A DNA stretch of 64,000 bases, taken from assembly GCA_026129485.1 (NCBI GenBank), contig JAHCHY010000004.1, forward strand, positions 124,001-188,000, written 5' to 3'. Every line of letters starts with the position of its first letter. Position 1 is the stretch's first letter. This document shows positions 1 through 64,000 of the stretch, in pieces. A program made the translations under genes and the position numbers. Below the pieces are notes generated by a model. That model was not told the origin of the DNA. It did not search any database and was given only the letters and a program-made list of their open reading frames with translations. This stretch comes from Cyclobacteriaceae bacterium. Lineage in GTDB: Bacteria; Bacteroidota; Bacteroidia; Cytophagales; Cyclobacteriaceae.

Positions 1-600
1 CCAATAATCATATTGCATATACCGGGCCGTTTCGCAGGCTACTTCCTGCCCCTGAAGTTTTGCTACCACGTAAAAAGCCATATCAATTCCGGCCGATACC
101 CCAGCCGAGAGAATAATTTTTCCATTATCCACATACCGTTCATCGGCAAGCACTTTAGTAGTGGGTGAAATTTCCTTTAACGCATCAACTGCCATAAAAT
201 GCGTGGTAGCCATCAAACCATTCAACAATCCGGTTTTAGCCAGCATAAGTGCCCCGGTACATACAGAAAGTGTTAGCTTACTTCGGGCATGTTGTTGTTT
301 AATCCACTCCAGCATTACCGGATTGTCCATTTCCCTGCGCGAACCAAGCGGCCTGCCATCCGCATAATAACCGCCACCACCGGGCACCAGAAAAATATCA
401 GCAGCCGGAGCATTGGAAAACAAATAAGCAGGTTTAATCACCAGGTTATTGCGCGCAACAATGATTTCCGTTTCAGCCACGGTAAAAACTTCGTAAGGTT
501 CGCCCAGGTTTCGTTTTCCGGTAACGGAAAAGACCTCAAACAGCCCGGCAAAATCCAGTACCTCAACTTCGTTAAACAGAACAATGGCTATTTTTTTCAT
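1..600 (-). CDS. DJ-1/PfpI family protein (partial, C-terminus beyond window)
   Basis: Reading leftwards from an ATG at 600 there is an uninterrupted frame that runs off the window edge (200 codons, no stop). It begins MKKIAIVLFNEVEVLDFAGL and carries a nucleophile elbow SVCTGALMLAKTG with the candidate catalytic Cys at about residue 114, which is the DJ-1/PfpI (class I glutamine amidotransferase-like) signature. Members include isonitrile hydratase, glyoxalase III-like enzymes and the sensor half of GlxA/FtrA regulators. No AraC-type HTH is visible in the part present. Start is 74 bp from the divergent aldo/keto reductase gene, and a long palindrome lies between them, so the two are probably co-regulated. 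The substrate cannot be assigned. Confidence 0.85.
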   Translation of the reverse strand, partial: MKKIAIVLFNEVEVLDFAGLFEVFSVTGKRNLGEPYEVFTVAETEIIVARNNLVIKPAYLFSNAPAADIFLVPGGGGYYADGRPLGSRREMDNPVMLEWIKQQHARSKLTLSVCTGALMLAKTGLLNGLMATTHFMAVDALKEISPTTKVLADERYVDNGKIILSAGVSAGIDMAFYVVAKLQGQEVACETARYMQYDYW

Positions 601-616
601 AAATGAAAGGAAACTA

Positions 617-654
617 AACTTTTTTAAACTAAACTACATTAGTATAAAAAAGTT
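617..654. promoter_or_regulatory. 38-bp near-perfect palindrome in a divergent promoter region
   Basis: AACTTTTTTA at 617-626 is the exact reverse complement of TAAAAAAGTT at 645-654. Inside it ACTAA (628-632) pairs with TTAGT (639-643) around a 6-bp centre, with one mismatched pair (627/644). It sits between the two divergent start codons at 600 and 675, so a two-way operator is a better reading than a terminator. AAACTAAACT also occurs twice as a direct repeat at about 611-620 and 626-634. The binding regulator is unknown. Confidence 0.6.
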
Positions 655-674
655 AACTGTAACTAAACCATATT

Positions 675-1703
675 ATGAATTATAGACTTTTAGGCCAGTC
701 TGGCCTGCGCGTATCAGAATTAAGCCTGGGTACCATGGGTTTCGGCACCGAATGGAAGTGGGGCTGCGATAAAGAGCTGAGCAGGCAGATCTTTGATGCT
801 TATGCCAATGCAGGCGGCAACTTTATCGATACCGCCAATCGTTATACCGAAGGCACCTCCGAAAAATTTGTGGGCGATTTTATCGCTAAAGACCGCGATC
901 ATTTTGTGGTGGCTACCAAATATTCGCTGCGCGATCGCCCGGGCGATCTGAATTTTGCCGGTAACCATCGCAAAAATTTAATGCGCAGCGTAAAAGAAAG
1001 CTTGTGGAGGCTTAACACAGATTACATTGATTTGCTTTGGGTACATGCGTGGGATAGCTGGACACCCACCGAAGAAATTATGAAAGGACTGGAAGACCTG
1101 GTCAGCAGGGGCATGGTGCACTACATCGGCATAAGCGATACCCCGGCATGGGTAGTAAGTCAGGCCAACACGCTGGCACAGCTGCGCGGATGGAACCAGT
1201 TTGTAGGCTTGCAGATTGAATACAGCCTGATACAACGCACGGTTGAGGCCGAGCTTTTGCCGATGGCCAAAGCATTTGGCATGACAGTAACACCGTGGGC
1301 TCCATTGGGTGGTGGTGTGCTTACCGGAAAATACCTGAAAGGGGATAAGGGCCGGTTGCCGGAATCGAGTATTCGTTTGGGCGAACGGGCTGTGAGCATC
1401 GCAAAGAAAGTTGTTGAAGTGGCTGAACAATTGGGTGTAACACCCGGGCAGTTAGCGATTAACTGGACACGCCAGCACAAAGGCCAATCGGTGATTCCGA
1501 TTATTGGCGCAACCAGGGTAAGCCAACTGGAAGACGTGCTGGGTTGTTTAACGTTCGAGATTCCGGCCGATGCGATGAAGCAGCTCAACGAGGTTTCACA
1601 GGTTGAGCTTCCGTTCCCCAATCGTTTTTTGAATGAGCCCGGTGTATTGGATGTGCTGTATGGCGGAGTAAAGAACCAGATGAAAGACAACCGGTATGCT
1701 TAA
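675..1703 (+). CDS. Aldo/keto reductase
   Basis: A 342-residue NADPH-dependent aldo/keto reductase of the (beta/alpha)8 type, predicted cytosolic. The AKR catalytic tetrad is visible: Asp52 and Tyr57 in FIDTANRYTEG, Lys82 in VATKYS, and His124 in LLWVHAWD. The NADP-binding C-terminal part is present (PIIGATRVSQLEDVLGCL). The YTEGTSEKFVGDFI stretch is typical of the AKR11/AKR12-like bacterial group annotated as general aldehyde/ketone reductases. Divergent from a DJ-1/PfpI gene with a shared palindromic operator candidate, which suggests carbonyl detoxification, but substrate specificity is not readable from sequence. Confidence 0.93.
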   Translation: MNYRLLGQSGLRVSELSLGTMGFGTEWKWGCDKELSRQIFDAYANAGGNFIDTANRYTEGTSEKFVGDFIAKDRDHFVVATKYSLRDRPGDLNFAGNHRKNLMRSVKESLWRLNTDYIDLLWVHAWDSWTPTEEIMKGLEDLVSRGMVHYIGISDTPAWVVSQANTLAQLRGWNQFVGLQIEYSLIQRTVEAELLPMAKAFGMTVTPWAPLGGGVLTGKYLKGDKGRLPESSIRLGERAVSIAKKVVEVAEQLGVTPGQLAINWTRQHKGQSVIPIIGATRVSQLEDVLGCLTFEIPADAMKQLNEVSQVELPFPNRFLNEPGVLDVLYGGVKNQMKDNRYA

Positions 1704-1746
1704 CTTGCAGGTGTTTCGTTTGTTGAAAATCAAAAACCGGTATGTT

Positions 1747-2109
1747 ATGAAAAAGCTGCTGTTTATTCCTGTTATGGTTTTAACCGTGTTCGCGTATGCG
1801 CAAACCCCGCCCGATAGCTTATATATCGTAACGTATACTACAGGCTCTGCGTGGGATGCATCCAGGCAACCCCACGAGCAAACGTGGTTCAAGGAACATT
1901 CGGCTAACTTATCAAAGTTGAGAAAAGATGGAATAATTAAAGCCGGTGCACGTTATGCTGACAAAGGAATTATTGTGGTTACAGCTAAAACACTGGCATT
2001 TGCCAAAGAGATAATTTTTGCAGACGCGGCTGTCGTGAACAAGCTTTTTGTAGCGGATGTGCAAAAGCTGAATATTTTTTACGAGGGTTGTCTTGAGCGA
2101 CCCAAATGA
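1747..2109 (+). CDS. Exported YciI-like (YCII domain) small protein
   Basis: 120 residues when started at the ATG at 1747, which begins a clean signal peptide (MKKLLFIPVMVLTVFAYAQ). An upstream in-frame ATG at 1696 overlaps the preceding gene and would put 17 residues before the signal. The mature part has the YCII-type pattern (LYIVTYTTGSAW, PHEQTWFKEHSANLSKLRKDG, AGARYADKGIIVV, FVADVQKL), a ferredoxin-like fold of mostly unknown function. It follows the aldo/keto reductase by 43 bp and may be cotranscribed. The export signal on a YCII protein is somewhat unusual but occurs in Bacteroidota. Confidence 0.75.
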   Translation: MKKLLFIPVMVLTVFAYAQTPPDSLYIVTYTTGSAWDASRQPHEQTWFKEHSANLSKLRKDGIIKAGARYADKGIIVVTAKTLAFAKEIIFADAAVVNKLFVADVQKLNIFYEGCLERPK

Positions 2110-2151
2110 TGATTACTTTATAACTGATATTACGCAAAATTGTTCGGGGAT

Positions 2152-2243
2152 GATGTCGGTCTGAGCCTGCCTGTTCGGCAGACAGGCTTGTCGAAGACTA
2201 TTTCTGTACAGAAAATCGGTTTCGACAGGCTCAACCTGACACC
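2152..2243. repeat. Composite palindromic (REP-like) element
   Basis: Three nested or adjacent dyads fill this intergenic gap. GCCTGCCTG (2165-2173) pairs with CAGACAGGC (2179-2187) around TTCGG. TTTCTGTACAGAAA (2201-2214) is a perfect 14-bp palindrome. The outer arm TTCGACAGGCTCAACCTGACACC is written here only by position (2221-2243): its reverse complement resembles 2152-2169 followed by the TGTCGAAG at 2189-2196. It looks like a left arm interrupted by a second palindrome. Similar TTGAGCCTGTCGAA elements are common between genes in Bacteroidota (general knowledge). Confidence 0.6.
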
Positions 2244-2279
2244 TTGTTATTAGTTTTACCTAACATCAGTTTAATAAGT

Positions 2280-3101
2280 ATGGAAAAGGAGATAAGCGTA
2301 AATGGCAACCCGGTCAGTTATTTCGAAGAAGGTTTGCCCGAAGCATTGCCCGTCATTTTTATTCATGGCTTCCCTTTCAGCAAGTCTATGTGGATGCGGC
2401 AGCTTGATGCCTTAAAAAATAAATACCGGCCAATAGCCTATGATGTTCGCGGCCACGGAAAATCAGGAGCAGGCAAGACCGATTTCAGCATCAGTTTGTT
2501 TGCCGATGATCTGCTTGCATTTATGGATGTGTTGAAAATTGAGAAAGCAGTTGTATGCGGACTTTCCATGGGCGGGTACATTGCGTTGAACGCGATTCAA
2601 AAACAACCCGATCGTTTTGCCGGCCTGATTTTAGCCGATACGCAATGCGGGGCCGATACACCGGAAGGCAGAGAGAAGCGCATGAAGACCATTGCCTTTA
2701 TACGAAAAAACGGGTTGGATGTATATGCGGAAGAGTCGTTGAAGAATCTTTTCGCGCCAGCATCTTTTCAATCGCGCCAGGAGGAAGTAAAATTTATTCG
2801 CAAAACTATTCTGGGCACACCGGATGAAGCAATCTGCCGGACGCTCCAGGCATTGGCCGATCGTGAAGAATCCTGTTCCTGTCTGGCTAAAATCAAAGCC
2901 CCGGTTTGCGTGGTGGTAGGAAGCGAGGATAAGATTACACCTATACAGGCGGCACAAAAAATGGCGGATGCCATTCCGGGTGCAAAGCTGGTGATAATTG
3001 AAAAAGCGGGGCACCTTACCAATCTTGAAATGCCTGGAGCGTTTAACGACCAGGTGTTGAAATTTTTGGATGACGTACGCCAGAACCAGCTCAAAAAATA
3101 A
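2280..3101 (+). CDS. Alpha/beta hydrolase
   Basis: 273 residues from the ATG at 2280; an earlier in-frame start at 2244 lies in the repeat tail and adds unrelated residues. Classic alpha/beta-hydrolase landmarks are present: oxyanion-hole region FIHGFPFSKSMW (about 28-39), nucleophile elbow GLSMGG with Ser96, an acid-bearing VVGSEDKITP strand end, and a C-terminal catalytic His in KAGHLTNLE. The pattern YDVRGHGKSG resembles 3-oxoadipate enol-lactonase and non-heme haloperoxidase-like members. No signal peptide, so cytosolic. The gene converges on the dehydratase/SDR-remnant unit; the substrate is unknown. Confidence 0.88.
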   Translation: MEKEISVNGNPVSYFEEGLPEALPVIFIHGFPFSKSMWMRQLDALKNKYRPIAYDVRGHGKSGAGKTDFSISLFADDLLAFMDVLKIEKAVVCGLSMGGYIALNAIQKQPDRFAGLILADTQCGADTPEGREKRMKTIAFIRKNGLDVYAEESLKNLFAPASFQSRQEEVKFIRKTILGTPDEAICRTLQALADREESCSCLAKIKAPVCVVVGSEDKITPIQAAQKMADAIPGAKLVIIEKAGHLTNLEMPGAFNDQVLKFLDDVRQNQLKK

Positions 3102-3107
3102 CGTCTA

Positions 3108-3209
3108 CTAATAAGGCGATGGACTCACACTGGTCAGTTGCCCGCAAATCTCCGGCCCGATCACTTGCCCGGCCCCGGTTACGATGGCTACTTTGTTTTT
3201 GAAGCGCAT
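3108..3209 (-). pseudogene. Remnant of a short-chain dehydrogenase (SDR), internally deleted
   Basis: Five bases after the dehydratase stop codon an ATG (3207-3209) opens a 33-codon frame starting MRFKNKVAIVTGAGQVIG and ending GQLTSVSPSPY. The first 15 residues are a textbook SDR N-terminus (beta1 plus the start of the TGxxxGxG cofactor loop). The rest has no Rossmann continuation and GQVIG resembles the TGQVI near SDR C-termini. The simplest reading is a deletion of roughly 700 bp that joined N- and C-terminal ends at a short shared GQ-coding stretch. An intact SDR would fit downstream of a sugar-acid dehydratase. Function lost if this is correct. Confidence 0.6.
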
Positions 3210-3213
3210 TTGA

Positions 3214-4926
3214 TTAGTGTGAATCGCGCGAAACTTCACTTCCCGATCCGCCATTCAGAAAATCGAGGTCGGCACCTTCGCTTGCCTGCTGCACATGTTG
3301 CTGATATAACATTACATACCCGCGATCATACTTTTTATGAACCGGTTTCCAACTGCGCTTGCGTTGCTCCAGTTCATCGGCCGGCACCTCAAGGGTAAGG
3401 GTTCGTTTGCTCACATCAAGATGAATAACATCTCCTGTTTTTACTACGGCAAAGTTTGCACCCAATGCTGCCTCAGGTGAAGCGTGTAAAATCACCGTGC
3501 CGAACCCCGTGCCGCTCATGCGTCCATCGGAAATGCGAACCATATCGGTAACACCTTTAGCCAGTAGCTTTTTGGGTAAAGCCATGTTGCCCACTTCGGG
3601 CATACCCGGGTAGCCGATGGGCCCTACATTTTTCAAAACCAGGATACTCGTTTCATCTACCTCAAGGTCGGGCTGGTCAATTCGATTCTTGTAATCATCA
3701 ATATCTTCAAACACCAATGCTTTGCCGGAGTGTTTCAGCAGGTGTGCGCTGGCTGCAGAAGGTTTTATAACCGCTCCATGTTCACAAAGATTTCCTTTTA
3801 AGATAGCCACCCCCGATAGCGGGTTGAATGGCTTTTCGGCTGAAGAAATTACATCGCGGTTATAACATTCTGCTGTCATGTAATTCTCGCGCATGGATTT
3901 TCCGTTCACTGTTAACGCATCGCCATGCAGAAATGAATCCAGCTCTTTTAATACAGCAGGTAAGCCACCGGCATAATACAGGTCTTCCATAAAATATTTG
4001 CCGGATGGTTGCAAATTGGCAATCAACGGAACGTTGGCCGAGAGCTTATCAAAATCATCCAGCTTTAAATCAACCCCGATACGTTTGGCAATGGCCAGCA
4101 GGTGAATGATAAAGTTGGTCGAGCCGCCAATAGCGGCATTGGCGATGATAGCATTCTCGAATGCCTGGCGGGTAAGAATATCGGACAGGCACAGGTTCTC
4201 TTTCACCATTTCCACTATGCGAATGCCTGAAAGCTGCGCCAATACTTTTCGTCTTGAATCGGCTGCTGGAATAGCCGCGTTGCCGGGAAGCGAAAGCCCT
4301 AACGATTCCACCATGCACGCCATAGTGGAGGCTGTGCCCATCACGGCACAATGCCCGCGGCTGCGGCACATACACGCTTCGGCAACCGTTAGTTGTTCCT
4401 CGCTCATTTCACCGCTGCGCACGGCATCGTTAAAGCGCCACACATCGCTGGTACTAATGTCGCGGCCCTGGTATTTGCCGGTAAGCATCGGGCCACCGGA
4501 AACAACCAGCGCGGGAATGTTTACGCTGCACGCGCCCATGACCAATGAGGGCGTGGTTTTATCGCAACCGCACAGCAACACCACACCATCCATCGGGTTG
4601 GCGCGAATGGATTCTTCCACGTCCATGCTGGCGAGGTTACGATACAACATGGCGGTTGGTTTAATCAGTGTTTCGCCCAATGACATAACCGGGAATTCAA
4701 CCGGAAAGCCACCGGCTTCGGAGATGCCACGCTTAACGGATTCAGCCAGCTCGCGAAAGTGTGCATTGCAGGGCGTGAATTCTGACCAGGTGTTGCAGAT
4801 GCCGATTACCGGCTTGCCGCGAAATTCATAATCGGGTATCCCCTGGTTTTTCATCCAGGCACGATAAATGAACCCGTCTTTCCCGGTTTTACCAAACCAG
4901 CCCTGGCTGCGAAGTTTGTCTTTCAT
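3214..4926 (-). CDS. IlvD/Edd-family dehydratase, probably sugar acid (L-arabonate-like) dehydratase
   Basis: 570 residues, the usual size for the IlvD/Edd family of Fe-S dehydratases. Cluster cysteines are visible in ICNTWSEFTPCNAHF (about 43-57), CGCDKTTPS (about 118-126) and ACMCRSRGHCAVMGTAS (about 190-206). The C-terminal ISDGRMSGTGFG carries the conserved catalytic serine region. WSEFTPCN and the CMCRSRGHCAVMG variants are closer to aldonate (arabonate/xylonate) dehydratases than to branched-chain IlvD, and no ilv genes are near. Reaction inferred: dehydration of an aldonic acid to a 2-keto-3-deoxy acid. It leads a unit whose next gene is a deleted SDR. Confidence 0.85.
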   Translation of the reverse strand: MKDKLRSQGWFGKTGKDGFIYRAWMKNQGIPDYEFRGKPVIGICNTWSEFTPCNAHFRELAESVKRGISEAGGFPVEFPVMSLGETLIKPTAMLYRNLASMDVEESIRANPMDGVVLLCGCDKTTPSLVMGACSVNIPALVVSGGPMLTGKYQGRDISTSDVWRFNDAVRSGEMSEEQLTVAEACMCRSRGHCAVMGTASTMACMVESLGLSLPGNAAIPAADSRRKVLAQLSGIRIVEMVKENLCLSDILTRQAFENAIIANAAIGGSTNFIIHLLAIAKRIGVDLKLDDFDKLSANVPLIANLQPSGKYFMEDLYYAGGLPAVLKELDSFLHGDALTVNGKSMRENYMTAECYNRDVISSAEKPFNPLSGVAILKGNLCEHGAVIKPSAASAHLLKHSGKALVFEDIDDYKNRIDQPDLEVDETSILVLKNVGPIGYPGMPEVGNMALPKKLLAKGVTDMVRISDGRMSGTGFGTVILHASPEAALGANFAVVKTGDVIHLDVSKRTLTLEVPADELEQRKRSWKPVHKKYDRGYVMLYQQHVQQASEGADLDFLNGGSGSEVSRDSH

Positions 4927-4963
4927 GTTGTATGCAGTGTGTGATTGTGAGTTTAAGTCTGTG

Positions 4964-5461
4964 TTACAAGATAGTATTCTTATAGGCTTCCATCATCTTG
5001 TGGTAGCTTTGTTTTTGTGCTAATGCGTTTACAACGGCAACCAATCGTCTGGTTTTGGTTTGCGGTGATTTGGCGCTTTCAATCCACGTGCTGTAGAAAT
5101 GCTGCATGTACGGAGTAAGGGTTTTGAAAAACCCCGAAGCCTCCGGATCTTCCTCCAGGCATTGCAGCAAATCGCGCGACAGCCTGGGTTTGCGCTCATC
5201 TATTTTCATTGCGACAGCAACTTTATCGCCCGCTTTTTTGCCGGTGCCTTTGCGCATGGCTGCATTGAAGGGAAGGAAAAAATCGCCATTGCCTAAAGAC
5301 AAAAGTGAAGTCTTTTCAAAAGCAAGATCATCTAATGTGCCCCTGACACGAAAAGACTTCTTACCGGATTTTAGTTTTTTGGCATGTGAGGCAGCCACGA
5401 TCAGGTAAGTCCACCCACCGGGCTTGTTTTGCTTCTGAAGCTTGGCAGTAAACCGAATCAC
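4964..5461 (-). CDS. DUF1905 / YdeI-OmpD-associated family protein
   Basis: 165 residues starting at a GTG (5459-5461), 8 bases after the ClC channel gene, so probably its operon partner. The N-terminal half has the DUF1905 pattern (FTAKLQ, GGWTYLIV, FRVRGTLDDLAFEKTSLLSLGNGDFFLPFNAAMRK by position 40-75), and the C-terminal half is the OmdA/YdeI-like helical segment (FFKTLTPYMQHFYSTWIESAKSPQTKTRRL). Such proteins are named for bacteriocin protection in some bacteria, but the biochemical role is not known. No signal peptide or membrane segment. Confidence 0.8.
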   Translation of the reverse strand: MIRFTAKLQKQNKPGGWTYLIVAASHAKKLKSGKKSFRVRGTLDDLAFEKTSLLSLGNGDFFLPFNAAMRKGTGKKAGDKVAVAMKIDERKPRLSRDLLQCLEEDPEASGFFKTLTPYMQHFYSTWIESAKSPQTKTRRLVAVVNALAQKQSYHKMMEAYKNTIL

Positions 5462-5469
5462 AAGCCAAT

Positions 5470-7257
5470 TTAAATGGTTTTCATTAATTCAGCGCGGTAT
5501 TCAGTAAGAATGCGGGCTTTGGATAGAAAGCCGAGATATTGTTTGTCTTTTATTACCGGGAGGTTCCACTGCCGGGTTTCATCAAATTTTTTCAGGATAA
5601 CCGGGATGCTGTCGTTGAAATCCACAGCATGCGCTTCTGTCATCAGGTCGTTTACAAAAGTGGTATCATACAGCTTGTCGTTGAATATAATTTCGCGCAC
5701 ATGATCAAGATGAACCACACCGGCCAGCTCACCCCCGCGGGTTACTACCGGGAAAGTATTGCGCCTGGAAACAGAGATCACGCGCACCAGCAAACGCAGG
5801 CTGTCATCGGGCCTTACAGCCGAAAAATTATGTTCCAGCAGATCCTGCAGGTTAAGCTTGCTCAACAGAAGCTGATCGCGGTTATCGGCCGTAATGTTCA
5901 GCAGCTTAGAAAGCTTTTTCCCTTCCATCGAAAGGGGTTCGAAATGGCGGGCTATGGTAAGACTAAGTGCCGCCACGATCATTAAAGGAATAATCAGGTC
6001 GTAGCCACCGGTTATCTCCGCTATCAGGAATATCGCGCAAAGCGGGGCATAAAACACGCCCCCCAAGATACCCGCCATGGCTACCAGGGTAAAATTGGTT
6101 TCGGGTATTTGAGCAATGCCGCTCAGGTTAACCAATCGCGCGAATGCAAACCCGAGGTAAGCGCCTACAAAAAGGGAGGGGCCAAAGTTACCGCCATTGC
6201 CCCCGCTGCCCAATGTTAAGCCTACCGCCAGCACTTTAATGAATACCAGCGCCCCAACAAAGATCAGGATGGTAAAATCATTTTGCAGGTACCGGTAAAT
6301 AATGCTTCCGTTTGCCACCTCAAGGGGCTTCAGGTTGGCCAGCATTTTTATGCTCTCATAACCTTCGCCAAACAACGATGGAAAGAATAAAAGCAGGGCG
6401 GATAAGGCTAAGCCACCGATTAAAATACGGGAGCGATAATTTTTCCGGGCAGCGAAAAATTTTTCCGTTCGCTCTAACGTTCGTGCATAAAACAACGACA
6501 CCAGCCCGGCCAGCACACCAAGAATAATATAGAAATGAATGTTGTGGTAGTTGAACGGCTGTTGCAGCGAGAATGAAAGAATGATGCTTTCCGATAAAAT
6601 GATTTTGGAGAGCAGCGCCCCCGTGGCGGCAGCAATGATGATCGGGATAAAAGCGCCAACCGTTACATCGGTTAACAAAACCTCGATGGCAAACAGCACA
6701 CCGGCAACGGGCGCATTAAATGCGGCTGCAATACCCGCTGCTGCGCCACATGCCAGCAATATGGTGCGATCTTTATAGGGAAGATGAAAGTAGTTGCCGT
6801 AATTTGACCCGATAGCGGAACCGGTACTTACCATAGGCGACTCCAACCCAACCGAACCGCCAAAGCCAACCGTGAGCGCACTGGTTATAATATGTGAATA
6901 GGTTTGGCTTACCGGTAACCGGGCCGATTTGCGTGCAATGGCATAGCCGATTTCAGCGCTGCCTTTTTTGAATTTTCCGTTTAAGCCGAATTTGATGTAG
7001 ATAACCGTAAGTGTAATGCCGATGGCCGGAAAAAGTGCGAACAGGTAAAACTGCTCGTAGGTTGTGGCATAGTGGTTGACCCAAACACCAATGGTATGCA
7101 CAAAAAATTTAAGTACAATAGCAGCCAGTGCCGAGAGGATTCCCACCAGCACGCAAGAGAGCATGAAAAACTGGCGGGGTGATAGCCGGTTGCGTGCAAA
7201 AAAGAACACTTGTTTTAGTGCACGAAGCAGTACTTTATCAGCCTGGGCGCTTTGCAT
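5470..7257 (-). CDS. ClC-family chloride channel/transporter with C-terminal CBS domains
   Basis: 595 residues from the ATG at 7257; an in-frame start six codons earlier is possible. About ten to twelve hydrophobic helices precede a soluble tail. ClC selectivity-filter motifs are visible: GSVGLESP in place of the usual GxxGKEGP, so the gating/transport Glu is kept; a GGNFGPSLFVGA loop for GGxFxPSL. The tail from about residue 450 has two CBS-like halves (AVRPDDSLRLLVRVIS and AVDFNDSIPVILKKFDETRQWNLPVI) that usually bind adenosine nucleotides. Channel or Cl-/H+ exchanger activity cannot be separated by eye. It heads a two-gene unit with the DUF1905 gene. Confidence 0.92.
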   Translation of the reverse strand: MQSAQADKVLLRALKQVFFFARNRLSPRQFFMLSCVLVGILSALAAIVLKFFVHTIGVWVNHYATTYEQFYLFALFPAIGITLTVIYIKFGLNGKFKKGSAEIGYAIARKSARLPVSQTYSHIITSALTVGFGGSVGLESPMVSTGSAIGSNYGNYFHLPYKDRTILLACGAAAGIAAAFNAPVAGVLFAIEVLLTDVTVGAFIPIIIAAATGALLSKIILSESIILSFSLQQPFNYHNIHFYIILGVLAGLVSLFYARTLERTEKFFAARKNYRSRILIGGLALSALLLFFPSLFGEGYESIKMLANLKPLEVANGSIIYRYLQNDFTILIFVGALVFIKVLAVGLTLGSGGNGGNFGPSLFVGAYLGFAFARLVNLSGIAQIPETNFTLVAMAGILGGVFYAPLCAIFLIAEITGGYDLIIPLMIVAALSLTIARHFEPLSMEGKKLSKLLNITADNRDQLLLSKLNLQDLLEHNFSAVRPDDSLRLLVRVISVSRRNTFPVVTRGGELAGVVHLDHVREIIFNDKLYDTTFVNDLMTEAHAVDFNDSIPVILKKFDETRQWNLPVIKDKQYLGFLSKARILTEYRAELMKTI

Positions 7258-7334
7258 GACGCAAAATAACCACACCGTGTGAGAATCTCCTGATTTTAAA
7301 ATTTGATTTATGGTTCAGGTATATTTATGCGTAA

Positions 7335-7347
7335 TGTTGTATCAACA
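7335..7347. promoter_or_regulatory. Small dyad upstream of the MarR gene
   Basis: TGTTG (7335-7339) and CAACA (7343-7347) form a 13-bp dyad 18 bp before the chosen MarR start codon. MarR proteins often repress their own gene from such sites. The dyad is short and could be chance. Confidence 0.3.
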
Positions 7348-7365
7348 ATAATTGAACTTGAAATA

Positions 7366-7815
7366 ATGTCATTAGAATCTGAGATACAACAAACCCGTTT
7401 TCAGAGTGAGCACCAGAAAGCGGCTATCAATATTTTACTTACCGGAAGCTGGCTGTATAATAAGAATGCAAGTTTCCTGAAGCAGTTCGATCTTACGCCC
7501 GAACAGTTTAATGTGCTTCGCATTTTGCGGGGCAGTCATCCCAGGCCCATGATGCTGCTGGACATAACGGAGCGGATGATAGATAAAAACAGCAATTGTA
7601 CCCGACTGGTAGAAAAGCTGCGGCAGAAGGGTTGGGTGAAGCGCGAAATCTGTGAAGCCAACCGAAGGCAGGTAGATATTTCCATCACCGATAAAGGTAT
7701 TGCTGTGCTTAAAAAAGTGGATGCGCGAAAGCCTGAATGGATGGATGATATGGAGCAGCTTTCCAAAGCTGAAGCAAAGGAACTTAACCGGTTGCTGGAT
7801 AAGCTACGCATCTGA
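7366..7815 (+). CDS. MarR-family transcriptional regulator
   Basis: 149 residues from the ATG at 7366; an upstream in-frame start at 7303 is possible but adds residues unlike the family. The winged helix-turn-helix pattern is clear: LTPEQFNVLRILRG, then LDITERMIDKNSNCTRLVEKLRQKGWVKREICEANRRQVDISITDKG as positions about 50-110 of the protein, ending with a dimerisation helix. The S/NCTRLVEKL recognition helix is typical of MarR proteins in Bacteroidota that sit beside stress genes. It diverges from the ClC gene (108 bp apart). Effector unknown. Confidence 0.9.
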   Translation: MSLESEIQQTRFQSEHQKAAINILLTGSWLYNKNASFLKQFDLTPEQFNVLRILRGSHPRPMMLLDITERMIDKNSNCTRLVEKLRQKGWVKREICEANRRQVDISITDKGIAVLKKVDARKPEWMDDMEQLSKAEAKELNRLLDKLRI

Positions 7816-8186
7816 ATTTTTGTTAAGGGCATGCATAAGCGCTTAGATCCAGGTTAAACCTTTAGTTCCACCATTATAATTTTTAGCACTACCGTATTTA
7901 TACATATTAAAAAATTCAGTCCGGAGGTATCATTTTTGGGATTGACAGGTAAATTTTAGCCCACTACACTGCAAAAATTATAATTAATTGTGTCAATAAG
8001 GCTTAAAATTAAGCCTCCGAAATCGTATTCGTTAAAAAATACCTGACAATAGGGTAAATATTTAACCACAACCTGCAATATTTCGGAAAACAACCTAAAC
8101 CTGATCCTGTTTGGAGCATCACCCGGTAAAAGGGTGATGTTTCATGCGGGGGTTCAAAGAGTTTGATTCATGTAAATAACCTACCT
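7816..8186. other. Long non-coding gap before glutamine synthetase
   Basis: 371 bp with no credible gene on either strand. It is AT-rich and holds several dyads: GGCTTAA/TTAAGCC (8000-8015, two-base centre), TAAATATTTA (8055-8064) and an 8-bp hairpin at 8117-8139. A long leader in front of glnII is consistent with nitrogen control, but no known RNA family was recognised and no convincing promoter was picked out. Confidence 0.5.
8117..8139 (+). promoter_or_regulatory. Hairpin in the glutamine synthetase leader
   Basis: CATCACCC (8117-8124) is exactly complementary to GGGTGATG (8132-8139) with a 7-base loop GGTAAAA, 48 bp before the glnII start codon. There is no T-run after it, so it is not an intrinsic terminator. 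It may be a leader RNA structure or a protein-binding site. Confidence 0.45.
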
Positions 8187-9245
8187 ATGTCAAAATCGAA
8201 ACTTGAGTACATCTGGCTTGACGGTTACACACCCACCCAAAGCCTGCGCAGTAAAACCAAAATTGTAAAGAACTTTGACGGCTCCTTAGAAAGTTGCCCC
8301 GTGTGGTCGTTCGATGGCAGCTCGACCGAACAGGCGCCCGGAGGATCGAGCGACTGCCTGTTAGAGCCCGTAGCCATATTTCCCGATCCGGCACGCAAGG
8401 ATGCTTTCCTTGTGATGTGCGAAGTATTAAGTCCCGATGGCACCCCACACCCTACAAACGGACGCGCTACTATTGAAGATGACGACCGTGACTTCTGGTT
8501 TGGCTTTGAGCAGGAGTATTTCCTGTGGGACCCGGGCACTAACAAGCCGCTGGGCTTTCCTGAAAACGGGTACCCCGCGCCACAAGGCCCCTACTATTGC
8601 TCCGTTGGAGCAAAGAATGCATTTGGCCGCGCTATTGTGGAAGAGCACCTGGATTATTGTCTTGCAGCAGGCATTAATGTAGAAGGCATTAATGCCGAAG
8701 TGGCACCCGGCCAATGGGAGTTCCAGATTTTTGCCAAAGGCGCCAAAGAAGCTGGCGACCAGGTTTGGATTGCCCGCTACCTGCTGGAACGCACTGCCGA
8801 AAAATATGGCGTGGCGATTAACTGGCACTGCAAGCCATTGGGTGTAACTGACTGGAATGGCTCCGGTATGCATGCCAATTTTTCTAATGGATTATTGCGC
8901 GAGTGTGGTTCACAGGAAGTATATGAGCAAGTGTGCAGCGCATTTGCACCGGTGGTAAAAGAACACATTGCCGTATATGGTGCCGATAATCACCTGCGCT
9001 TAACCGGCAAGCACGAAACACAAAGCATCGATAAATTTTCGTATGGTATTTCCGATAGGGGCGCGTCCATTCGCATTCCGATAGCCACCGTTGAAAACGG
9101 CTGGAAAGGCTGGCTGGAAGATCGCAGGCCCAACTCGGCCGCTGACCCGTACAAGGTTGCAGCCCGCATTATCACCACGGTGAAATCGGCAGAGCAATTT
9201 GAACCTGTATTGGTTGGCATGAACGGCAACGGAAAAGGGAGGTAG
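8187..9245 (+). CDS. glnII: Type II (eukaryotic-type) glutamine synthetase
   Basis: 352 residues from the ATG at 8187; a TTG at 8163 in frame is less likely. This is the short GSII form, not the 470-residue GSI or the 700-residue GSIII common in Bacteroidota. Landmarks: WSFDGSSTEQAPGGSSDCLL (about 41-60), FGFEQEYFLWD with metal/substrate Glu residues, INAEVAPGQWEFQ, NWHCKPLGVTDWNGSGMHAN for ATP/metal binding, and DRGASIRIP near the C-terminus. Reaction: ATP-dependent amidation of glutamate with ammonia, decameric and cytosolic. It stands alone, followed by an intrinsic terminator, with a structured leader in front. Confidence 0.95.
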   Translation: MSKSKLEYIWLDGYTPTQSLRSKTKIVKNFDGSLESCPVWSFDGSSTEQAPGGSSDCLLEPVAIFPDPARKDAFLVMCEVLSPDGTPHPTNGRATIEDDDRDFWFGFEQEYFLWDPGTNKPLGFPENGYPAPQGPYYCSVGAKNAFGRAIVEEHLDYCLAAGINVEGINAEVAPGQWEFQIFAKGAKEAGDQVWIARYLLERTAEKYGVAINWHCKPLGVTDWNGSGMHANFSNGLLRECGSQEVYEQVCSAFAPVVKEHIAVYGADNHLRLTGKHETQSIDKFSYGISDRGASIRIPIATVENGWKGWLEDRRPNSAADPYKVAARIITTVKSAEQFEPVLVGMNGNGKGR

Positions 9246-9265
9246 ACTTTTCCGTGTGTGAAGTG

Positions 9266-9297
9266 AAAAGGGAGGGGCGCAAGCTTCTCCTTTTTTT
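9266..9297 (+). terminator. Intrinsic terminator of glnII
   Basis: GGAGGGG (9271-9277) pairs through G-C and G-U pairs with CTTCTCC (9284-9290), extended by AAAA/TTTT, and is followed by a run of seven T (9291-9297). It lies 20 bp after the glnII stop codon. Confidence 0.65.
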
Positions 9298-9316
9298 GTG
9301 AAATCGAATACAGCGT

Positions 9317-10036
9317 TTACCGAAACAGATTTTTCAATTTCCACCACAATCCACGCGGGCTGTAACGCTTTACAGATATAGCGCCACCCACCACTATTTC
9401 TCCCAGCAGGGCGTTTACATCATAGGTCATCATAATCTTCATATGGGTATCTTGGTTGGGGGAAATAGCAAGCTCAACAGTTTTAAGCCCGATAAATGAA
9501 ACAACAAGCGTTTCATTTTCGGAGGGATGGTTAATCGTTAACTCAAACCTGCCGGCTGCATCGGTAACGGTTCCTTCGGATGTTCCTTTTCTTACTACAT
9601 TAACTCCGGGCAATCCGAGTGAGTCCACATCATCCATTACAATACCTTTAACGGTAATAGAGGCAAGAGCTTTGACTTTGAACCCCCCCTTTTTTTGTTC
9701 ATCTACCTGTTCCTGATGAACGGGATCAGGTGTTGTTTGCGCTTCGGCAGGTTCATGGATCAGCAGCATAAGAAAGGCAACGATCGCAGCCCAGGCTGAT
9801 CGTGCTTTTGCCGGAGTTTCGGTTCGATATGTTTTTAGTTGATGCTGTGCAAACCTGCCGCAGGTTGAACCTTTGCCTGCTTTAAAATATTGTTTGATCT
9901 CGGCATCCGTCCACGTGGTGAAGTCAATCACTTCTTTCCGGCAGGTTCCGCAAAACTTTCCTTTTTGAGTAGGTGTAAAGGCATTCCAGTTTTCGTGGCA
10001 GGGCGTGGGTACGGTTAAAACAAACGATTTTTTCAT
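9317..10036 (-). CDS. Membrane protein with N-terminal Cys motifs and carboxypeptidase-like regulatory domain
   Basis: 239 residues. The N-terminal part has paired cysteines (Cys at 13, KFCGTCRKEVIDF about 28-40, TCGRF about 58-62) that suggest a small metal-binding module. A predicted membrane segment (WAAIVAFLMLLIHEPAEA, about 81-98) precedes a carboxypeptidase-like regulatory (CarboxypepD_reg) domain: SITVKGIVMDDVDSLGLPGVNVV, TSEGTVTDAAGRFELTI, LVVSFIGLKTVEL. This cytosolic-Cys plus periplasmic beta-domain layout recurs in Cytophagales, but its function is not known. Single gene between convergent glnII and the divergent rhomboid gene. Confidence 0.7.
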   Translation of the reverse strand: MKKSFVLTVPTPCHENWNAFTPTQKGKFCGTCRKEVIDFTTWTDAEIKQYFKAGKGSTCGRFAQHQLKTYRTETPAKARSAWAAIVAFLMLLIHEPAEAQTTPDPVHQEQVDEQKKGGFKVKALASITVKGIVMDDVDSLGLPGVNVVRKGTSEGTVTDAAGRFELTINHPSENETLVVSFIGLKTVELAISPNQDTHMKIMMTYDVNALLGEIVVGGAISVKRYSPRGLWWKLKNLFR

Positions 10037-10122
10037 GGGTTAGGGGTTTACCCGGTAGATGCAGCAACGGCTCTGTTTCCATAAATCGTTTTCCTAAATT
10101 TCAGATTCTTAAGAACGTATAA

Positions 10123-12012
10123 ATGGAAATTCGCTACCGGCTAATTACACTTTCACTTATTCTGGCAAACCTGATTGTATTTGTTATTTGCCGGTACTCA
10201 ATCGGCACATTTAACGATCCTGTGTGGACACAAGGCTTGTTGTTTAGCGGAGCCGAGTTTGCTCCCTTAACCCTGGATAAAGAATGGTACAGGATTTTTA
10301 CCCACATGTTTTTACATGGCAACCTTCTGCACCTGGCCTTTAATATGTATGCCCTGTTTGCAGCCGGAAGTGAAGTGGAACGAATTACCGGACCGGTGAA
10401 GTTTTTATGGATTTGTTTTTTGTGCGGAATAACCGCAAGCCTGGCAAGCCTGTATTTCAATTTGTTTACAATTGGAGTGGGTGCATCGGGCGCTATTTTC
10501 GGTTTGTTTGGTTTTTCGCTGGTGGTGCAGATTGCGGAGAGCAGAAAAGAAGACCGGCCGATAGCTCCGCTGATTACGAACTTTATAATCTTTTTAGGCG
10601 TAAATCTTTTGTATGCCAAAATGCTGAATGCCGATAATGCTGCTCACATGGGCGGACTGGCAGGAGGTTTATTGTTGGGAGCGGCTTCTTTATTAAACAA
10701 ATCCTATCAACAGATAAAAGCCGAGTACTTGCTGCTGGTATTGTCGATAGCCGGGTTTATGATGCTGCCGCGCTACCAGGTTGCTTATTTTAATTTTTTT
10801 CAAAGCGTATTGGCAGTTGAGGACTCTGCACGACTTCTTTTTCAAAAGAAAAGCCTGACTGACGAAGATTATCTCAGGAACTTTAAAAAGTATGATTTAT
10901 ACTGGGATAGCACCCGAACTTTGTTAGATGCTCAAACCTATTTACCGGAAGCCTTGCACCAGGACACCTTTCGGTTGCGCAGGTATATTGACCTGAGAAA
11001 AGAGGAGAATAATTTTCGCATACAGTTGCTGGAGAAGGAAACTTACCGGTATATGGATAGTATAGAGTGGAGCCAGCAACAAATGCAACCCTATCTTCAG
11101 TTAGACTATGTACTTACCCAACTGCAATCCATTCGTGCGCCAGAAGAAGATACGGTATCAAAACCCAGAGTGCATCCGGTTAAGGTTTGGTATAACGAAG
11201 AGTGGGAAGAAATACCCGGCCCGCCCGCAGCTTTTTACAGGTTAGGGCAACAGGATTCTTTGGGCAGATGGCAAGGCCCGGTACGTGATTATTACAACTC
11301 GGGCGAAGTTCAGATGAAAGGTGCTTACACAGACGGGCGAAGGGATGGTGTGTTTCTCTATTACTCTGATCACAGCACATACGAATCGGCCGGTCGTTAC
11401 AACAAAGAAATACCGGTTGGTAAATGGGAAAGATTTCATCGCAACGGAAAACTGAATAGTGAAGAATATTTTGAGCCGGAATATTTTATGAAGAATATGT
11501 GGGACTCTGTCGGAACTCCTCTGGTGCAAAATGGTGAAGGCATGGTTAAGTTATACTACGGGAATGGCGCTTTGTCTGAGCAGGGAGAATACCGAAACGG
11601 AAAGAAAGAAGGCCGGTGGATGGGGTATCATGCCAATGGACAAACATACTTTGAAGAATATTTTAATAACGGTCAGTTAGTGCAGGGCAGAAGCCGCACC
11701 TTAAACGGACAACAGTTTGTGTATGATGGAAGCAGCCTGTTCCCGATACCTGAGGCAGGCTACCCACACCTCAACCAATATCTGAAAGAAAAAGTGAAGC
11801 AACTAAATGTTGCGCAACATGGGCAAGTAAAGGTTTGGTTTCGGGTTACCCTTAACCGGGTGCTCACCGATTTTCAGATCGATAAAAGTCTTGCGCCCGA
11901 ACTGGATTCATTAGTTATAGAATGGTTACGGACAGGCCCGCAATGGTTACCCGCCCGCGACCACGGACACCAGATGCGTAGCGGGTGGAGTACAGTTACG
12001 GTTGAGTTTTAG
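10123..12012 (+). CDS. Rhomboid protease fused to MORN/YwqK repeats and a TonB-C-like tail
   Basis: 629 residues. Residues 1-210 form a six-to-seven-helix rhomboid domain with the catalytic dyad Ser122 in GVGASGAIFG and His175 in NAAHMGGLAGG, plus the HMFLHGNLLHLAFNMY segment that supplies oxyanion residues. Residues about 230-350 are a charged, helical linker. From about 375 come MORN_2/YwqK-type repeats (YYNSGEVQMKGAYTDGRRDG, FHRNGKLNSEEYF, YYGNGALSEQGEYRNGKKEG). The last 75 residues (VKVWFRVTLNRVLTDFQI, LVIEWLRTGPQWLPA) look like the TonB C-terminal fold. The extra domains probably lie outside the cytoplasm if the C-terminus is periplasmic. Role unknown. It converges on the FtsX permease with an 8-bp gap. 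Confidence 0.85.
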   Translation: MEIRYRLITLSLILANLIVFVICRYSIGTFNDPVWTQGLLFSGAEFAPLTLDKEWYRIFTHMFLHGNLLHLAFNMYALFAAGSEVERITGPVKFLWICFLCGITASLASLYFNLFTIGVGASGAIFGLFGFSLVVQIAESRKEDRPIAPLITNFIIFLGVNLLYAKMLNADNAAHMGGLAGGLLLGAASLLNKSYQQIKAEYLLLVLSIAGFMMLPRYQVAYFNFFQSVLAVEDSARLLFQKKSLTDEDYLRNFKKYDLYWDSTRTLLDAQTYLPEALHQDTFRLRRYIDLRKEENNFRIQLLEKETYRYMDSIEWSQQQMQPYLQLDYVLTQLQSIRAPEEDTVSKPRVHPVKVWYNEEWEEIPGPPAAFYRLGQQDSLGRWQGPVRDYYNSGEVQMKGAYTDGRRDGVFLYYSDHSTYESAGRYNKEIPVGKWERFHRNGKLNSEEYFEPEYFMKNMWDSVGTPLVQNGEGMVKLYYGNGALSEQGEYRNGKKEGRWMGYHANGQTYFEEYFNNGQLVQGRSRTLNGQQFVYDGSSLFPIPEAGYPHLNQYLKEKVKQLNVAQHGQVKVWFRVTLNRVLTDFQIDKSLAPELDSLVIEWLRTGPQWLPARDHGHQMRSGWSTVTVEF

Positions 12013-12020
12013 ATTTTTGA

Positions 12021-14387
12021 TCACTCACTCCGCAACGAATTAGCCGGGTTTGCCCGCGCTGCTTTCAATGCCTGTGTGCTTACAATCAGCAAGGCAAACG
12101 TTAATGCAATTAATCCCGTAAGCGGGAATATCCACCACGCTACCGTTGTGCGGATGGTGTAACGCTCCAAGTAATTGGTCAGAAACCACCACGCCAATGG
12201 CGATGAGAACACGAATGCTATAATCACCAGCAACGAAAAATCTTTTGACATTAACCCAACCAAACTGGGTACTGATGCTCCCATTACTTTACGAATGCCG
12301 ATCTCTTTGGTGCGCTGTTCGGCCGTAAAGGCAGCCAATCCGAACAAGCCAAGACCCGTAATAACAATGGTAAGCGTGGCAAACAAGCTGGCTAACGTGC
12401 TGGTAAGGTTAATGGTGGTAAATTTTTTCTGAAACTCCTGGTCGGCAAAACGGTATTCAAACGGATAGGCCGGTGCGTATTTTTCAAATACATTTTTTAC
12501 AGCATTGATAGAAGCTTGTAAATCGTTTGTCTTTTTAAGCCGAATGCTTACGGCATTGATCCATTCCGGTTCCAGTATGGCAAACATGGGCTTTACCGGT
12601 TGGAAAGGCGAACCCATCAATACATTATCTACTACACCAATCAGCTTGCGTTTGCCGCCCCAAAGGTCAAGCTCGGTGCCAATCGGATCTTCAAGATTCA
12701 TTAAATCCAGCGCGGCTTTGTTTATCACGATGGCTGCGGTATCGCTTTTAAAATCTTCGCTGAAATCGCGGCCTTCCAGGATTTTGATGCCCATAGTTTT
12801 AACATAATCATATTCGGTGGCAATGGTGGTAAAGATTACACGCAGGTCTTCGGGCTTGCCGGGCCAGCCTAAAAAGTTATTCGAGTTAATATCGGTAATC
12901 TGGCTGTTGGATTTGGTAACCGCTTCCACCACCCCGGTGTTCAACAGCTCCAGCTTAATGGTGCGGTAATTTTTGGCAACTTCGTTGGTATAGTGCACGG
13001 CCATCAGGTTTTCCTGGTCGTAACCTAATTGCCGGCCTTTTACTAATTGTATCTGCTGGTAAATTACAATGGTGCCGATGATTAGTAAAATGGAAAATCC
13101 GAATTGCAGTATTACCAGGATCTTACGCGGCAAGCTGGTGCCTTTGCCTACGGTGGGTTTCCCTTTTAAAACCCGTGCCGGCTGAAAAGAGGACAGATAC
13201 AATGCCGGGTAGCTTCCGGATACAATCCCGACCAATAAAATCATACTTAATGAAGCGATCCAGAATTGTGAAGAAGCATAATCGATGAAAAGCTTTTTAT
13301 CCACCAGGTTATTGTAATAAGGCAACAGTAACTGCGCGGCTAATATGGCAATCGCGAAAGCGATAAAAGCAATAAAAGTGGATTCGCCAATAAACTGAAG
13401 AATCAGTTCCCTGCGTTTGGAACCCACACTTTTGCGCACACCTACTTCGCGGGCCCTGCGCTCGCTGCGGGCGGTAGCTAAGTTCATAAAGTTGATGCAG
13501 GCAATAACGATGATAAAAATGGCGATGATGGTAAACATCTGCACATAGTCGTTCATGCCCCCGGTTTCCACCCCGTTATCAAAATTGCTGAACAGACGCC
13601 AGCGCAGCATCGGGTATAGAAAATACTCAGGCTTGGTATCGGTTTCGCCATGCTCCTGCAGCATCATGCGCACGCTGTTCTCCACATCGGCATGGCTGGC
13701 CGGGTCATTCAGCTCGGCAAATACCTGGAAGGAGTAGTTGCCCCAGTTGGTCATGTTTCTGCGTACCCAGTCGTTGTTCTGTTCGCGAAATTTCCACGGC
13801 ATTAAAAAGTCAAACTGAAAAGTGGAGTTGCCGGGTATATCTTTCAGGATGCCCGTTACTTTCAGATCGTATTCATTATCCAGCCGGATTACCTGGTTGA
13901 TGGGGTCTTCATCGCCAAACAGCGATTTTGCGGTTGATTCGGTAATCACAATAGAGGGCGGTTCGTCTAATACCTGCATGGCATTACCAGTGGCAAGCGG
14001 GAACTCAAACATTTCGAGAAACTCTTCGCTTACCCAGTAGCCGCGTTTGATCAGCCGGTTTTCACCTACGGTAATCAGGTGATCGCCACCCCAATCGGTA
14101 ACGGCCATGCGGGCAATATTGCTGTTGGCGGTTTTAAAAGCTTCGTAGGTGGGCAGCGGTACACTTGTCCACGAGCTGATCTTGCCATCAAACTGGGCGC
14201 GTACCCAAACCTGGTAAAGCCTGTCGGCCTTTGGAATAAACTTGTTGAAGCCGGTTTCATCGGCCACCCACAGCAGGATAAGAATGCTGCACGTGATGCC
14301 TAAGGCCAGGCCCGCGATGTTGATAAATGAATAAAACCCGTTTTTAAACAGGTTGCGCACCATTACGACAAAGTAATTCCTGAACAT
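12021..14387 (-). CDS. FtsX/MacB-type ABC transporter permease
   Basis: 788 residues with the two-module arrangement common in Bacteroidota: an N-terminal membrane anchor (about 20-42), a MacB_PCD periplasmic domain, then three FtsX helices with ARSERRAREVGVRKSVGSKRRELI, a second anchor (ILVILQFGFSILLIIGTIVIYQQ), a second PCD domain and three final helices with AEQRTKEIGIRKVMGASVPSLVGLMSKDF. No ATPase domain, so it needs a separate ATP-binding subunit that is not in this window. Such permeases work mechanically rather than as channels. Cargo unknown. Confidence 0.92.
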   Translation of the reverse strand: MFRNYFVVMVRNLFKNGFYSFINIAGLALGITCSILILLWVADETGFNKFIPKADRLYQVWVRAQFDGKISSWTSVPLPTYEAFKTANSNIARMAVTDWGGDHLITVGENRLIKRGYWVSEEFLEMFEFPLATGNAMQVLDEPPSIVITESTAKSLFGDEDPINQVIRLDNEYDLKVTGILKDIPGNSTFQFDFLMPWKFREQNNDWVRRNMTNWGNYSFQVFAELNDPASHADVENSVRMMLQEHGETDTKPEYFLYPMLRWRLFSNFDNGVETGGMNDYVQMFTIIAIFIIVIACINFMNLATARSERRAREVGVRKSVGSKRRELILQFIGESTFIAFIAFAIAILAAQLLLPYYNNLVDKKLFIDYASSQFWIASLSMILLVGIVSGSYPALYLSSFQPARVLKGKPTVGKGTSLPRKILVILQFGFSILLIIGTIVIYQQIQLVKGRQLGYDQENLMAVHYTNEVAKNYRTIKLELLNTGVVEAVTKSNSQITDINSNNFLGWPGKPEDLRVIFTTIATEYDYVKTMGIKILEGRDFSEDFKSDTAAIVINKAALDLMNLEDPIGTELDLWGGKRKLIGVVDNVLMGSPFQPVKPMFAILEPEWINAVSIRLKKTNDLQASINAVKNVFEKYAPAYPFEYRFADQEFQKKFTTINLTSTLASLFATLTIVITGLGLFGLAAFTAEQRTKEIGIRKVMGASVPSLVGLMSKDFSLLVIIAFVFSSPLAWWFLTNYLERYTIRTTVAWWIFPLTGLIALTFALLIVSTQALKAARANPANSLRSE

Positions 14388-14563
14388 AGCTGCATGAGGT
14401 TAGAACTGTAATACCTGTGTTTGTGAAAAAGGTATCAGCTCAACGCAGGATTTTTTTCTATAGATCGTATCCCGTAGCAATTAGTTGCAGGCGTTTGCAA
14501 AAATGCTTTGAACGGCAACAAAAGTGTTCAGCGCTGAACAAGGAAGTGAACAAAAACGAACAG

Positions 14564-14740
14564 TTATTTATCGGGCATTACCAATGCCAGGATGATATAA
14601 AGCAGCAGGCCCGTACCGAAAAAGAGAAAGGCCACGATAAAAACAATGCGCATTACGGTAGGATCGAGGTCAAAATAGTCGGCCAGGCCACTGCAAACCC
14701 CGAATAATTTTTTGTCGCCTTTAACTAATCGCTTTGCCAT
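14564..14740 (-). CDS. Small PspC-domain protein
   Basis: 58 residues from the ATG at 14740. The sequence is a bare PspC domain: MAKRLVKGDKKLFGVCSGLADYFDLDPTVMR (first 31 residues) and one membrane helix VFIVAFLFFGTGLLLYIILALV. PspC proteins sense or buffer membrane stress; stand-alone copies of this length are common in Bacteroidota. It lies in the 176-bp-plus space between the FtsX permease and the DUF1624 gene, on the same strand as both. A longer frame upstream of 14740 has no family similarity and overlaps the DUF1624 gene. Confidence 0.85.
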   Translation of the reverse strand: MAKRLVKGDKKLFGVCSGLADYFDLDPTVMRIVFIVAFLFFGTGLLLYIILALVMPDK

Positions 14741-14795
14741 AAGATTGATTCTTTTGATCGAAGATACAGAATCAGCATGAAAAATCATGCCGGCC

Positions 14796-15982
14796 TTACA
14801 AATACCGGAGCCACCGGTAAGCGTGCGATTGCTTGTATTGACCGTACCATTTACATACCGGGTACAAGGCCAGCACAATGCAGATCCACGCTGCGTACGT
14901 CCAACCGAGCGAGTATCCGGTGCCGGGAGCAATGCCCCCAAACGATTTTGAGAAGTGAAAATCAATTTCGGATAATGGAGTTCCGGTTTTGACTATAAAT
15001 GCGGTGAGCGCTGCAACATGTATCAACAGAAAATGTAGCAGGAAGTAGAATAGCGGCACCTGTCCGTATATCATAAAAAAGGAAAGCTTTCCGGGTTTGA
15101 TTTGCTCCAGCCGGGCTAACAGAAATAAGATTGGCCCCAGCGTCATCAATGAGAATAATAATGATACCGGGTATTTGGTGGTGTTGATAAAGCTGAGAAA
15201 CGTAAATAACAAATCAGGTTGCGCCTGCCACGGTGCAGGGTCGCCATAAAAGTTTATAAAACGAAGTATGATAAATAAAATAATGGCTGCGGCACCGCTT
15301 CGTGTTAGCCAGCGCATGCGTGTGGCGGCATCGTAATCGGTATAAAGCCTGCCGGCACAATAGCCCAACAGCATAATGCCCAGCCACGGAATAACCGGGT
15401 AAGAAGTAATAAAGACCACAGATGGTGTTACCGGCAGAACCCCGGTCTTCACCAGCATAATCCACGGAGCGTAAAAAAACCGGGTCGGTTCAACCGGTAT
15501 CAGCGCAAGCGCATCATGTAAAAACACAATCAGCAACCCGGTTACCAGGTTCCATTTTAAAGGGAGGTAGATCATACCCGCCAGGAAGATCATGCACCAG
15601 CCGATTACCCACAGCACGGTAAGAAAAGTAACATCGTAATAAAAATTGAAAAAGAAGAATGCACGCAGCACCGCTATCTCCAGGAAAATGAGCCACAGGC
15701 CGCGCGTAAGCAGGAAGCGCGAAAGTTCTTTTTTGGTTTTGGCGCTTCCGGTTAACCAGGCTGAAGTACCGGCCAGGAATACGAAGCCGGGTGCACAGAA
15801 GTGGGTTATCCACCGGGTGAAGAAAAGCGCGGGTGTGGTTTTGTCTAATGCAGTGGGATCGTAAAGCAAGGCATCGGCATGAAAAAAATCGCGGTATGGT
15901 CAAGCGCCATAATTACCATTATAATGCCCCGGAGCAAATCGATTGAGCTTACCCGGTTGGGTTTTGTGAGAGAGGTTTGCAT
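14796..15982 (-). pseudogene. DUF1624 membrane protein (heparan-alpha-glucosaminide acetyltransferase-like), frameshifted
   Basis: Two overlapping frames together make one protein. The first, from ATG 15982, reads MQTSLTKPNRVSSIDLLRG then IMVIMALDHTAIFF and ends at 15845. The second resumes with ADALLYDPTALDKTTPALFF and runs to 14796 through about nine membrane helices. One extra base near 15893-15896, making CGC GAT TTT TTT CAT, would restore the family motif DHxRDFFHADA and give a 395-residue protein; total length 1187 nt fits a single-base loss. Homologs transfer or move acyl/sugar groups at the membrane. Either a pseudogene or an assembly error in a C run. Confidence 0.82.
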
Positions 15983-16076
15983 GGGCGATTTTAGTTTGGC
16001 AATATGTAAAATCCGTATGGTGGCCAAATTACCATCTGAACGTAAGGAGTATTATTTTAGCTGTAAATCTGGACCT

Positions 16077-16841
16077 ATGCAGAAAATTACAACCATGTTA
16101 TTGATCACAAGCCTTGGTCTTTTGTCGGCCTGTATTCTTCCGAATGATAAAAAAGAAGCCAAGCAGGCTGGAGGCTCAAAGACACGGGACAGCATTCGCG
16201 TGGAAACGGCAAAGCATCCCAATGGTAAGCTTAAGTCAGAAGTGCCGTATGCCGGTAAGCAGAAGCACGGTTTAGCCAAAACCTATGATAAGGAAGGAAA
16301 TATTATGCTTGAATTGCCTTATGTGTGGGGTAAGCGCGAAGGACAATCCAAACGATACTATGAAGGAGGAAAGCAGGTTTTCCAGACTACCGAGTACAAG
16401 GATGATCTTATTCATGGCATGCAGGTGAAGTACCGCGAAAATGGCGACCTGATGTCGGAATCCAGGTTTGAAAAGAATTTTGATTGTGTGGGTGTAAAGG
16501 AATATTATACCGACAAAACACTTAAGAAGGAGTATTCCAAGCTGATTGTTACACCGGTTGACAGGCTACAGAGCCAGGGTGTTTACACTTTAATGCTTTC
16601 TATGTCTGAGAAAGTGAGGCGTGTTAAGTATTACACCGGTAAGCTTACTCCATCCGGCTGCCTGCATGAAGATTTGTATTCCGTATTGCTGGATGAACAG
16701 AATAAAACCGGCAAGCTAACGTATAACATTCCCCCGGGAGCATTCCTGATGGAGGAGCTTACTATTATTGCCGCTGTTGAAACAATTCATGGTAACACTT
16801 ACGTAGTGCAGCGAACACATAACCTGGCCATTCAAAACTAA
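16077..16841 (+). CDS. MORN/YwqK-repeat lipoprotein
   Basis: 254 residues from ATG 16077, which directly begins a lipoprotein signal (MQKITTMLLITSLGLLSAC, lipobox LSAC with Cys19). Repeats of the MORN_2/YwqK type follow: KHPNGKLKSEVPYAGKQKHG, YDKEGNIMLELPYVWGKREG, YYEGGKQVFQTTEYKDDLIHG, YRENGDLMSESRF. The last 90 residues (VYTLMLSMSEKVRRVKYYTG and onward) are not recognised. YwqK members are often labelled antitoxin by database propagation; no toxin partner is present and such a role is not supported. It converges with the next gene, overlapping it by 4 bp. Confidence 0.82.
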   Translation: MQKITTMLLITSLGLLSACILPNDKKEAKQAGGSKTRDSIRVETAKHPNGKLKSEVPYAGKQKHGLAKTYDKEGNIMLELPYVWGKREGQSKRYYEGGKQVFQTTEYKDDLIHGMQVKYRENGDLMSESRFEKNFDCVGVKEYYTDKTLKKEYSKLIVTPVDRLQSQGVYTLMLSMSEKVRRVKYYTGKLTPSGCLHEDLYSVLLDEQNKTGKLTYNIPPGAFLMEELTIIAAVETIHGNTYVVQRTHNLAIQN

Positions 16842-18400
16842 CTGCCGCCCAGCATTTGCCTGCGCATTTTCAGTTGAAGATCATCGGGCACAATTTCCAA
16901 GCCTTTGTTCAGGTATTGCTTTGCTTTGGTTTTTTGTCCTTTTCTAAAGTAATAGACACATGCTTCTGAATAGGCCTGGCCTACCACCTGTGGACTTACG
17001 ATCGTAATGTTCCGGTTGGAGTAAAAGTCCTCAAAAATCTTCTGGTATTTTTCGCCACGCTTTTCATCGCCTTTCTGGAAGCTTTCTCCAAACTCGGCTG
17101 CATAAATCATGGCCAGCATGGAATTAAAATTGGCATTTTCTTCCAATGCCTGGAACCGGTTTTTATAATGCTCCAGCGAATCCAGCACTACGCTGTTTTT
17201 TCTTTCGTTTCGAAAAGACTGGGCCAGGCAGGAAACAAACACACCGCCCAGGTCAACATTATTAGGTTGAATTTCCATGGCCCTGGCGAAGAAGGGTTTG
17301 GCACGAATGTAATTCCCCTGGTTATAAAACACACGCCCGTTTTCGTAGTAGTAAACAAAGCTCACCTCATCCAGCGTTTCTTTATCCTTTATACTTTGCG
17401 TAATGGCTTCAAAGCATCTTTTGTACAGAAGCTTATCGTTGTTTTTAAGTAATACCGTTTGAGTAAGATTATAGAATTCACCTTTTATCATGTCAGTGGT
17501 TACACCTTTTTCCCTTAGCCGGGAAACGCGACCGATAAGCGTGGCCCGCTGTAACGGATCGAGATTGGGAGATTCCAGCTTGGCAGCTGAGAAATGCAGC
17601 AAAAGGTACTCTGAGCGCACATTGGGGTAATAGAGGTAACCCTTTTTTATTTGTTCGTAAGCCCCGGCAATATCGTTATGATCCTGTTTGAACAAGCCAT
17701 CATTCAGGTAATGGATCCCTACCAGTTGAGCCAGACTGATGTCCTCACTTCCGAAATAGTATTTGTTAAACAGTTCATCAATAGTTGAGTTGGCAACTTC
17801 TGAATTGCCGATAATTTTTTGATTTTTCAGATTGGTAACAAAACTGTTTTTGTAAGTGTTATCAAACGTAAGGAAACCAAATATGGGGGTTGTGGTTTCG
17901 ATCATGATGTTCTCTGCATTGGGATAGGCCACCAGGTAAACATGACTGGGCTTTTCTTTAATGGCATAAGGAATATTTAACTTTTCAAAGAACATGGCAT
18001 ACAAAGCTGTAGCGGTTACACAGTTGTAATTGCCGGTGCGACTGATTTCATAAAAACGGTTCTCGGTTTCGTATTTCGATAGAAAACGGTTATGCACCAA
18101 CTGGTAGATATATTTTACCTTTTTGTCGTTCTTCTTTTTATAGGCATCAGAGCTTGCTATTTCTTTTACAGTGGCATTGAAACGCTCTTCAAAATTCCTG
18201 GCATCCTGTGCGGCCGTAGGAGAGTTGGCGAAGAATAGCTCCGTATAATTGATGTTCTTCTTTCTAAAATAATTTTCAAAGGCAGTGGTTTCGTATGGCG
18301 AGGCAAACACCAGCTCATTCCAATAAACCAAAGAATCGGTTTGCGCATAAATCTGCCCCAAACCAGGGGCGAACAGGAGGGTTAATAGCAGGCTTTTCAT
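16838..18400 (-). CDS. Secreted transglutaminase-like/TPR protein
   Basis: 520 residues with an N-terminal signal peptide (MKSLLLTLLFAPGLGQIYAQ). Residues about 90-180 resemble a transglutaminase/papain-like fold: VKYIYQLVHNRFL, a nucleophile candidate Cys in NYNCVTATALYAMFFEKLNIPYAI, and a candidate His in KPSHVYLVAYP. From about 230 onward the chain is helical with TPR-like units (AGAYEQIKKGYLYYPN, YYENGRVFYNQGNYIRAKPFFARAMEIQPNN, KAKQYLNKGLEIVPDD). Probable periplasmic or surface scaffold or protease-like protein; substrate unknown. Tail-to-tail with the MORN lipoprotein. Confidence 0.7.
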   Translation of the reverse strand: MKSLLLTLLFAPGLGQIYAQTDSLVYWNELVFASPYETTAFENYFRKKNINYTELFFANSPTAAQDARNFEERFNATVKEIASSDAYKKKNDKKVKYIYQLVHNRFLSKYETENRFYEISRTGNYNCVTATALYAMFFEKLNIPYAIKEKPSHVYLVAYPNAENIMIETTTPIFGFLTFDNTYKNSFVTNLKNQKIIGNSEVANSTIDELFNKYYFGSEDISLAQLVGIHYLNDGLFKQDHNDIAGAYEQIKKGYLYYPNVRSEYLLLHFSAAKLESPNLDPLQRATLIGRVSRLREKGVTTDMIKGEFYNLTQTVLLKNNDKLLYKRCFEAITQSIKDKETLDEVSFVYYYENGRVFYNQGNYIRAKPFFARAMEIQPNNVDLGGVFVSCLAQSFRNERKNSVVLDSLEHYKNRFQALEENANFNSMLAMIYAAEFGESFQKGDEKRGEKYQKIFEDFYSNRNITIVSPQVVGQAYSEACVYYFRKGQKTKAKQYLNKGLEIVPDDLQLKMRRQMLGGS

Positions 18401-18510
18401 TTTTTAAAACTCAACACTTAAAATTAAGTAATTGGTGAATACAAGTCTATGAGTTACCGTTGTTATTATAGGGTTTTTAGGTGTACTTTTAGCCTCTCGA
18501 AAAAAGAAAT

Positions 18511-19329
18511 ATGAGTTATAGGATTGTTACCTGGGTTGTTGGGTTAGGTGTGTTTGGTCTTTTATTTTCGTGCTCGTCCGACAAAGAAAAAGCACAAACG
18601 TCCGAAGCAGACACGCTCCGGATAAACTATGCTATCCGCAGCCTGTGGCCGCACGATCCGGAAGCTTTTACACAAGGGTTACTGATCCACAATGGCGAAT
18701 TATATGAAAGCACAGGCCAGCATGGCACTTCATGGATTGGTGTGGTGGACATCAATACCGGTAAGGTGGATAAGAAAGTAGTGCTGGACAAACAATATTT
18801 TGGCGAAGGCATTGCCATTCTTAACAATAAAGTGTTTCAGCTTACCTGGCAAAACAAGGTGGGTTTTGTGTACGATCTGAAAACATTTAAGAAGATAAAA
18901 GAATTTAAGTTTGATTCGTTTGCCAAAGAAGGCTGGGGCTTAACCCACGACCATGTAAACCTGATTATGAGCGATGGCACCGACAAATTGCATTACCTCG
19001 ATACGGTTACATTGGAGGTAGTGAAGTCGGTAAAGGTTACAGACGAGAGCGGCCCGGTTAAAAACCTGAATGAGTTGGAATACATCGAAGGCTATGTGTT
19101 TGCCAATGTGTGGCAAACCAACCTGATTTTGAAAATTGATCCGAACAGCGGTAAAGTGGTGGGGCGTATCGATCTTTCCAAATTAGCCAGCGATGCCCGT
19201 AAGGCAAGCCCGCAGGTGGACGTACTGAACGGCATTGCCTGGCATCCGGAAACGAAATCGATTTTGGTAACCGGAAAGAACTGGCCCAACATTTATATTT
19301 TAAAACTGGAAGAATCTCAAAAGCAATAA
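18511..19329 (+). CDS. Glutaminyl-peptide cyclotransferase (beta-propeller type), lipoprotein
   Basis: 272 residues. A lipoprotein signal precedes Cys21 (GLLFSCSSDK). The rest matches the plant/bacterial glutamine cyclotransferase five-bladed propeller: WPHDPEAFTQGLLIHNGELYESTGQHG, VLDKQYFGEGIAILNNKVFQLTWQ, AKEGWGLTHDHVNLIMSDGTD, LNELEYIEGYVFANVWQTN, and VLNGIAWHPETKSILVTGKNWP (all within residues 45-265). Such enzymes cyclise N-terminal glutamine to pyroglutamate, stabilising exported proteins; in Bacteroidota many secreted proteins begin with Gln after signal cleavage, which fits. Acts in the periplasm, anchored to a membrane. Confidence 0.93.
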   Translation: MSYRIVTWVVGLGVFGLLFSCSSDKEKAQTSEADTLRINYAIRSLWPHDPEAFTQGLLIHNGELYESTGQHGTSWIGVVDINTGKVDKKVVLDKQYFGEGIAILNNKVFQLTWQNKVGFVYDLKTFKKIKEFKFDSFAKEGWGLTHDHVNLIMSDGTDKLHYLDTVTLEVVKSVKVTDESGPVKNLNELEYIEGYVFANVWQTNLILKIDPNSGKVVGRIDLSKLASDARKASPQVDVLNGIAWHPETKSILVTGKNWPNIYILKLEESQKQ

Positions 19330-19452
19330 GTCTGTACGATTTGGAAACCTTGTTAGCTTGATTGAGCCGCCTGTCAACAATCGGAAGTTAAAAATTGGTT
19401 AACCTGAAACCCGGGCAGGTTTGTTCAGTTAAAGCAATTAAAATCAATCGCT

Positions 19453-19881
19453 ATGAAAAATCTACTAATCATTTTTTTGTTGATCGGTCAGGTCGTTTTG
19501 GCGCAAAATGACGAAGCGCTTGTAAAAGAAGTGGTGAATTCCGCTTATGTATCGGGCATTCACAATGGCGGAAGCATCGATGATATCCGGAAGGGTTTTC
19601 ATCCCACCTTCCAGATGTTGCGGTTAATGGATAATGAAGTGAAGCCTTTGGGTATTGAGGAGTGGATTACAGCCATTGAGAAAAACCGGGCACAGGGAAA
19701 TACGGCACCTGCCGTGCGTACCGAAGGCAGGTTTACCAGCGTAACAGTATCCGGTACTGCGGCTAATGTAGTGCTCGAATTGTACCGGGGCGATAAAAAG
19801 ATCTTTACCGATAACCTGCTGCTATACAAGTTCAGTGAAGGCTGGCGCATTGTAAGCAAGACTTTTTACCGGCATCCGTAA
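19453..19881 (+). CDS. Secreted NTF2-like (lumazine-binding type) protein
   Basis: 142 residues with a signal peptide (MKNLLIIFLLIGQVVLAQ) followed by the pattern of the putative lumazine-binding/SnoaL-like NTF2 fold: VVNSAYVSGIHNGGSIDDIRKGFHPTFQML, then SVTVSGTAANVVLELYRGDKKIFTDNLLLYKFSEGWRIVSKTFYRHP (positions about 85-142). The closing GWRIVSKTFY is typical of the family. Ligand and function are unknown. A weak dyad AACCTG/CAGGTT (19401-19421) lies upstream. Confidence 0.8.
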   Translation: MKNLLIIFLLIGQVVLAQNDEALVKEVVNSAYVSGIHNGGSIDDIRKGFHPTFQMLRLMDNEVKPLGIEEWITAIEKNRAQGNTAPAVRTEGRFTSVTVSGTAANVVLELYRGDKKIFTDNLLLYKFSEGWRIVSKTFYRHP

Positions 19882-19911
19882 ATGCCGGTAAAAGGCCGCA
19901 TCATGCCTGCT

Positions 19912-20406
19912 TCATTGCTGTTTTTTCGATTTCGTTTTTTGAACCTCCTTTTTCGCAGCCTTTACTTTTTTCCTGCCTTCGTTTGTCAGGGCAAATGAGC
20001 GTGTCATTTTTTTAATGAAGGCTACCCTGCGGAAGCGGAGCGCGCTCCAGTCTTCATCAATCGCTACCTGTCGCACAGGCTCAAACCCTAATTTACCCAG
20101 CTCATCCCAACCGGAATCGCGATTAAATTCGCACGTATATTTTTTGGACGATCCCTTCGGGTATGCCAGCCACAGCAACCCGTCATCTGCCAACCGGCTG
20201 CCGGCTTTCTTCGATAAGGAGCTCACTTCATTTTGTTTGGTAACGAAGGCCAGGAAAAATTCAATCGGCTCCGAACCGCTTAACGAATCCGAAACGGCTA
20301 CCGTTTTTCGGATTGCATCCATTTCAGCCTGAAAGGATTGCGGAGCCTGGATGATATGAATTACGGGTTGATCTTTGAGGTTCAGTTTTTTGAATAAGGG
20401 AGTCAT
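19912..20406 (-). CDS. DUF3052-like protein
   Basis: 164 residues from ATG 20406; the frame extends to 20508 but that extension would overlap the divergent helicase start. LLWLAYPKGSSKKYTCEFNRDSGW, GKLGFEPVRQVAIDEDWSALRFRRV (positions about 70-120) matches the DUF3052 pattern found in Actinobacteria and some Bacteroidota. The tail after residue 135 is strongly basic (KKVKAAKKEVQKTKSKKQQ), perhaps for nucleic-acid binding. Molecular role unknown. Divergent from the PIF1-type helicase with 92 bp between start codons. Confidence 0.75.
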   Translation of the reverse strand: MTPLFKKLNLKDQPVIHIIQAPQSFQAEMDAIRKTVAVSDSLSGSEPIEFFLAFVTKQNEVSSLSKKAGSRLADDGLLWLAYPKGSSKKYTCEFNRDSGWDELGKLGFEPVRQVAIDEDWSALRFRRVAFIKKMTRSFALTNEGRKKVKAAKKEVQKTKSKKQQ

Positions 20407-20498
20407 GGCAATTTTTTTGATGTATAAAGCTACGGCTTGAACCTGAATACTACGGTATGCAGGTAGATTTTCCACAGATATAGGTAATTTGTGGCTTG

Positions 20499-22745
20499 AT
20501 GGAAACACCGGACTTTAAAAAATTCGCCAGCCGGTTCTTGAACACCACGGCAAGCCATGTTTTTTTAACAGGCAAAGCAGGCACGGGCAAAACTACTTTT
20601 CTGAAAAGCCTGGCGGAGCACACGCATAAAAATTTTATTGTAGTAGCGCCTACGGGTATTGCAGCGCTTAATGCAGGCGGTGTTACCATACACTCGCAGT
20701 TTTTAATTCCACCGGCAACTTACATACCCGACCGTTACCTGCCCGAAAACCTGGGTGAAGGCGGCCGGTATATCAACTCGCAAACGCTGGCGCGCAAGCA
20801 TCCGCTCAACAGCGCACGCAAGCAGGTTTTGCGTGCAATCGATTTGCTGGTGATTGATGAAGTAAGCATGCTGCGGGCCGATTTGCTGGATGCGATCGAC
20901 TACCGCATGAAAGCCGCACGCGGAAATTTTTCGCAAAGCTTTGGCGGTGTGCAGGTATTGTTTATCGGTGATTTGTTTCAGTTGCCCCCGGTAATTAAAA
21001 ACGAAGAGCAGGAATTGTTAAGCCGCTATTATACATCGCCCTGGTTTTACGAGGCGCTGGCCTTACGCGATAATCAACCCGTGTATATCGAGCTGGATAA
21101 AATCTACCGGCAGCACGATGAAGCATTTATTCGTATTTTGAACAACCTGCGAAACAGCACCGTTACCGAAGCGGACATCAGTACGCTGAATGAGCATTAT
21201 CAAACCCATGATCAGGTTGATCAGCTAAAGGAAGTAATCACGCTTACTACCCATAACTACAAAGCCGAGCAGTTAAACCGGCAGGCCTTAAATAACCTGC
21301 CTTCTGAAGCGCATTTTTTTGATGCCTCCCTCGAAGGAGAATTCCCGGAGAGCATGTACCCGGTGCAACTTCAACTGGAGCTGAAAGAAGGCGCGCAGAT
21401 CATGTTTGTGCGAAACGACACCAGCCTCGAAAAGAAATATTTTAACGGCAAGCTGGCTACCATTACCCGCATAGAAGATGATGAAGTGTGGGTGCAAATG
21501 GCCGGCACGCACGAGCCGTACCAGCTAAGCCGCGAGCGATGGGAGAACAAAAAGTATTCGGTGGATAAAGACAGCCACGTGCTGAATGAAGATGTGATTG
21601 GCTCGTTTGAGCAATACCCGGTAAAATTAGCGTGGGCGATAACGGTGCATAAAAGCCAGGGCTTAACATTCGATAAAGCGGTGATTGATGTGGCTGCGGC
21701 TTTTGCCGATGGGCAGGTGTATGTGGCGCTGTCGCGGTTGCGTTCATTGGATGGGTTGATTTTACGTTCAAGAATTAACCCCGATGCGGTGCGAACGGAT
21801 AGTCACGTAAAATCGTTTACCCACCAGGCCCATCAACCGGATACGTTGCACCAGGTTATTGAAGAGCAGCAGCGGCAATACATTGCACAACTGCTTGCGC
21901 AGACTTTTTCGTTTGATGGTTTGCTGAAAGAGATCAACTACATTGAAAAGAACAAGGAGCCTGAACGGTTGGAAGACCCGACCATGAAGCCGGTGCTGGC
22001 ACAGCTTGCAGATGCGTTCACCCACGAAAAAAGCAATACGGAGAAATTCAGGCACCAGCTTCAGCAGCTTATCGTGCAGCAGGCCCACGACCAGTTGCTG
22101 GAACGGATTGAGAAGGGTAGTGCTTACTACAGCAAGCTGGTGTGGGATCAGCTCAAGCTATTGCTTAACCACATGGAAGCAATAAAGCAGCAGAAACGGG
22201 TAAAAACGTATCTTGCCCAGCTTCAGGAAATCGATCAGTTGCTTTCGCGAAAGCAAGCTGAATTGTATCAGGCGCATTTGATCGTATCGCAGATTATCAA
22301 CGGGGCAGAGCAGTTTGATTTACGCGCAATACGTCAGGCATGGGAAGCAGAACGCTTGCGGATAATAAAAGAAATCAACCCGCTTCCTCCCGAAAAGAAA
22401 ACACCATCCAAAAAACGAAAGAAAAACCCGGATGATAAAAGTACCTATGATGTTACACTGGAGATGTTTAAGAATGGTTTAAGGCCTGGGGAAATTGCCA
22501 AAGAACGCGGGCTGGTGGTTGGCACCATTGAAGGGCACTTAGCCAAAGCAGTTGAACAAGCCCGGCTGGATATTCTTGAGTTTATGCCGAAAGAGGAAGT
22601 AGATGAAATTGCGGTAGCGGTAAAAGAATTTCCGGGGGCTTTTACCTCAAAAGAACTATACGATAAGTTGAATGGAAAATATGCGTATGGCAAGCTCAGG
22701 GCGGTTATGGCGCATGTAAAAGCACAAGCAAAGGCGCAGGATTGA
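20499..22745 (+). CDS. PIF1-type SF1B helicase with C-terminal HTH_40 domain
   Basis: 748 residues from ATG 20499; a TTG three bases earlier is also in frame. Walker A GKAGTGKT (25-32), Walker B/motif II LLVIDEVSML (about 124-133), motif III VLFIGDLFQLPPV, and C-terminal SF1 motifs including AWAITVHKSQGLTFDKAVIDV and VYVALSRLRSLDGL define a PIF1/RecD-like 5'-3' DNA helicase. From about 440 the chain is helical; a helix-turn-helix_40 segment (LEMFKNGLRPGEIAKERGLVVGTIEGHLAKAV, about 655-687) sits near the end. Probably acts in replication or repair. The gene immediately precedes the restriction-modification island. Confidence 0.92.
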   Translation: METPDFKKFASRFLNTTASHVFLTGKAGTGKTTFLKSLAEHTHKNFIVVAPTGIAALNAGGVTIHSQFLIPPATYIPDRYLPENLGEGGRYINSQTLARKHPLNSARKQVLRAIDLLVIDEVSMLRADLLDAIDYRMKAARGNFSQSFGGVQVLFIGDLFQLPPVIKNEEQELLSRYYTSPWFYEALALRDNQPVYIELDKIYRQHDEAFIRILNNLRNSTVTEADISTLNEHYQTHDQVDQLKEVITLTTHNYKAEQLNRQALNNLPSEAHFFDASLEGEFPESMYPVQLQLELKEGAQIMFVRNDTSLEKKYFNGKLATITRIEDDEVWVQMAGTHEPYQLSRERWENKKYSVDKDSHVLNEDVIGSFEQYPVKLAWAITVHKSQGLTFDKAVIDVAAAFADGQVYVALSRLRSLDGLILRSRINPDAVRTDSHVKSFTHQAHQPDTLHQVIEEQQRQYIAQLLAQTFSFDGLLKEINYIEKNKEPERLEDPTMKPVLAQLADAFTHEKSNTEKFRHQLQQLIVQQAHDQLLERIEKGSAYYSKLVWDQLKLLLNHMEAIKQQKRVKTYLAQLQEIDQLLSRKQAELYQAHLIVSQIINGAEQFDLRAIRQAWEAERLRIIKEINPLPPEKKTPSKKRKKNPDDKSTYDVTLEMFKNGLRPGEIAKERGLVVGTIEGHLAKAVEQARLDILEFMPKEEVDEIAVAVKEFPGAFTSKELYDKLNGKYAYGKLRAVMAHVKAQAKAQD

Positions 22746-22770
22746 AAGGCGTAGAATGTTCTTGTTCTTA

Positions 22771-22860
22771 GCGGAGTCTTCGCTTACGTATTTTGTTTCA
22801 GTGCAGGTTGTCTAAGTAGCTTCCGGTTTTAAATCGCGGAGTCCGAAGCGAGACTCCGCT
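22771..22860. repeat. Dyad repeat next to the restriction-modification island
   Basis: GCGGAGTC (22836-22843) pairs exactly with GACTCCGC (22852-22859) around CGAAGCGA. A partial copy, GCGGAGTCTTCGCT, occurs at 22771-22784. The hairpin has no T-run. It sits between the helicase stop and the left edge of the island. Confidence 0.55.
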
Positions 22861-22890
22861 TGGAAACGGGAATTACTACTGTTCAATTTA

Positions 22891-22953
22891 GCACAAATGT
22901 TCAATAGAAATCCGTTACCGCCATTTCACAAAATCCTTGTTGGTGGCTGCCCT
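22891..22953. repeat. Left boundary of the restriction-modification island
   Basis: GCACAAATGTTCAAT (22891-22905) differs by one base from GCACAAACGTTCAAT at 34361-34375, beside the DHFR-family gene. Further in, GTTACCGCCA (22914-22923) has a near copy in the same orientation at the right edge, GTTGCCGCCA (25230-25239). GTTGGTGGCTGCCCT (22939-22953) is an imperfect inverted match (12 of 15) to 25227-25241. The last ends 7 bp from the methyltransferase stop codon. Confidence 0.5.
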
Positions 22954-22959
22954 TGTCGT

Positions 22960-23916
22960 TTATATGGCTAATTCTACTTCACTGTCGTTATTTACAATTT
23001 TTAAAAAACTTGTCAAGTCGGGATTTGTCTTTATGCAATGTTCGGCTGCAAAGAAACTGCCATTCATTGATTGTGTATGTTTTTTGAAATAATCCAACAT
23101 TGTTGGATCGTTGTCGACTAAGATTGAGTTTCTGTTTTCTTCAATGCAAATTCTGCCTGTTGTTCCGGAACCTGCAAAAAAGTCAAGAACCAAAGAACCC
23201 GGATATGATAATCCTTTCACAAATCTGCGAATGAGTTCAAGAGGTTTTTGTGTAGGATGTCCGACACGCTCAACGGAATTCCCGTTTAGTCGTCCAATTT
23301 CCCAAACGTTAGTAGGATTTTTTCCTTTTTCAATGCTTTCAGGCAATAGGCGTTTGTCTTTCAACGCTACTTTTTTGCTTTCTTCATCATAAGGAACACG
23401 AACGGAATCCAAATCAAAATAATAGTCTTTTGTTTTGGAAAGCCAAATTGCTTCTTCGTGTCTGTTTGCAAAAAAGCGGTGAGCACTCATTCCGTTTTTG
23501 TAATACCAAATTACAAGATTGGTAAAACGCAAATCTGTATGATGTCTTGTGTAGTGCATAATTTCCAACAAGTCGCCTTTCTTCAAATCTTGGTATTGAA
23601 AACCGCCAAAGATTACGCAATTTCCTGTGTCCGTAAGGATACGATAAATTTCGTCTAACCATTGTTTTGCCCAGTCAAGATAATTTTCAAATGTGTCCCA
23701 ATGAGCTAAATCAATGTTGTATGGGGGGTCAATTAAAATTAACTGCACTGAATTATCAGGTATTTTTTTCAAAAGCTCAACCGCATCTTGCGTAAACAAG
23801 GCGTGATAAGTTTTTACAGGCATTTTTGTTTCAATGTGACTACTGTGTGCAACACCGTTCTTTTTTAGCATATTCATTGCGATATGCCCTGAATTGAAGT
23901 GTGATTTATTTGCCAT
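22960..23916 (-). CDS. RsrI-like type II DNA adenine N6-methyltransferase (predicted GAATTC)
   Basis: 318 residues, matching the ~319-residue M.RsrI. The beta-class motif order is visible: DPPYNIDLAHWD (63-74, motif IV) first, then HPTQKPLELIRRFVKGL and LDFFAGSGTTGRICIEENR (motif I, about 243-253). NGMSAHRFFANRHEEAIWLSKTKDYYFDLDSVR, KGKNPTNVW and GRLNGNSVERVGHPTQKP closely follow the RsrI sequence as I recall it. Reaction: AdoMet-dependent methylation of the inner adenine of GAATTC (inferred from R and M similarity). It follows the XRE gene by 14 bp, so both are probably on one transcript. Base composition is more AT-rich than the neighbours. Confidence 0.92.
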   Translation of the reverse strand: MANKSHFNSGHIAMNMLKKNGVAHSSHIETKMPVKTYHALFTQDAVELLKKIPDNSVQLILIDPPYNIDLAHWDTFENYLDWAKQWLDEIYRILTDTGNCVIFGGFQYQDLKKGDLLEIMHYTRHHTDLRFTNLVIWYYKNGMSAHRFFANRHEEAIWLSKTKDYYFDLDSVRVPYDEESKKVALKDKRLLPESIEKGKNPTNVWEIGRLNGNSVERVGHPTQKPLELIRRFVKGLSYPGSLVLDFFAGSGTTGRICIEENRNSILVDNDPTMLDYFKKHTQSMNGSFFAAEHCIKTNPDLTSFLKIVNNDSEVELAI

Positions 23917-23930
23917 ATTACTCGTTATTT

Positions 23931-24254
23931 TTAGTTTGACTGTCTTGTTGTTTTTAGATATTCTACTTTGGTTTCAGCAACTCTCAAAATTTTGCTGTCA
24001 GCTTCTTCTTCCAAAATTTGATATGCAATTTTGTCTGATAACATTTCGTTAATCAGTTCATTGCTATCAACCTTAAAAATGTCTGCTATTTTGCTTATTA
24101 ACTCCTTAGACGGATGTCTTTCGTTACGCTCGTATTTGGCAAGTAACGAAGTGTCAATGTCTAATAATGCAGCAACCTTTCGTTGAGGCAACTCTTGGTC
24201 CTCACGAAGTCTTCTAATTCTTTCCCCAAAAGTGGACAATTTTCTTTTGGACAT
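23931..24254 (-). CDS. XRE-family regulator of the restriction-modification locus
   Basis: 107 residues. An N-terminal XRE/Cro-type HTH (FGERIRRLREDQELPQRKVAALLDIDTSLLAKYERNERHPSKELISKIADIF, residues about 9-61) is followed by a 45-residue helical tail. Position between endonuclease and methyltransferase genes suggests a C-protein-like controller. It is longer than usual controller proteins (about 80 residues) and is coupled to the methyltransferase rather than the endonuclease, so it may repress or balance methyltransferase expression. A 13-bp palindrome lies 31 bp upstream of its start codon. Confidence 0.85.
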   Translation of the reverse strand: MSKRKLSTFGERIRRLREDQELPQRKVAALLDIDTSLLAKYERNERHPSKELISKIADIFKVDSNELINEMLSDKIAYQILEEEADSKILRVAETKVEYLKTTRQSN

Positions 24255-24285
24255 ATTTTACTATGGTCAATTATTGTCCTAATTT

Positions 24286-24298
24286 AGAAATTATTTCT
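24286..24298. promoter_or_regulatory. Candidate operator of the XRE regulator
   Basis: AGAAAT (24286-24291), one central T, then ATTTCT (24293-24298) form a perfect 13-bp palindrome between the endonuclease stop codon and the XRE start codon. The position suits an autoregulatory site for the XRE-methyltransferase transcript. No GACT/AGTC C-box of the classical kind was seen. Confidence 0.45.
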
Positions 24299-24334
24299 GA
24301 AATAAAAACGGGAAAGAAGGGCTATTAACAAAAA

Positions 24335-25138
24335 TCAGTCCAAAAGCCCTATAATCCGTAATGAAGTTTTGGAGACTTCCATCATAATAGGCAACATTTC
24401 ATCAATAGTCCATTCAGTTGCTTTGGTGAAAATTGAAACAGCTTGTAACATAACGGTCTGTCCATTAATTTCTATAAAGATGTTTTCGCAACTGTTTTGG
24501 TTGATTGGCAAACTGTAATTCGCTGCGGTCAATCTGTCAATTCTGTTTAACGAACCAGCATCGTGTTTTAGAACCACTTCGTTTCCGTCAGGACGTATAA
24601 CCGTTGTCGGTTCTGTGAGAAAATTAGAACCTTGTAAAAATAGAATGTAAGGAAAATGCTTTTCATCAATCATTACATTTCTGATTTCATTGATGTTTTT
24701 ATGTGAGCGTTCAATAGCGTTCCCAGCAACCATAAGGTCTTGGTCTTTGTTCTTACCAACCAAAATTCCTTTGCCGAGATTTTCTATGTCCTTTCCTTGA
24801 TGTTTGGCTTCACACACTAAAACAATTCGCCAATTATCGTCTTTGTCTTTTACTTCAATAATGCCTCCGTCTGGTTTTATTCTTGCATTTTCTACGAAGA
24901 TTGTTACGCCTAAACGGGCATCAACTTTATTCAACTTCTCATTTATTTCTTTTTTGCCAAGGTTGTCTCTGAAACGGAACTCCAACTTTGGAAACTCATT
25001 TGTCAAAGTTTCAAAAGCGGCTTTTGAAAAATCATTTACCGAAATGTCGTGTTTTTTTGCACTGTCTCCGAAAATTCCTTTCGGTCCTTCACTTTCTATA
25101 TGTTGTTTGCTCAAGCGGTTTGTTTGTTTTTTGCTCAT
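24335..25138 (-). CDS. EcoRI-family type II restriction endonuclease (predicted G^AATTC)
   Basis: 267 residues versus 277 for EcoRI, alignable by eye over most of its length. Catalytic residues are all kept one position earlier than in EcoRI: Asp90 in KPDGGIIEVKD, Glu110 and Lys112 in CEAKHQGKD. The DNA-recognition segment AGNAIERSHKN keeps Asn140, Ala141 and Arg144, and LNRIDRLTAANYSLPIN keeps Arg199 and Arg202. These match the EcoRI residues that read GAATTC, so the same specificity is predicted. No frame damage. First gene of the leftward order R - XRE - M, with 80 bp and its own candidate promoter ahead of the XRE gene. Confidence 0.95.
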   Translation of the reverse strand: MSKKQTNRLSKQHIESEGPKGIFGDSAKKHDISVNDFSKAAFETLTNEFPKLEFRFRDNLGKKEINEKLNKVDARLGVTIFVENARIKPDGGIIEVKDKDDNWRIVLVCEAKHQGKDIENLGKGILVGKNKDQDLMVAGNAIERSHKNINEIRNVMIDEKHFPYILFLQGSNFLTEPTTVIRPDGNEVVLKHDAGSLNRIDRLTAANYSLPINQNSCENIFIEINGQTVMLQAVSIFTKATEWTIDEMLPIMMEVSKTSLRIIGLLD

Positions 25139-25170
25139 TAGTTCCTGTCTCTCTTATTCGTAATTGCGGA

Positions 25171-25178
25171 CAAAGTTA
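25171..25178 (-). promoter_or_regulatory. Candidate -7 promoter element of the endonuclease gene
   Basis: Read on the minus strand this is TAACTTTG, a match to the Bacteroidota -7 consensus TAnnTTTG, 33 bp before the endonuclease start codon. No clear TTG -33 element is seen at the expected distance. Confidence 0.4.
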
Positions 25179-25226
25179 CATTTTTTCATTTTTGTTCGTC
25201 CATTTAATGTTTGCACTGTCGATGAT

Positions 25227-25241
25227 AGGGTTGCCGCCAAC
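25227..25241. repeat. Right boundary of the restriction-modification island
   Basis: AGGGTTGCCGCCAAC; its reverse complement GTTGGCGGCAACCCT matches 22939-22953 at 12 of 15 positions, so the pair forms imperfect terminal inverted repeats around R-XRE-M. The enclosed GTTGCCGCCA also matches GTTACCGCCA (22914-22923) as a direct repeat. Confidence 0.45.
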
Positions 25242-25416
25242 TCCCAAATATACGCACTCCTCTGCTTCTACAATCCTGACTTTCAGTGAATGAATAAAAA
25301 TGCCCGAAATGCGCAACTGTTTTAAATGCTATCCAACGGGATTTTGATTTTTTTTCAAGTCCTTTTTTCCTGCTTCGGTATAAAGCAAATGGTTTTTATG
25401 TTGTTGTGCCCTAAAG

Positions 25417-28056
25417 CTACTTCTTCCTCCTCGTCAATATCGGTTGAATCAGCTTCGCTACCAAACCCGTCCAGCCCGTTTGGTGGCTGGCACCGAGGCC
25501 GCGACCGGTATCACCATCAAAGTATTCGTAAAAGAGTAAGTTGTCTTTAAAATCGGGGTTGGACTGAAACAATTCCTGCTCGCCATACATGGGCCGCCTG
25601 CCTTCGGCATTGGTTTTAAACATCGCGATAAGCCGTTGCGAAAGCTCGCTGGCAATTTCGCGCAGCGTAAGCATGTTGCCCGAGCCGGTAGGGTGCTCTA
25701 CTTTAAAATCATCGCCATAATAATGATGAAAGCGTTGCAGCGATTCAATGATGAGGTAATTAACCGGGAACCACACCGGCCCGCGCCAGTTGCTGTTGCC
25801 GCCAAACAAATACGAATCGCTTTCGCCAGGCTGGTAGCGCACCGAAAACTGGCTGCCGTTGGCATGCAGCACATAAGGGTTATCCAGGTGATGCCGCGAA
25901 AGCGCGCGCACACCGTAAGGCGATAGAAATTCTTTTTCATCCAACATGCGCTTGAGCAGCCGCTTCATGCGATGGCCGCGCAGCAACGAAAGCAGGTGGC
26001 GTTGATTTTTACCACGCTCGCCCCAGCGCGAGATCAGGTTGGCCAGGTCGGGCCGGTTTTGTAAAAACCAGTCGAGGCGGGCGGTAAACTCCGGCATCTT
26101 CTGAAAAATTTCTTCGTCCAGCACTTCCACGGCAAACAACGGAATAAGCCCAACCATGGAGCGCACCTTTAGCTGAATGCGATCATTCGATGGCAGGTGT
26201 AATACATCGTAAAAAAATTCATCTTCTTCATCCCACAGGTTAATGCCTTCCTTGCTTACGTTGGCCATCGCACCCGCGATGTAGAGAAAGTGCTCAAAGA
26301 ACTTGGTGGCTAAGCTCTGGTAAGTTGGATTCTCTTTGGCCAGCTCCAGCGACATGCGCAGCAGGTTAAGGGTGTACATGGCCATCCAGCTTGTACCGTC
26401 CGATTGCTCGATGTGGCCACCGGTGGGCAGGTGCGTGCTGCTGCGGTCGAACACACCAATGTTATCCATACCCAGGAAGCCGCCCTGAAAAATGTTATTG
26501 CCGCTCTGGTCTTTCTTGTTTACCCACCACGTAAAGTTGAGCAGCAGCTTGTGAAAAATTTCTTCGAGGAATTTCAGATCAGCTTTGCCGTCCTGCAGCC
26601 TGCGATCGATCTTGAATACGCGCCAGGCAGCCCACGCATGCACAGGCGGATTCACATCGCCAAAGGCCCACTCGTATGCCGGCAGTTGTCCGTTGGGATG
26701 CATATACCACTCTTTGGTAAGCAGCAGCAACTGGTTCTTGGCAAACTCCGGGTCGATCATGGCTAAGGGTATGGCATGAAAGGCCAGATCCCACGCGGCA
26801 TACCACGGGTACTCCCATTTATCGGGCATGGAAATAATATCGGCATTGTGAAGATGATCCCACTCGTGGTTTCGGCCGCGTCTGCGTTCATACGGTGGCG
26901 GTGGCTGGTGCGGATCGCCCCGCAGCCATACATCCAGATCATAATAATAAAACTGCTTGCTCCAGAGCATACCGGCCAATGCCTGGCGTTGAATCAATTT
27001 TTCTTCTTCGGATGTAATATCCTTTTGCAGATCGGCATAATATGCATCGGCTTCGGCTTTGGCTTTTTTTAATGCCTGGTCAAAATGGTGAAAAGGTTTC
27101 TGATGGAAGCGTGAAGCGAGGCGCAGGCGCACAGCTTTCGATTCGCCCGGTTTTAGCGTAAGATCAATGCGGTAAGCGGCCTTGGTGCCTTTGTTGATTT
27201 TATTGACGGATGCCGGGTAATTGAAGATGATGTAATCGTTGATACCATCTTTAAACGTACCTGGCTGAAAGTGCTGGTGTAAGCGCCATGTGTTGGTTTC
27301 ATTTTCGCAGAAGAGCGGTTCGTGCGCACCTTCGCAGCAAAAGTAATACGAGCCTAACTGCTTGTGGCTCGCCTTCATAATGCCTTTATCGTCTAAGTAA
27401 ATTTCCGGCCGGGTATCGTCATATCCCCAGGCCCACGTGTTGCGAAACCACAGTGTAGGCAAAACTTCAATGGCAGCCGTTTCCGGCCCGCGATTGGTAA
27501 CGGTAACCTGCATCAGGATGTCGCATACATCCGCCTTGGCATATTCTACGGCTACATCAAAGTAGCGGTTATCGGCAAAAATGTTGGTGTCCGTTAATTC
27601 AAACTCACGATCGTGCTTGCCCCTGCGTTTACTTTCTTCCGCTAATTGGGCATAAGGATATTCCTGCTGCGGGTACTTGTACAACATGCGCATGTACGAG
27701 TGCGAGGGTGTGGAGTCGAGGTAATAATAAATTTCTTTTACGTCTTCACCATGATTGCCTTCGGGATTGGTCAGCCCGAAAAACCGTTCTTTCAGGATCG
27801 GGTCTTTTTTATTCCAGAGCGCCAGCGCCAGGCAGAGAAATTGTTTTTCGTCCGAAATCCCGGCAATGCCCTCTTCGCCCCAGCGATAGGCTTTGCTGCG
27901 GGCCATGTCGTGTGTAATGTAATTCCAGGCATCGCCATTGGGGCTGTAATCTTCGCGCACCGTTCCCCATTGCCGTTCGGTAAGGTAGGGGCCCCATTGC
28001 CGCCAGTTTTTTACCTTGTCGCGATCTTCAATCAATCTTTGTTTCTCGGCCGTCAT
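25417..28056 (-). CDS. GH63-type glycosidase
   Basis: 879 residues, no signal peptide, so probably cytosolic. N-terminal beta-sandwich (about 1-330) followed by an (alpha/alpha)6 barrel. [19 protein letters not shown] (about 437-455) holds the candidate acid Asp, and [29 protein letters not shown] near the C-terminus (about 843-871) holds the candidate base Glu, in line with GH63 glucosidases. [19 protein letters not shown] and [19 protein letters not shown] are typical of the bacterial MGH/GH63 branch. Likely cleaves alpha-glucosides such as glucosylglycerate or similar solutes, but the substrate is inference. Its 3' end lies 175 bp from the right edge of the island. Confidence 0.85.
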
Positions 28057-28188
28057 AGGGTTTCCAAGTTAACAAAAACAGGTTATTGAATTAGTGCATT
28101 TTGAGATGTTGTATTACATGATTAAAAAGTTAAAGTTAGCATTATGGCCGGGAGGTCTGCGCTTTCCAGGCGCCTTGATGCCTTTCTG

Positions 28189-28803
28189 TTAACGTAAATA
28201 CCCGGCTGCTGCTTTCAGCTCTTCTTCCAGAATAGTATGAGGCCGACCGGGGTAAACGAGCAGTTCAACTTTTGCGTTCATTTTTTCCAATTGTTGCTTC
28301 GATTGCTCGCTTCGCATCAATGGCACATGCGGATCGTTACTGCCGTTGCTCATGAATATCGGTGTGCCGGAAAAATCTCCCGGATAACGGGACGGCTCCA
28401 ACTGATCGCCAATCAGGCCACCGGTTAGTGCGATTACACCGCCCCACTTTTGTGCGTTACGTGCTGCAAACTCTAACGTAAGGCAGGCGCCTTGCGAAAA
28501 TCCAAGTATAAAAATATTAGATGGCGCTATACCGGCTTGCTGAATGTGATCGCTCAGCTCTTTCACACGATCAAGCGCGCTGCCCAGCCACGGTTCGTTT
28601 TGCGATATGGGTGCCAGAAAGCTTAACGGATACCAGGTATGGTTGGTAGCCTGCGGGGCCACAATGTAGAAACCCTCAAGTGGCAAGTAAGAAGCAAGCG
28701 ATATAATATCTTCTGCCGAACCACCGCGACCGTGTAACATAATTAAAGCCTTCTTTGCGTGGGTAAGAGGCGTACCTGATTCTATAACCTGTTTACTATG
28801 CAT
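28189..28803 (-). CDS. Phospholipase/carboxylesterase-family hydrolase (MhqD-like)
   Basis: 204 residues from ATG 28803; an upstream start at 28842 lies in a repeat. Alpha/beta-hydrolase signature of the phospholipase/carboxylesterase family: MLHGRGGSAEDIISLASYLP (about 21-40), nucleophile elbow LGFSQGACLTLEFAARN with the Ser near 108, acid in SNGSNDPHVPL and His in GRPHTILEEE. Its position just downstream of an MhqO-like dioxygenase repeats the MhqO/MhqD pairing of quinone-response loci in Firmicutes. Natural substrate unknown. Confidence 0.87.
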   Translation of the reverse strand: MHSKQVIESGTPLTHAKKALIMLHGRGGSAEDIISLASYLPLEGFYIVAPQATNHTWYPLSFLAPISQNEPWLGSALDRVKELSDHIQQAGIAPSNIFILGFSQGACLTLEFAARNAQKWGGVIALTGGLIGDQLEPSRYPGDFSGTPIFMSNGSNDPHVPLMRSEQSKQQLEKMNAKVELLVYPGRPHTILEEELKAAAGYLR

Positions 28804-28810
28804 ACGTGTG

Positions 28811-28882
28811 TTTTTTTTTACCGCTAAGTCGCGGAGGCGCAAGGAAAAATTACTTTGCGCCCTGGCGCCTTTGCGGTCGAAA
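28811..28882. repeat. Imperfect dyad of GCGCCTTTGCGG type between two genes
   Basis: The stretch ACCGCTAAGTCGCGGAGGCG with CGCAAGG (from 28818) and CTTTGCGCC..GGCGCCTTTGCGGT (28853-28877) form long imperfect inverted arms around AAAAATTA. This GCAAAGGCGC-type element recurs between genes in many Bacteroidota. It separates the MhqO-like and MhqD-like genes and may act as a partial terminator or RNA-processing site. Confidence 0.5.
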
Positions 28883-28887
28883 GAGAT

Positions 28888-29844
28888 TTAGTTAAACTTA
28901 TCCGGTTTCAATTCAATGGGCTGTAAACCCGATTCAATCTTATCGCGCATGGATTCATACCAGGCCGGCAGCTTCAAGGCTTCGCCCAATTTGGAAGGAT
29001 GCTCATCTATTGCAAAGCCGGGCGGATTGGTAGCTACTTCAAACAACACGCCTCCGGGTTCGCGGAAGTAAATGCTGTGAAAGTATTGACGATCCAATAC
29101 TTCAGTAACGTGAACACCTTTGCTCAATAATTTTTCGCGCATTTCTAATTGCGAGGTATCATTGGCAGTAGCAAAAGCGAGGTGGTGAATAGTTCCGCTT
29201 CCGCCCAAACCGCGTGCTGCTTCCGGTGTATTCAATACATCAATAAAATCTCCGGGCACACCGCTGGCTGAAAAGCGTTTACGATTCCCCTTTTCTGCAA
29301 CCAGCTTATGATCCATGCTTTCTAACAAAAGACTGGCGGTGCGATCGGAGCTGTCTTCTGATAGCACCGCACCATGAAATCCCTTTACGGAATGTTCCAG
29401 GGGTATCTGTCCGTAGGTAAAGCCGGCACGCAAATCGGTTTTATTAAACACCAGCTCCAGATCCAGCCCGTGTGTATCCTGTAAGCCGATATACATTTCA
29501 TCATCAAAGCGTTGGTGCGGACCGGAGAATGTAATGTTGAATTTTTTCAGCCGGGCTAACCAGTAGTCTAAGCTTTCGGCAGGTACGGAAAACGAAGTAA
29601 CCGTCATCTGGCCTTTGCCGTGGCGGCCTTTGGCCATCCCCGCAAAGGGAAAGAACGTCATAATGGTGCCGGGACTCCCGGTTTCGTTACCATAATATAA
29701 ATGGTACACATCAGGCGCATCGAAGTTTACGGTTTTCTTCACCATCCGCAGCCCTAAAATGCCGGTGTAGAAGTCGAGGTTTTTCTGGGCATCGTCCGCC
29801 AGTGCGGTTACGTGGTGGATGCCGGTAATCAGTTGAGGTTTCAT
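28888..29844 (-). CDS. Ring-cleaving (VOC) dioxygenase, MhqO-like
   Basis: 318 residues made of two vicinal-oxygen-chelate modules: GIHHVTALADDAQKNLDFYTGILGLRMVKKTVNFD (about 5-40) opens the first and GSGTIHHLAFATANDTSQLEMREKL (about 215-240) the second. Metal-ligand candidates are the His of GIHHVT, the His of GTIHHLAF and the Glu in PGGVLFEVATNPPGF (about 270-285). This is the MhqA/MhqO family of hydroquinone-specific extradiol dioxygenases. It diverges from the pirin gene across a region with a promoter and dyads, and is followed by the MhqD-like esterase. Confidence 0.9.
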   Translation of the reverse strand: MKPQLITGIHHVTALADDAQKNLDFYTGILGLRMVKKTVNFDAPDVYHLYYGNETGSPGTIMTFFPFAGMAKGRHGKGQMTVTSFSVPAESLDYWLARLKKFNITFSGPHQRFDDEMYIGLQDTHGLDLELVFNKTDLRAGFTYGQIPLEHSVKGFHGAVLSEDSSDRTASLLLESMDHKLVAEKGNRKRFSASGVPGDFIDVLNTPEAARGLGGSGTIHHLAFATANDTSQLEMREKLLSKGVHVTEVLDRQYFHSIYFREPGGVLFEVATNPPGFAIDEHPSKLGEALKLPAWYESMRDKIESGLQPIELKPDKFN

Positions 29845-29943
29845 AATGATCAGTTTTTCAGTTTGTTAACCGGGCTTTCGCAGGCTTGTGTGTGGTTCGC
29901 GGCAGCCTTTCAAAGATATGGAACGAAAAATCGGCATAAATAG

Positions 29944-29972
29944 TTGTATAGACAATTATTGTTATAACTTTG
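29944..29972 (+). promoter_or_regulatory. Candidate promoter with overlapping operator dyads (dioxygenase/pirin intergenic region)
   Basis: TAACTTTG (29965-29972) matches the Bacteroidota -7 element, with a TTG at 29944-29946 about 18 bp upstream. The space between is filled by two overlapping dyads: TTGT-ATAG-ACAA (29944-29955) and ACAAT-T-ATTGT (29952-29962). A regulator bound here would block the promoter. It points towards the pirin gene at 30113, whose start is preceded by a strong AGGAGGA site (30095-30101). Confidence 0.5.
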
Positions 29973-30112
29973 TTTAGCAATAACCGTTAATGATACCAAA
30001 ACAAGATGTTGACTGATTCGTTTGTCGAATCCGGGAATTACCGGTAAGCCGATAATCTTGCGCGTTTTACATGACTAAATAAAACAAAGTCTTAGGAGGA
30101 CTTTAACAAACC

Positions 30113-30982
30113 ATGAAAACCAGGACCGTTTCCCGATTACTGTATGCCCATAAAATGGACATGGGCGGAATACCCATTCGCCAGCCGTTGCCTACGCAAC
30201 AGGTGCAGCAGGTTGATCCCTTTTTATTATTGCATCATGCCAATATAAAGGCGCCCGCTACGGTCGATCCGGATGATGCCGGGGTAGGGCCGCATCCGCA
30301 CCGGGGTTTCTCGCCCGTTACATTTATCTTTCAGGGTGGTGTGCACCATCGCGACAGCAGAGGCAATAACAGTACCATTTATGCCGGTGGGGCACAATGG
30401 ATGAATGCCGGAATGGGGGTTATCCACAGCGAGCGCCCTCCGCACGATATACACGAGATAGGCGGCCGGCAGGAAATTATCCAGCTTTGGATAAACACAC
30501 CGGCAAAGCACAAAATGGATCAGCCTTCCTATTTCCCGGTAACGGCCGAAGATGCTCCGGCTGTTAAAAGTGAAGATGGATTGGTAACCGTAAATGTTTT
30601 TTCGGGCGAAGTGTTGGGAGCGAAAGGCCCGGTACCGGCACAGGTGGAAGTTAATTCGGCAACCCTTGTATTGCAGAAAGGCGGAACCATAAGCATTCCG
30701 TTACCGGGACATCACAATGCGTTACTTTACCTGTTGGATGGCAAGCTGAATGTGGATGGCTTTGGTATGGTGGAAGGGCTGCACTTAGTACATTTTAAGA
30801 ATGATGGCGAAGGTATTGTGTTAACAGCGCTGGAAGATACCCGCGCTTTATTGCTGAGCGGCAAGCCGCTTGACGAAGAAGTAGTATCGTACGGGCCGTT
30901 TGTGATGAATACTCAAACACAGATTATGGAAGCCATGCGCGATTACCAGGTGGGCAAGATGGGTGTGCTGATCGAAGAGTGA
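30113..30982 (+). CDS. Pirin family protein
   Basis: 289 residues with the bicupin pirin pattern. The metal-binding motif is PHPHRGFSPVTFIFQGGVHHRDSRGN (from about residue 61), with the His of HPHRG, the second His and a later His/Glu set (GVIHSERPPHDIHEIGGRQEIIQLWINTPAKHK about 102-134). The C-terminal cupin is TISIPLPGHHNALLYLLDG. Bacterial pirins bind Fe and can have quercetin dioxygenase activity or act as redox-sensing cofactors. Unusually for this phylum it has a near-consensus Shine-Dalgarno (AGGAGGA, 30095-30101). Divergent from the MhqO-like gene; probably part of the same stress response. Confidence 0.92.
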   Translation: MKTRTVSRLLYAHKMDMGGIPIRQPLPTQQVQQVDPFLLLHHANIKAPATVDPDDAGVGPHPHRGFSPVTFIFQGGVHHRDSRGNNSTIYAGGAQWMNAGMGVIHSERPPHDIHEIGGRQEIIQLWINTPAKHKMDQPSYFPVTAEDAPAVKSEDGLVTVNVFSGEVLGAKGPVPAQVEVNSATLVLQKGGTISIPLPGHHNALLYLLDGKLNVDGFGMVEGLHLVHFKNDGEGIVLTALEDTRALLLSGKPLDEEVVSYGPFVMNTQTQIMEAMRDYQVGKMGVLIEE

Positions 30983-30990
30983 GTTAATCA

Positions 30991-31050
30991 AGGCGTCTGA
31001 CCCCGAATGTTCGGGGTCTTGACGTCTTACAGGTTCGGTATCAGACGCCT
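30991..31050. repeat. Nested palindromic element after the pirin gene
   Basis: AGGCGTCTGA (30991-31000) is the exact reverse complement of TCAGACGCCT (31041-31050). Inside and overlapping the left arm, GACCCCGAA (30999-31007) pairs exactly with TTCGGGGTC (31010-31018) around TG. It starts 9 bp after the pirin stop codon and may stop or stabilise its transcript. The two-level design resembles the element at 2152-2243, though the sequences differ. Confidence 0.65.
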
Positions 31051-31170
31051 CGAATCAATTTAAAATTCCGGGACTTTTGCAGAAACTGTTTGAAGTGAAT
31101 GCGTGTTATTGGGATGTCATCTGAAATTTGGTGTTTAGGATCACTTTCTTTTTAAACTTTTGAAAAGCTT

Positions 31171-31767
31171 ATGCAAGTACAACCCGGAATTTTGAAATCA
31201 ACCGAAATAGAGCACGCACTTCTTCCCGAGCTGGAGAAGCGCAGAAGCAAACGTGCATTTTCAGGTAAACCGGTTTCGGAAGAAACCATCCGTTCTCTCT
31301 TTGAAGCAGCGCGCTGGGCGCCCAGCAGCATGAATGCACAACCCTGGGTGTATGTGTATGCCACAAAAGATCAGCCCGAATTATATAAGCTGATACTGGA
31401 CTCCTTAAATGAAAGCAACAAAATATGGGCGCAACATGCACCTTTGCTAATAGCGAGCCTAGCCCGCAAAAATCATATCGGCAATGGCGCAACTAACGGA
31501 GCTGCCCGTTACGATGTAGGCGCGGCCAATGCATTGTTATCGGTGCAGGCTACACAAGCCGGGCTGATCGTTCACCAGATGGGCGGCTATAATAAGCTCA
31601 CGCTGATTGAAAACCTGAATGTACCGGGTTCGCTCGAACCAGTTGTGGTAATAGCAGTTGGATATGCCGGTGATCCGGATAACCTGGGCGAAAATCTGAA
31701 AGCGCGCGAACTGGCTCCGCGTGAGCGATACACACAGGAATTTTTTGTTCACACCAAAGCCTTTTAA
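31171..31767 (+). CDS. Nitroreductase family protein
   Basis: 198 residues, the usual size for FMN-dependent nitroreductases. The FMN-binding RRSKRAFSGKPV (about 22-33), the AARWAPSSMNAQPWVYVY stretch (about 46-63), DVGAANALLSVQATQAGLIVHQMGGY (about 115-140) and the C-terminal ARELAPRERYTQEFF fit the family. Reduces nitroaromatics, quinones or enones with NAD(P)H. First gene of a compact unit: the OsmC start codon lies 1 bp after its stop. Confidence 0.9.
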   Translation: MQVQPGILKSTEIEHALLPELEKRRSKRAFSGKPVSEETIRSLFEAARWAPSSMNAQPWVYVYATKDQPELYKLILDSLNESNKIWAQHAPLLIASLARKNHIGNGATNGAARYDVGAANALLSVQATQAGLIVHQMGGYNKLTLIENLNVPGSLEPVVVIAVGYAGDPDNLGENLKARELAPRERYTQEFFVHTKAF

Positions 31768-31768
31768 A

Positions 31769-32149
31769 ATGGTAACCGCAATAATCGGAAAGGAACATTA
31801 TCGTACGGAGCTAATCGCTTCCGGTAAAACCATTATTGCCGATGAGCCCGAAGACCTGGGTGGAACCGACAGCGGCCCCGCACCGGGTGAATTGTTGTTA
31901 ATGTCATTGGCTTCTTGCACGGCCATCACCATTCGCATGTATGCGGACAGAAGGCAAATTCCTTTGGATGGCGTACGGGTAGAAGTTTCGATGGAGAAGA
32001 ATGATTTTAAAACCATGCTGAAGCGCGATTTGTATTTTACCGGCAACCTGGATGCGGAACAACGCACTAAACTTTTAGAGATAGCCGAAAAATGCCCGAT
32101 ACATAAAACATTGAACACTCCTATTCAGATTGAAACAGCTATTGCGTAA
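31769..32149 (+). CDS. OsmC-family protein
   Basis: 126 residues from ATG 31769, which follows the nitroreductase stop by one base, so they are translationally linked. Both redox cysteines of the OsmC/Ohr family are visible: LMSLASCTAITIRMYADRRQIP (about 46-67) and IAEKCPIHKTLN (about 106-117). PGELLLMSLASCTA and the CPIHKTL are of the YhfA/OsmC-like subgroup rather than Ohr. Probably reduces organic hydroperoxides or handles reactive small molecules in the cytoplasm. Confidence 0.9.
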   Translation: MVTAIIGKEHYRTELIASGKTIIADEPEDLGGTDSGPAPGELLLMSLASCTAITIRMYADRRQIPLDGVRVEVSMEKNDFKTMLKRDLYFTGNLDAEQRTKLLEIAEKCPIHKTLNTPIQIETAIA

Positions 32150-32205
32150 GCTTTTTGATAATTGTGAGCTTACGTGTATCTTAAAGGGTATATCATAAAT
32201 ACAAA

Positions 32206-32802
32206 ATGAAAATAGGAATTATAGGTTCGGGGGGAATAGGTCAGGCGTTTGCCAGGCAAGTATTAAAAGCAGGTTATGAAGTTGTTATCAGCAACAGTCG
32301 CGGAGCGGATTCGCTGGCCGATGTGGTAAAGCAACTGGGTGGTAAAGCAAAGGCTGGTTCAGTAGGAGAAGCGGCTGCTGCCGATGTTATTTTTCTTGCC
32401 GTTCAATGGATACACTTGCCAACCATTGCGAAGCAGTTTTCAAACTGGGCCGGTAAAATTGTAATTGATCCTATCAACCCGGTTGTTCCTCCCGATTATA
32501 AAATTGCAGCGTTAGGCGGACGAGCCTCCAGCGAAATTGTGCAGGAGATGCTGGCCGGTGCAAAGCTGGTAAAAGCATTCAACACTTACACACCCCAGTT
32601 GCTGGGCGCATCGCCCGAAGAGGCAGGAGGCAGGCGCGTGATTTTTTATTGCGGTGATGATGCAGAAGCCAAAGCAGTTGTAAAATCGATTATCGATAAA
32701 ATCGGTTTTGCCGGAGTGGATACCGGTGCGTTAAAAGAAGGCGCTTACCTGCAGCAATATCCAGGCGGGCCGTTGCCCGGACTTAACCTGATCAAGCTAT
32801 GA
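32206..32802 (+). CDS. NADPH-dependent F420 reductase-like oxidoreductase
   Basis: 198 residues. An N-terminal Rossmann motif MKIGIIGSGGIGQAFARQVLKAGYEVVISNSRG (1-33) with Ser/Arg after beta2 suggests NADP preference. IFLAVQWIHLPTIAKQF, KIVIDPINPVVP and AKLVKAFNTYTPQLLG (positions 65-135) are typical of the F420_oxidored (NAD-binding, FNO-like) family. Real F420 use is doubtful because Bacteroidota generally lack it; a different electron carrier is likely. It follows OsmC by 56 bp on the same strand. Confidence 0.85.
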   Translation: MKIGIIGSGGIGQAFARQVLKAGYEVVISNSRGADSLADVVKQLGGKAKAGSVGEAAAADVIFLAVQWIHLPTIAKQFSNWAGKIVIDPINPVVPPDYKIAALGGRASSEIVQEMLAGAKLVKAFNTYTPQLLGASPEEAGGRRVIFYCGDDAEAKAVVKSIIDKIGFAGVDTGALKEGAYLQQYPGGPLPGLNLIKL

Positions 32803-32815
32803 AATGGCCATGCAA

Positions 32816-32831
32816 TCCCGCACATGCGGGA
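32816..32831. repeat. Palindrome between two genes
   Basis: TCCCGCA (32816-32822) and TGCGGGA (32825-32831) form a 16-bp palindrome with a two-base centre, 14 bp after the reductase stop codon. No T-run, so not a typical terminator. Confidence 0.5.
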
Positions 32832-32857
32832 TAACCCTAATCAAAAATTATAAACAC

Positions 32858-33286
32858 ATGAAGGACATCACCAAAAAATATACAAACGGAGAAGTAACCA
32901 TTGTATGGAAGCCCGGGCAATGCATTCACTCTACTATTTGCTTTAAAGGATTGGGCCAGGTGTTTGATCCAAGACGAAGGCCGTGGGTAGTGCCCGAAGC
33001 CGCCTCCACACAGCAGATTGTAGATCAGATCAAAAAATGCCCTTCCGGTGCGTTGAGCTATTACATGAATAATGAGGCCGAAGAGAAAACAGTTAGCGTT
33101 CAGGCCGAAACCATTGTTGAAACATCACCCAATGGCCCCTTGCTGGTATATGGAAATGTAACGGTAAAAGATGCATCGGGCAATCTTACCAGGAAGAATA
33201 ACGTAACAGCTTTTTGCCGCTGTGGCGGATCAGGCAATAAACCGTTTTGTGATGGCAACCATAAGAAAATTGGCTTTGAGGGGTAA
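32858..33286 (+). CDS. Fer4_19 / CDGSH double iron-sulfur protein
   Basis: 142 residues from ATG 32858. The N-terminal part (GEVTIVWKPGQCIHSTICFKGLGQVFDP, later QIKKCPSGALSYY) is the divergent 4Fe-4S mono-cluster domain (Fer4_19). The C-terminal part ends with CRCGGSGNKPFCDGNHK (about 122-138), the CxCx2Sx3PxCDGxH motif of CDGSH [2Fe-2S] proteins (mitoNEET family). The fusion is known in bacteria and is thought to transfer electrons or clusters. It closes the putative stress unit that starts at the nitroreductase. Confidence 0.92.
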   Translation: MKDITKKYTNGEVTIVWKPGQCIHSTICFKGLGQVFDPRRRPWVVPEAASTQQIVDQIKKCPSGALSYYMNNEAEEKTVSVQAETIVETSPNGPLLVYGNVTVKDASGNLTRKNNVTAFCRCGGSGNKPFCDGNHKKIGFEG

Positions 33287-33380
33287 CATTCCGGGGCCTG
33301 ACACCGGTATAACTTTTTTCAACCGGAACCATAGCTGTAGCCTGCGGATACATTAATTTGCATCCTTAATTTTTTACACC

Positions 33381-34280
33381 ATGAGAAAGAGAAGTGTGTT
33401 GATCGTGTTGATTTCGTTGGTGGTTACGGCACTCCAGGCCCAATCGCTTTACAATGAGGATGCATTAATGGCCAACCTGAAATTTCTTTCATCCGATTCG
33501 TTGCAGGGTCGCAAAACCGGGACTCCTGAAAATGCCGTTGCCCGTGCATTTGTGCAGAAGCAGTTTAAACAATTGGGTTTGTTACCCTTTGATACGGGTT
33601 ATGATTTCCCTTTTGAATTTGACAGTCGCACCGGTGAAAAAATAAAAGGCGTTAATGTGGCGGGCTGGATAAAGGGAAAAAAAGATTCCTATATCGTGAT
33701 CTCGGCTCATTACGATCATGTTGGCGTTCGTAACGATAAAATTTATAACGGGGCAGATGATAATGCTTCCGGCACCAGTGCGCTTTTTGCGATAGCGGAA
33801 TACTTCAGCAAGCATAAGCCGGAGCACAATATTATTATAGTAGCTTTTGATGCCGAAGAAATGGGCTTGCGGGGAGCAAGTGCATTTGTGGCCAACCCGC
33901 CTGTTGCCGTTGAAAAAATTCTGGTTAACCTTAACATGGATATGGTAGCCCGTGCCGATAAAGGCGAGCTGGTAGCCTGCGGAACATTTTATTATCCGCA
34001 GCTAAAGCCTTACCTCGAAGGCATCTCCTCCGAAAAGGTAAAGCTGGTGTTTGGCCATGATGATCCTGAAAAGTATAAAGGGCAGGACAACTGGACATTT
34101 TCTTCCGATCATGGGCCGTTTCATCGTGTTAAAATTCCGTTTGTTTATTTTGGCGTGGAAGACCACAAAGACTATCATCAACCTACCGATGATTTTGAGC
34201 TGGTGAATCCCGATATCTACAAGGAATGTGTGCGGCTGATCATCCAGGCAGCCTCCCGCATAGATAAAGGATTGAAGTGA
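33381..34280 (+). CDS. Secreted M28-family zinc aminopeptidase
   Basis: 299 residues with a signal peptide (MRKRSVLIVLISLVVTALQAQ). Metal-binding motifs of M28 are present: ISAHYDHVG (first His at about 110, second at 113), NGADDNASG with bridging Asp at 126, AFDAEEMGLRGA with the catalytic/ligand Glu near 159-160, NMDMVAR, and a late His in FSSDHGPFHR. Removes N-terminal amino acids from peptides in the periplasm or outside the cell. Stand-alone gene. Confidence 0.92.
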   Translation: MRKRSVLIVLISLVVTALQAQSLYNEDALMANLKFLSSDSLQGRKTGTPENAVARAFVQKQFKQLGLLPFDTGYDFPFEFDSRTGEKIKGVNVAGWIKGKKDSYIVISAHYDHVGVRNDKIYNGADDNASGTSALFAIAEYFSKHKPEHNIIIVAFDAEEMGLRGASAFVANPPVAVEKILVNLNMDMVARADKGELVACGTFYYPQLKPYLEGISSEKVKLVFGHDDPEKYKGQDNWTFSSDHGPFHRVKIPFVYFGVEDHKDYHQPTDDFELVNPDIYKECVRLIIQAASRIDKGLK

Positions 34281-34360
34281 AGAACCGTTATTAGTTAATC
34301 GTTAATTGTGCTGAAGAGCAGGTAACAGTTTCGGGGCTTCTGTCCGTGCGGGACTTAGAA

Positions 34361-34415
34361 GCACAAACGTTCAATTATGCACTTCACCTGCATTGCAGTA
34401 AGCCCATGTTACCAG
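34361..34415. repeat. Left boundary of the DHFR-family locus
   Basis: GCACAAACGTTCAAT (34361-34375) differs at one base from 22891-22905 at the left edge of the restriction island. GTTACCAG (34408-34415) recurs beyond the start of the gene as GTTGCCAG (35038-35045), in the same orientation. Both loci therefore have GTTACC at left and GTTGCC at right. Confidence 0.45.
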
Positions 34416-34438
34416 CATGTGTTTCTTTCTGCCGGTTG

Positions 34439-34996
34439 CTACTTTACTATTTCGTAGCACAGCTCCACCATTCCGTTTTTGTATGCTGTTGTGTCTTTTA
34501 GATGTAATGCTTGTTCTTGTCCTATGTGATCAAAAAACAGCAACCCATCCCCCAAAATAATTGGCAGAATGCTCACTCGTATTTCGCTTGCTAATTTTAG
34601 TCGGATAAAGTCTTTGGTAAGCATAGAACCACCCACTACCCACACATTTTTATAATTTGGTTTCAGCCGTTCATTTATAAGCTTGTTCAGGTCGCCCGAA
34701 TAGAATTCAATGTTTTGTCTGTCAGTTGGCAGGCTTCGGTTGGTTAATACTATTGTCGGCTTGTCCCCATAAGCCCAACCATAAGATTTTGAAAGCTCAA
34801 AAGCGAGTTCGTAAGTCCGTGAACCCATTACATAGCAATCTATTGTTTTAAGAAACTCTTCGGAATCCTGCCCTGTAACTCCTTTATCATAGTTGTCTGA
34901 TGTGTCAAACCATGAAACGCTATTGTCTTTTTTGGCAATAAATCCGTCAAGACTTGAAACCATATGTACCGTTACGCTAAATTCGCCTGTTGTCAT
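34439..34996 (-). CDS. Dihydrofolate reductase family (RibD C-terminal-like) protein
   Basis: 185 residues. VHMVSSLDGFIAKKDNSVSWFD (about 9-30), YVMGSRTYELAFELS, GDKPTIVLTNRSLP and NVWVVGGSMLTKDFIRLKLASEIRVSILPIILGDGLLFF (about 118-158) fit the RibD_C/DHFR-like fold with an NADPH-binding VVGG turn. Such single-domain proteins are common, and their substrate is usually unknown; they are not needed for folate synthesis. The gene is AT-richer than its neighbours and bracketed by short repeats, which suggests lateral arrival. Confidence 0.85.
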   Translation of the reverse strand: MTTGEFSVTVHMVSSLDGFIAKKDNSVSWFDTSDNYDKGVTGQDSEEFLKTIDCYVMGSRTYELAFELSKSYGWAYGDKPTIVLTNRSLPTDRQNIEFYSGDLNKLINERLKPNYKNVWVVGGSMLTKDFIRLKLASEIRVSILPIILGDGLLFFDHIGQEQALHLKDTTAYKNGMVELCYEIVK

Positions 34997-35074
34997 TTCT
35001 TAGTATGATTGTTGAATCGTTACCGGCTCTGTTAAACGTTGCCAGTCCGTGATAACCGACTGACGCCTGATCAA

Positions 35075-35959
35075 CTAATCCAACGGAACATTAACATGGC
35101 GTTCGGCATGGTAGCTGGAACGCACCAGCGGGCCGGACTCTACATATTTCAGCCCGCGTTTTAAGCCTTCTTCTTTATACATCGCAAATGTATCGGGGTG
35201 TATAAACTCGGCAACTTCTAAATGCATTTTGGTGGGCTGCAGGTATTGCCCGAGGGTAAGAATCATCAAGCCATTTTCGGCAAGATCATCCATCGCTTTA
35301 AAAACTTCTTCTTTGGTTTCGCCCACGCCCAGCATAATGCCCGACTTGGTGCGTTTGCCGGCTTCGCGAATGCGCTTGATTTGTTCCAGGCTGCGTTCGT
35401 ACCTGGCTTGCGGGCGCACCATTCGATATAAGCGCCCTACTGTTTCCATGTTGTGCGATACCACTTCCTGCCCGCCTTCAATCATGTGGTAAAGGGCATC
35501 CCAGTTTCCTTTTGTATCGGGAATCAGCGTTTCGATAGTGGTTTCCGGGCTAAGCGCTTTGGTTTGTACTACGGTTTGATACCATATTTCTGCACCGCGG
35601 TCTTTTAATTCATCGCGGTTTACGGAAGTAATTACCGCGTGCTTCACACCCATTTTTTTAATGGCCTCGGCTACACGTTTAGGCTCTTCAATATCATATT
35701 CGGTTGGTCTGCCGGTAGCCACCGCGCAGAATGTACAACTGCGTGTGCATACATTACCCAATATCATAAATGTAGCTGTACCTGCGCCCCAGCATTCGCC
35801 CATATTGGGGCAATTGCCGCTCTCGCAGATGGTGTGCAGCTTATTCTCGTCTACCAGCCTGCGCACCTTGGCATACTCCGGCCCAACCGGCAGCTTTACA
35901 CGCAGCCATTCGGGTTTTCTTTTCTTTGCTTCGGGCGATATAACGGGTAGCTCTATCAT
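35075..35959 (-). CDS. lipA: Lipoyl synthase
   Basis: 294 residues from ATG 35959; an upstream in-frame start at 36007 gives an unlikely N-terminus. Radical-SAM enzyme that inserts two sulfurs into octanoyl-lysine. Both clusters are visible: auxiliary-cluster cysteines 45, 50 and 56 ([12 protein letters not shown]) and radical-SAM cysteines 71, 75 and 78 (CTRSCTFC). The C-terminal [11 protein letters not shown] keeps the RSSY motif that binds the auxiliary cluster. Lies 68 bp after gcvH, whose product is a lipoylation substrate, so the pairing makes functional sense. Confidence 0.97.
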
Positions 35960-36027
35960 TGTTAGTTGTTTGCTGCTGGTTGTTGGTCTTGAAACAGGAA
36001 CAATCAACCGACAACTTTCAACAAAAA

Positions 36028-36408
36028 TTACTTTCCAATAAGTTCCTGGTACTGATCTGCTGTAAGCAAGGCATCGGCCTGGGCAGCATCGGCAATTTCA
36101 ACCTTCACCATCCAGCCATCACCATACGGATCGCTGTTTACCCTTTCAGGATTGCCTTCCAATGCTTTATTAAACTCCAGCACTTTGCCGCTTAATGGCA
36201 TAAAAAGATCAGAAACTGTTTTTACAGCTTCCACCGTGCCAAACACATCGTGCTGATTCAGGCTTTGGCCAACTGATGAAATATCTACATACACAATATC
36301 ACCCAGCTCGCCCTGGGCAAAATCAGTAATGCCTACGGTTGCGGTGTTGCCTTCAATCTTAATCCATTCGTGGTCTTTGGTGTACTTCAGGTTTGCAGGA
36401 ATGCTCAT
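36028..36408 (-). CDS. gcvH: Glycine cleavage system H protein
   Basis: 126 residues, full-length. The lipoyl-accepting Lys is at 63 in [15 protein letters not shown], and [32 protein letters not shown] and [19 protein letters not shown] are standard GcvH features. Carries the aminomethyl group between the P and T proteins. It follows sprA, matching the ruvA-sprA-gcvH order of other Bacteroidota, with lipA next on the same strand. Confidence 0.97.
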
Positions 36409-36440
36409 TTGTTGTTCGATTTTATAAGTTCAAAATTAAG

Positions 36441-36476
36441 ACAATTGTCAATTGTCAATTGCCCAATTGCCAATTA
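36441..36476. repeat. Short CAATTG-rich direct/palindromic repeat
   Basis: Between the sprA stop and the gcvH start the DNA reads as tandem copies of (T)CAATTG with small variations (ACAATTGTCAATTGTCAATTG begins at 36441). Each CAATTG is a palindrome. Low-complexity spacer; no function can be assigned. Confidence 0.5.
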
Positions 36477-36477
36477 T

Positions 36478-39400
36478 TTATTGTGCTAAATTGAATATAA
36501 TCTTAAACCCGGCCCGGGTGGTGCTGCGCCTGAACGAGTTGGTTACTAAGGGCTCGTTCACGCTGCGTTCCATGTAGGCCTGTACCCGCAGCTTCTGGTT
36601 TACCAGGTAGCTGACATTAGGCCGTAACTGAAAGTTGATATTACCATTGGTTACCGTGTTTACCTCGGCAATTTTGCGTTGTATAGTGCGGTTGTTGGTT
36701 ACGCTCATATCCATTTGCATAACCACATCATTTTTAAGGGTTATTACCTTGCCCTCGCTCTTAAACGGTAACCGCATATTGTTTTTGGTATAGCCAAGGC
36801 TGATCGACCAGTCTTTACTGTTAAGCTCGGTAACCTGTGCGTTTGAAATGTTAAGCGCCAGGTCGCGTTTGGTTTTATACTCAAACTTAAAATTCAGCTT
36901 CTTTTTGGTACGCACGTTAACGCCAACTAAGGGCGAAAACTGTTCGCTGATCATCACCTGGCTGATGACGTACACCGGGATCAGCTCGCCATTGGCGTTG
37001 GTTTTGCTCGCAAACAAGCCGTTGTTATAATTTTCAATCGGGTTATTCAGGCTTACATTGTCATACTCCAGCGAGTTGGAATAATTGACCACCGAGTAAG
37101 ATGATACGTATGCATGGTTGATGGTAATGGATTGAAAAATATCTTTCAGGTTACCCAGCTTGCCCAGGCCGGTGTAATCAATACGCCAGCTTGGAATAGG
37201 TATTTTAGGAAATGGCGAAAGGTTTGCGGTTTCGGCCGATTTGCCCGTGTAAGCCGCCAGGAATGCCGGGATGAGTACGTCCTGCGACCGGCTTTCATAC
37301 GAATTACCGGTTATGGCCGTAAAACGGTTTTGCATAACGGCAATGTTTTCCTCAAACTGCTTAAACACGGTAGAGTTCAGACTCTCGTTGTTTTTAAATG
37401 CCGTGTTGATCGTATTGATGGAAATTTTATAAGAGCCAATCCGGCTGGGGCTTAGCGATTGGTAAGCTGTGCCGGTTGAATCCAGCCTGAATATTTCCTG
37501 GAATGCAGTAGTGGAATTTTTCTTCACATCAAGCTTAATGCGCAACTCGGTTGAAGGCTCAACAGCCGCGCTTAACCCCAGGTCTTTCATCTGGTTTTGG
37601 GTAAACGGTGTGGTTAGCTTCTGGCTTCGTGTAAGCCAGCCGTTTTCTCCCGCCTTAACCTGGAAGCCTGATTCCTGCTGGCCCAGCACAAAACCCCAGC
37701 CGGGCGCTCCCCAACCTTTGTCCAATCCAAACAGGTAAGGATCGGGCGTAAAGCCCGGCAGCAATGTTCCTTGCGTTACCGTATAAGTACCGGTTATGTT
37801 TCGCACCGACATCAGCATGCGCAACACACCTTTTATAGCCTTCAGGTCAGGCGGGCGTTTTACAGTATCCGGCTGATTGGGTTTGCTTTGAGGCGTAGCA
37901 GAAGGGCGCGTGGGCATTGGTCTTGGCGGAGTATTTACGTTTTTCAGGAACCCGATCTTGTTATACAGCTTTACAAAATCAACCCGGCCGCTCAGCGCCT
38001 GGTCTTGTGTGTTCTGAATAATGTTTCCCAACCGTAAGCTATCCACCTTTTCAAGCGGGCCGGCCTGCCAGTTATAGCCCACATTATAGCGGTACTCGGC
38101 ATTAAGCCAGTTGGTGAGCGGAAGCTTCTCTAATGGCAGCGTATAATTTGCGGTAATGTTCTGATCGAAGTTTTTCATGCGCCCGAATTTTTTCAGGTTG
38201 TCAATCACTACCTGGATCGAATCGCGGTTATCCAGGTCGCCATCGGGTTCGTCTATAATGGCGTTTACCCGCGAGGCATAATCCAGCGAAAGCGATTTGG
38301 TTAAGCTCCAGCGTACATTGTAAAAGCGATTGAATACGAAAAACTTCTGGAAGTTGGGGATAGAGCTTTCGGCATCGCTGCTTGCATTGCGATAAACCAT
38401 CTTGTTGAATGAGCGATCCAGCTCGCCCCGTACCGAAATGTTGCTCGGCATCGGGTTGAAGTTGAAATCTTTTATCAGTTGCAGAAAAGGTGATTTGAGC
38501 GCCTTTACATCTTTAAAGGGCTCAAAGCCTTTGAACCGGGGTGAGTATTGCCACACCACAGCGCCCCGGTAATTGCGCATGGTATTTTCCTGCAGGTTGA
38601 AGTTGGTTTGTGTGGCTTCGCTGAATGCATACGTGAATGAAAAATTTTCAATGTCGTAAATGTGCGGCACAGCCTCTTTATTGGTTTTCACCTTCCGCAC
38701 GTTGGTAAAATTCAAGCTTCGCCTTACACTCCGGTCCTGGATTATTTTCAGATACTCCTCTCGTTCGGCATCGGAGTTAAAAGATTGTAATGCAGCCTGT
38801 ATGCGTAAGTCCGGGTTGGCCGGATCGTACTTCGGGTTGATGACGGTGCTTTCGTAGCTGATGAACATCGGGATCTTCAGGCCTGTCCATTGCGGTAGCA
38901 GCTTATCAATATTCAGGTTTGCCGAAACATCATAGCGGGTGGTTTCGCCACGGGCGCGTTCTGAAATTTTGGATTGCACACCCCCATAACCAAAGCTGAT
39001 ATGGCGTAACGATCCGCTCACAGTACCCAGGTCGGCCAGCTTGGTGTTAAGCATTACATTAGCAGCCCAGCCCGCGGTACGGTCGAAATCCGTCAGGCGC
39101 ATTTCATTGGCCCACAAGCACACATCAAAAGTTTTGGCATCATCCGAGCGCGGGTTGCGAATACCGATCATCATGGTGCGCACCTGGCTTAAATCGGGCC
39201 GGCCCAGGATGCGGATACCGTGTTTGCCGGCAGATTCCGGCCCTGCCTGCGGGTATAGAATGCCGAGGTTAAATCCTTCGCGGTCGCGCCTCGCTTTTAA
39301 TGCATACAGCTCATTCAAATCGAGATCAATCTGGTTTTGTTCCGGCCATACTTCTTCCAAGGAGCGTACGTTGGGCGGTGTTATTTTAAGCGGCAGCTCT

Positions 39401-42400
39401 ATTTCATAATAGTTTTCATCAAAGTCGGTACCGAGGCGCAGGAAGGCCACCAGCTCGTTATCCTGGATGGGCTTGCCGAGGTTGGTGTTGTGCGCACTGA
39501 TGAACATTTTAATGCGACCATAGTTGAAGAAGTCCATCGAAACGTTTTTGTAGATAGCGCGCGCATCGCCATCGGGCAATTCGGTTACGCACATTTGTAC
39601 CGATTGCTCATTGAGCCTGCGTTGCACAGCCGAAGTATTATCGCGGTCGCGCCTTAACGGTTCGATGTAGCCGGGCTTTACATCATTAGGACTACCGTTC
39701 TCTTCAATGTTTACAACCGACACGGAAAAGTTATCGAGGTTGGGTTCAATCGGTTCACCAAAACGCGATTCCTCCAGGTTGGCCGTATACCTTCTCCAGC
39801 GGTTACCTACCGCCCTGAATTTTGCCATGCGCAATACAACCGGTTCGCTGAAGTCGGTAAGTATCATACGAATGTAACGAATGGACTTAAACCCTTCCAT
39901 GTTCCCGACCATTTCATCAAACTGCCTTACCGGTATGCGGAACAAATACCAGGTGGCATCGGGATTTTTTTCTGAGGTTACAGCATCTACTACATACTTG
40001 CTTCCTACCTGCAATGTATTTGGCCTTAAATCCATGCTGTACGAGTAATACTCTTCCAGGTCACTCAATGTATTATCCTGGTTCAGGTCTTCATTATCGG
40101 GTATGGTTGTTCCGGAAATGGCAAAGGCTTCGTTACCGGTAAGAATGGGTGTGTTGCCTTCCTGGTTGTTGAAGTTTTTATAGCGTTCCAGGATTTTGGC
40201 ATCGCGGTCGTCATGATCGCTGCCTAAAAAATATTTGAAATCATCAGCCGATGGATCCTGCTGGGCTATGGCGCGCGCGGCTGGGTTTAGCAGGTTAAGA
40301 AAATTACTCTGAAACTTAATTGCTTCCTGGGCAGAGCCGATGCCATCAAGGCCAACATCCTGGTTCGGTCTGCCGGCAGGATCGTTATCAAAAGCATTGT
40401 TCAGGTATTGCTTGTTGGTAACAAAGCCCCAGTTGTTCTCGGTTACGTTTATAGGCGAAAGATCCCCGTTTGCCGGCAGGCCGTTTTCAAACGCATGCTT
40501 ACCATCCCGGATTACATCCTCGGAAATGCTTCCTAAATGAAAAATTAATTTACCCCCGGTTGTATTCGGCTTGGGCAGGTTAACGCCATCATCAATCTCG
40601 CCCCTCGAATTGTTTATAAATGGATTCAGCAGCCAGAATTCCACATACTCTACGTTAGCTTTGTCGAAATCTACTTCAGTGCGGATAGCGGTAGTTATGC
40701 CGGCCCAGTTGTTGCGGGCATTGGCGCTTAACCGCCCGTTGTTATCTAATTGCGGATTATAATTGTATGGCCCGCGTTCTTGCGGATAATAGGCCATATC
40801 AAAAATCTGCTCAAAGAAATTACCTACATAAGGATCAAAAAACGGGAATATCTCCTGTGGGGGAATTGCTCTTACATAATGATTAGCCAGGTAATCTTCC
40901 GTGATATTGGACGGCTTAAATCTGCCGCCAGCACGATAAAACAAATTATCCACCTGGTACCAGGCTAATTTGGCCCTTCTGTAACCGGCCCGCAGATCAT
41001 CCGATGCACCGAACGAGTCATCAAACTCGCGCGGTACCGATGCCAGCTTCCATGCCTGCGGGCTGAGCAAGCTGTAAGGTGTGGCTGTATTCTCAAAATC
41101 ATCAATAAACGATGTGCCATCGCCATCTACAATGTTGGATGTACCCGGAAGAAGTTGGGCGAACTCGGCATTGAGCGTTACCGTAGATTGTTCTTTGGTT
41201 TGTAAAAACGGAAGCGCATCTACCATTTTGGTTAAGATGCGGGAGTTCTTGCGCATGTTAAAGTCCAGCCCGTATTGCAGGTTGCGGGCAGGCTCGGTGC
41301 CAATCAGGTTACGCGATACCAGCGGGCGCTCATTGTAGTACAGCAACGTGGAGCCGATGTTGATGTCATCGCTGAGCTTATAATCCAGGCGTGTACCCAG
41401 CAACGATCGCGTTTGGAAAGCGAACGGATCCTGCTGTTCGTAGTTGATGTCAATATCCTTACCGGAAGTAAGAATACCCTCATTCAGAATGGTAACTTTT
41501 CCGAAAGTATAATCCACCGTGTAATCAAGACCTTCCTGCAAAGGCATACCCCCGGCATACACTTTTACCGAGCCGGGCGAAATGTTAAATCCCTGGATGA
41601 TGATTTCTTTACCCGAACCTGCCTTGAAAGAGCCTACTAAGTAAAATTTGTTTTTGGTGGTTACCAGCTCTGCTTCGGCTTTGGTGGTGCGGTAAAGCGT
41701 GTCGTACACATACTTTCGGGTTAGCTGATCGCGCAGCGCGAGATTAGTTTCGCGGGCAAACAGGTCGCGCAGGGCTTTATCAAAAGGTTCCAGATAGGGC
41801 ATAATGATCATACCGGTTTCGGAGTTAACCGTGATTTTCTCTACATAATCAAAGTTACCATCGGGCTGCGGGTCGTTGTACGGATTAAGACGGTCTAACC
41901 CGAATACGCGGATAAGCTGTTGGGTGCGGGCGTAATCGCCTTCCTGCAATTGCGGGTTATCAATACCGGTGCGGTCATCGCGGTAGATTACCCGAAGCTG
42001 AAAGCCTTCACGTGTAAGCTGGCTTACGTTCAGGTTGTAAATGTTTTTCATCATCAGGTTCCAGGTAGGAAGAATTCTGCCCTGTGGATCCTTGATGGCA
42101 ATTTTACGCGGACGAAGCAGCTTCAGGTAAGCTACCTGGTCTTCGGGCTTGTTGCCGTAATCTTCAGAAAGCTCACCTACCTTGTAAGCCCGGCCATTAT
42201 AGGTGTATTCAAATGCTACGGCAAGTGCTTCATCGTTTTGCAGCTTGCGTTGCAGCGTAATGTAGCCCAGCTCTTTGTGAAAGGTGTACTCGGTGGGCGC
42301 CAGCTTGCGGGCTGATGTAATTTTTTCAAAGTCGGTGCCATTCACTAACCCCAGACTTTCCAGCGCCTGGTTGATTCCGTCTGAGTTTGCAGGTATGCCC

Positions 42401-43614
42401 CCAAGCAGATTAAAAAGATTGTTGGCATTATTCGTTGTAGGGGCTCTTGGCGGAACGTTGGAAGTAATTACACCCGTGCGGTAGATTTTATCGGACTCAC
42501 CCATGTCCATCAACCCTACCACGTTGCGCAATGTTTGTGTGTCGTTCTGTCGATTCAGCAGATACACTTCCACACGGGTAATGTTTACCCCCGATGTAAT
42601 CTGCGGAAGCGTGCTTAACCAGCTTTCAAAATTATCGCGGAAGAACTGGCCTAAGAAGAAGTGCCGGTTCTCGTCATAATTCGATCCTACAATTTCAAAG
42701 GGGCGGCCCTGCGAAGCGCCATTGGTGCTTCCGTTTACTTTTATGCTCGATTGTTTGCCGCGTTGTGTGGTCGCTAATGAGGTTACATACAATTTCCCGA
42801 ACTGCATTTGGGCCTTTACACCAAACAGGTTTTGCGAGCCGGTAATCAAACTGTTGTTAAGCGGCAGGCTTACATTACCAATCTCTAATTTTTTCAGGAT
42901 GTCTTCCTTAAAGCCGGTGTACTCCACCTTCATGTTGTTCTGGAAGTCGAACGAGTTGTTGTTATCGAAATTGGTAGTAACGGCCAGCTTTTCCCCAACC
43001 TTACCCTGCACGCTCAGGTTTATCTGCTGATCGAACTCAAAGCCACCGTTGCGCTGCTGCCGGATGGGAATAGACGGGTTTTCAATTTTCTGAAACTGCG
43101 CCCCGAAATCGAGGTTTACAAAACCCCGCGGAATCAGCTCCACATAGCTGCCGCCAAAAATCCGGTCCAGCACGGGGCTTACGTAAATTTTAGGAATAAG
43201 CCCCCGGCCGCTTACCGCGCTTTCGCCATCCAGCGCCCTGCTCCGGGTTTGCCAGTAATTACGCTTTAGGATTTTATCCTGCTCCCGGTCAAACTCATCA
43301 AACGAAATGGATGAAGGCGATCTGAAGTTAAGCGTACCTATGCGTTCGTAGATGTTGTAGTTACGGCCGGTATCAATCTGCAGATCGAGCCCCAGGTTTT
43401 TGGAATCCTGCAGGAACAGCGGTGAAAAGCTGCGGTAGTACGTAAACGGGTCGCCCCGCCTGTCGCGCAGGCGAAAAACGGGCTTGTACGGGCTGGTGAT
43501 TTTATACCGCGAAGTATCCGTGCGCACAGTATCGCGCTGCTGCCCCATTGCCAATGGGGAGAGGCCAATGCAAAGGCCCAGGAGGAGCAGGATCTTCCGG
43601 TTAGTTACAGTCAA
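36478..43614 (-). CDS. sprA: SprA/SOV, type IX secretion outer-membrane translocon
   Basis: 2378 residues, in the usual size range. A signal peptide (RKILLLLGLCIGLSPLAMGQ) is followed by SprA_N-type repeats; recognisable segments include SVQGKVGEKLAVTTNFDNNNSFDFQNNMKVEYTG (about 220-255) and the corresponding C-terminal beta-barrel segments ending FRRSTTRAGFKIIFNLAQ. SprA forms the very large 36-strand outer-membrane pore through which type IX cargo leaves. The frame opens at TTG (43612-43614), 7 bp after the ruvA stop; no ATG is available before the signal peptide. The gene sits between ruvA and gcvH, as in other members of the phylum. Confidence 0.97.
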   Translation of the reverse strand: MTVTNRKILLLLGLCIGLSPLAMGQQRDTVRTDTSRYKITSPYKPVFRLRDRRGDPFTYYRSFSPLFLQDSKNLGLDLQIDTGRNYNIYERIGTLNFRSPSSISFDEFDREQDKILKRNYWQTRSRALDGESAVSGRGLIPKIYVSPVLDRIFGGSYVELIPRGFVNLDFGAQFQKIENPSIPIRQQRNGGFEFDQQINLSVQGKVGEKLAVTTNFDNNNSFDFQNNMKVEYTGFKEDILKKLEIGNVSLPLNNSLITGSQNLFGVKAQMQFGKLYVTSLATTQRGKQSSIKVNGSTNGASQGRPFEIVGSNYDENRHFFLGQFFRDNFESWLSTLPQITSGVNITRVEVYLLNRQNDTQTLRNVVGLMDMGESDKIYRTGVITSNVPPRAPTTNNANNLFNLLGGIPANSDGINQALESLGLVNGTDFEKITSARKLAPTEYTFHKELGYITLQRKLQNDEALAVAFEYTYNGRAYKVGELSEDYGNKPEDQVAYLKLLRPRKIAIKDPQGRILPTWNLMMKNIYNLNVSQLTREGFQLRVIYRDDRTGIDNPQLQEGDYARTQQLIRVFGLDRLNPYNDPQPDGNFDYVEKITVNSETGMIIMPYLEPFDKALRDLFARETNLALRDQLTRKYVYDTLYRTTKAEAELVTTKNKFYLVGSFKAGSGKEIIIQGFNISPGSVKVYAGGMPLQEGLDYTVDYTFGKVTILNEGILTSGKDIDINYEQQDPFAFQTRSLLGTRLDYKLSDDINIGSTLLYYNERPLVSRNLIGTEPARNLQYGLDFNMRKNSRILTKMVDALPFLQTKEQSTVTLNAEFAQLLPGTSNIVDGDGTSFIDDFENTATPYSLLSPQAWKLASVPREFDDSFGASDDLRAGYRRAKLAWYQVDNLFYRAGGRFKPSNITEDYLANHYVRAIPPQEIFPFFDPYVGNFFEQIFDMAYYPQERGPYNYNPQLDNNGRLSANARNNWAGITTAIRTEVDFDKANVEYVEFWLLNPFINNSRGEIDDGVNLPKPNTTGGKLIFHLGSISEDVIRDGKHAFENGLPANGDLSPINVTENNWGFVTNKQYLNNAFDNDPAGRPNQDVGLDGIGSAQEAIKFQSNFLNLLNPAARAIAQQDPSADDFKYFLGSDHDDRDAKILERYKNFNNQEGNTPILTGNEAFAISGTTIPDNEDLNQDNTLSDLEEYYSYSMDLRPNTLQVGSKYVVDAVTSEKNPDATWYLFRIPVRQFDEMVGNMEGFKSIRYIRMILTDFSEPVVLRMAKFRAVGNRWRRYTANLEESRFGEPIEPNLDNFSVSVVNIEENGSPNDVKPGYIEPLRRDRDNTSAVQRRLNEQSVQMCVTELPDGDARAIYKNVSMDFFNYGRIKMFISAHNTNLGKPIQDNELVAFLRLGTDFDENYYEIELPLKITPPNVRSLEEVWPEQNQIDLDLNELYALKARRDREGFNLGILYPQAGPESAGKHGIRILGRPDLSQVRTMMIGIRNPRSDDAKTFDVCLWANEMRLTDFDRTAGWAANVMLNTKLADLGTVSGSLRHISFGYGGVQSKISERARGETTRYDVSANLNIDKLLPQWTGLKIPMFISYESTVINPKYDPANPDLRIQAALQSFNSDAEREEYLKIIQDRSVRRSLNFTNVRKVKTNKEAVPHIYDIENFSFTYAFSEATQTNFNLQENTMRNYRGAVVWQYSPRFKGFEPFKDVKALKSPFLQLIKDFNFNPMPSNISVRGELDRSFNKMVYRNASSDAESSIPNFQKFFVFNRFYNVRWSLTKSLSLDYASRVNAIIDEPDGDLDNRDSIQVVIDNLKKFGRMKNFDQNITANYTLPLEKLPLTNWLNAEYRYNVGYNWQAGPLEKVDSLRLGNIIQNTQDQALSGRVDFVKLYNKIGFLKNVNTPPRPMPTRPSATPQSKPNQPDTVKRPPDLKAIKGVLRMLMSVRNITGTYTVTQGTLLPGFTPDPYLFGLDKGWGAPGWGFVLGQQESGFQVKAGENGWLTRSQKLTTPFTQNQMKDLGLSAAVEPSTELRIKLDVKKNSTTAFQEIFRLDSTGTAYQSLSPSRIGSYKISINTINTAFKNNESLNSTVFKQFEENIAVMQNRFTAITGNSYESRSQDVLIPAFLAAYTGKSAETANLSPFPKIPIPSWRIDYTGLGKLGNLKDIFQSITINHAYVSSYSVVNYSNSLEYDNVSLNNPIENYNNGLFASKTNANGELIPVYVISQVMISEQFSPLVGVNVRTKKKLNFKFEYKTKRDLALNISNAQVTELNSKDWSISLGYTKNNMRLPFKSEGKVITLKNDVVMQMDMSVTNNRTIQRKIAEVNTVTNGNINFQLRPNVSYLVNQKLRVQAYMERSVNEPLVTNSFRRSTTRAGFKIIFNLAQ

Positions 43615-43621
43615 TCGTGGT

Positions 43622-44209
43622 TCAGGCGTTTTTGAGTGCTTGCTTTACGAGCTCTTCTAAACTTATTGTGTTTCCCGACTTCTTCAGGATTGCATCAACA
43701 CTTTTCTCAGCCGCAGCTTTGGCAATACCAAGCGTAATCAAGGCAGTTAACGCCTCGTGGCGCATGGTATTGTGTACCGGGCCCGGTTTTCCGGTTTCGT
43801 CAACCGGGTCTTTGCGGAGCTTGTCCTTCAGCTCCAGCACCAGCCGCTGGGCGGTTTTCCCGCCAATTCCCTTTACGGATTGCAGGGTGGCGGCATCTTC
43901 GCGTACAATGGCCGCTTTTAAATCGGCTGGCGACAGGTATGACAGTACCATTAATGCGGTATTGGGCCCTACTCCGTTTACCGATACCAGGTGCTGAAAC
44001 ATCTGTTTTTCGGCTTCGCTGGCAAAACCGAACAAAATGTGGGCATCTTCGCGCACATGCAGGTAGGTGAGCAGCGTAAGGTCTTCCCGGTCTTTTATCT
44101 CTGAGAAAGTGTTTAGCGAAATGCTCACCTGGTAGCCTAAGCCGTTTACCTCCAACAGCACAAATGTAGGCTCCTTATGTACGAGCTTTCCTTTTAAATA
44201 GGCGATCAT
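43622..44209 (-). CDS. ruvA: Holliday junction branch migration protein RuvA
   Basis: 195 residues, full-length. Domain I OB-fold MIAYLKGKLVHKEPTFVLLEVNGLGYQVSIS (1-31), HhH domain II with LVSVNGVGPNTALMVLS and LQSVKGIGGKTAQRLVLELKDKL (about 72-130), flexible acidic linker, and domain III (ALTALITLGIAKAAAEKSVDAILKK) that contacts RuvB. Tetramer that holds the junction for the RuvB motor. Immediately followed by sprA (7 bp). Confidence 0.97.
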   Translation of the reverse strand: MIAYLKGKLVHKEPTFVLLEVNGLGYQVSISLNTFSEIKDREDLTLLTYLHVREDAHILFGFASEAEKQMFQHLVSVNGVGPNTALMVLSYLSPADLKAAIVREDAATLQSVKGIGGKTAQRLVLELKDKLRKDPVDETGKPGPVHNTMRHEALTALITLGIAKAAAEKSVDAILKKSGNTISLEELVKQALKNA

Positions 44210-44294
44210 GAAAAGCTTAAAAAAATAGAATGCAGTTTACGAGTATTTATGCAGGTAAACAAGACTGGGATATCCAACTAATCCCGCCTTACTC

Positions 44295-44302
44295 TATCTT
44301 TG
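44295..44302 (+). promoter_or_regulatory. Candidate -7 element for the MreB-like gene
   Basis: TATCTTTG matches TAnnTTTG and lies 18 bp before the start codon at 44321, in the divergent space from ruvA. No clear -33 TTG is seen, so it is tentative. Confidence 0.4.
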
Positions 44303-44320
44303 TCCGAAATCCGATTCACC

Positions 44321-45337
44321 ATGATTTTTTCACCTACGCGAAACCTGGCCATCGATCTTGGCAATAACAATACCCTGCTTAGCGACCAGCATACCATTTT
44401 GCTTAGCGAGCCTTCGGTAATGGTAATGAATGAGATTAACCATAAGGTGGAGGCTATTGGCGAAAAAGCCTATGAGATGTTTGAAAAGACACATGAAAAC
44501 CTGCGGCCGGTAAAGCCGCTTAGGGGGGGCGTAATTTCCGATGGCGAGTCGGCCAAGAAGATGATGAAGGAGATGGTGCATAAAATTGGCAAGCCATCTT
44601 TTTTTACCGGGGGATTCAATTACCTGATTTCAGGAGTGCCATTTGATACCACACCGGTTGAGAAACGTGCTTTGCGCGATACGCTGGAACAGTTTACGGC
44701 ACAGCACACGCACCTGGTGCACGAACCCCTGGCTGCCGCGCTGGGTATGGGACTAAACATTCAGGAGCCCGAAGGTAAGCTGGTGGTTGATATAGGTGGC
44801 GGCATTACCGAGGTAGTGGTTATATCCCTTTCGGGGATTGCTGCGTTTCAATCCATCCGGGTTGCAGGCGATGCCATGGACGAAGAAATCCAGGACTACT
44901 TCAGAAGGGTATATAACCTGGCTATTGGTTTGAAAACGGCAGAGGCAATAAAGAAAAAAATCGGATGTGTGTTTGAGCCGGTTGCATCAGCCGATGAAAC
45001 ACTGCTGGTAAAAGGTAAAGACCTGATTGAAGGCGTGCCGGTAAGCAAAGTGATCAGCCAGGTTGAATTGAGCCGTGTGCTGGAGCGACCCTTCAAACAG
45101 ATTGAAGAATGCATTCATCAATCGCTGGAAATATGCCCGCCCGAGCTGGCCGGTGATATTTATAAAAGCGGTATTCACGTATCCGGTGGCAATTCGGTGT
45201 TAAAAGGTTTACCCGAACGCTTTGCCAAAATCTTCAAGCTGCCGGTGCATGTGGATCCCAAGGCTTTGTATTCGGTTAGCAACGGTGTGCGCGCCATTCT
45301 GTCATCCCCTGCAAAGTATAAGGCTATCCTGATGTGA
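44321..45337 (+). CDS. MreB-like (rod shape-determining) actin homolog
   Basis: 338 residues from ATG 44321. Actin-fold motifs are visible: phosphate 1 NLAIDLGNNNTLL (about 8-20), EPLAAALGMGLNIQEPEGKLVVDIGGGITEVVVISL (about 140-175, phosphate 2), connect regions, and HVSGGNSVLKGLPERFAKIF adenosine motif near the end. Length and FKQIEECIHQSLEICPPELAGDIYKSGIHVSGG closely follow MreB. The normally invariant DLGTANT loop is DLGNNNT here and the protein lacks mreC/mreD next to it, so it looks like a second, divergent MreB paralog. It runs opposite to its neighbours. Confidence 0.88.
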   Translation: MIFSPTRNLAIDLGNNNTLLSDQHTILLSEPSVMVMNEINHKVEAIGEKAYEMFEKTHENLRPVKPLRGGVISDGESAKKMMKEMVHKIGKPSFFTGGFNYLISGVPFDTTPVEKRALRDTLEQFTAQHTHLVHEPLAAALGMGLNIQEPEGKLVVDIGGGITEVVVISLSGIAAFQSIRVAGDAMDEEIQDYFRRVYNLAIGLKTAEAIKKKIGCVFEPVASADETLLVKGKDLIEGVPVSKVISQVELSRVLERPFKQIEECIHQSLEICPPELAGDIYKSGIHVSGGNSVLKGLPERFAKIFKLPVHVDPKALYSVSNGVRAILSSPAKYKAILM

Positions 45338-45347
45338 GTTGCTGAAA

Positions 45348-45448
45348 GTGCAAACCACATAGGAACATAGCGCACATAGGTTATTCTTTGGTTATGTATG
45401 TGGTTAAAAGTAAAGAAGGATTATGGATAGCTTTCCTGTAGAAAGCTA
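45348..45448. repeat. Convergent-gene spacer with inverted repeats
   Basis: AACCACATA near 45353 pairs with TATGTGGTT near 45398 around copies of ACATAG, an element type often seen between Bacteroidota genes. Next to it TAGCTTTC (45428-45435) pairs exactly with GAAAGCTA (45441-45448), a hairpin that covers the malic enzyme stop codon. It may act as a two-way transcription end between the MreB-like gene and maeB, although T-runs are lacking. Confidence 0.5.
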
Positions 45449-47725
45449 CAACCGGTCGTTCTGATCGTGCAGTTGCGCATCCACCACGGCAATGGCCGCC
45501 ATGTTAATAATATCGCGGATGGAGCTGCCTAATTGCAGAATGTGTACAGGCTTTTTCATGCCCAGCAGAATAGGCCCGATGGCCTCGGCACCTCCAATTT
45601 CCATCAGCAGCTTGTAAGCGATGTTACCGGCAGCGAGGTTAGGAAAGATAAGCGTGTTGGCGCCTTCTTTTGCCAATGCGCTGAACGGAAAAGTCTGGCG
45701 CTGAATATCCGTATCGAATGCCACGTTGGCTTGTATATCACCATCTACAACCAGGTCCGGGAATTTTTGCTTGGCTATGCGCACCGCTTCGCGCGCTTTT
45801 TCCGGTATCGGGCCTTTGCTGGAACCGAAGTTGGAGTATGATAGCATGGCCACACGCGGCTCAATATCAAAGAACTTATCACCACGTGCAGCCAGCCCGA
45901 TAATCTCAACAAGATCATTTGCATTCGGGTCAACATTTACCGTACAGTCGGCAAAGAAGAACGTGCCTTTCTTATTCATCAGAATGTACATGCCGGCTAC
46001 GCGGTTCACGCCTTCGGCCATGCCAATAATCTGCAGCGAAGGCAAAATAGTTTTGGGGTAATCTTTCGTTAAGCCGGATACCAGGGCATCAGCTTCGCCA
46101 AACTCTACCATCATGGCTCCAAAGGCGTTGCGATCGCGCATGGCGCGTTCGGCATCTTTGTATGCAATGCCTTTTCGTTGCCGCTTCAGGTGATAAGCGC
46201 GTGCAAATTTTTCAGTACGCTCTTTCTCTTCGCGCGGGTCAATAATTTTACATTCACTAAGATCAAGACCATGTTCTTTTATTAAGCGTTCAATCTCTTC
46301 CCGGCTGCCCAGCAAAACGGGGTGTGCTATTTTCTCATCCTGCAAAACCTGTGCGGCCTTCAGAATTTTGGGATGATCGGCTTCCGCAAAAACAATGCAC
46401 TTGGGTTTTTGCTTGGCGCGTTCAATAATACGTGCAGTAAGCTTTTGGTCAATACCCACGCGCTTCAGCAAATCCTGGTGGTACTGGCCCCAATCGGTAA
46501 TGGGGTTGCGGGCAATGCCGGAATCCATAGCCGCTTTTGCCACTGCGGGCGATACGGTAGTGATCAGGCGCGGATCGAGGGGCTTGGGGATAAGATAATC
46601 GGGACCAAACTCGATGCGGTCAATGCCATAGGCTTGAAATACAATGTCAGGCACAGGCTCTTTAGCAAGAGTAGCCAGCGCGTGGACAGCAGCCAGCTTC
46701 ATGGCTTCATTAATTTCGGTTGCGCGTACATCCAGTGCGCCACGGAAAATGTAAGGGAAACCTAATACATTGTTTACCTGGTTAGGATGATCGGAACGCC
46801 CGGTGCCCATAATCACATCAGGCCGGGTTTTCATGGCCAGGTTGTAATCGATCTCCGGGTTTGGATTGGCGAGGGCAAACACGATCGGGTCTTTGGCCAT
46901 GTTCAGCACATCCTGTGGCGTAATGGCATCGGCAACGGAAAGTCCAACGAAAACATCGCAGCCTTTCATGGCTTCCTGGAGGGTGTTCACTTTCCGCGAA
47001 GTAACAAAGGCAGCTTTGGTGGCATCCAGGTTGGTGCGCGAGGTGTTGATTACACCTTTGCTATCGCACATGATCAGGTTTTCTTTTTTCAGGCCAAGCG
47101 CGAGATAAAGCCGGGAGCAGGAAACAGCAGCAGCACCGGCCCCATTTACAACTAATACAATGTTTTCAATTTTTTTACCCACAATTTCCAGCGCATTGAT
47201 CAACGCTGCGCTGGAAATAATAGCAGTACCGTGCTGATCATCGTGCATGATGGGAATGTTCATCTTTTCGCGCAGCTCGGCTTCAATCTTAAAGCATTCG
47301 GGCGCCTTAATGTCTTCGAGGTTTACTCCGCCAAAGGTGGGCTCAAGCGCTTTTACAATTTTTATAAACTCCCCGGGGTCTTCTTCGTCAATTTCAATAT
47401 CAAAGCTGTCTATGCCGGCATACTTTTTAAACAACACGGCTTTTCCTTCCATTACGGGTTTGGAAGCTTCGGGGCCAATGTTGCCCAGACCCAGCACAGC
47501 AGTGCCGTTTGAGATAACAGCTACCAGGTTTCCTTTAGAAGTGTATTTATAAACATCATCCTTATTGGCGGCAATTTCCTTGCAGGGTTCGGCTACGCCT
47601 GGCGAGTAGGCTAATGCCAGGTCAAGCTGTGTGCTGAGCATTTTGGTTGGCACTACTTCAACTTTACCGGGCTGCCCCTGTGTATGATAGTTCAGGGCGT
47701 CTTGTTTGCGGATTTTGATCGACAT
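45446..47725 (-). CDS. maeB: NADP-dependent malic enzyme (MaeB type, phosphotransacetylase-like C-terminus)
   Basis: 759 residues, the two-domain MaeB form. The malic domain (about 1-160) has ALAYSPGVAEPCKEIA and PIMHDDQHGTAIISSAALINALE; the NAD-binding domain (about 165-420) has VVNGAGAAAVSCSRLYLALGL. The C-terminal 330 residues (PKCIVFAEADHPKILKAAQ, KGPIPEKAREAVRIAKQKFPDLVVDGDIQANVAFD) are the phosphate acetyltransferase-like regulatory domain, known in MaeB to sense acetyl-CoA. Reaction: malate to pyruvate, CO2 and NADPH. Last gene of the long leftward series. Confidence 0.97.
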   Translation of the reverse strand: MSIKIRKQDALNYHTQGQPGKVEVVPTKMLSTQLDLALAYSPGVAEPCKEIAANKDDVYKYTSKGNLVAVISNGTAVLGLGNIGPEASKPVMEGKAVLFKKYAGIDSFDIEIDEEDPGEFIKIVKALEPTFGGVNLEDIKAPECFKIEAELREKMNIPIMHDDQHGTAIISSAALINALEIVGKKIENIVLVVNGAGAAAVSCSRLYLALGLKKENLIMCDSKGVINTSRTNLDATKAAFVTSRKVNTLQEAMKGCDVFVGLSVADAITPQDVLNMAKDPIVFALANPNPEIDYNLAMKTRPDVIMGTGRSDHPNQVNNVLGFPYIFRGALDVRATEINEAMKLAAVHALATLAKEPVPDIVFQAYGIDRIEFGPDYLIPKPLDPRLITTVSPAVAKAAMDSGIARNPITDWGQYHQDLLKRVGIDQKLTARIIERAKQKPKCIVFAEADHPKILKAAQVLQDEKIAHPVLLGSREEIERLIKEHGLDLSECKIIDPREEKERTEKFARAYHLKRQRKGIAYKDAERAMRDRNAFGAMMVEFGEADALVSGLTKDYPKTILPSLQIIGMAEGVNRVAGMYILMNKKGTFFFADCTVNVDPNANDLVEIIGLAARGDKFFDIEPRVAMLSYSNFGSSKGPIPEKAREAVRIAKQKFPDLVVDGDIQANVAFDTDIQRQTFPFSALAKEGANTLIFPNLAAGNIAYKLLMEIGGAEAIGPILLGMKKPVHILQLGSSIRDIINMAAIAVVDAQLHDQNDRL

Positions 47726-47813
47726 ACAATTGGGTTAAGGGCTTGAATAAGCAATTTACAATCTAACCAACAGGAATGAAGTACCTGCCGGCATAAATTA
47801 TTGTTACAGCCGC

Positions 47814-48896
47814 TCAGGGTTGTGCAGGTGTAATTTCGTTACTGGTTTTAAATGTATAAAGAATGGTCTCCAGCTCGCGTATAAGCTCGCGTTGGTCTTT
47901 GCCGGGAGAGAAGATGAACCCTTCTATATAATAGAGCACTCCCTGGGGTTCATCTACCAATGCAAATGATATAAATGGACCGCCCATAGTAAGGTTGTTG
48001 GTTTTCCATAACCCCTTCATTTCAACCGCAAACTTATTATTGAAGTTGATCTCGCGTGTAAGCACGGGCTTGTACGGCACAGTGGTTTCTGTTACAAGAT
48101 AAGTGTCGGGCCGGTCGGGATCTTCAAACAGGTATTTTTTGCAAACCGCATCGCGAAAAGCGATCAGGCTGTCTTTCCGGAACTGCGCCTGCGAAGTGTA
48201 CTTTTTCCGGGCAATAAAAATATCCTTGTCGTTATACGGGTTTATTTGCCTGACCCAGAAAAAATCAGGTTCCTGCTGCACAAGCTGGTACCCGAACGGA
48301 ATTTTAAGCTCACAATTAAACTCCTTCGTCAACATAGGAGCAATTCCTTTCGGCTGCGCGGCTTTGAATAAGGATGCTGTTAACCGTTCGCGTTCACGCA
48401 GGTTAAAATACTCCACCAGCCTTGAACGGTTTGCCCGGATATGTTTCAGCAGCTCGGCCTCAGTTTGTCCGAACAGAAACAATACTTCCTGATTTTTTGC
48501 AAATACATCGCGGGCATTCTGGCTAAACAAGCTTGGATCGGCTTTGATTTTTTCGAGCGACTCAGGTGTAAAGGTTGCCCGTATCTGTCTTGCACCGGTT
48601 GTCGCCTGATCTAATGTTACAGCAAAAATCAGGTTCCTGCGTTGCTTCAATACGAAGTTGAGCTTACGGGGGTCTATCCAGCGCATGTGGAAGATCGCTT
48701 CCTTCCGCGGCAGGCCTTCCATTTCGGCACTGAAGATGGAATCGAGGGTTTTTCCTAATGGACCTTTCCATTGCAAAGAATCCATGATCAAAAAAATATC
48801 GCCTGTAAGGCCCGAAGCTGGCGGCAGGTTTTTACTTCCTGGTTCGGTGCAGGCAACAATGGCAGCTATAAAAAATATAAAAATGAAATACTTCAT
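47814..48896 (-). CDS. DUF4837 family lipoprotein
   Basis: 360 residues from ATG 48896, which begins the lipoprotein signal MKYFIFIFFIAAIVAC (Cys16). Features of the DUF4837 family: GDIFLIMDSLQWKGPLGKTL, RNLIFAVTLDQATTGARQIRATFTPESLEKIKADPS, FFWVRQINPYNDKDIFIARKKYT and a C-terminal GLWKTNNLTMGGPFISFALVDEPQGVLYYIEGFIFSPGKDQRELIRELETILYTFK (about 294-350). Envelope-anchored, function unknown. Neighbour of the lytic transglycosylase, as in other Bacteroidota. Confidence 0.85.
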   Translation of the reverse strand: MKYFIFIFFIAAIVACTEPGSKNLPPASGLTGDIFLIMDSLQWKGPLGKTLDSIFSAEMEGLPRKEAIFHMRWIDPRKLNFVLKQRRNLIFAVTLDQATTGARQIRATFTPESLEKIKADPSLFSQNARDVFAKNQEVLFLFGQTEAELLKHIRANRSRLVEYFNLRERERLTASLFKAAQPKGIAPMLTKEFNCELKIPFGYQLVQQEPDFFWVRQINPYNDKDIFIARKKYTSQAQFRKDSLIAFRDAVCKKYLFEDPDRPDTYLVTETTVPYKPVLTREINFNNKFAVEMKGLWKTNNLTMGGPFISFALVDEPQGVLYYIEGFIFSPGKDQRELIRELETILYTFKTSNEITPAQP

Positions 48897-48959
48897 GTAC
48901 ACGTTACGTATTCTGTAGTAATCCCCTCCGCTTAAAATCGTCACAGTCAACAACACTCA

Positions 48960-50366
48960 TCAGCCCACAATAAGCTTTTGCCCGGGCTTCAGGTCATTGC
49001 TTTTCAGATTGTTCAGAGCTTTGATTTTTTCAACGGTAAGCCCGGGTACCTTGCGCGAAATATCCCAAAGGGTGTCTCCGGGCTGCACGGTATAGGTTTT
49101 GGTATCGGGTGAAAGTAAAACCGGCTCGGTATTTTTAGCTTGTGCCACACGCTGTGCAGGTGCATACACGTATAATTTCTGGCCTGCATAAATTTTGGTG
49201 GAAGACAGGTTGTTCCATTCTTTCAGGTCGTTTACACTTACTTTGAAGCGCAATGCAATACCGCCCAGCACATCGCCCGATGCAACGGTATAAACGGTAG
49301 GCGTTCCGTTTGCCGGTGTAGCGGCATACATCATTACAGCCGATTCTTTTTTGCCCACTCGCATAGCTGAGTCCAGGATAGCTACCCGGTTGGAGTCCAG
49401 ATTTGCTTTGGCAAATACCGGGATCTTTACGTGATATGTTTTTCCGTTACCGGGGATAATGTTATGACGAACAGCCGGATTTAATTTCTGTAAGTCTTCC
49501 AGGCAGGTGCCGGTAAGCTTGGCCAGCGTACCCAAATGCAAATGATGATTTACCGTAAGCGTGTCGTATGGCGGAAATTCTTCACGCACGGTTTCCAGCA
49601 GGTTATGCTCTTCGGCATAGCTCATGGCATAAATAATGGCAATAAACTGGGGCACATAAGCGCGTGTTTCGCGGGGCAGGTGCGGATAAACTTCCCAGAA
49701 AGATTTTTTGTAACCCGACCTTCTTACCGCTTTTCGAACTGTGCCTGGGCCTGAATTATAGGCAGCGAGGGCAAGTTCCCAATCACCAAAAATGGTGTAA
49801 AGCTGGGCGAGATACCGGCAGGCCGCTTCGGTAGATTTTTCAGGATCCATCCGGTCATCGATATACCAATCGGTCTGCAATCCGAAGTAGCGACCTGTGC
49901 CGGACATAAACTGCCAGAGTCCTACTGCGCGCGCGCGCGAAATGGCTCGCGGATTAAGGCCGGATTCGATGATAGACAGGTATTTTAATTCATCGGGAAG
50001 ATTGTGTTGTGCCAGGTATTTCTCGAACAACGGAAAGTACAGATCTTTTTTGCGCTGCATGGCCCGCGTGTAATCGCGGTTACGTACCGTGAAGTAATCA
50101 ATAAAGCCGTGCACGGTAGTATTGTAGCTGAGCGGAATCTGGTTCTGGATGCGCACTAAGCGGTTGCTTAATAATTCGGGCGTATCTTCTCCCGGAATAA
50201 ATTCAACCTCGGCCGGTAATGCGGGTATCAGCTCAATCGTATCAACTTCGCCAATAATAGTAAGGGTATCCATTGCCGGTAAAGACAACGTATCGGGCAA
50301 AGGTTCCTGTGCCCACGAAGCGAAAGCGGTCGAGCTAAAAAATAAAAAAGCAATTACTTTCATCAT
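48960..50366 (-). CDS. Lytic transglycosylase with two LysM domains (MltD-like)
   Basis: 468 residues. Signal peptide (MKVIAFLFFSSTAFASWAQ), then an SLT (transglycosylase) domain at about 115-250: LKYLSIIESGLNPRAISRARAVGLWQFMSGTGRYFGL with the catalytic Glu in IIESGLNP, and AALAAYNSGPGTVRKA (LALAAYNSGPG motif). Two LysM modules bind peptidoglycan near the C-terminus: YTVASGDVLGGIALRFKVSVNDLKEWN and YTVQPGDTLWDISRKVPGLTVEKIKALN. Cleaves glycan strands in the periplasm. It is in a run with EnvC, suggesting a cell-wall remodelling group. Confidence 0.94.
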   Translation of the reverse strand: MMKVIAFLFFSSTAFASWAQEPLPDTLSLPAMDTLTIIGEVDTIELIPALPAEVEFIPGEDTPELLSNRLVRIQNQIPLSYNTTVHGFIDYFTVRNRDYTRAMQRKKDLYFPLFEKYLAQHNLPDELKYLSIIESGLNPRAISRARAVGLWQFMSGTGRYFGLQTDWYIDDRMDPEKSTEAACRYLAQLYTIFGDWELALAAYNSGPGTVRKAVRRSGYKKSFWEVYPHLPRETRAYVPQFIAIIYAMSYAEEHNLLETVREEFPPYDTLTVNHHLHLGTLAKLTGTCLEDLQKLNPAVRHNIIPGNGKTYHVKIPVFAKANLDSNRVAILDSAMRVGKKESAVMMYAATPANGTPTVYTVASGDVLGGIALRFKVSVNDLKEWNNLSSTKIYAGQKLYVYAPAQRVAQAKNTEPVLLSPDTKTYTVQPGDTLWDISRKVPGLTVEKIKALNNLKSNDLKPGQKLIVG

Positions 50367-50391
50367 TACAATGGTTTTAAAACCGGTATAA

Positions 50392-51819
50392 TTACGCTAA
50401 GTTCCGAATTACCTTTGAGAACTGAAAGAGGCCGGCTTCATCAAAGTCGTTTGCCGTAACCTGTAGCCCGATGGGTAACCCCCGGCTATCAAAACCACAA
50501 GGCACTGAAATAGCCGGAACACCCGCTACATTAGCATGAACGGAAAATAAATCGGCCAAGTACATTTCTACCGGGTTATTGGTGTGTTCGCTTATTTTAA
50601 ATGCCGTAGTGGGTGTGGTGGGCGATATAATAAAGTCATACCGGGCTAATGCCTGTTTGGTTTGCTCGCGGATCAATCGCCTCACTTTTTGTGCTTTGGT
50701 ATAATAGGCATCGTAATAGCTTGCGCTGAGCACAAATGTGCCGAGTAAAATTCTGCGCTGCACTTCTTTACCAAAACCTTCGGCTCTTGTTTTTTTATAC
50801 ATCGATTGAAGATCGCGGGTATTCGCGCTGCGATAACCATAGCGCACACCATCGTATCGCGAAAGATTAGAGCTTGCCTCGGCTGTTGCTAATATATAAT
50901 AAGTGGGTAATATATATTCGCTCAATGCAAAGTCAATACCTTCCACCGTGTGCCCGCCTGCCTTTAGCTGATCGATTTTTATTTTTAATGCTTCCTTGAT
51001 TTCAGCTTGTACCGCATCTGCGTGCAGGGCATCTTCCAGGTAGGCGATCCTGAATTTTTTTGATGTGTCCTGCAAGGCGTCTTCAAAGTGAGGAACGGCT
51101 TTGCGCGAAACCGTGCTGTCAAACTCATCGGGCCCGGCAATTACTTCCAGCACCCGGGCCATGGTTTCCAATGTTTTTGAAAAAACTCCGATACAATCAA
51201 AAGACGATCCGTATGCAACCAGCCCGTGCCGCGAGATGCGGGAGTAGGTAGGCTTTAGCCCGTAAATACCACAGAAGGCAGCAGGCTGCCGAACGGAACC
51301 CCCGGTATCGGAACCCAGCGATACATCGCACATATCAGCCATAACCGCAACAGCCGAACCGCCCGATGAACCGCCCGGAACGCGGGTATTATCGATGTCG
51401 TTCAGAACTGGCCCGAAAGCCGAGCTCTCGTTTGAAGAGCCCATCGCAAACTCATCGCAGTTTTGTCTCCCGATAATGATAGCATCTTCGTTGAGCAGAC
51501 GCTCCACAGCCGTGGCGGTGTACTTTGAAATAAAACCGTCCAGAATTTTACTGCTGGCCTGAAGGGGATGATTTTCGTAGGCGAGCACATCTTTAATGCC
51601 TACTACAAGGCCGGCCAGCTTGCCAGCCGTGCCCTGCTTAATCTTTTCATCAACCAGGCGGGCGCGGTCAAGCGCTTCGTTGCTGAACACACTCAAAAAT
51701 GCATTGAGATGTTTTTTGGATTCAATGTTTTGCAGAAAGCAGGTAACCCGTTCCGTGCAGGACTGGGTACCGTTGTAGAGATAAGGATGTAAGTCTGCTA
51801 AGGTTGAAGGTGTGCTCAA
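50392..51819 (-). CDS. gatA: Asp/Glu-tRNA amidotransferase subunit A
   Basis: 475 residues, amidase-signature enzyme. The catalytic triad region is visible: VVGIKDVLAY (Lys about 77), GSSGGSAVAVMADMCDVSLGSDTGGSVRQPAAFCGIYGLKPTY (about 150-192) with the cis-Ser and nucleophile Ser. The YGSSFDCIGVFSKT and AYDFIISPTTPTTAFK follow the family. Releases ammonia from glutamine for transamidation of misacylated tRNA. Opens at TTG (51817-51819), 3 bp after tatA, with no upstream ATG in frame. Confidence 0.95.
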   Translation of the reverse strand: MSTPSTLADLHPYLYNGTQSCTERVTCFLQNIESKKHLNAFLSVFSNEALDRARLVDEKIKQGTAGKLAGLVVGIKDVLAYENHPLQASSKILDGFISKYTATAVERLLNEDAIIIGRQNCDEFAMGSSNESSAFGPVLNDIDNTRVPGGSSGGSAVAVMADMCDVSLGSDTGGSVRQPAAFCGIYGLKPTYSRISRHGLVAYGSSFDCIGVFSKTLETMARVLEVIAGPDEFDSTVSRKAVPHFEDALQDTSKKFRIAYLEDALHADAVQAEIKEALKIKIDQLKAGGHTVEGIDFALSEYILPTYYILATAEASSNLSRYDGVRYGYRSANTRDLQSMYKKTRAEGFGKEVQRRILLGTFVLSASYYDAYYTKAQKVRRLIREQTKQALARYDFIISPTTPTTAFKISEHTNNPVEMYLADLFSVHANVAGVPAISVPCGFDSRGLPIGLQVTANDFDEAGLFQFSKVIRNLA

Positions 51820-51822
51820 TGC

Positions 51823-52032
51823 TTACTTTTCGTCAATCTTCGGTATCTCTTTACCGGCATCGTCAACTTCTTTCTTCACGTCCTTAACGGCATCTTTGAA
51901 TTCGCGGAAACCTTTACCCAGGCCTTTTGCAAACTCAGGAATTTTTTTGGCACCAAAGAAAATCAGTACGAACAAACCGATTACAACCCACTCGCCCATA
52001 CCGGGCATCCCGATCAAAAGAATAGCGCTCAT
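51823..52032 (-). CDS. tatA: Sec-independent translocase TatA/TatE
   Basis: 69 residues. One membrane helix (WVVIGLFVLIF) followed by the FG motif FFGAKKIPEFAKGLGKGFREFK, the amphipathic helix and a charged tail KDVKKEVDDAGKEIPKIDEK. Forms the pore of the twin-arginine pathway. It is sandwiched between envC and gatA; no tatC is in this window. Confidence 0.95.
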   Translation of the reverse strand: MSAILLIGMPGMGEWVVIGLFVLIFFGAKKIPEFAKGLGKGFREFKDAVKDVKKEVDDAGKEIPKIDEK

Positions 52033-52141
52033 AATGAAATGTTAAGAGTGTAAAGATAGATAATTATGAATAAATGAATAGCCACAGGACTTTTTGTTGG
52101 GGCTGGTGAGGTACGAAAAACCCTGATTTTTGCCGTTTAAA

Positions 52142-53350
52142 CTAATTTCGTAGCCATTCCTGCGGATTGAGGGCATCGAAGTTTTTCCGGATCTGGAAAC
52201 GCAGCTCAGAAATGCCATCACCATTCACATGCACTTTGCCTAACTCCTGGCTGGTTGATACCGCCTGGCCTTGCTTAACCACAATATCTTTTACCCCGGT
52301 GTACACGGTAAAGAAGCTGCCGTGCTTAATGATAATGGTATTGCCAAACCCCATGGTTGCCGCTATTTTGCTTACCTCGCCATTAAAAACAGCTTTCACT
52401 ACTTCGTTTTGCTTGGTTTGAATGTTTACACCATCATTCTGAATTACGATCCCTTTTAACACCGGGTGATCTTGCCTGCCAAACCCCTGAGCTACAAAAC
52501 CGGAAACAGGCCAGGGAAATTTGCTTTTGTTATCCTCAAAAGAGGCTGAGAGTGCAATAGCCGCCTCAGATGCTTCGCGGCTTGTTTTGTTTCGTTCCCG
52601 TTCGCGTGCTTCCCGTGCTGCTTTTTCCATTTCTTCCTTAATGATTTTTGCGATCAGGTCATCCAGCTCGGCAACAGCCTTGCGCGTGGTTTCCAGGTCT
52701 TTTCGCAGTTGCTTTTCCTGCTTTTCGAGATTACGAACCAAAGTTCGTTGTTTTTGCTTCAGGTTGGTTAGCTGCTGGTTTTGTTTCAGCTCTTCGTTAA
52801 GCAGGGCGGTTTTTTCACTCCGCTTTACCTGTGTTACCCGCACCTGTTCTTTTAAAATATCCTGAACCTTTTCGATGGCTGCCGCCTGATCCTGCCTGGC
52901 TTTACCGTATTGCTCCATGTACTTCAGGCGCATCATCATCTGGTCGAATGATTGTGCTGAAAACAGGAAAGTAAGCTTATCTACTTTTCCGCTTGCCTTT
53001 TGTGCAGCGAACAGCATAGCTGCATATTCTTCCTTAAGCTTTTTAAGATCGCGCTCCAGCGCATCGATGATCTGGTTGTTCTCGCTGATGTCGTAATCCA
53101 GTAAAGATACCTCGCCCTGTATGGATTTGATTAATGATTCCTGCTGCAGAATGCGTTGATTGAGAGCATTAAGCTCACCAAGCGAGTTTTTCTTTTGCTC
53201 CCCGGTTTCTTCCAGGATCCGCTCCGTTTCTTTTATCTTCTCTAAGTTTTTTTGCTTTTCGCGCTGAAGCTGGGTTTTTGATTTTTGCGCGTGAACAGTG
53301 AAGCTCAGTATAAAAAATAAAGCAAACGCAAAAAGCTTACCTGCGGTCAT
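52142..53350 (-). CDS. envC: Murein hydrolase activator EnvC-like (LytM/M23 domain)
   Basis: 402 residues. Signal peptide (KLFAFALFFILSFTVHAQ), long coiled coil (about 25-250; QLQREKQKNLEKIKETERILEE and similar), then a degenerate LytM domain: FPWPVSGFVAQGFGRQDHPVLKGIVIQNDGVNIQT, GNTIIIKHGSFFTVYTGVKD, ELRFQIRKNFDALNPQEWL. Several zinc ligands of active M23 enzymes are replaced (GVNIQT where GIDI is usual; TVYTG for YxHL), fitting an activator rather than an enzyme. Overlaps the DUF4292 gene end by 14 bp. Confidence 0.9.
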   Translation of the reverse strand: MTAGKLFAFALFFILSFTVHAQKSKTQLQREKQKNLEKIKETERILEETGEQKKNSLGELNALNQRILQQESLIKSIQGEVSLLDYDISENNQIIDALERDLKKLKEEYAAMLFAAQKASGKVDKLTFLFSAQSFDQMMMRLKYMEQYGKARQDQAAAIEKVQDILKEQVRVTQVKRSEKTALLNEELKQNQQLTNLKQKQRTLVRNLEKQEKQLRKDLETTRKAVAELDDLIAKIIKEEMEKAAREARERERNKTSREASEAAIALSASFEDNKSKFPWPVSGFVAQGFGRQDHPVLKGIVIQNDGVNIQTKQNEVVKAVFNGEVSKIAATMGFGNTIIIKHGSFFTVYTGVKDIVVKQGQAVSTSQELGKVHVNGDGISELRFQIRKNFDALNPQEWLRN

Positions 53351-54092
53351 ATCGCTTGGGGATATTGAACGGGAACTTCAATTCCTTATCACCAATTTCA
53401 ATTTTACTATATTCGAAAGTAATGGTGTTATTGATCAGGCCGGCAGCCGTTTTATAAAACACGCTCACCACACCGTTATAGGCCAGATTTTTTTCGCCCA
53501 ATGGCTGGAAGTTGGCATACTCCAGCATAAGCTTATTGTTAGTATTTGATTCAACCAGCTCTACCTTTTCAATTTTTCGGATTATGGGGTTTATAAGGTT
53601 TTTTATAGAAACTGAATTTTCATGCTGCATCAGCAAATCAAAATCGCCTTCGCGGCTTATTTCATCGGAGGGTTCCTTGGCGCGAATCATATTGCCCAGC
53701 ATGGCTGCTTCCAATACGCTGTAGTTAATTTCGAAATTGAAGCGTGCCGATAATTCCTTGTAGTCGAATACAAAATATTCCTTATCCACATTACTCACCA
53801 CCGTAATGGAATCTTTGTTGATGAGCGCTTTGCCGCCCTGTACACCCACCACTGAGAATGTCATCCAGATCACGCTGTCCTTCCGGATACGGATGTTGGC
53901 TTTTACTTCGCGTTCCTTCTTATCATCCCGAAATACCATACGGGCCTTGCCCACCATATAGCCAAAGTCAATTTCTTCAACGTCCAGCATTTTGGGAGCT
54001 ACGGGCAACGAAAGTGCAGGTACTGCCTTGCGTTGACATGCCTGCAAAAACAAGAGCGTTGCCAGGCCGGAAAATATAAGGAAACTGCGCAT
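53337..54092 (-). CDS. DUF4292 lipoprotein (LolA/LolB-like)
   Basis: 251 residues from ATG 54092. Lipoprotein signal MRSFLIFSGLATLLFLQAC. DUF4292 features: DIEEIDFGYMVGKARM-like opening, KANIRIRKDSVIWMTFSVVGVQGGKALINKDSITVVSNVDKEYF (about 68-110) and a second beta-rich half ending FEYSKIEIGDKELKFPFNIPKRYDRR. The fold resembles lipoprotein carriers, but its role is not established. It overlaps envC and follows the TPR gene, part of a conserved cluster. Confidence 0.85.
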   Translation of the reverse strand: MRSFLIFSGLATLLFLQACQRKAVPALSLPVAPKMLDVEEIDFGYMVGKARMVFRDDKKEREVKANIRIRKDSVIWMTFSVVGVQGGKALINKDSITVVSNVDKEYFVFDYKELSARFNFEINYSVLEAAMLGNMIRAKEPSDEISREGDFDLLMQHENSVSIKNLINPIIRKIEKVELVESNTNNKLMLEYANFQPLGEKNLAYNGVVSVFYKTAAGLINNTITFEYSKIEIGDKELKFPFNIPKRYDRR

Positions 54093-54124
54093 CAATTACG
54101 AAAGTTAAAGCCGATCAAAGGTAT

Positions 54125-55873
54125 TTAATTTAGCCTTCGGTTGGTAATTTTTTTATCCAGGCGGGTATGGTCGGCACTGGTCTCGCGGGCCTTTTGCCAT
54201 TGTTTCACTGCATTGTCAACTTCGCCAAGCTTAAAGAGTATATCCCCGTAATGCTCCCAATGTGTTGCTGAAACGGGCGCGCCTTGTACTACCTTTTCCA
54301 TAACCTTACGGGCATCCTTGTATTTCTCTTGCGCAAACAAGACCCACGCATACGTATCCAGGTAAGAAGCGTTGTTGGGAAAAGCCTTTACGAGTTGTGA
54401 AGCCATCTTTTCCGCTTTATCCAGGTTTTCCTTGCGCAAGGCCAGGTAATAGCTGTAATTATTGAGCACGATATCGTTGTTAGGATTATAGGCCAGAGCT
54501 TCTTCAAAGGCTTTGTCTGATTTGGCATATTCTTTTGCTCCGTTGTAGCAATCGCCCAGCATGGTGTTCAGGTCGCTTACAAAAGCGGGGTTTGAGGCTG
54601 AGAGTTTTTTTGCCTGTTCAAATGAATACGCTGCCTCGCGGTATTGCTTTTTCTTCAATAATCCGAACCCATTGAAGTAATAGATCATGCTTTGATTGGG
54701 GAACAGCTCAAGCGCTTTTTCAGCATGATCGATCAGGCTGTCTAATTGGTTGGCTTGCGACTCGAGGTAAAGCAGGTTTTGCCAGGCTTCGTAGTTGCCG
54801 GTTCCGTTCAGAACGGCCAGCCTGTATTGGGCCATTGCTTCATCGCTGCGATCCAGCGCCATGTATAAATCGCCACTCACAATGTGGACATTGGCATCGT
54901 GCGGATAATCCTTTTCCAGCTTTTCAACCAATCCCAGTACAAATTTTTCGTGCACAGGACTAAGCGTTGAGCCTTTCTGCGTAAGCGCAGCGCTGTAGGT
55001 GCTAACCATTAGCAGCTTGCTATCTAAGCTTACCTGCGCATCGTCCATTACCTGCATGACGTATTGTTGTGATTTTTCCTCCTGGCCATTATCGCGGTAA
55101 AGGCCGGCCAGCAGCATTTTAACCGAGCCGGATGCTTCATTCTCCTGTAGGAATTTTTCGAGCACGGGAATAGCTTTGGCGCGGTTCCCGGTTTGAGCCA
55201 GCAGCTCGGCATAACCCATGATAAACCGGGCTTCTTCCGGGTAGGCGTTAGCCAGCTTTTCACCTTCGGCAAGCGCTTCCGATATTTTGTTTTTATCCAG
55301 GTAAATACGTTGCTTTTGCAGCGATGAAATTTCGTTTACGCCTAAAGCGTTTTCGGCCCGGTTATAGGTTTTTAAAGCATCATCTTCGCGCCTGGCATAA
55401 ATGTATAGTGCAGCTAACTCAAACAGATACTCTTCAGTGCCCTTTACCTCCTTCATCATGTTTTCAAGGGCGGCAGTGGCTTTATCAAAATTGTTCAGGC
55501 TGGCATATATGTTTGAGGCCAGCAGGTAGAAGTACTTGTTTTTCTTTTCCAGCCGCAAGGCATTTTCGATGCTGATGGCTGCCTGTTGCTGGTCTTCATC
55601 TTTCACGCCCTTCGCCCAGACTTCCGCTATCTTGTAGTGTATCGTTGCATTTTCGGGTGTAAGCTCGGCCGCTTTCTGAAAGTATAGAAGGGCTTTGGAG
55701 TAATCTTCCAGCACAAAGAATTTTTCTCCTTCGGTAAACGTAAACTCAGCTTCGCGCTGCCGGGCTGCTTCTGATTTTGTATCGTTGGCGGGCCTTCGTT
55801 TTTGGGCAACAGCCGACTGATGCACTAACACCAGGCAGCACAACCATAAGCAATATCGGGAAGCTGATTTCAA
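54125..55873 (-). CDS. TPR-repeat exported protein
   Basis: 582 residues. Signal peptide (SRYCLWLCCLVLVHQSAVAQ) and then TPR units over nearly all of its length, for example LEDYSKALLYFQKAAELTPENATIHYKIAEVW, YREAAYSFEQAKKLSASNPAF, YAKSDKAFEEALAYNPNNDIVLNNYSYYLA and KYKDARKVMEKVVQGAPVSATHWEHYGDILF. A protein-protein scaffold in the periplasm. The frame opens at TTG (55871-55873), with an in-frame TAA two codons upstream, so no other start is available at the N-terminus. Confidence 0.88.
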   Translation of the reverse strand: MKSASRYCLWLCCLVLVHQSAVAQKRRPANDTKSEAARQREAEFTFTEGEKFFVLEDYSKALLYFQKAAELTPENATIHYKIAEVWAKGVKDEDQQQAAISIENALRLEKKNKYFYLLASNIYASLNNFDKATAALENMMKEVKGTEEYLFELAALYIYARREDDALKTYNRAENALGVNEISSLQKQRIYLDKNKISEALAEGEKLANAYPEEARFIMGYAELLAQTGNRAKAIPVLEKFLQENEASGSVKMLLAGLYRDNGQEEKSQQYVMQVMDDAQVSLDSKLLMVSTYSAALTQKGSTLSPVHEKFVLGLVEKLEKDYPHDANVHIVSGDLYMALDRSDEAMAQYRLAVLNGTGNYEAWQNLLYLESQANQLDSLIDHAEKALELFPNQSMIYYFNGFGLLKKKQYREAAYSFEQAKKLSASNPAFVSDLNTMLGDCYNGAKEYAKSDKAFEEALAYNPNNDIVLNNYSYYLALRKENLDKAEKMASQLVKAFPNNASYLDTYAWVLFAQEKYKDARKVMEKVVQGAPVSATHWEHYGDILFKLGEVDNAVKQWQKARETSADHTRLDKKITNRRLN

Positions 55874-55883
55874 AAATTAAAGT

Positions 55884-56885
55884 TTATATACGTGTATAAT
55901 CCCCGGCATCCACGTCAACGGCAGCGCCTTCAAAGCTAACGAAATTACCCAACAGGCTATTTTTCATCACTACTCCGTTTAATATGCAATTCTTTTGCAC
56001 GATCGAATTACTGATCCGGGAGTCGCTGATCTTGGTTTCCTGCCCCACCGAAACATACGGCCCGATAACCGTGTTCTCAATAATCACACCATCGGCAATA
56101 AATACCGGGGGCAGCACCACGCTATTCTTCAGAACAGCTTTGTCGGAAACTAATTTTTGATCTTTGATAATCTCCAGGTAACGCTGGTTGGTTTGCACCA
56201 TGTTTTCTTTGTTCCCGCAGTCTAACCATTCCTGCACCTGGCCGGGTACAAACCGGGCGCCCTTTTTCTTCATGTTTTCAAGCGCAGAAGTAAACTGGTA
56301 CTCGCCCTTTTCTTTAATGTCGTTATCCAGCAGGTATTGCATTTCGGTGCGTAGCTTTTCGCCATGCTTAAAGAAATAAATACCGATAATGGCCAGATCA
56401 GATACAAATGTGGCGGGCTTTTCGATCAGCTCGGTTATTTCACCCTGGTCATTCAGCTTTACTACACCAAACTGCGATGGGTTTTCAACCTGCTGCACCC
56501 AGATGGTTCCGTCTTTGTTGGTATCCAGCTTAAAATCAGCACGAAACAATGTGTCGGCAAAAGCCACAATAACTTTTCCTTCAAATAATTCTTGGGCAAA
56601 GAGCAAAGCGTGCGATATACCCAGCGCTTGCTCCTGGTAATAGATTTTACCTTCAGCACCTACTGCCCGGGCTACGGCTTTCAGATCTTCTTCCACCTGC
56701 TTACCAAAGGTGGGGTGTACGATAAACCCGATGTAGCTTATTTTTTCCGGACACACACGTGCAATATCTTCCACCAACCGGTGTACAATAGGTTTGCCGG
56801 CAATGGGAAGTAAAGGCTTGGCGGTAGTAAGTGTATGCGGACGCAGGCGCTTGCCTAATCCGGCCATCGGTATAATAATGTTCAT
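55884..56885 (-). CDS. Sugar-phosphate nucleotidyltransferase
   Basis: 333 residues. N-terminal nucleotidyltransferase signature MNIIIPMAGLGKRLRPHTLTTAKPLLPIAGKP (1-32) with the KPLLP uridylyl/thymidylyl motif, followed by VIVAFADTLFRADF for the metal-binding Asp and a left-handed beta-helix tail with hexapeptide repeats (NSVVLPPVFIADGVIIENTVIGPYVSVGQETKISDSRISNSIVQ by position 270-315). Makes an activated NDP-sugar for glycan assembly; glucose-1-phosphate thymidylyl- or similar. It precedes the TPR gene and follows a flippase. Confidence 0.92.
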   Translation of the reverse strand: MNIIIPMAGLGKRLRPHTLTTAKPLLPIAGKPIVHRLVEDIARVCPEKISYIGFIVHPTFGKQVEEDLKAVARAVGAEGKIYYQEQALGISHALLFAQELFEGKVIVAFADTLFRADFKLDTNKDGTIWVQQVENPSQFGVVKLNDQGEITELIEKPATFVSDLAIIGIYFFKHGEKLRTEMQYLLDNDIKEKGEYQFTSALENMKKKGARFVPGQVQEWLDCGNKENMVQTNQRYLEIIKDQKLVSDKAVLKNSVVLPPVFIADGVIIENTVIGPYVSVGQETKISDSRISNSIVQKNCILNGVVMKNSLLGNFVSFEGAAVDVDAGDYTRI

Positions 56886-56909
56886 AATAATGTGTGAGTG
56901 GTAAAGCTA

Positions 56910-58358
56910 CTAAAATTCCGGGTGGGAGGGCCGGGTAAGATTCTTCTTTTCAATCCAATAGATCAAGGCTATAAATGCCATGATGATAGCTGCATGAAAA
57001 CCGGTTGCAAGCCACTGGCTTTCGAATTGTACGTTGCTGAGCAGCCGGATCAGGGCCCCGGTAAAAACAATGTAGCCTACATCGCGCGTAACCCAATAGG
57101 GAATGGGGTAGTGCTTCTGGCCCAAGCCGAAACAGATTACAGCCATAGTTGCATAACAGGCTAATGCAGCCATGGCGCTACCCATAAAACCGGCAACGGG
57201 AATCAGAAAATAATTTCCGGCAACCGTTACGGCTACACCAATCAATGTGATAATTGTTCCGTAGTGTGTTTTGTCGGTGAGCTTGAACCAAACGCTGATA
57301 TTATAATATACACCCAGAAATAAATAGGCCAGCAACAAGACGGGCACAATGGGCAAGCCCAGCCAGAAATTTTCTCCGATAATGTATTTCAGAATATCCA
57401 GGTTAATGCTGATGCTCAGCCACACTACACAACAAGCTATAATGAAGAAGTGATTAACCAGCGCAAACAGCTTGGTTGAATTTTTGTCTTGCGCATTGGA
57501 AAAGAAGAACGGCTCTGCCGCATAGCGAAATGCCTGAATGCCCAGGTTCATGAACACAGCAAACTTGTAGCAAGCTCCAAAAATACCACCGGCTTCTTTT
57601 TGGGAAACACCCCGGTAAAAATTTTCAGGCAGCCACCAGTCCAGCATGCTGCGCGAAAACATTTCATTGATCATGCCGGCAACACCGGTTATCATTACCG
57701 GGTAGGCGTAGCGAAACATTTGTGGGGAAAGGGTTTTGTCCCAGGCCGGCCTCCAGCTTAAAAGTGTTTTAATAAAGAAGACAATAAATAATGCATTAGC
57801 CATTAATGTTGCCAGGAACACATAGCCGACACCTATAGCAGGATCGTAATTGAGTTTGAGGAAGTAATAATTAAGACCCAGTACAATTATTACGTTCAGG
57901 ATTTTGGCTGCTGCAAACCGGAATGCTTTTTTCTGTAAGCGTAATTGTGCAAAGGGAATAGCAACTATGGCATCGATAAGCATGGTAAATACAAGCCAGG
58001 TAATAAAGTTTGAATGACTGGCCTGCAGGGCTGATGCAATGGGTGATGCAGTTAGTAGCAGCACAAGCGACAGAGAGCCGCTGATGATAATAACACTGGT
58101 TTGGGCGAGGTTAAAAATTCGTTTGGGGTCTGCCTCGGGTTTGGTGGCAAACCGGAAGTAGGCGGTTTCCATCCCAAACATATAAATGATATTAATCACG
58201 GCCACGTACGCATAGAGCTTGGTTATTTCACCATACTCAGCTTCGCTGAACATGTTAATGGTATGCAGGGGTACCTGCAGGAAATTAATCATGCGGGGTA
58301 CAATGCTGCCCAATCCGTAAAGGACGGTTTCACCGGCAAGTTGCTTGAGTTTACTCAC
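56910..58358 (-). CDS. Wzx-type oligosaccharide flippase (MOP superfamily)
   Basis: 482 residues, about 12 to 14 predicted membrane helices. QLAGETVLYGLGSIVPRMINFLQVPLHTINMF at the start and LIDAIVAIPFAQLRLQKKAFRFAAAKILNVIIVLGLNYYF (about 125-165) fit the polysaccharide-biosynthesis (MATE-like) family. Moves lipid-linked glycans across the inner membrane. It opens at GTG (58356-58358). First gene of the ten-gene leftward series, so the promoter should lie at 58360-58490, shared with the divergent type IX cargo gene. Confidence 0.9.
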   Translation of the reverse strand: MSKLKQLAGETVLYGLGSIVPRMINFLQVPLHTINMFSEAEYGEITKLYAYVAVINIIYMFGMETAYFRFATKPEADPKRIFNLAQTSVIIISGSLSLVLLLTASPIASALQASHSNFITWLVFTMLIDAIVAIPFAQLRLQKKAFRFAAAKILNVIIVLGLNYYFLKLNYDPAIGVGYVFLATLMANALFIVFFIKTLLSWRPAWDKTLSPQMFRYAYPVMITGVAGMINEMFSRSMLDWWLPENFYRGVSQKEAGGIFGACYKFAVFMNLGIQAFRYAAEPFFFSNAQDKNSTKLFALVNHFFIIACCVVWLSISINLDILKYIIGENFWLGLPIVPVLLLAYLFLGVYYNISVWFKLTDKTHYGTIITLIGVAVTVAGNYFLIPVAGFMGSAMAALACYATMAVICFGLGQKHYPIPYWVTRDVGYIVFTGALIRLLSNVQFESQWLATGFHAAIIMAFIALIYWIEKKNLTRPSHPEF

Positions 58359-58482
58359 GTAATGGTTAATTAACCGGGGTTAAGTGTAGTGATTACGGCT
58401 TTTAAAAAACTTTATTTCGGGCAATTTACACGCAGTTTGGGCTATTTTAAAAAATGCGGGTTTATTGTTGATCTCATTTTTT

Positions 58483-58490
58483 TATATTTG
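58483..58490 (+). promoter_or_regulatory. Candidate -7 promoter element for the type IX cargo gene
   Basis: TATATTTG matches the Bacteroidota TAnnTTTG consensus and ends 4 bp before the ATG at 58495. The spacing leaves almost no leader, so either the start is farther in or the match is chance; no firm -33 element at the standard distance. Confidence 0.3.
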
Positions 58491-58494
58491 GTAT

Positions 58495-59697
58495 ATGCCC
58501 CGGTTAATTTCTATACGTTCGGGAACAAAGAAAGCACTGCTGACTTTTAGCCTGGTGGGGCTAAGCATGTGTGGTTTTGCACAGGCTGTTTTTAATAATA
58601 CAGGCAGTTGGGAAGATGACACCAGGTGGTTAGGCAATAATATTGGTGATGATATATCAGAAGATGTTCAGATCATAGCTTCCCGTGTTGCCCTGATTAA
58701 TAATGGGTCGGATTATACCATTGGTAATTTAACTTTTGGAAACAGCTCTGGTTTAACAATCAATAGTGCAGGTGCTCTGAACGTAGGGGCTGATGGCACA
58801 CCTAAAAATGTTACGGCAGGAAATTTTACCGCCATAACGGTTACAGGTACCCTGATTATATGGGGAGATTTGGTAGTGCTTAACAGCTTGTCGCTGAATG
58901 TAAGCGGTACGCTTATCATAAAAGGCAATATCCAGATGGCTAATACTGCTTCTATTTCAGTTACAGGAAACGTGGACGTGGAAGGCGATTTTACAGGTGG
59001 TGATAATACTAACGTTACGATATCAAGCGGTGGTCATATTAATGTAGATGGATCTGTAGATGTAGGAGAAGACAGTAACCTGACCGGCCCTCCGGGCAGC
59101 TTTACAGCAGGCAATTGCAGCCAGGGAACGGGAAGCAATTTTTGTAACGGGGGAGTGTTACCGGTGGATTTACTCTTTTTCAGGGCAGTGGCGCGTGTTG
59201 ATCGGGTTGATCTGGTTTGGGCAACGGCATCGGAATTAAACGCAGATTACTTTGAAGTAGAAAAATCGGATGATGGACTTACCTACAGTTTACTTGCCCG
59301 CGAAAGTGCAATGGGTAATTCAACCGAACGGATTGACTATCAGGTAACAGATGAAAAGCCCCGGCCGGGTAAAACCTACTACCGGTTAAGGCAGGCCGAC
59401 ATAGACGGCAAAGTAGTTACGTTTGATGTCGTGCTGGTGGATTTTAACGGGCTTCTCAACGCCTCGGTATATCCCAACCCCGCTCGTAATGGTACTGATC
59501 TCACCATCGAATTGAATTTTAAGCCAAAGCATCCTGTAGAAATTGTACTGCTGGATTTATCCGGTCATCAATTAGAGCGATTGATGACCACAAAGGAACT
59601 TGTAAAGCTGCCTCTTCAATTGGATGCCGGTATGTACCTGGTTCGGGTAACGTCCCCTGAGTACAAAGGAATGAATAAATTTTTAGTGAGCCAGTAA
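58495..59697 (+). CDS. Secreted protein with type IX C-terminal sorting domain
   Basis: 400 residues. Signal peptide (KALLTFSLVGLSMCGFAQA), then a glycine/asparagine/threonine-rich right-handed-helix-like repeat region from about 60 to 200 (SGLTINSAGALNVGADGTPKN, NSLSLNVSGTLIIKGNIQ, SISVTGNVDVEGDF), a fibronectin-like segment (LPVDLLFFRAVARVDRVDLVWATASELNADYFEVEKSDDG) and a 75-residue type IX sorting domain: ASVYPNPARNGTDLTIELNF, HPVEIVLLDLSGHQLE, DAGMYLVRVTSPEYKGMNKFLVSQ. Exported through SprA and probably attached to or released from the cell surface. Overlaps tdh by 15 bp tail to tail. Confidence 0.92.
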   Translation: MPRLISIRSGTKKALLTFSLVGLSMCGFAQAVFNNTGSWEDDTRWLGNNIGDDISEDVQIIASRVALINNGSDYTIGNLTFGNSSGLTINSAGALNVGADGTPKNVTAGNFTAITVTGTLIIWGDLVVLNSLSLNVSGTLIIKGNIQMANTASISVTGNVDVEGDFTGGDNTNVTISSGGHINVDGSVDVGEDSNLTGPPGSFTAGNCSQGTGSNFCNGGVLPVDLLFFRAVARVDRVDLVWATASELNADYFEVEKSDDGLTYSLLARESAMGNSTERIDYQVTDEKPRPGKTYYRLRQADIDGKVVTFDVVLVDFNGLLNASVYPNPARNGTDLTIELNFKPKHPVEIVLLDLSGHQLERLMTTKELVKLPLQLDAGMYLVRVTSPEYKGMNKFLVSQ

Positions 59698-60645
59698 CTC
59701 CGGGTGTTTCGCTAAATTCTCCAGGATATCCACTGTCATTTCCTCCAATCCGAACTGATGTTGCCATCCCCAATCCTGCCTTGCTGGAGAATCGTCAATC
59801 GACTTGGGCCAGGAGTCTGCAATGGCTTGCCGGAAGTCCGGCTTATAGGTTATTTCAAATTCAGAAATGTGCTTTTTAATAGTGGATGCAATTTGTGCAG
59901 GGCAAAAGCTCATGGCGCCAATATTATAGCTCGAACGGATTTTTACCTTTTCGGCAGGCGCTTCCATCAGGTCTAACGTGGCTTTCACCGCATCATCCAT
60001 ATACATCATGGGCAGGTAGGTATCGGCCGAAAGAAAGCACTCATACTTTTTTTCTTTGATGGCTTTAAAATAAATGTCAACCGCATAGTCGGTAGTGCCG
60101 CCACCGGGAGGAGTTTTGTAACCGATCAAACCCGGATAACGCAGGCTGCGCACATCCACACCATACCTTCGGAAGTAATACTCACACCATAGTTCACCCG
60201 CCAGCTTGGTTATACCATATACCGTGGTGGGGTCCATAATGGTATCCTGTGGTGTATTTTGCTTTGGTGTAGTTGGCCCGAATGCTGCAATAGAGCTGGG
60301 CCAATATACTTTATGAAGCTTTAATTCATGGGCGGCTTCCAAAACGAAGAGCAGGCTTTCCATGTTCAGCTTCCAGGCCCAGCGCGGATCCTTTTCGCCT
60401 GTTGCGGATAGCAGTGCGGCTAAGTGGTAAACCTGGGTAATATCATGCCTGCGCAGGAGCTCAAACAGCTTATCGCGTTGAAGCACATCAAATTTTTCGT
60501 ACGGGCCTTCTTTTAGAATGCCTTGTGCATCTTTAATGTCTGATGCGATCACATTTTCCTGGCCATAGATTTTCCACAACCCCTGTGTCAGCTCCGATCC
60601 TAATTGCCCACCGGCACCAATCAGCAATACTTTTGTTTTTTTCAT
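59683..60645 (-). CDS. tdh: L-threonine 3-dehydrogenase (SDR type)
   Basis: 320 residues from ATG 60645; a longer frame to 60681 is less likely. Extended SDR: MKKTKVLLIGAGGQLGSELT (GAGGQLG loop, about 9-15), catalytic YGITKLAGE (Tyr and Lys of YxxxK), PSSIAAFGPTTPK, LRYPGLIGYKTPPGGGTTDYAVDIYFKA (about 185-212). These match the SDR threonine dehydrogenases of Cytophaga-Flavobacterium rather than the zinc type. Converts threonine to 2-amino-3-ketobutyrate with NAD+; the next enzyme, Kbl, starts at 62971 on the other strand, which supports the call. Confidence 0.92.
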   Translation of the reverse strand: MKKTKVLLIGAGGQLGSELTQGLWKIYGQENVIASDIKDAQGILKEGPYEKFDVLQRDKLFELLRRHDITQVYHLAALLSATGEKDPRWAWKLNMESLLFVLEAAHELKLHKVYWPSSIAAFGPTTPKQNTPQDTIMDPTTVYGITKLAGELWCEYYFRRYGVDVRSLRYPGLIGYKTPPGGGTTDYAVDIYFKAIKEKKYECFLSADTYLPMMYMDDAVKATLDLMEAPAEKVKIRSSYNIGAMSFCPAQIASTIKKHISEFEITYKPDFRQAIADSWPKSIDDSPARQDWGWQHQFGLEEMTVDILENLAKHPELLAH

Positions 60646-60670
60646 GCGAAAAATATCGGTGCGAAGATAT

Positions 60671-60701
60671 AAAAAGTCCACAGACGTAGCCTGCGGACTT
60701 T
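60671..60701 (-). terminator. Intrinsic terminator after the CocE-like gene
   Basis: AAAGTCCACAG (60673-60683) pairs with CTGCGGACTTT (60691-60701) with one mismatch around ACGTAGC. On the minus strand the hairpin is followed by five T (60671-60675), directly after the hydrolase gene. Confidence 0.75.
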
Positions 60702-60721
60702 AACTATGAAAATGCAATTAA

Positions 60722-62592
60722 TTATTTCTTCGTTTTTACAATTGGTAGGCGAATGCTGCTGGGGTATTGCGAAGAGTGATGTATTTTATTGTGCGCAACT
60801 TTTGCTTCCGATTCATCATAGTTTTTTCCCCCGGTATTTAAATTGCGATCGAAGCGCGGGAAGTTGCTGCTCGACACCTCAATGCGAATGCGATGACCTT
60901 TTTCGAAATAGTTGCTGGTGCTCATGGGGGTTAATTCTACTTTGTACACTTTGCCCGCCTCCATAAATACTTCCTTGTCGTAGCCTTCGCGGTAACGCAC
61001 ACGCTGAATGGTTTCATCTAAATTATAGGCTTTGCCATCCGGGTACACATCAATCAGCTTAATCGTAACATCGGTATCTTTTACATCGGATGACAGGTAT
61101 AAAGTTGATTCAATGAATCCGCTTACTTCCACACCCTCAGCCAAAGGCTCGGTTGTGTATACCAGGATATCCTCGCGCTTTTCCATCTCCTGCTGATCGA
61201 ACGCTCCGCCCTGTACGGCATTACCGGTACAGCACACATTACCGCCATGTGATATTACCGGGTTTAATGGATCGTAGGTGAACGAATCAGGATTATCCTT
61301 GGACGGTTTTTTGGTTACCAGCTTTCCGTTACCATTTAAGGTGTTAGCCTGGCCTTTGCTATCTAAGTAATAAGGCGTCATTACCGTACTGGCAGGAGGC
61401 CACACCTCAGAAGTTTGCCATTTGTTGGAGCCCATTGTATAATAACGCACGCGGGGCATTTGCTTTAACGGCTCGCCTTTCAGCCAGTGATCAAACCAGC
61501 CGGTAATCAATTCATCATAATTCAAACGGGCATCGCCTACGCTTCTTTGGCCTACAACCGTGTTTTCGGTAGCGCGTGTATAAGCGCAGTGCAGGGTGGG
61601 TGCAATAACTAAGTATTGGCTATCGCGAACTTTCGGGTCTTTGGCATTTTTTCTTACATGATTAAACAACTCAATGTTAGGACTTGAAGAAACATCATAC
61701 CATGATACGAACCAGAAGCTGGGAGTGTTGAAGGGCATGTTATCGTGATACAATCCGCCTTCGTACCAGGCTTTATCATGGGGTGTACGCCTGATCATTT
61801 TTTCATAAGTTCCCACCGGCCATCTAATGCTTTAATAATATCCTGGACAGGCAAATGACTTAATCCTTCTTTCCAATCTACCTTAGGATAGCGCGGAGCC
61901 ATATCATAAAACTTCTGTATACGCTGCAGATCTTCCTGGCTTACATTGGGCGGAAGATTGGGTTTGGCAATATCGTGTTGTGTGCCGTAAAGCCAGGCCG
62001 TAAAAAGCATTTGCCCGGCACCACCGCGGTACCAGTTGCCTTGTTCGTAATATTTGCCCACGCGACCTACACCGGCACCATAACCCTGCGGTACCATAGC
62101 AGCCAAAGCCGGATGCTCCAGCGAAGCTACGGCCATTTGCCACTCTGCTGTGGAAGAACAACCCAGCAAACCGATTTTACCATTGCTCCACAGTTGTTTG
62201 GACATCCACTCGAAGGCATCGTAACCATCGGTAAGCGGTGTACCCAGGATATCCCATTCACCTTCGCTGAAGAACCGGCCCCGTTCATTCTGCACCACGT
62301 ATGCATACCCCTTGTTAACCATCTCTAATGCAGTTTGCAATGTGCGGGTTACCAGCTCGCCATCGCGGTAGCTGTTAAAATTGTATGGCGTACGCGAGAA
62401 AATAACCGGATACCTGCCATTGCCTTTGGGGCGATAGATGTCAGTAGAAAGCCGGATGCCATCCCGCATGGGCATCATTACTTTCTGATCGACCACCGCA
62501 ACTTTTTTGAGCTGCTCCAGCACATTTTCTTTTTCCTGGGCATAGCCTGCCACGCATAGCAGCATGACTATACAAAGTAATTTTATTTTCAT
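60722..62592 (-). pseudogene. CocE/NonD (PepX-type) hydrolase, frameshifted
   Basis: Two overlapping frames form one protein. From ATG 62592, signal peptide [19 protein letters not shown], then [52 protein letters not shown], and the nucleophile-region [21 protein letters not shown]; this ends at 61795. The second frame starts near 61816 ([17 protein letters not shown]) and continues through the PepX_C beta-sandwich to 60722. One more C in GGCCGGTGGG (about 61815-61820) restores a 623-residue protein, and 1871 nt fits one lost base. Either a real pseudogene or an assembly error. Family: exported ester/peptide hydrolase. Confidence 0.85.
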
Positions 62593-62715
62593 AGGCAGAT
62601 TTTAGTATGATATGGCAGAAAAATAGAGATCATTAAATGATCTGGCAGACATAAGTTTATGGCCGGTAAATCGAAGGGTTGAGAAACTGTAGGTGCTTTT
62701 TAATAGTTTTGTAAC

Positions 62716-62967
62716 ATGAATTTTGAGGAATATTTGATCGGTAAAAGAATTGACGAAGTGGCTTTTCGGGCGGCCGAACCTGTTTTATGGAAGGAGTGGA
62801 ACAATCTTTTTGACCAGGTGAGCCCAACCAGCTTTACCGCACAAAAGCTCTACCTGATTAACCCCATCCGAAGAAAGTATCCGTTAAAAGTCGCTGAAGC
62901 GGAAACAGCCCCTAAACCTGCTGTGGCCGCTAAACCTGTAATGAAACCCAAACCGAAAATAAGCTAA
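62716..62967 (+). CDS. Small hypothetical protein before kbl
   Basis: 83 residues: MNFEEYLIGKRIDEVAFRAAEPVLWKEWNNLFDQVSPTSFTAQKLYLINPIRRKYPLKV, then an Ala/Lys/Pro-rich tail (about 60-83). No signal peptide or membrane helix. The first 58 residues look helical and folded. It ends 3 bp before the kbl start codon, so the two are tightly coupled. I do not recognise a named family; small proteins of this kind are often found in front of metabolic genes in Cytophagales. Confidence 0.75.
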   Translation: MNFEEYLIGKRIDEVAFRAAEPVLWKEWNNLFDQVSPTSFTAQKLYLINPIRRKYPLKVAEAETAPKPAVAAKPVMKPKPKIS

Positions 62968-62970
62968 ACC

Positions 62971-64000
62971 ATGTATAAAAGACTTCAACCTGTATTGCAG
63001 AAAGAGCTTGATTCTATTCGCGAAGCCGGACTTTTCAAAAGAGAAAGGATAATTGTTACTCCGCAGGGAGCAGATATAAAAACCAGTGATGGGAAAGAAG
63101 TTATAAATTTTTGTGCCAACAATTATCTCGGCCTTTCATCGCACCCGCGTGTGATAGCCGCTGCCAAAAAAGCGATTGATACGCATGGCTTCGGTATGTC
63201 GTCAGTCCGGTTTATTTGCGGTACGCAGGATATTCACAAAGAGCTGGAAAAAAAGATTTCTGAATTTTTGGGTACGGAAGATACAATACTTTATGCGGCT
63301 GCTTTCGATGCCAACGGTGGTGTGTTTGAGCCTTTGCTGGGTGAGAAAGATGCGATCATTTCCGATGAGCTGAATCATGCTTCCATTATTGATGGTGTGC
63401 GCCTATGCAAAGCCATGCGGTATCGCTATAAGCATAATGATATGGCCGACCTGAAACTGCAATTAGAGGAAGCCCGCAAGGCAGGAGCCAACCAGGTTAT
63501 TATTGTTACCGATGGCGCATTTTCAATGGATGGCACTATTGCGCAGCTTGACAAGATCTGCGACCTGGCGGATGAATATGAGGCATTGGTGATGACAGAT
63601 GAATGTCATTCATCCGGCTTTATCGGTAAAACCGGTCGTGGTGTACCGGAATATTGTAATGTGATCGGTCGCGTGGATATTATTACCGGTACGTTGGGGA
63701 AGGCATTAGGCGGTGCATCGGGTGGATTCACTTCCGGCCGTAAGGAAATTATTGAAATGCTGCGCCAGCGTTCGCGCCCCTATTTGTTCTCCAATACACT
63801 GGCACCCTCTATTGTGGGAGCTTCCATTGAAGTATTTAATATGCTATCGGAAACAACGGCCTTGCGCGATAAGCTGGAGCAAAGCACGAAATACTTCCGT
63901 GAAAAAATGACGGCAGCCGGTTTTGATATTAAGCCGGGTGTGCACCCTATTGTGCCGATTATGCTGTACGAAGCGCCATTGGCGCAAAAATTTGCAGAAC
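62971..64000 (+). CDS. kbl: Glycine C-acetyltransferase (2-amino-3-ketobutyrate CoA ligase), partial
   Basis: An open frame from ATG 62971 runs off the right edge (343 residues of about 395). Alpha-oxoamine synthase features: NFCANNYLGLSSHPRV (about 46-61), GFGMSSVRFICGTQDIHKELE (about 73-93), the PLP-stacking DECHSSGFIGKTGRG and the Schiff-base Lys244 in TGTLGKALGGASGGF. Splits 2-amino-3-ketobutyrate with CoA into glycine and acetyl-CoA, the step after threonine dehydrogenase, whose gene is 2.3 kb away. The glycine made could feed GcvH-dependent cleavage. Confidence 0.96.
   Translation, partial: MYKRLQPVLQKELDSIREAGLFKRERIIVTPQGADIKTSDGKEVINFCANNYLGLSSHPRVIAAAKKAIDTHGFGMSSVRFICGTQDIHKELEKKISEFLGTEDTILYAAAFDANGGVFEPLLGEKDAIISDELNHASIIDGVRLCKAMRYRYKHNDMADLKLQLEEARKAGANQVIIVTDGAFSMDGTIAQLDKICDLADEYEALVMTDECHSSGFIGKTGRGVPEYCNVIGRVDIITGTLGKALGGASGGFTSGRKEIIEMLRQRSRPYLFSNTLAPSIVGASIEVFNMLSETTALRDKLEQSTKYFREKMTAAGFDIKPGVHPIVPIMLYEAPLAQKFAE

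Follow-up and report, generated by a model that had tools for sequence, protein, structure and literature searches.

Does the small regulator encoded within an EcoRI-type restriction-modification locus of a Cyclobacteriaceae bacterium act on the endonuclease, as a classical controller protein would, or on the methyltransferase gene that it directly precedes? The locus lies in a window of 64,000 nucleotides, by which we mean the whole stretch of DNA analysed, and comprises an EcoRI-family endonuclease gene (R), a gene for a small XRE/HTH protein (X), and an M.RsrI-type methyltransferase gene (M), in the order R-X-M and all on the minus strand. The three ORFs of the first-pass annotation were each recovered at the coordinates it gave, with intergenic gaps of 80 bp between R and X and 14 bp between X and M. 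Its observation that the regulator is tied to M rather than to R was borne out, X lying directly upstream of M and in the same direction. The features to which the text refers are the following.

24335..25138, minus strand: R, EcoRI-family endonuclease, 267 aa (Pfam PF02963, E 8.8e-119; PDB 2oxv/1ckq, E ~4e-100)
23931..24254, minus strand: X, XRE/HTH_3 regulator, 107 aa, with a C-terminal extension (Pfam HTH_3, E 2.1e-12; family survey)
22960..23916, minus strand: M, M.RsrI-type adenine methyltransferase, 318 aa (Pfam N6_N4_Mtase; PDB 1eg2, E 5.7e-107)
24264..24280, minus strand: predicted operator of X, AGGACAATAATTGACCA, 10-26 bp before the X start codon (family motif and nine-relative matrix)
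24279..24286, minus strand: predicted -7 box of the X-M promoter, TAAATTAG, with 2 bp in common with the operator (one base off TAnnTTTG)
25171..25178, minus strand: possible -7 box of R's own, TAACTTTG, 33 bp before the R start codon (from the sequence)
24286..24298, no strand: 13-bp palindrome of the first-pass annotation, AGAAATAATTTCT (present; differs from the family motif)

The identities of the two enzymes are clear. Residues 2-264 of R align to the R.EcoRI chains (E ~4e-100), and the match to the EcoRI family (PF02963) is full-length and takes in the active-site and recognition residues. The one-residue shift relative to EcoRI that had been read from the letters alone is real, with D90, E110, K112, N140, A141, R144, R199, and R202 all present in R; the corresponding EcoRI residues serve in catalysis and base reading. 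M had been described as following M.RsrI nearly throughout, and the similarity does extend over residues 1-281 of 318, with DPPY at 63 and FAGSG at 247. Its best PDB match is M.RsrI (1eg2, E 5.7e-107), and BLASTP returned no significant similarity between M and an M.EcoRI-type enzyme (best E 0.087). Judged by homology, on which its specificity rests, R-X-M would be a Type II restriction-modification system for GAATTC. As had been noted, GAATTC occurs in the window, at 10 sites including one inside M at 23276, against a Markov expectation of 13.5, so avoidance of GAATTC in the window is not strong.

Horizontal acquisition of the system is the best explanation for an AT-rich block whose R is rare in the genus and which is placed amid shifting gene order. 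The GC content of the R-X-M block is 34-39%, compared with 40-54% in the flanks, where a PIF1-type helicase gene (20496-22745, plus strand) and a GH63-like gene (25417-28056, minus strand) are located. R was found in one of 62 genomes of the genus, namely the window's own, and a match in G423 fell below the family cut-off. The GH63 gene is present in four of the 12 genomes searched (91-92% identical in three genomes of the genus and 72% in the fourth), and the gene at its 3' end differs in each of G402, G403, and G401, the contig of G407 ending at that point. With such different neighbours among relatives, R-X-M sits where gene order changes, and a search for a clean empty site found no exact insertion ends, the relatives differing by rearrangement.

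The first-pass annotation had proposed a new regulatory design, to be checked by comparing regulator placement in other EcoRI/RsrI-type loci. Our survey covered 38 distinct EcoRI-type loci, the window included, drawing on eight of 19 matching plasmid records; the repeats L194 (the same as L018) and L195 (the same as L022) were left out, on a check using one 300-base piece per locus, and the sub-threshold EcoRI matches L011 and L121 lie outside the 38. The methyltransferase partner is of the M.EcoRI type in 29 loci, of the M.RsrI type in seven (the window, L014, L023, L025, L032, L147, and L193), and of a different type in L033, a distant case; for L024 no methyltransferase partner was found. 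An X-family regulator is present in two of the 38, the window and L014, both in the order R-X-M, and the two blocks are 81-84% identical (83% for X). The proposal therefore stands as far as rarity goes, and it is softened by L014 and by the family to which X belongs.

Other RsrI-type loci carry different regulators or none that we could see. A divergent HTH gene is found on the Acinetobacter plasmid L032, the single plasmid match to M at E 1e-60; the viral contig L147 has an HTH_26 gene directly before M and ahead of R, and no regulator was seen in L023, L025, or L193. A search of viral contigs with R of L014 matched only L027. At E 0.01, L014 and L032 were the sole matches of the X-family profile among the retrieved EcoRI-type loci. 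The HTH_26 gene of L147 and an annotated HTH gene of L030 escaped this profile, and some flanks were short, so it is no full test for regulators. Thirteen R proteins are 76-82% identical to that of the window, and 11 of them are partnered by an M.EcoRI-type enzyme. A tree of 23 R proteins supports a ten-row M.EcoRI-partnered clade (99/99) with the window R outside it, and five of its 20 inner branches are starred, too few for counting partner swaps.

The regulator is not a one-off. It belongs to a family that, when 395 genomes of the phylum were searched at E 1e-10, had matches in 54. Besides the window's X, the set contains 61 ORFs, of which 46 are shorter than 200 aa and 15 (331-506 aa) were kept apart from these; L114 was dropped as occupying the same place as L050. 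Taking as the downstream gene the next same-strand gene within 400 bp, picked by script and typed by Pfam, we found a DNA methyltransferase next downstream of 36 of the 46 short X genes, some of which are close relatives. These methyltransferases are of the C5, N6_N4, N6_Mtase/HsdM, Eco57I, and D12 types, and include L050 and L064 with weak N6_Mtase matches. Of the 36 pairs, 32 have a computed gap between X and the methyltransferase of -14 to +23 bp; the gaps of the other four are -212 to -47 bp, where an early start codon was used to call the ORF, or +58 bp. The ten neighbours lacking a methyltransferase Pfam are HsdR-like (L069), ResIII (L068), SNF2/PLDc (L067), BrxA (L092), AAA_15 (L054), polyphosphate kinase (L073), HepT-like (L074), and of no family (L056, L062, and L066), and in L056 and L066 an ORF with an xPPY motif, recognised by the motif only, lies one gene beyond the X neighbour. 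The window's own genome has a second X gene (48% identity) before an Eco57I-type gene, counted in the 46. On plasmids X had one match, in a Chryseobacterium plasmid (40% over 88%), and in viral contigs two weak HTH matches.

For comparison we used HTH_3 genes from 30 of the X-family genomes, which gave 27 loci, each the best match of its genome and thus not a random draw; L164 (itself of the X family) and L173 (no ORF found) were left out of the controls. Five loci (L154, L163, L165, L167, and L170) had no same-strand gene within 400 bp, and among the 20 downstream genes scanned none was a methyltransferase, while one was a Type II endonuclease, one a Vsr, and one a PD-(D/E)XK protein.

No domain other than the HTH was found in X, an AlphaFold model from a two-row alignment had a poor pLDDT of 58.7, and Foldseek with this model returned no match at E 0.001 or better, so X is assigned no fold here. 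Against the PDB, the X-family profile matched C.AhdI (E 3.2e-9), C.BclI (5.9e-7), and the restriction-modification controller protein 3clc (7.8e-6), which we take to be that of Esp1396I, as well as other XRE proteins, namely 9sf2 (2.7e-13) and the ICEBs1 regulator 7t8i (7.2e-10). These matches to C.AhdI and to other XRE repressors are similar in strength and do not decide between the two.

An inverted repeat shared by the regions upstream of X genes was first spotted and then scored, and a half-site score of at least 14.5 was reached in 36 of 47 X promoters against 5.9% of 940 shuffles. In a leave-one-out comparison with a 25-position family matrix (consensus TATATTTGACAAAAATTGACAAGTC), 34 of 45 X promoters passed the 99% level of shuffles and 11 fell below the threshold, compared with none of 25 control promoters passing; L061, with its X frame broken at 41 aa, was excluded from the X promoter count. 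Positions 1-8 of the matrix coincide with TAnnTTTG, the Bacteroidota -7 consensus (PMC7366714). Since the motif begins with the -7 element, a protein bound to it would mask the core of the promoter. Of the 47 X promoters, 34 have TAnnTTTG no more than 70 nt ahead of the start, compared with 117 of 2350 shuffles; the window is among the 13 without an exact copy (TAAATTAG, one base off), and L014 has TATGTTTG. Some of this conservation could stem from common descent of X together with its promoter, and none of the counts given here takes account of relatedness.

With the family-wide matrix the window site at 24264-24280 scores 8.86, under the threshold of 9.02 and under a half-site inside M (at 22995, 11.8), and the L014 site passes (10.5). 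X relatives close to that of the window have a GGAC variant of the motif, and a subgroup matrix was built from nine of their promoters (seven with GGAC), the window and L014 being outside the counts. Although this matrix, like the half-site patterns and helix classes, was chosen after the shape of the window site had been seen, it ranks 24264-24280 first in the 64-kb window (19.4, with the next at 9.8) and the matching place first in the 10.8-kb L014 sequence (20.9, with the next at 7.3). A GGAC site was found in seven of eight promoters of X proteins with D-T-S in the recognition helix and in one of 37 others (Fisher p 1.4e-6, with post hoc classes and kinship ignored). GGAC sites precede C5 genes (L049, L051, and L053), N6 genes (L050, L060, and L063), and non-methyltransferase genes (L062 and L067); the site thus goes with X and not with the gene that follows.

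This motif also changes where the operator should be placed. The 13-bp palindrome to which the first-pass annotation had drawn attention is present in front of the regulator gene at 24286-24298, but we reject it as the site of X, for it does not match the family motif, which adjoins it at 24264-24280, and the corresponding stretch of L014, GGAAATATTTTCT, is not a perfect palindrome. The earlier interpretation is thus right in outline and wrong on the operator. In both the window and L014 one predicted operator site was found, with no activating and repressing pair, and before R none was found, the best family-matrix score in the 250 bp upstream being -5.5. A sigma-70 promoter scan gave 10 sites against a mean of 6.3 in shuffles and is of no use here.

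The sequence itself shows which genes are present and in what order, a shared motif that sits at the -7 box and is missing ahead of R, and the association of the family with methyltransferase genes. From these features we infer an operon structure, binding by X, repression, and a timing that together make up a probable account: an acquired GAATTC system in which X represses its own X-M promoter, so that a burst of methylase is followed by throttling, and in which R is promoted separately. R would be expressed from its own promoter. X and M would form one operon, and the inverted repeat in its promoter, which starts in the -7 box, would be bound by X, probably a dimer, to repress that operon. 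In a new host without X, M and X would be made at full rate and the genome would become methylated; as X accumulated, M would be throttled to a low steady level that leaves incoming DNA unprotected. A scan of 22700-25500 on the minus strand found nothing resembling a terminator, so R transcripts may run into X-M, and this read-through may keep M coupled to R. The R promoter has no recognisable X site, so direct activation of R by X, the part a classical C protein would play, is improbable.

A classical C protein would activate its own promoter at low level, repress it at high level, and raise R with a delay. That X is such a protein is suggested by the matches of its family profile to C.AhdI, C.BclI, and 3clc, and by L049, L051, and L053, close relatives in which a second site lies 38-39 bp upstream of the first, a layout sometimes associated with activation by C proteins. 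We nevertheless find this quite unlikely: other XRE proteins match X better (9sf2 and 7t8i), X follows R and precedes M with no site found before R, and the window and L014 have their single site at the -7 box, where binding should block. The evidence fits a throttle on M better than a classical C-protein switch on R. It is possible, if doubtful, that X represses methyltransferase operons in answer to a host or phage signal, as an induced defence instead of an establishment timer. The X family also stands before Type I HsdM, HsdR-like, Eco57I-type, and BrxA genes, for which a Type II-like entry timer is less obvious, and RptR of E. coli is reported to repress its own Type I island (PMC12255303), but X has no recognised domain besides the HTH. 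This alternative coincides with the throttle on M at the repression step, and the likelihoods given here do not add up to one. Finally, R frames are broken in some EcoRI-type loci elsewhere (L026, L034, and L202), and X and M might be remnants of a decaying insertion in which nothing is regulated. That is very improbable, given that all three genes are open with their motifs kept and that L014 retains both the site and the same block at 81-84% identity.

Several known systems resemble this one in part. EcoRI itself, from E. coli plasmids, has an endonuclease homologous to R (58.7% identity over 98%) with the same catalytic and base-reading residues, but a methyltransferase of a different type from M. 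EcoRI is described as controlled by antisense RNA and by promoters that lie inside its R gene (PMC3874152). With RsrI of Rhodobacter sphaeroides the present system shares the type of its methyltransferase (1eg2). R.EcoRI and R.RsrI are reported to be 50% identical (PMC4081073), and LraI is described as a two-gene operon (PMC5896346).

The PvuII, AhdI, Esp1396I, and Csp231I systems resemble the present one in encoding a small HTH regulator, and the motifs of such C proteins, which may already include the one described here, have reportedly been studied by Sorokin et al. A C protein generally raises R expression through a promoter that the two genes share; X instead lies ahead of M, and a single site is predicted for it, with none found at R. 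C proteins are described as having an inverted-repeat operator on their own promoter (PMC12707154, PMC3115060). HsdC of Mollicutes is likewise a C-like protein heading a restriction-modification operon, and a probable repressor, and one type of site predicted in Mollicutes is GGACN5GTCC, but the experimentally confirmed sites are direct repeats, and in the tested species the operon is Type I (PMC5282649). RptR, too, is encoded by the first gene of a restriction-modification operon and represses its own promoter; it differs in binding 6-bp palindromes set in direct repeats and in being linked to Type I systems of Gammaproteobacteria, and its description does not use the term XRE (PMC12255303). 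Among the matches listed in searches of open-access titles and abstract openings, we found no description of the X family or of a controller in an EcoRI-type system, a silence that, being confined to open-access sources, is weak evidence of absence.

EcoRI is a textbook restriction enzyme whose regulation has been described without a controller protein, and a relative with a methylase-limiting repressor would offer a direct test of whether throttling M, and not delaying R, suffices for establishment of a Type II system. More interesting than the locus itself is the likely existence, throughout the phylum, of a family of repressors linked to methyltransferase operons. We give about even credence to the broadest form of this proposal, in which X would belong to a hitherto undescribed family, spread over the phylum, of portable regulators that repress their own DNA-methyltransferase operons (of Types I, II, and IIG, some members being linked to BREX or otherwise defence-like). 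The operator would be set within the Bacteroidota -7 box, and a variable recognition helix would read its half-site. At the present locus the module would have been slotted between an EcoRI-type R and an RsrI-type M, so that the methylase, and not the endonuclease, is throttled by a protein regulator. The X family offers promoters, operators, and helices with which a DNA-recognition code for Bacteroidota defence operons could be measured.

The genome from which the window comes carries a second gene of the X family, the HTH proteins whose short members are mostly encoded directly 5' of DNA methyltransferase genes, and this second copy shares a 4 bp overlap with the start of its partner gene:

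615-2974, locus L113 (G000:C12): X gene and Eco57I-type methylase gene

A longer version of X, 331-362 aa in length, was found at L087, L090, L094-L096, L099-L101, L103, L104, L106, and L108-L110, with all of its genes under one genus label. No DNA-methyltransferase motif was flagged near these long-form genes, whose neighbours are mostly smpB-like and pcm-like genes.

Elsewhere in the phylum, only one M.RsrI-type gene above 40% identity accompanies the window's M among the matches listed from 395 genomes, and neither R nor X was found within 1.5 kb on each side of it:

1330-2358, L123 (G040:C24): M.RsrI-type gene, 59% identity

A hairpin sequence occurs beside the R-X-M block, and an ORF beside the GH63-like gene in a relative:

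22838-22857, window: hairpin sequence adjoining the M gene
8088-8714, L116 of relative G403: ORF adjoining the GH63-like gene

The hairpin has five exact copies genome-wide, counting that of the window, and one more with three mismatches; the same sequence read backwards, used as a control, has none. The hairpin is REP-like. The ORF in G403 is transposase-like as judged by eye.

In the EcoRI-type loci L026, L034, and L202 the R frame is broken and the adjoining methyltransferase frame is still present; in L026 and L034 this second frame too is shortened or split. The Paracoccus marcusii plasmid locus L033 encodes an EcoRI-family protein that is very distantly related, at 26% identity over 82%, and an adenine methylase of a different sort is encoded 5' of its gene.

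Viral contigs also carry M.RsrI-type methyltransferase genes. Those of L144, L145, L146, and L148 (59-81% identity) have no EcoRI-type gene in their retrieved flanks and are possibly orphan methylases guarding phage DNA against GAATTC cutters. A further viral contig holds a compact block:

2766-4784, L147: HTH_26 gene, RsrI-type M, and EcoRI-type R, in that order

This HTH_26 gene is a regulator of a third kind within EcoRI-type/RsrI-type loci, beside X (window and L014) and the divergent HTH gene of L032.
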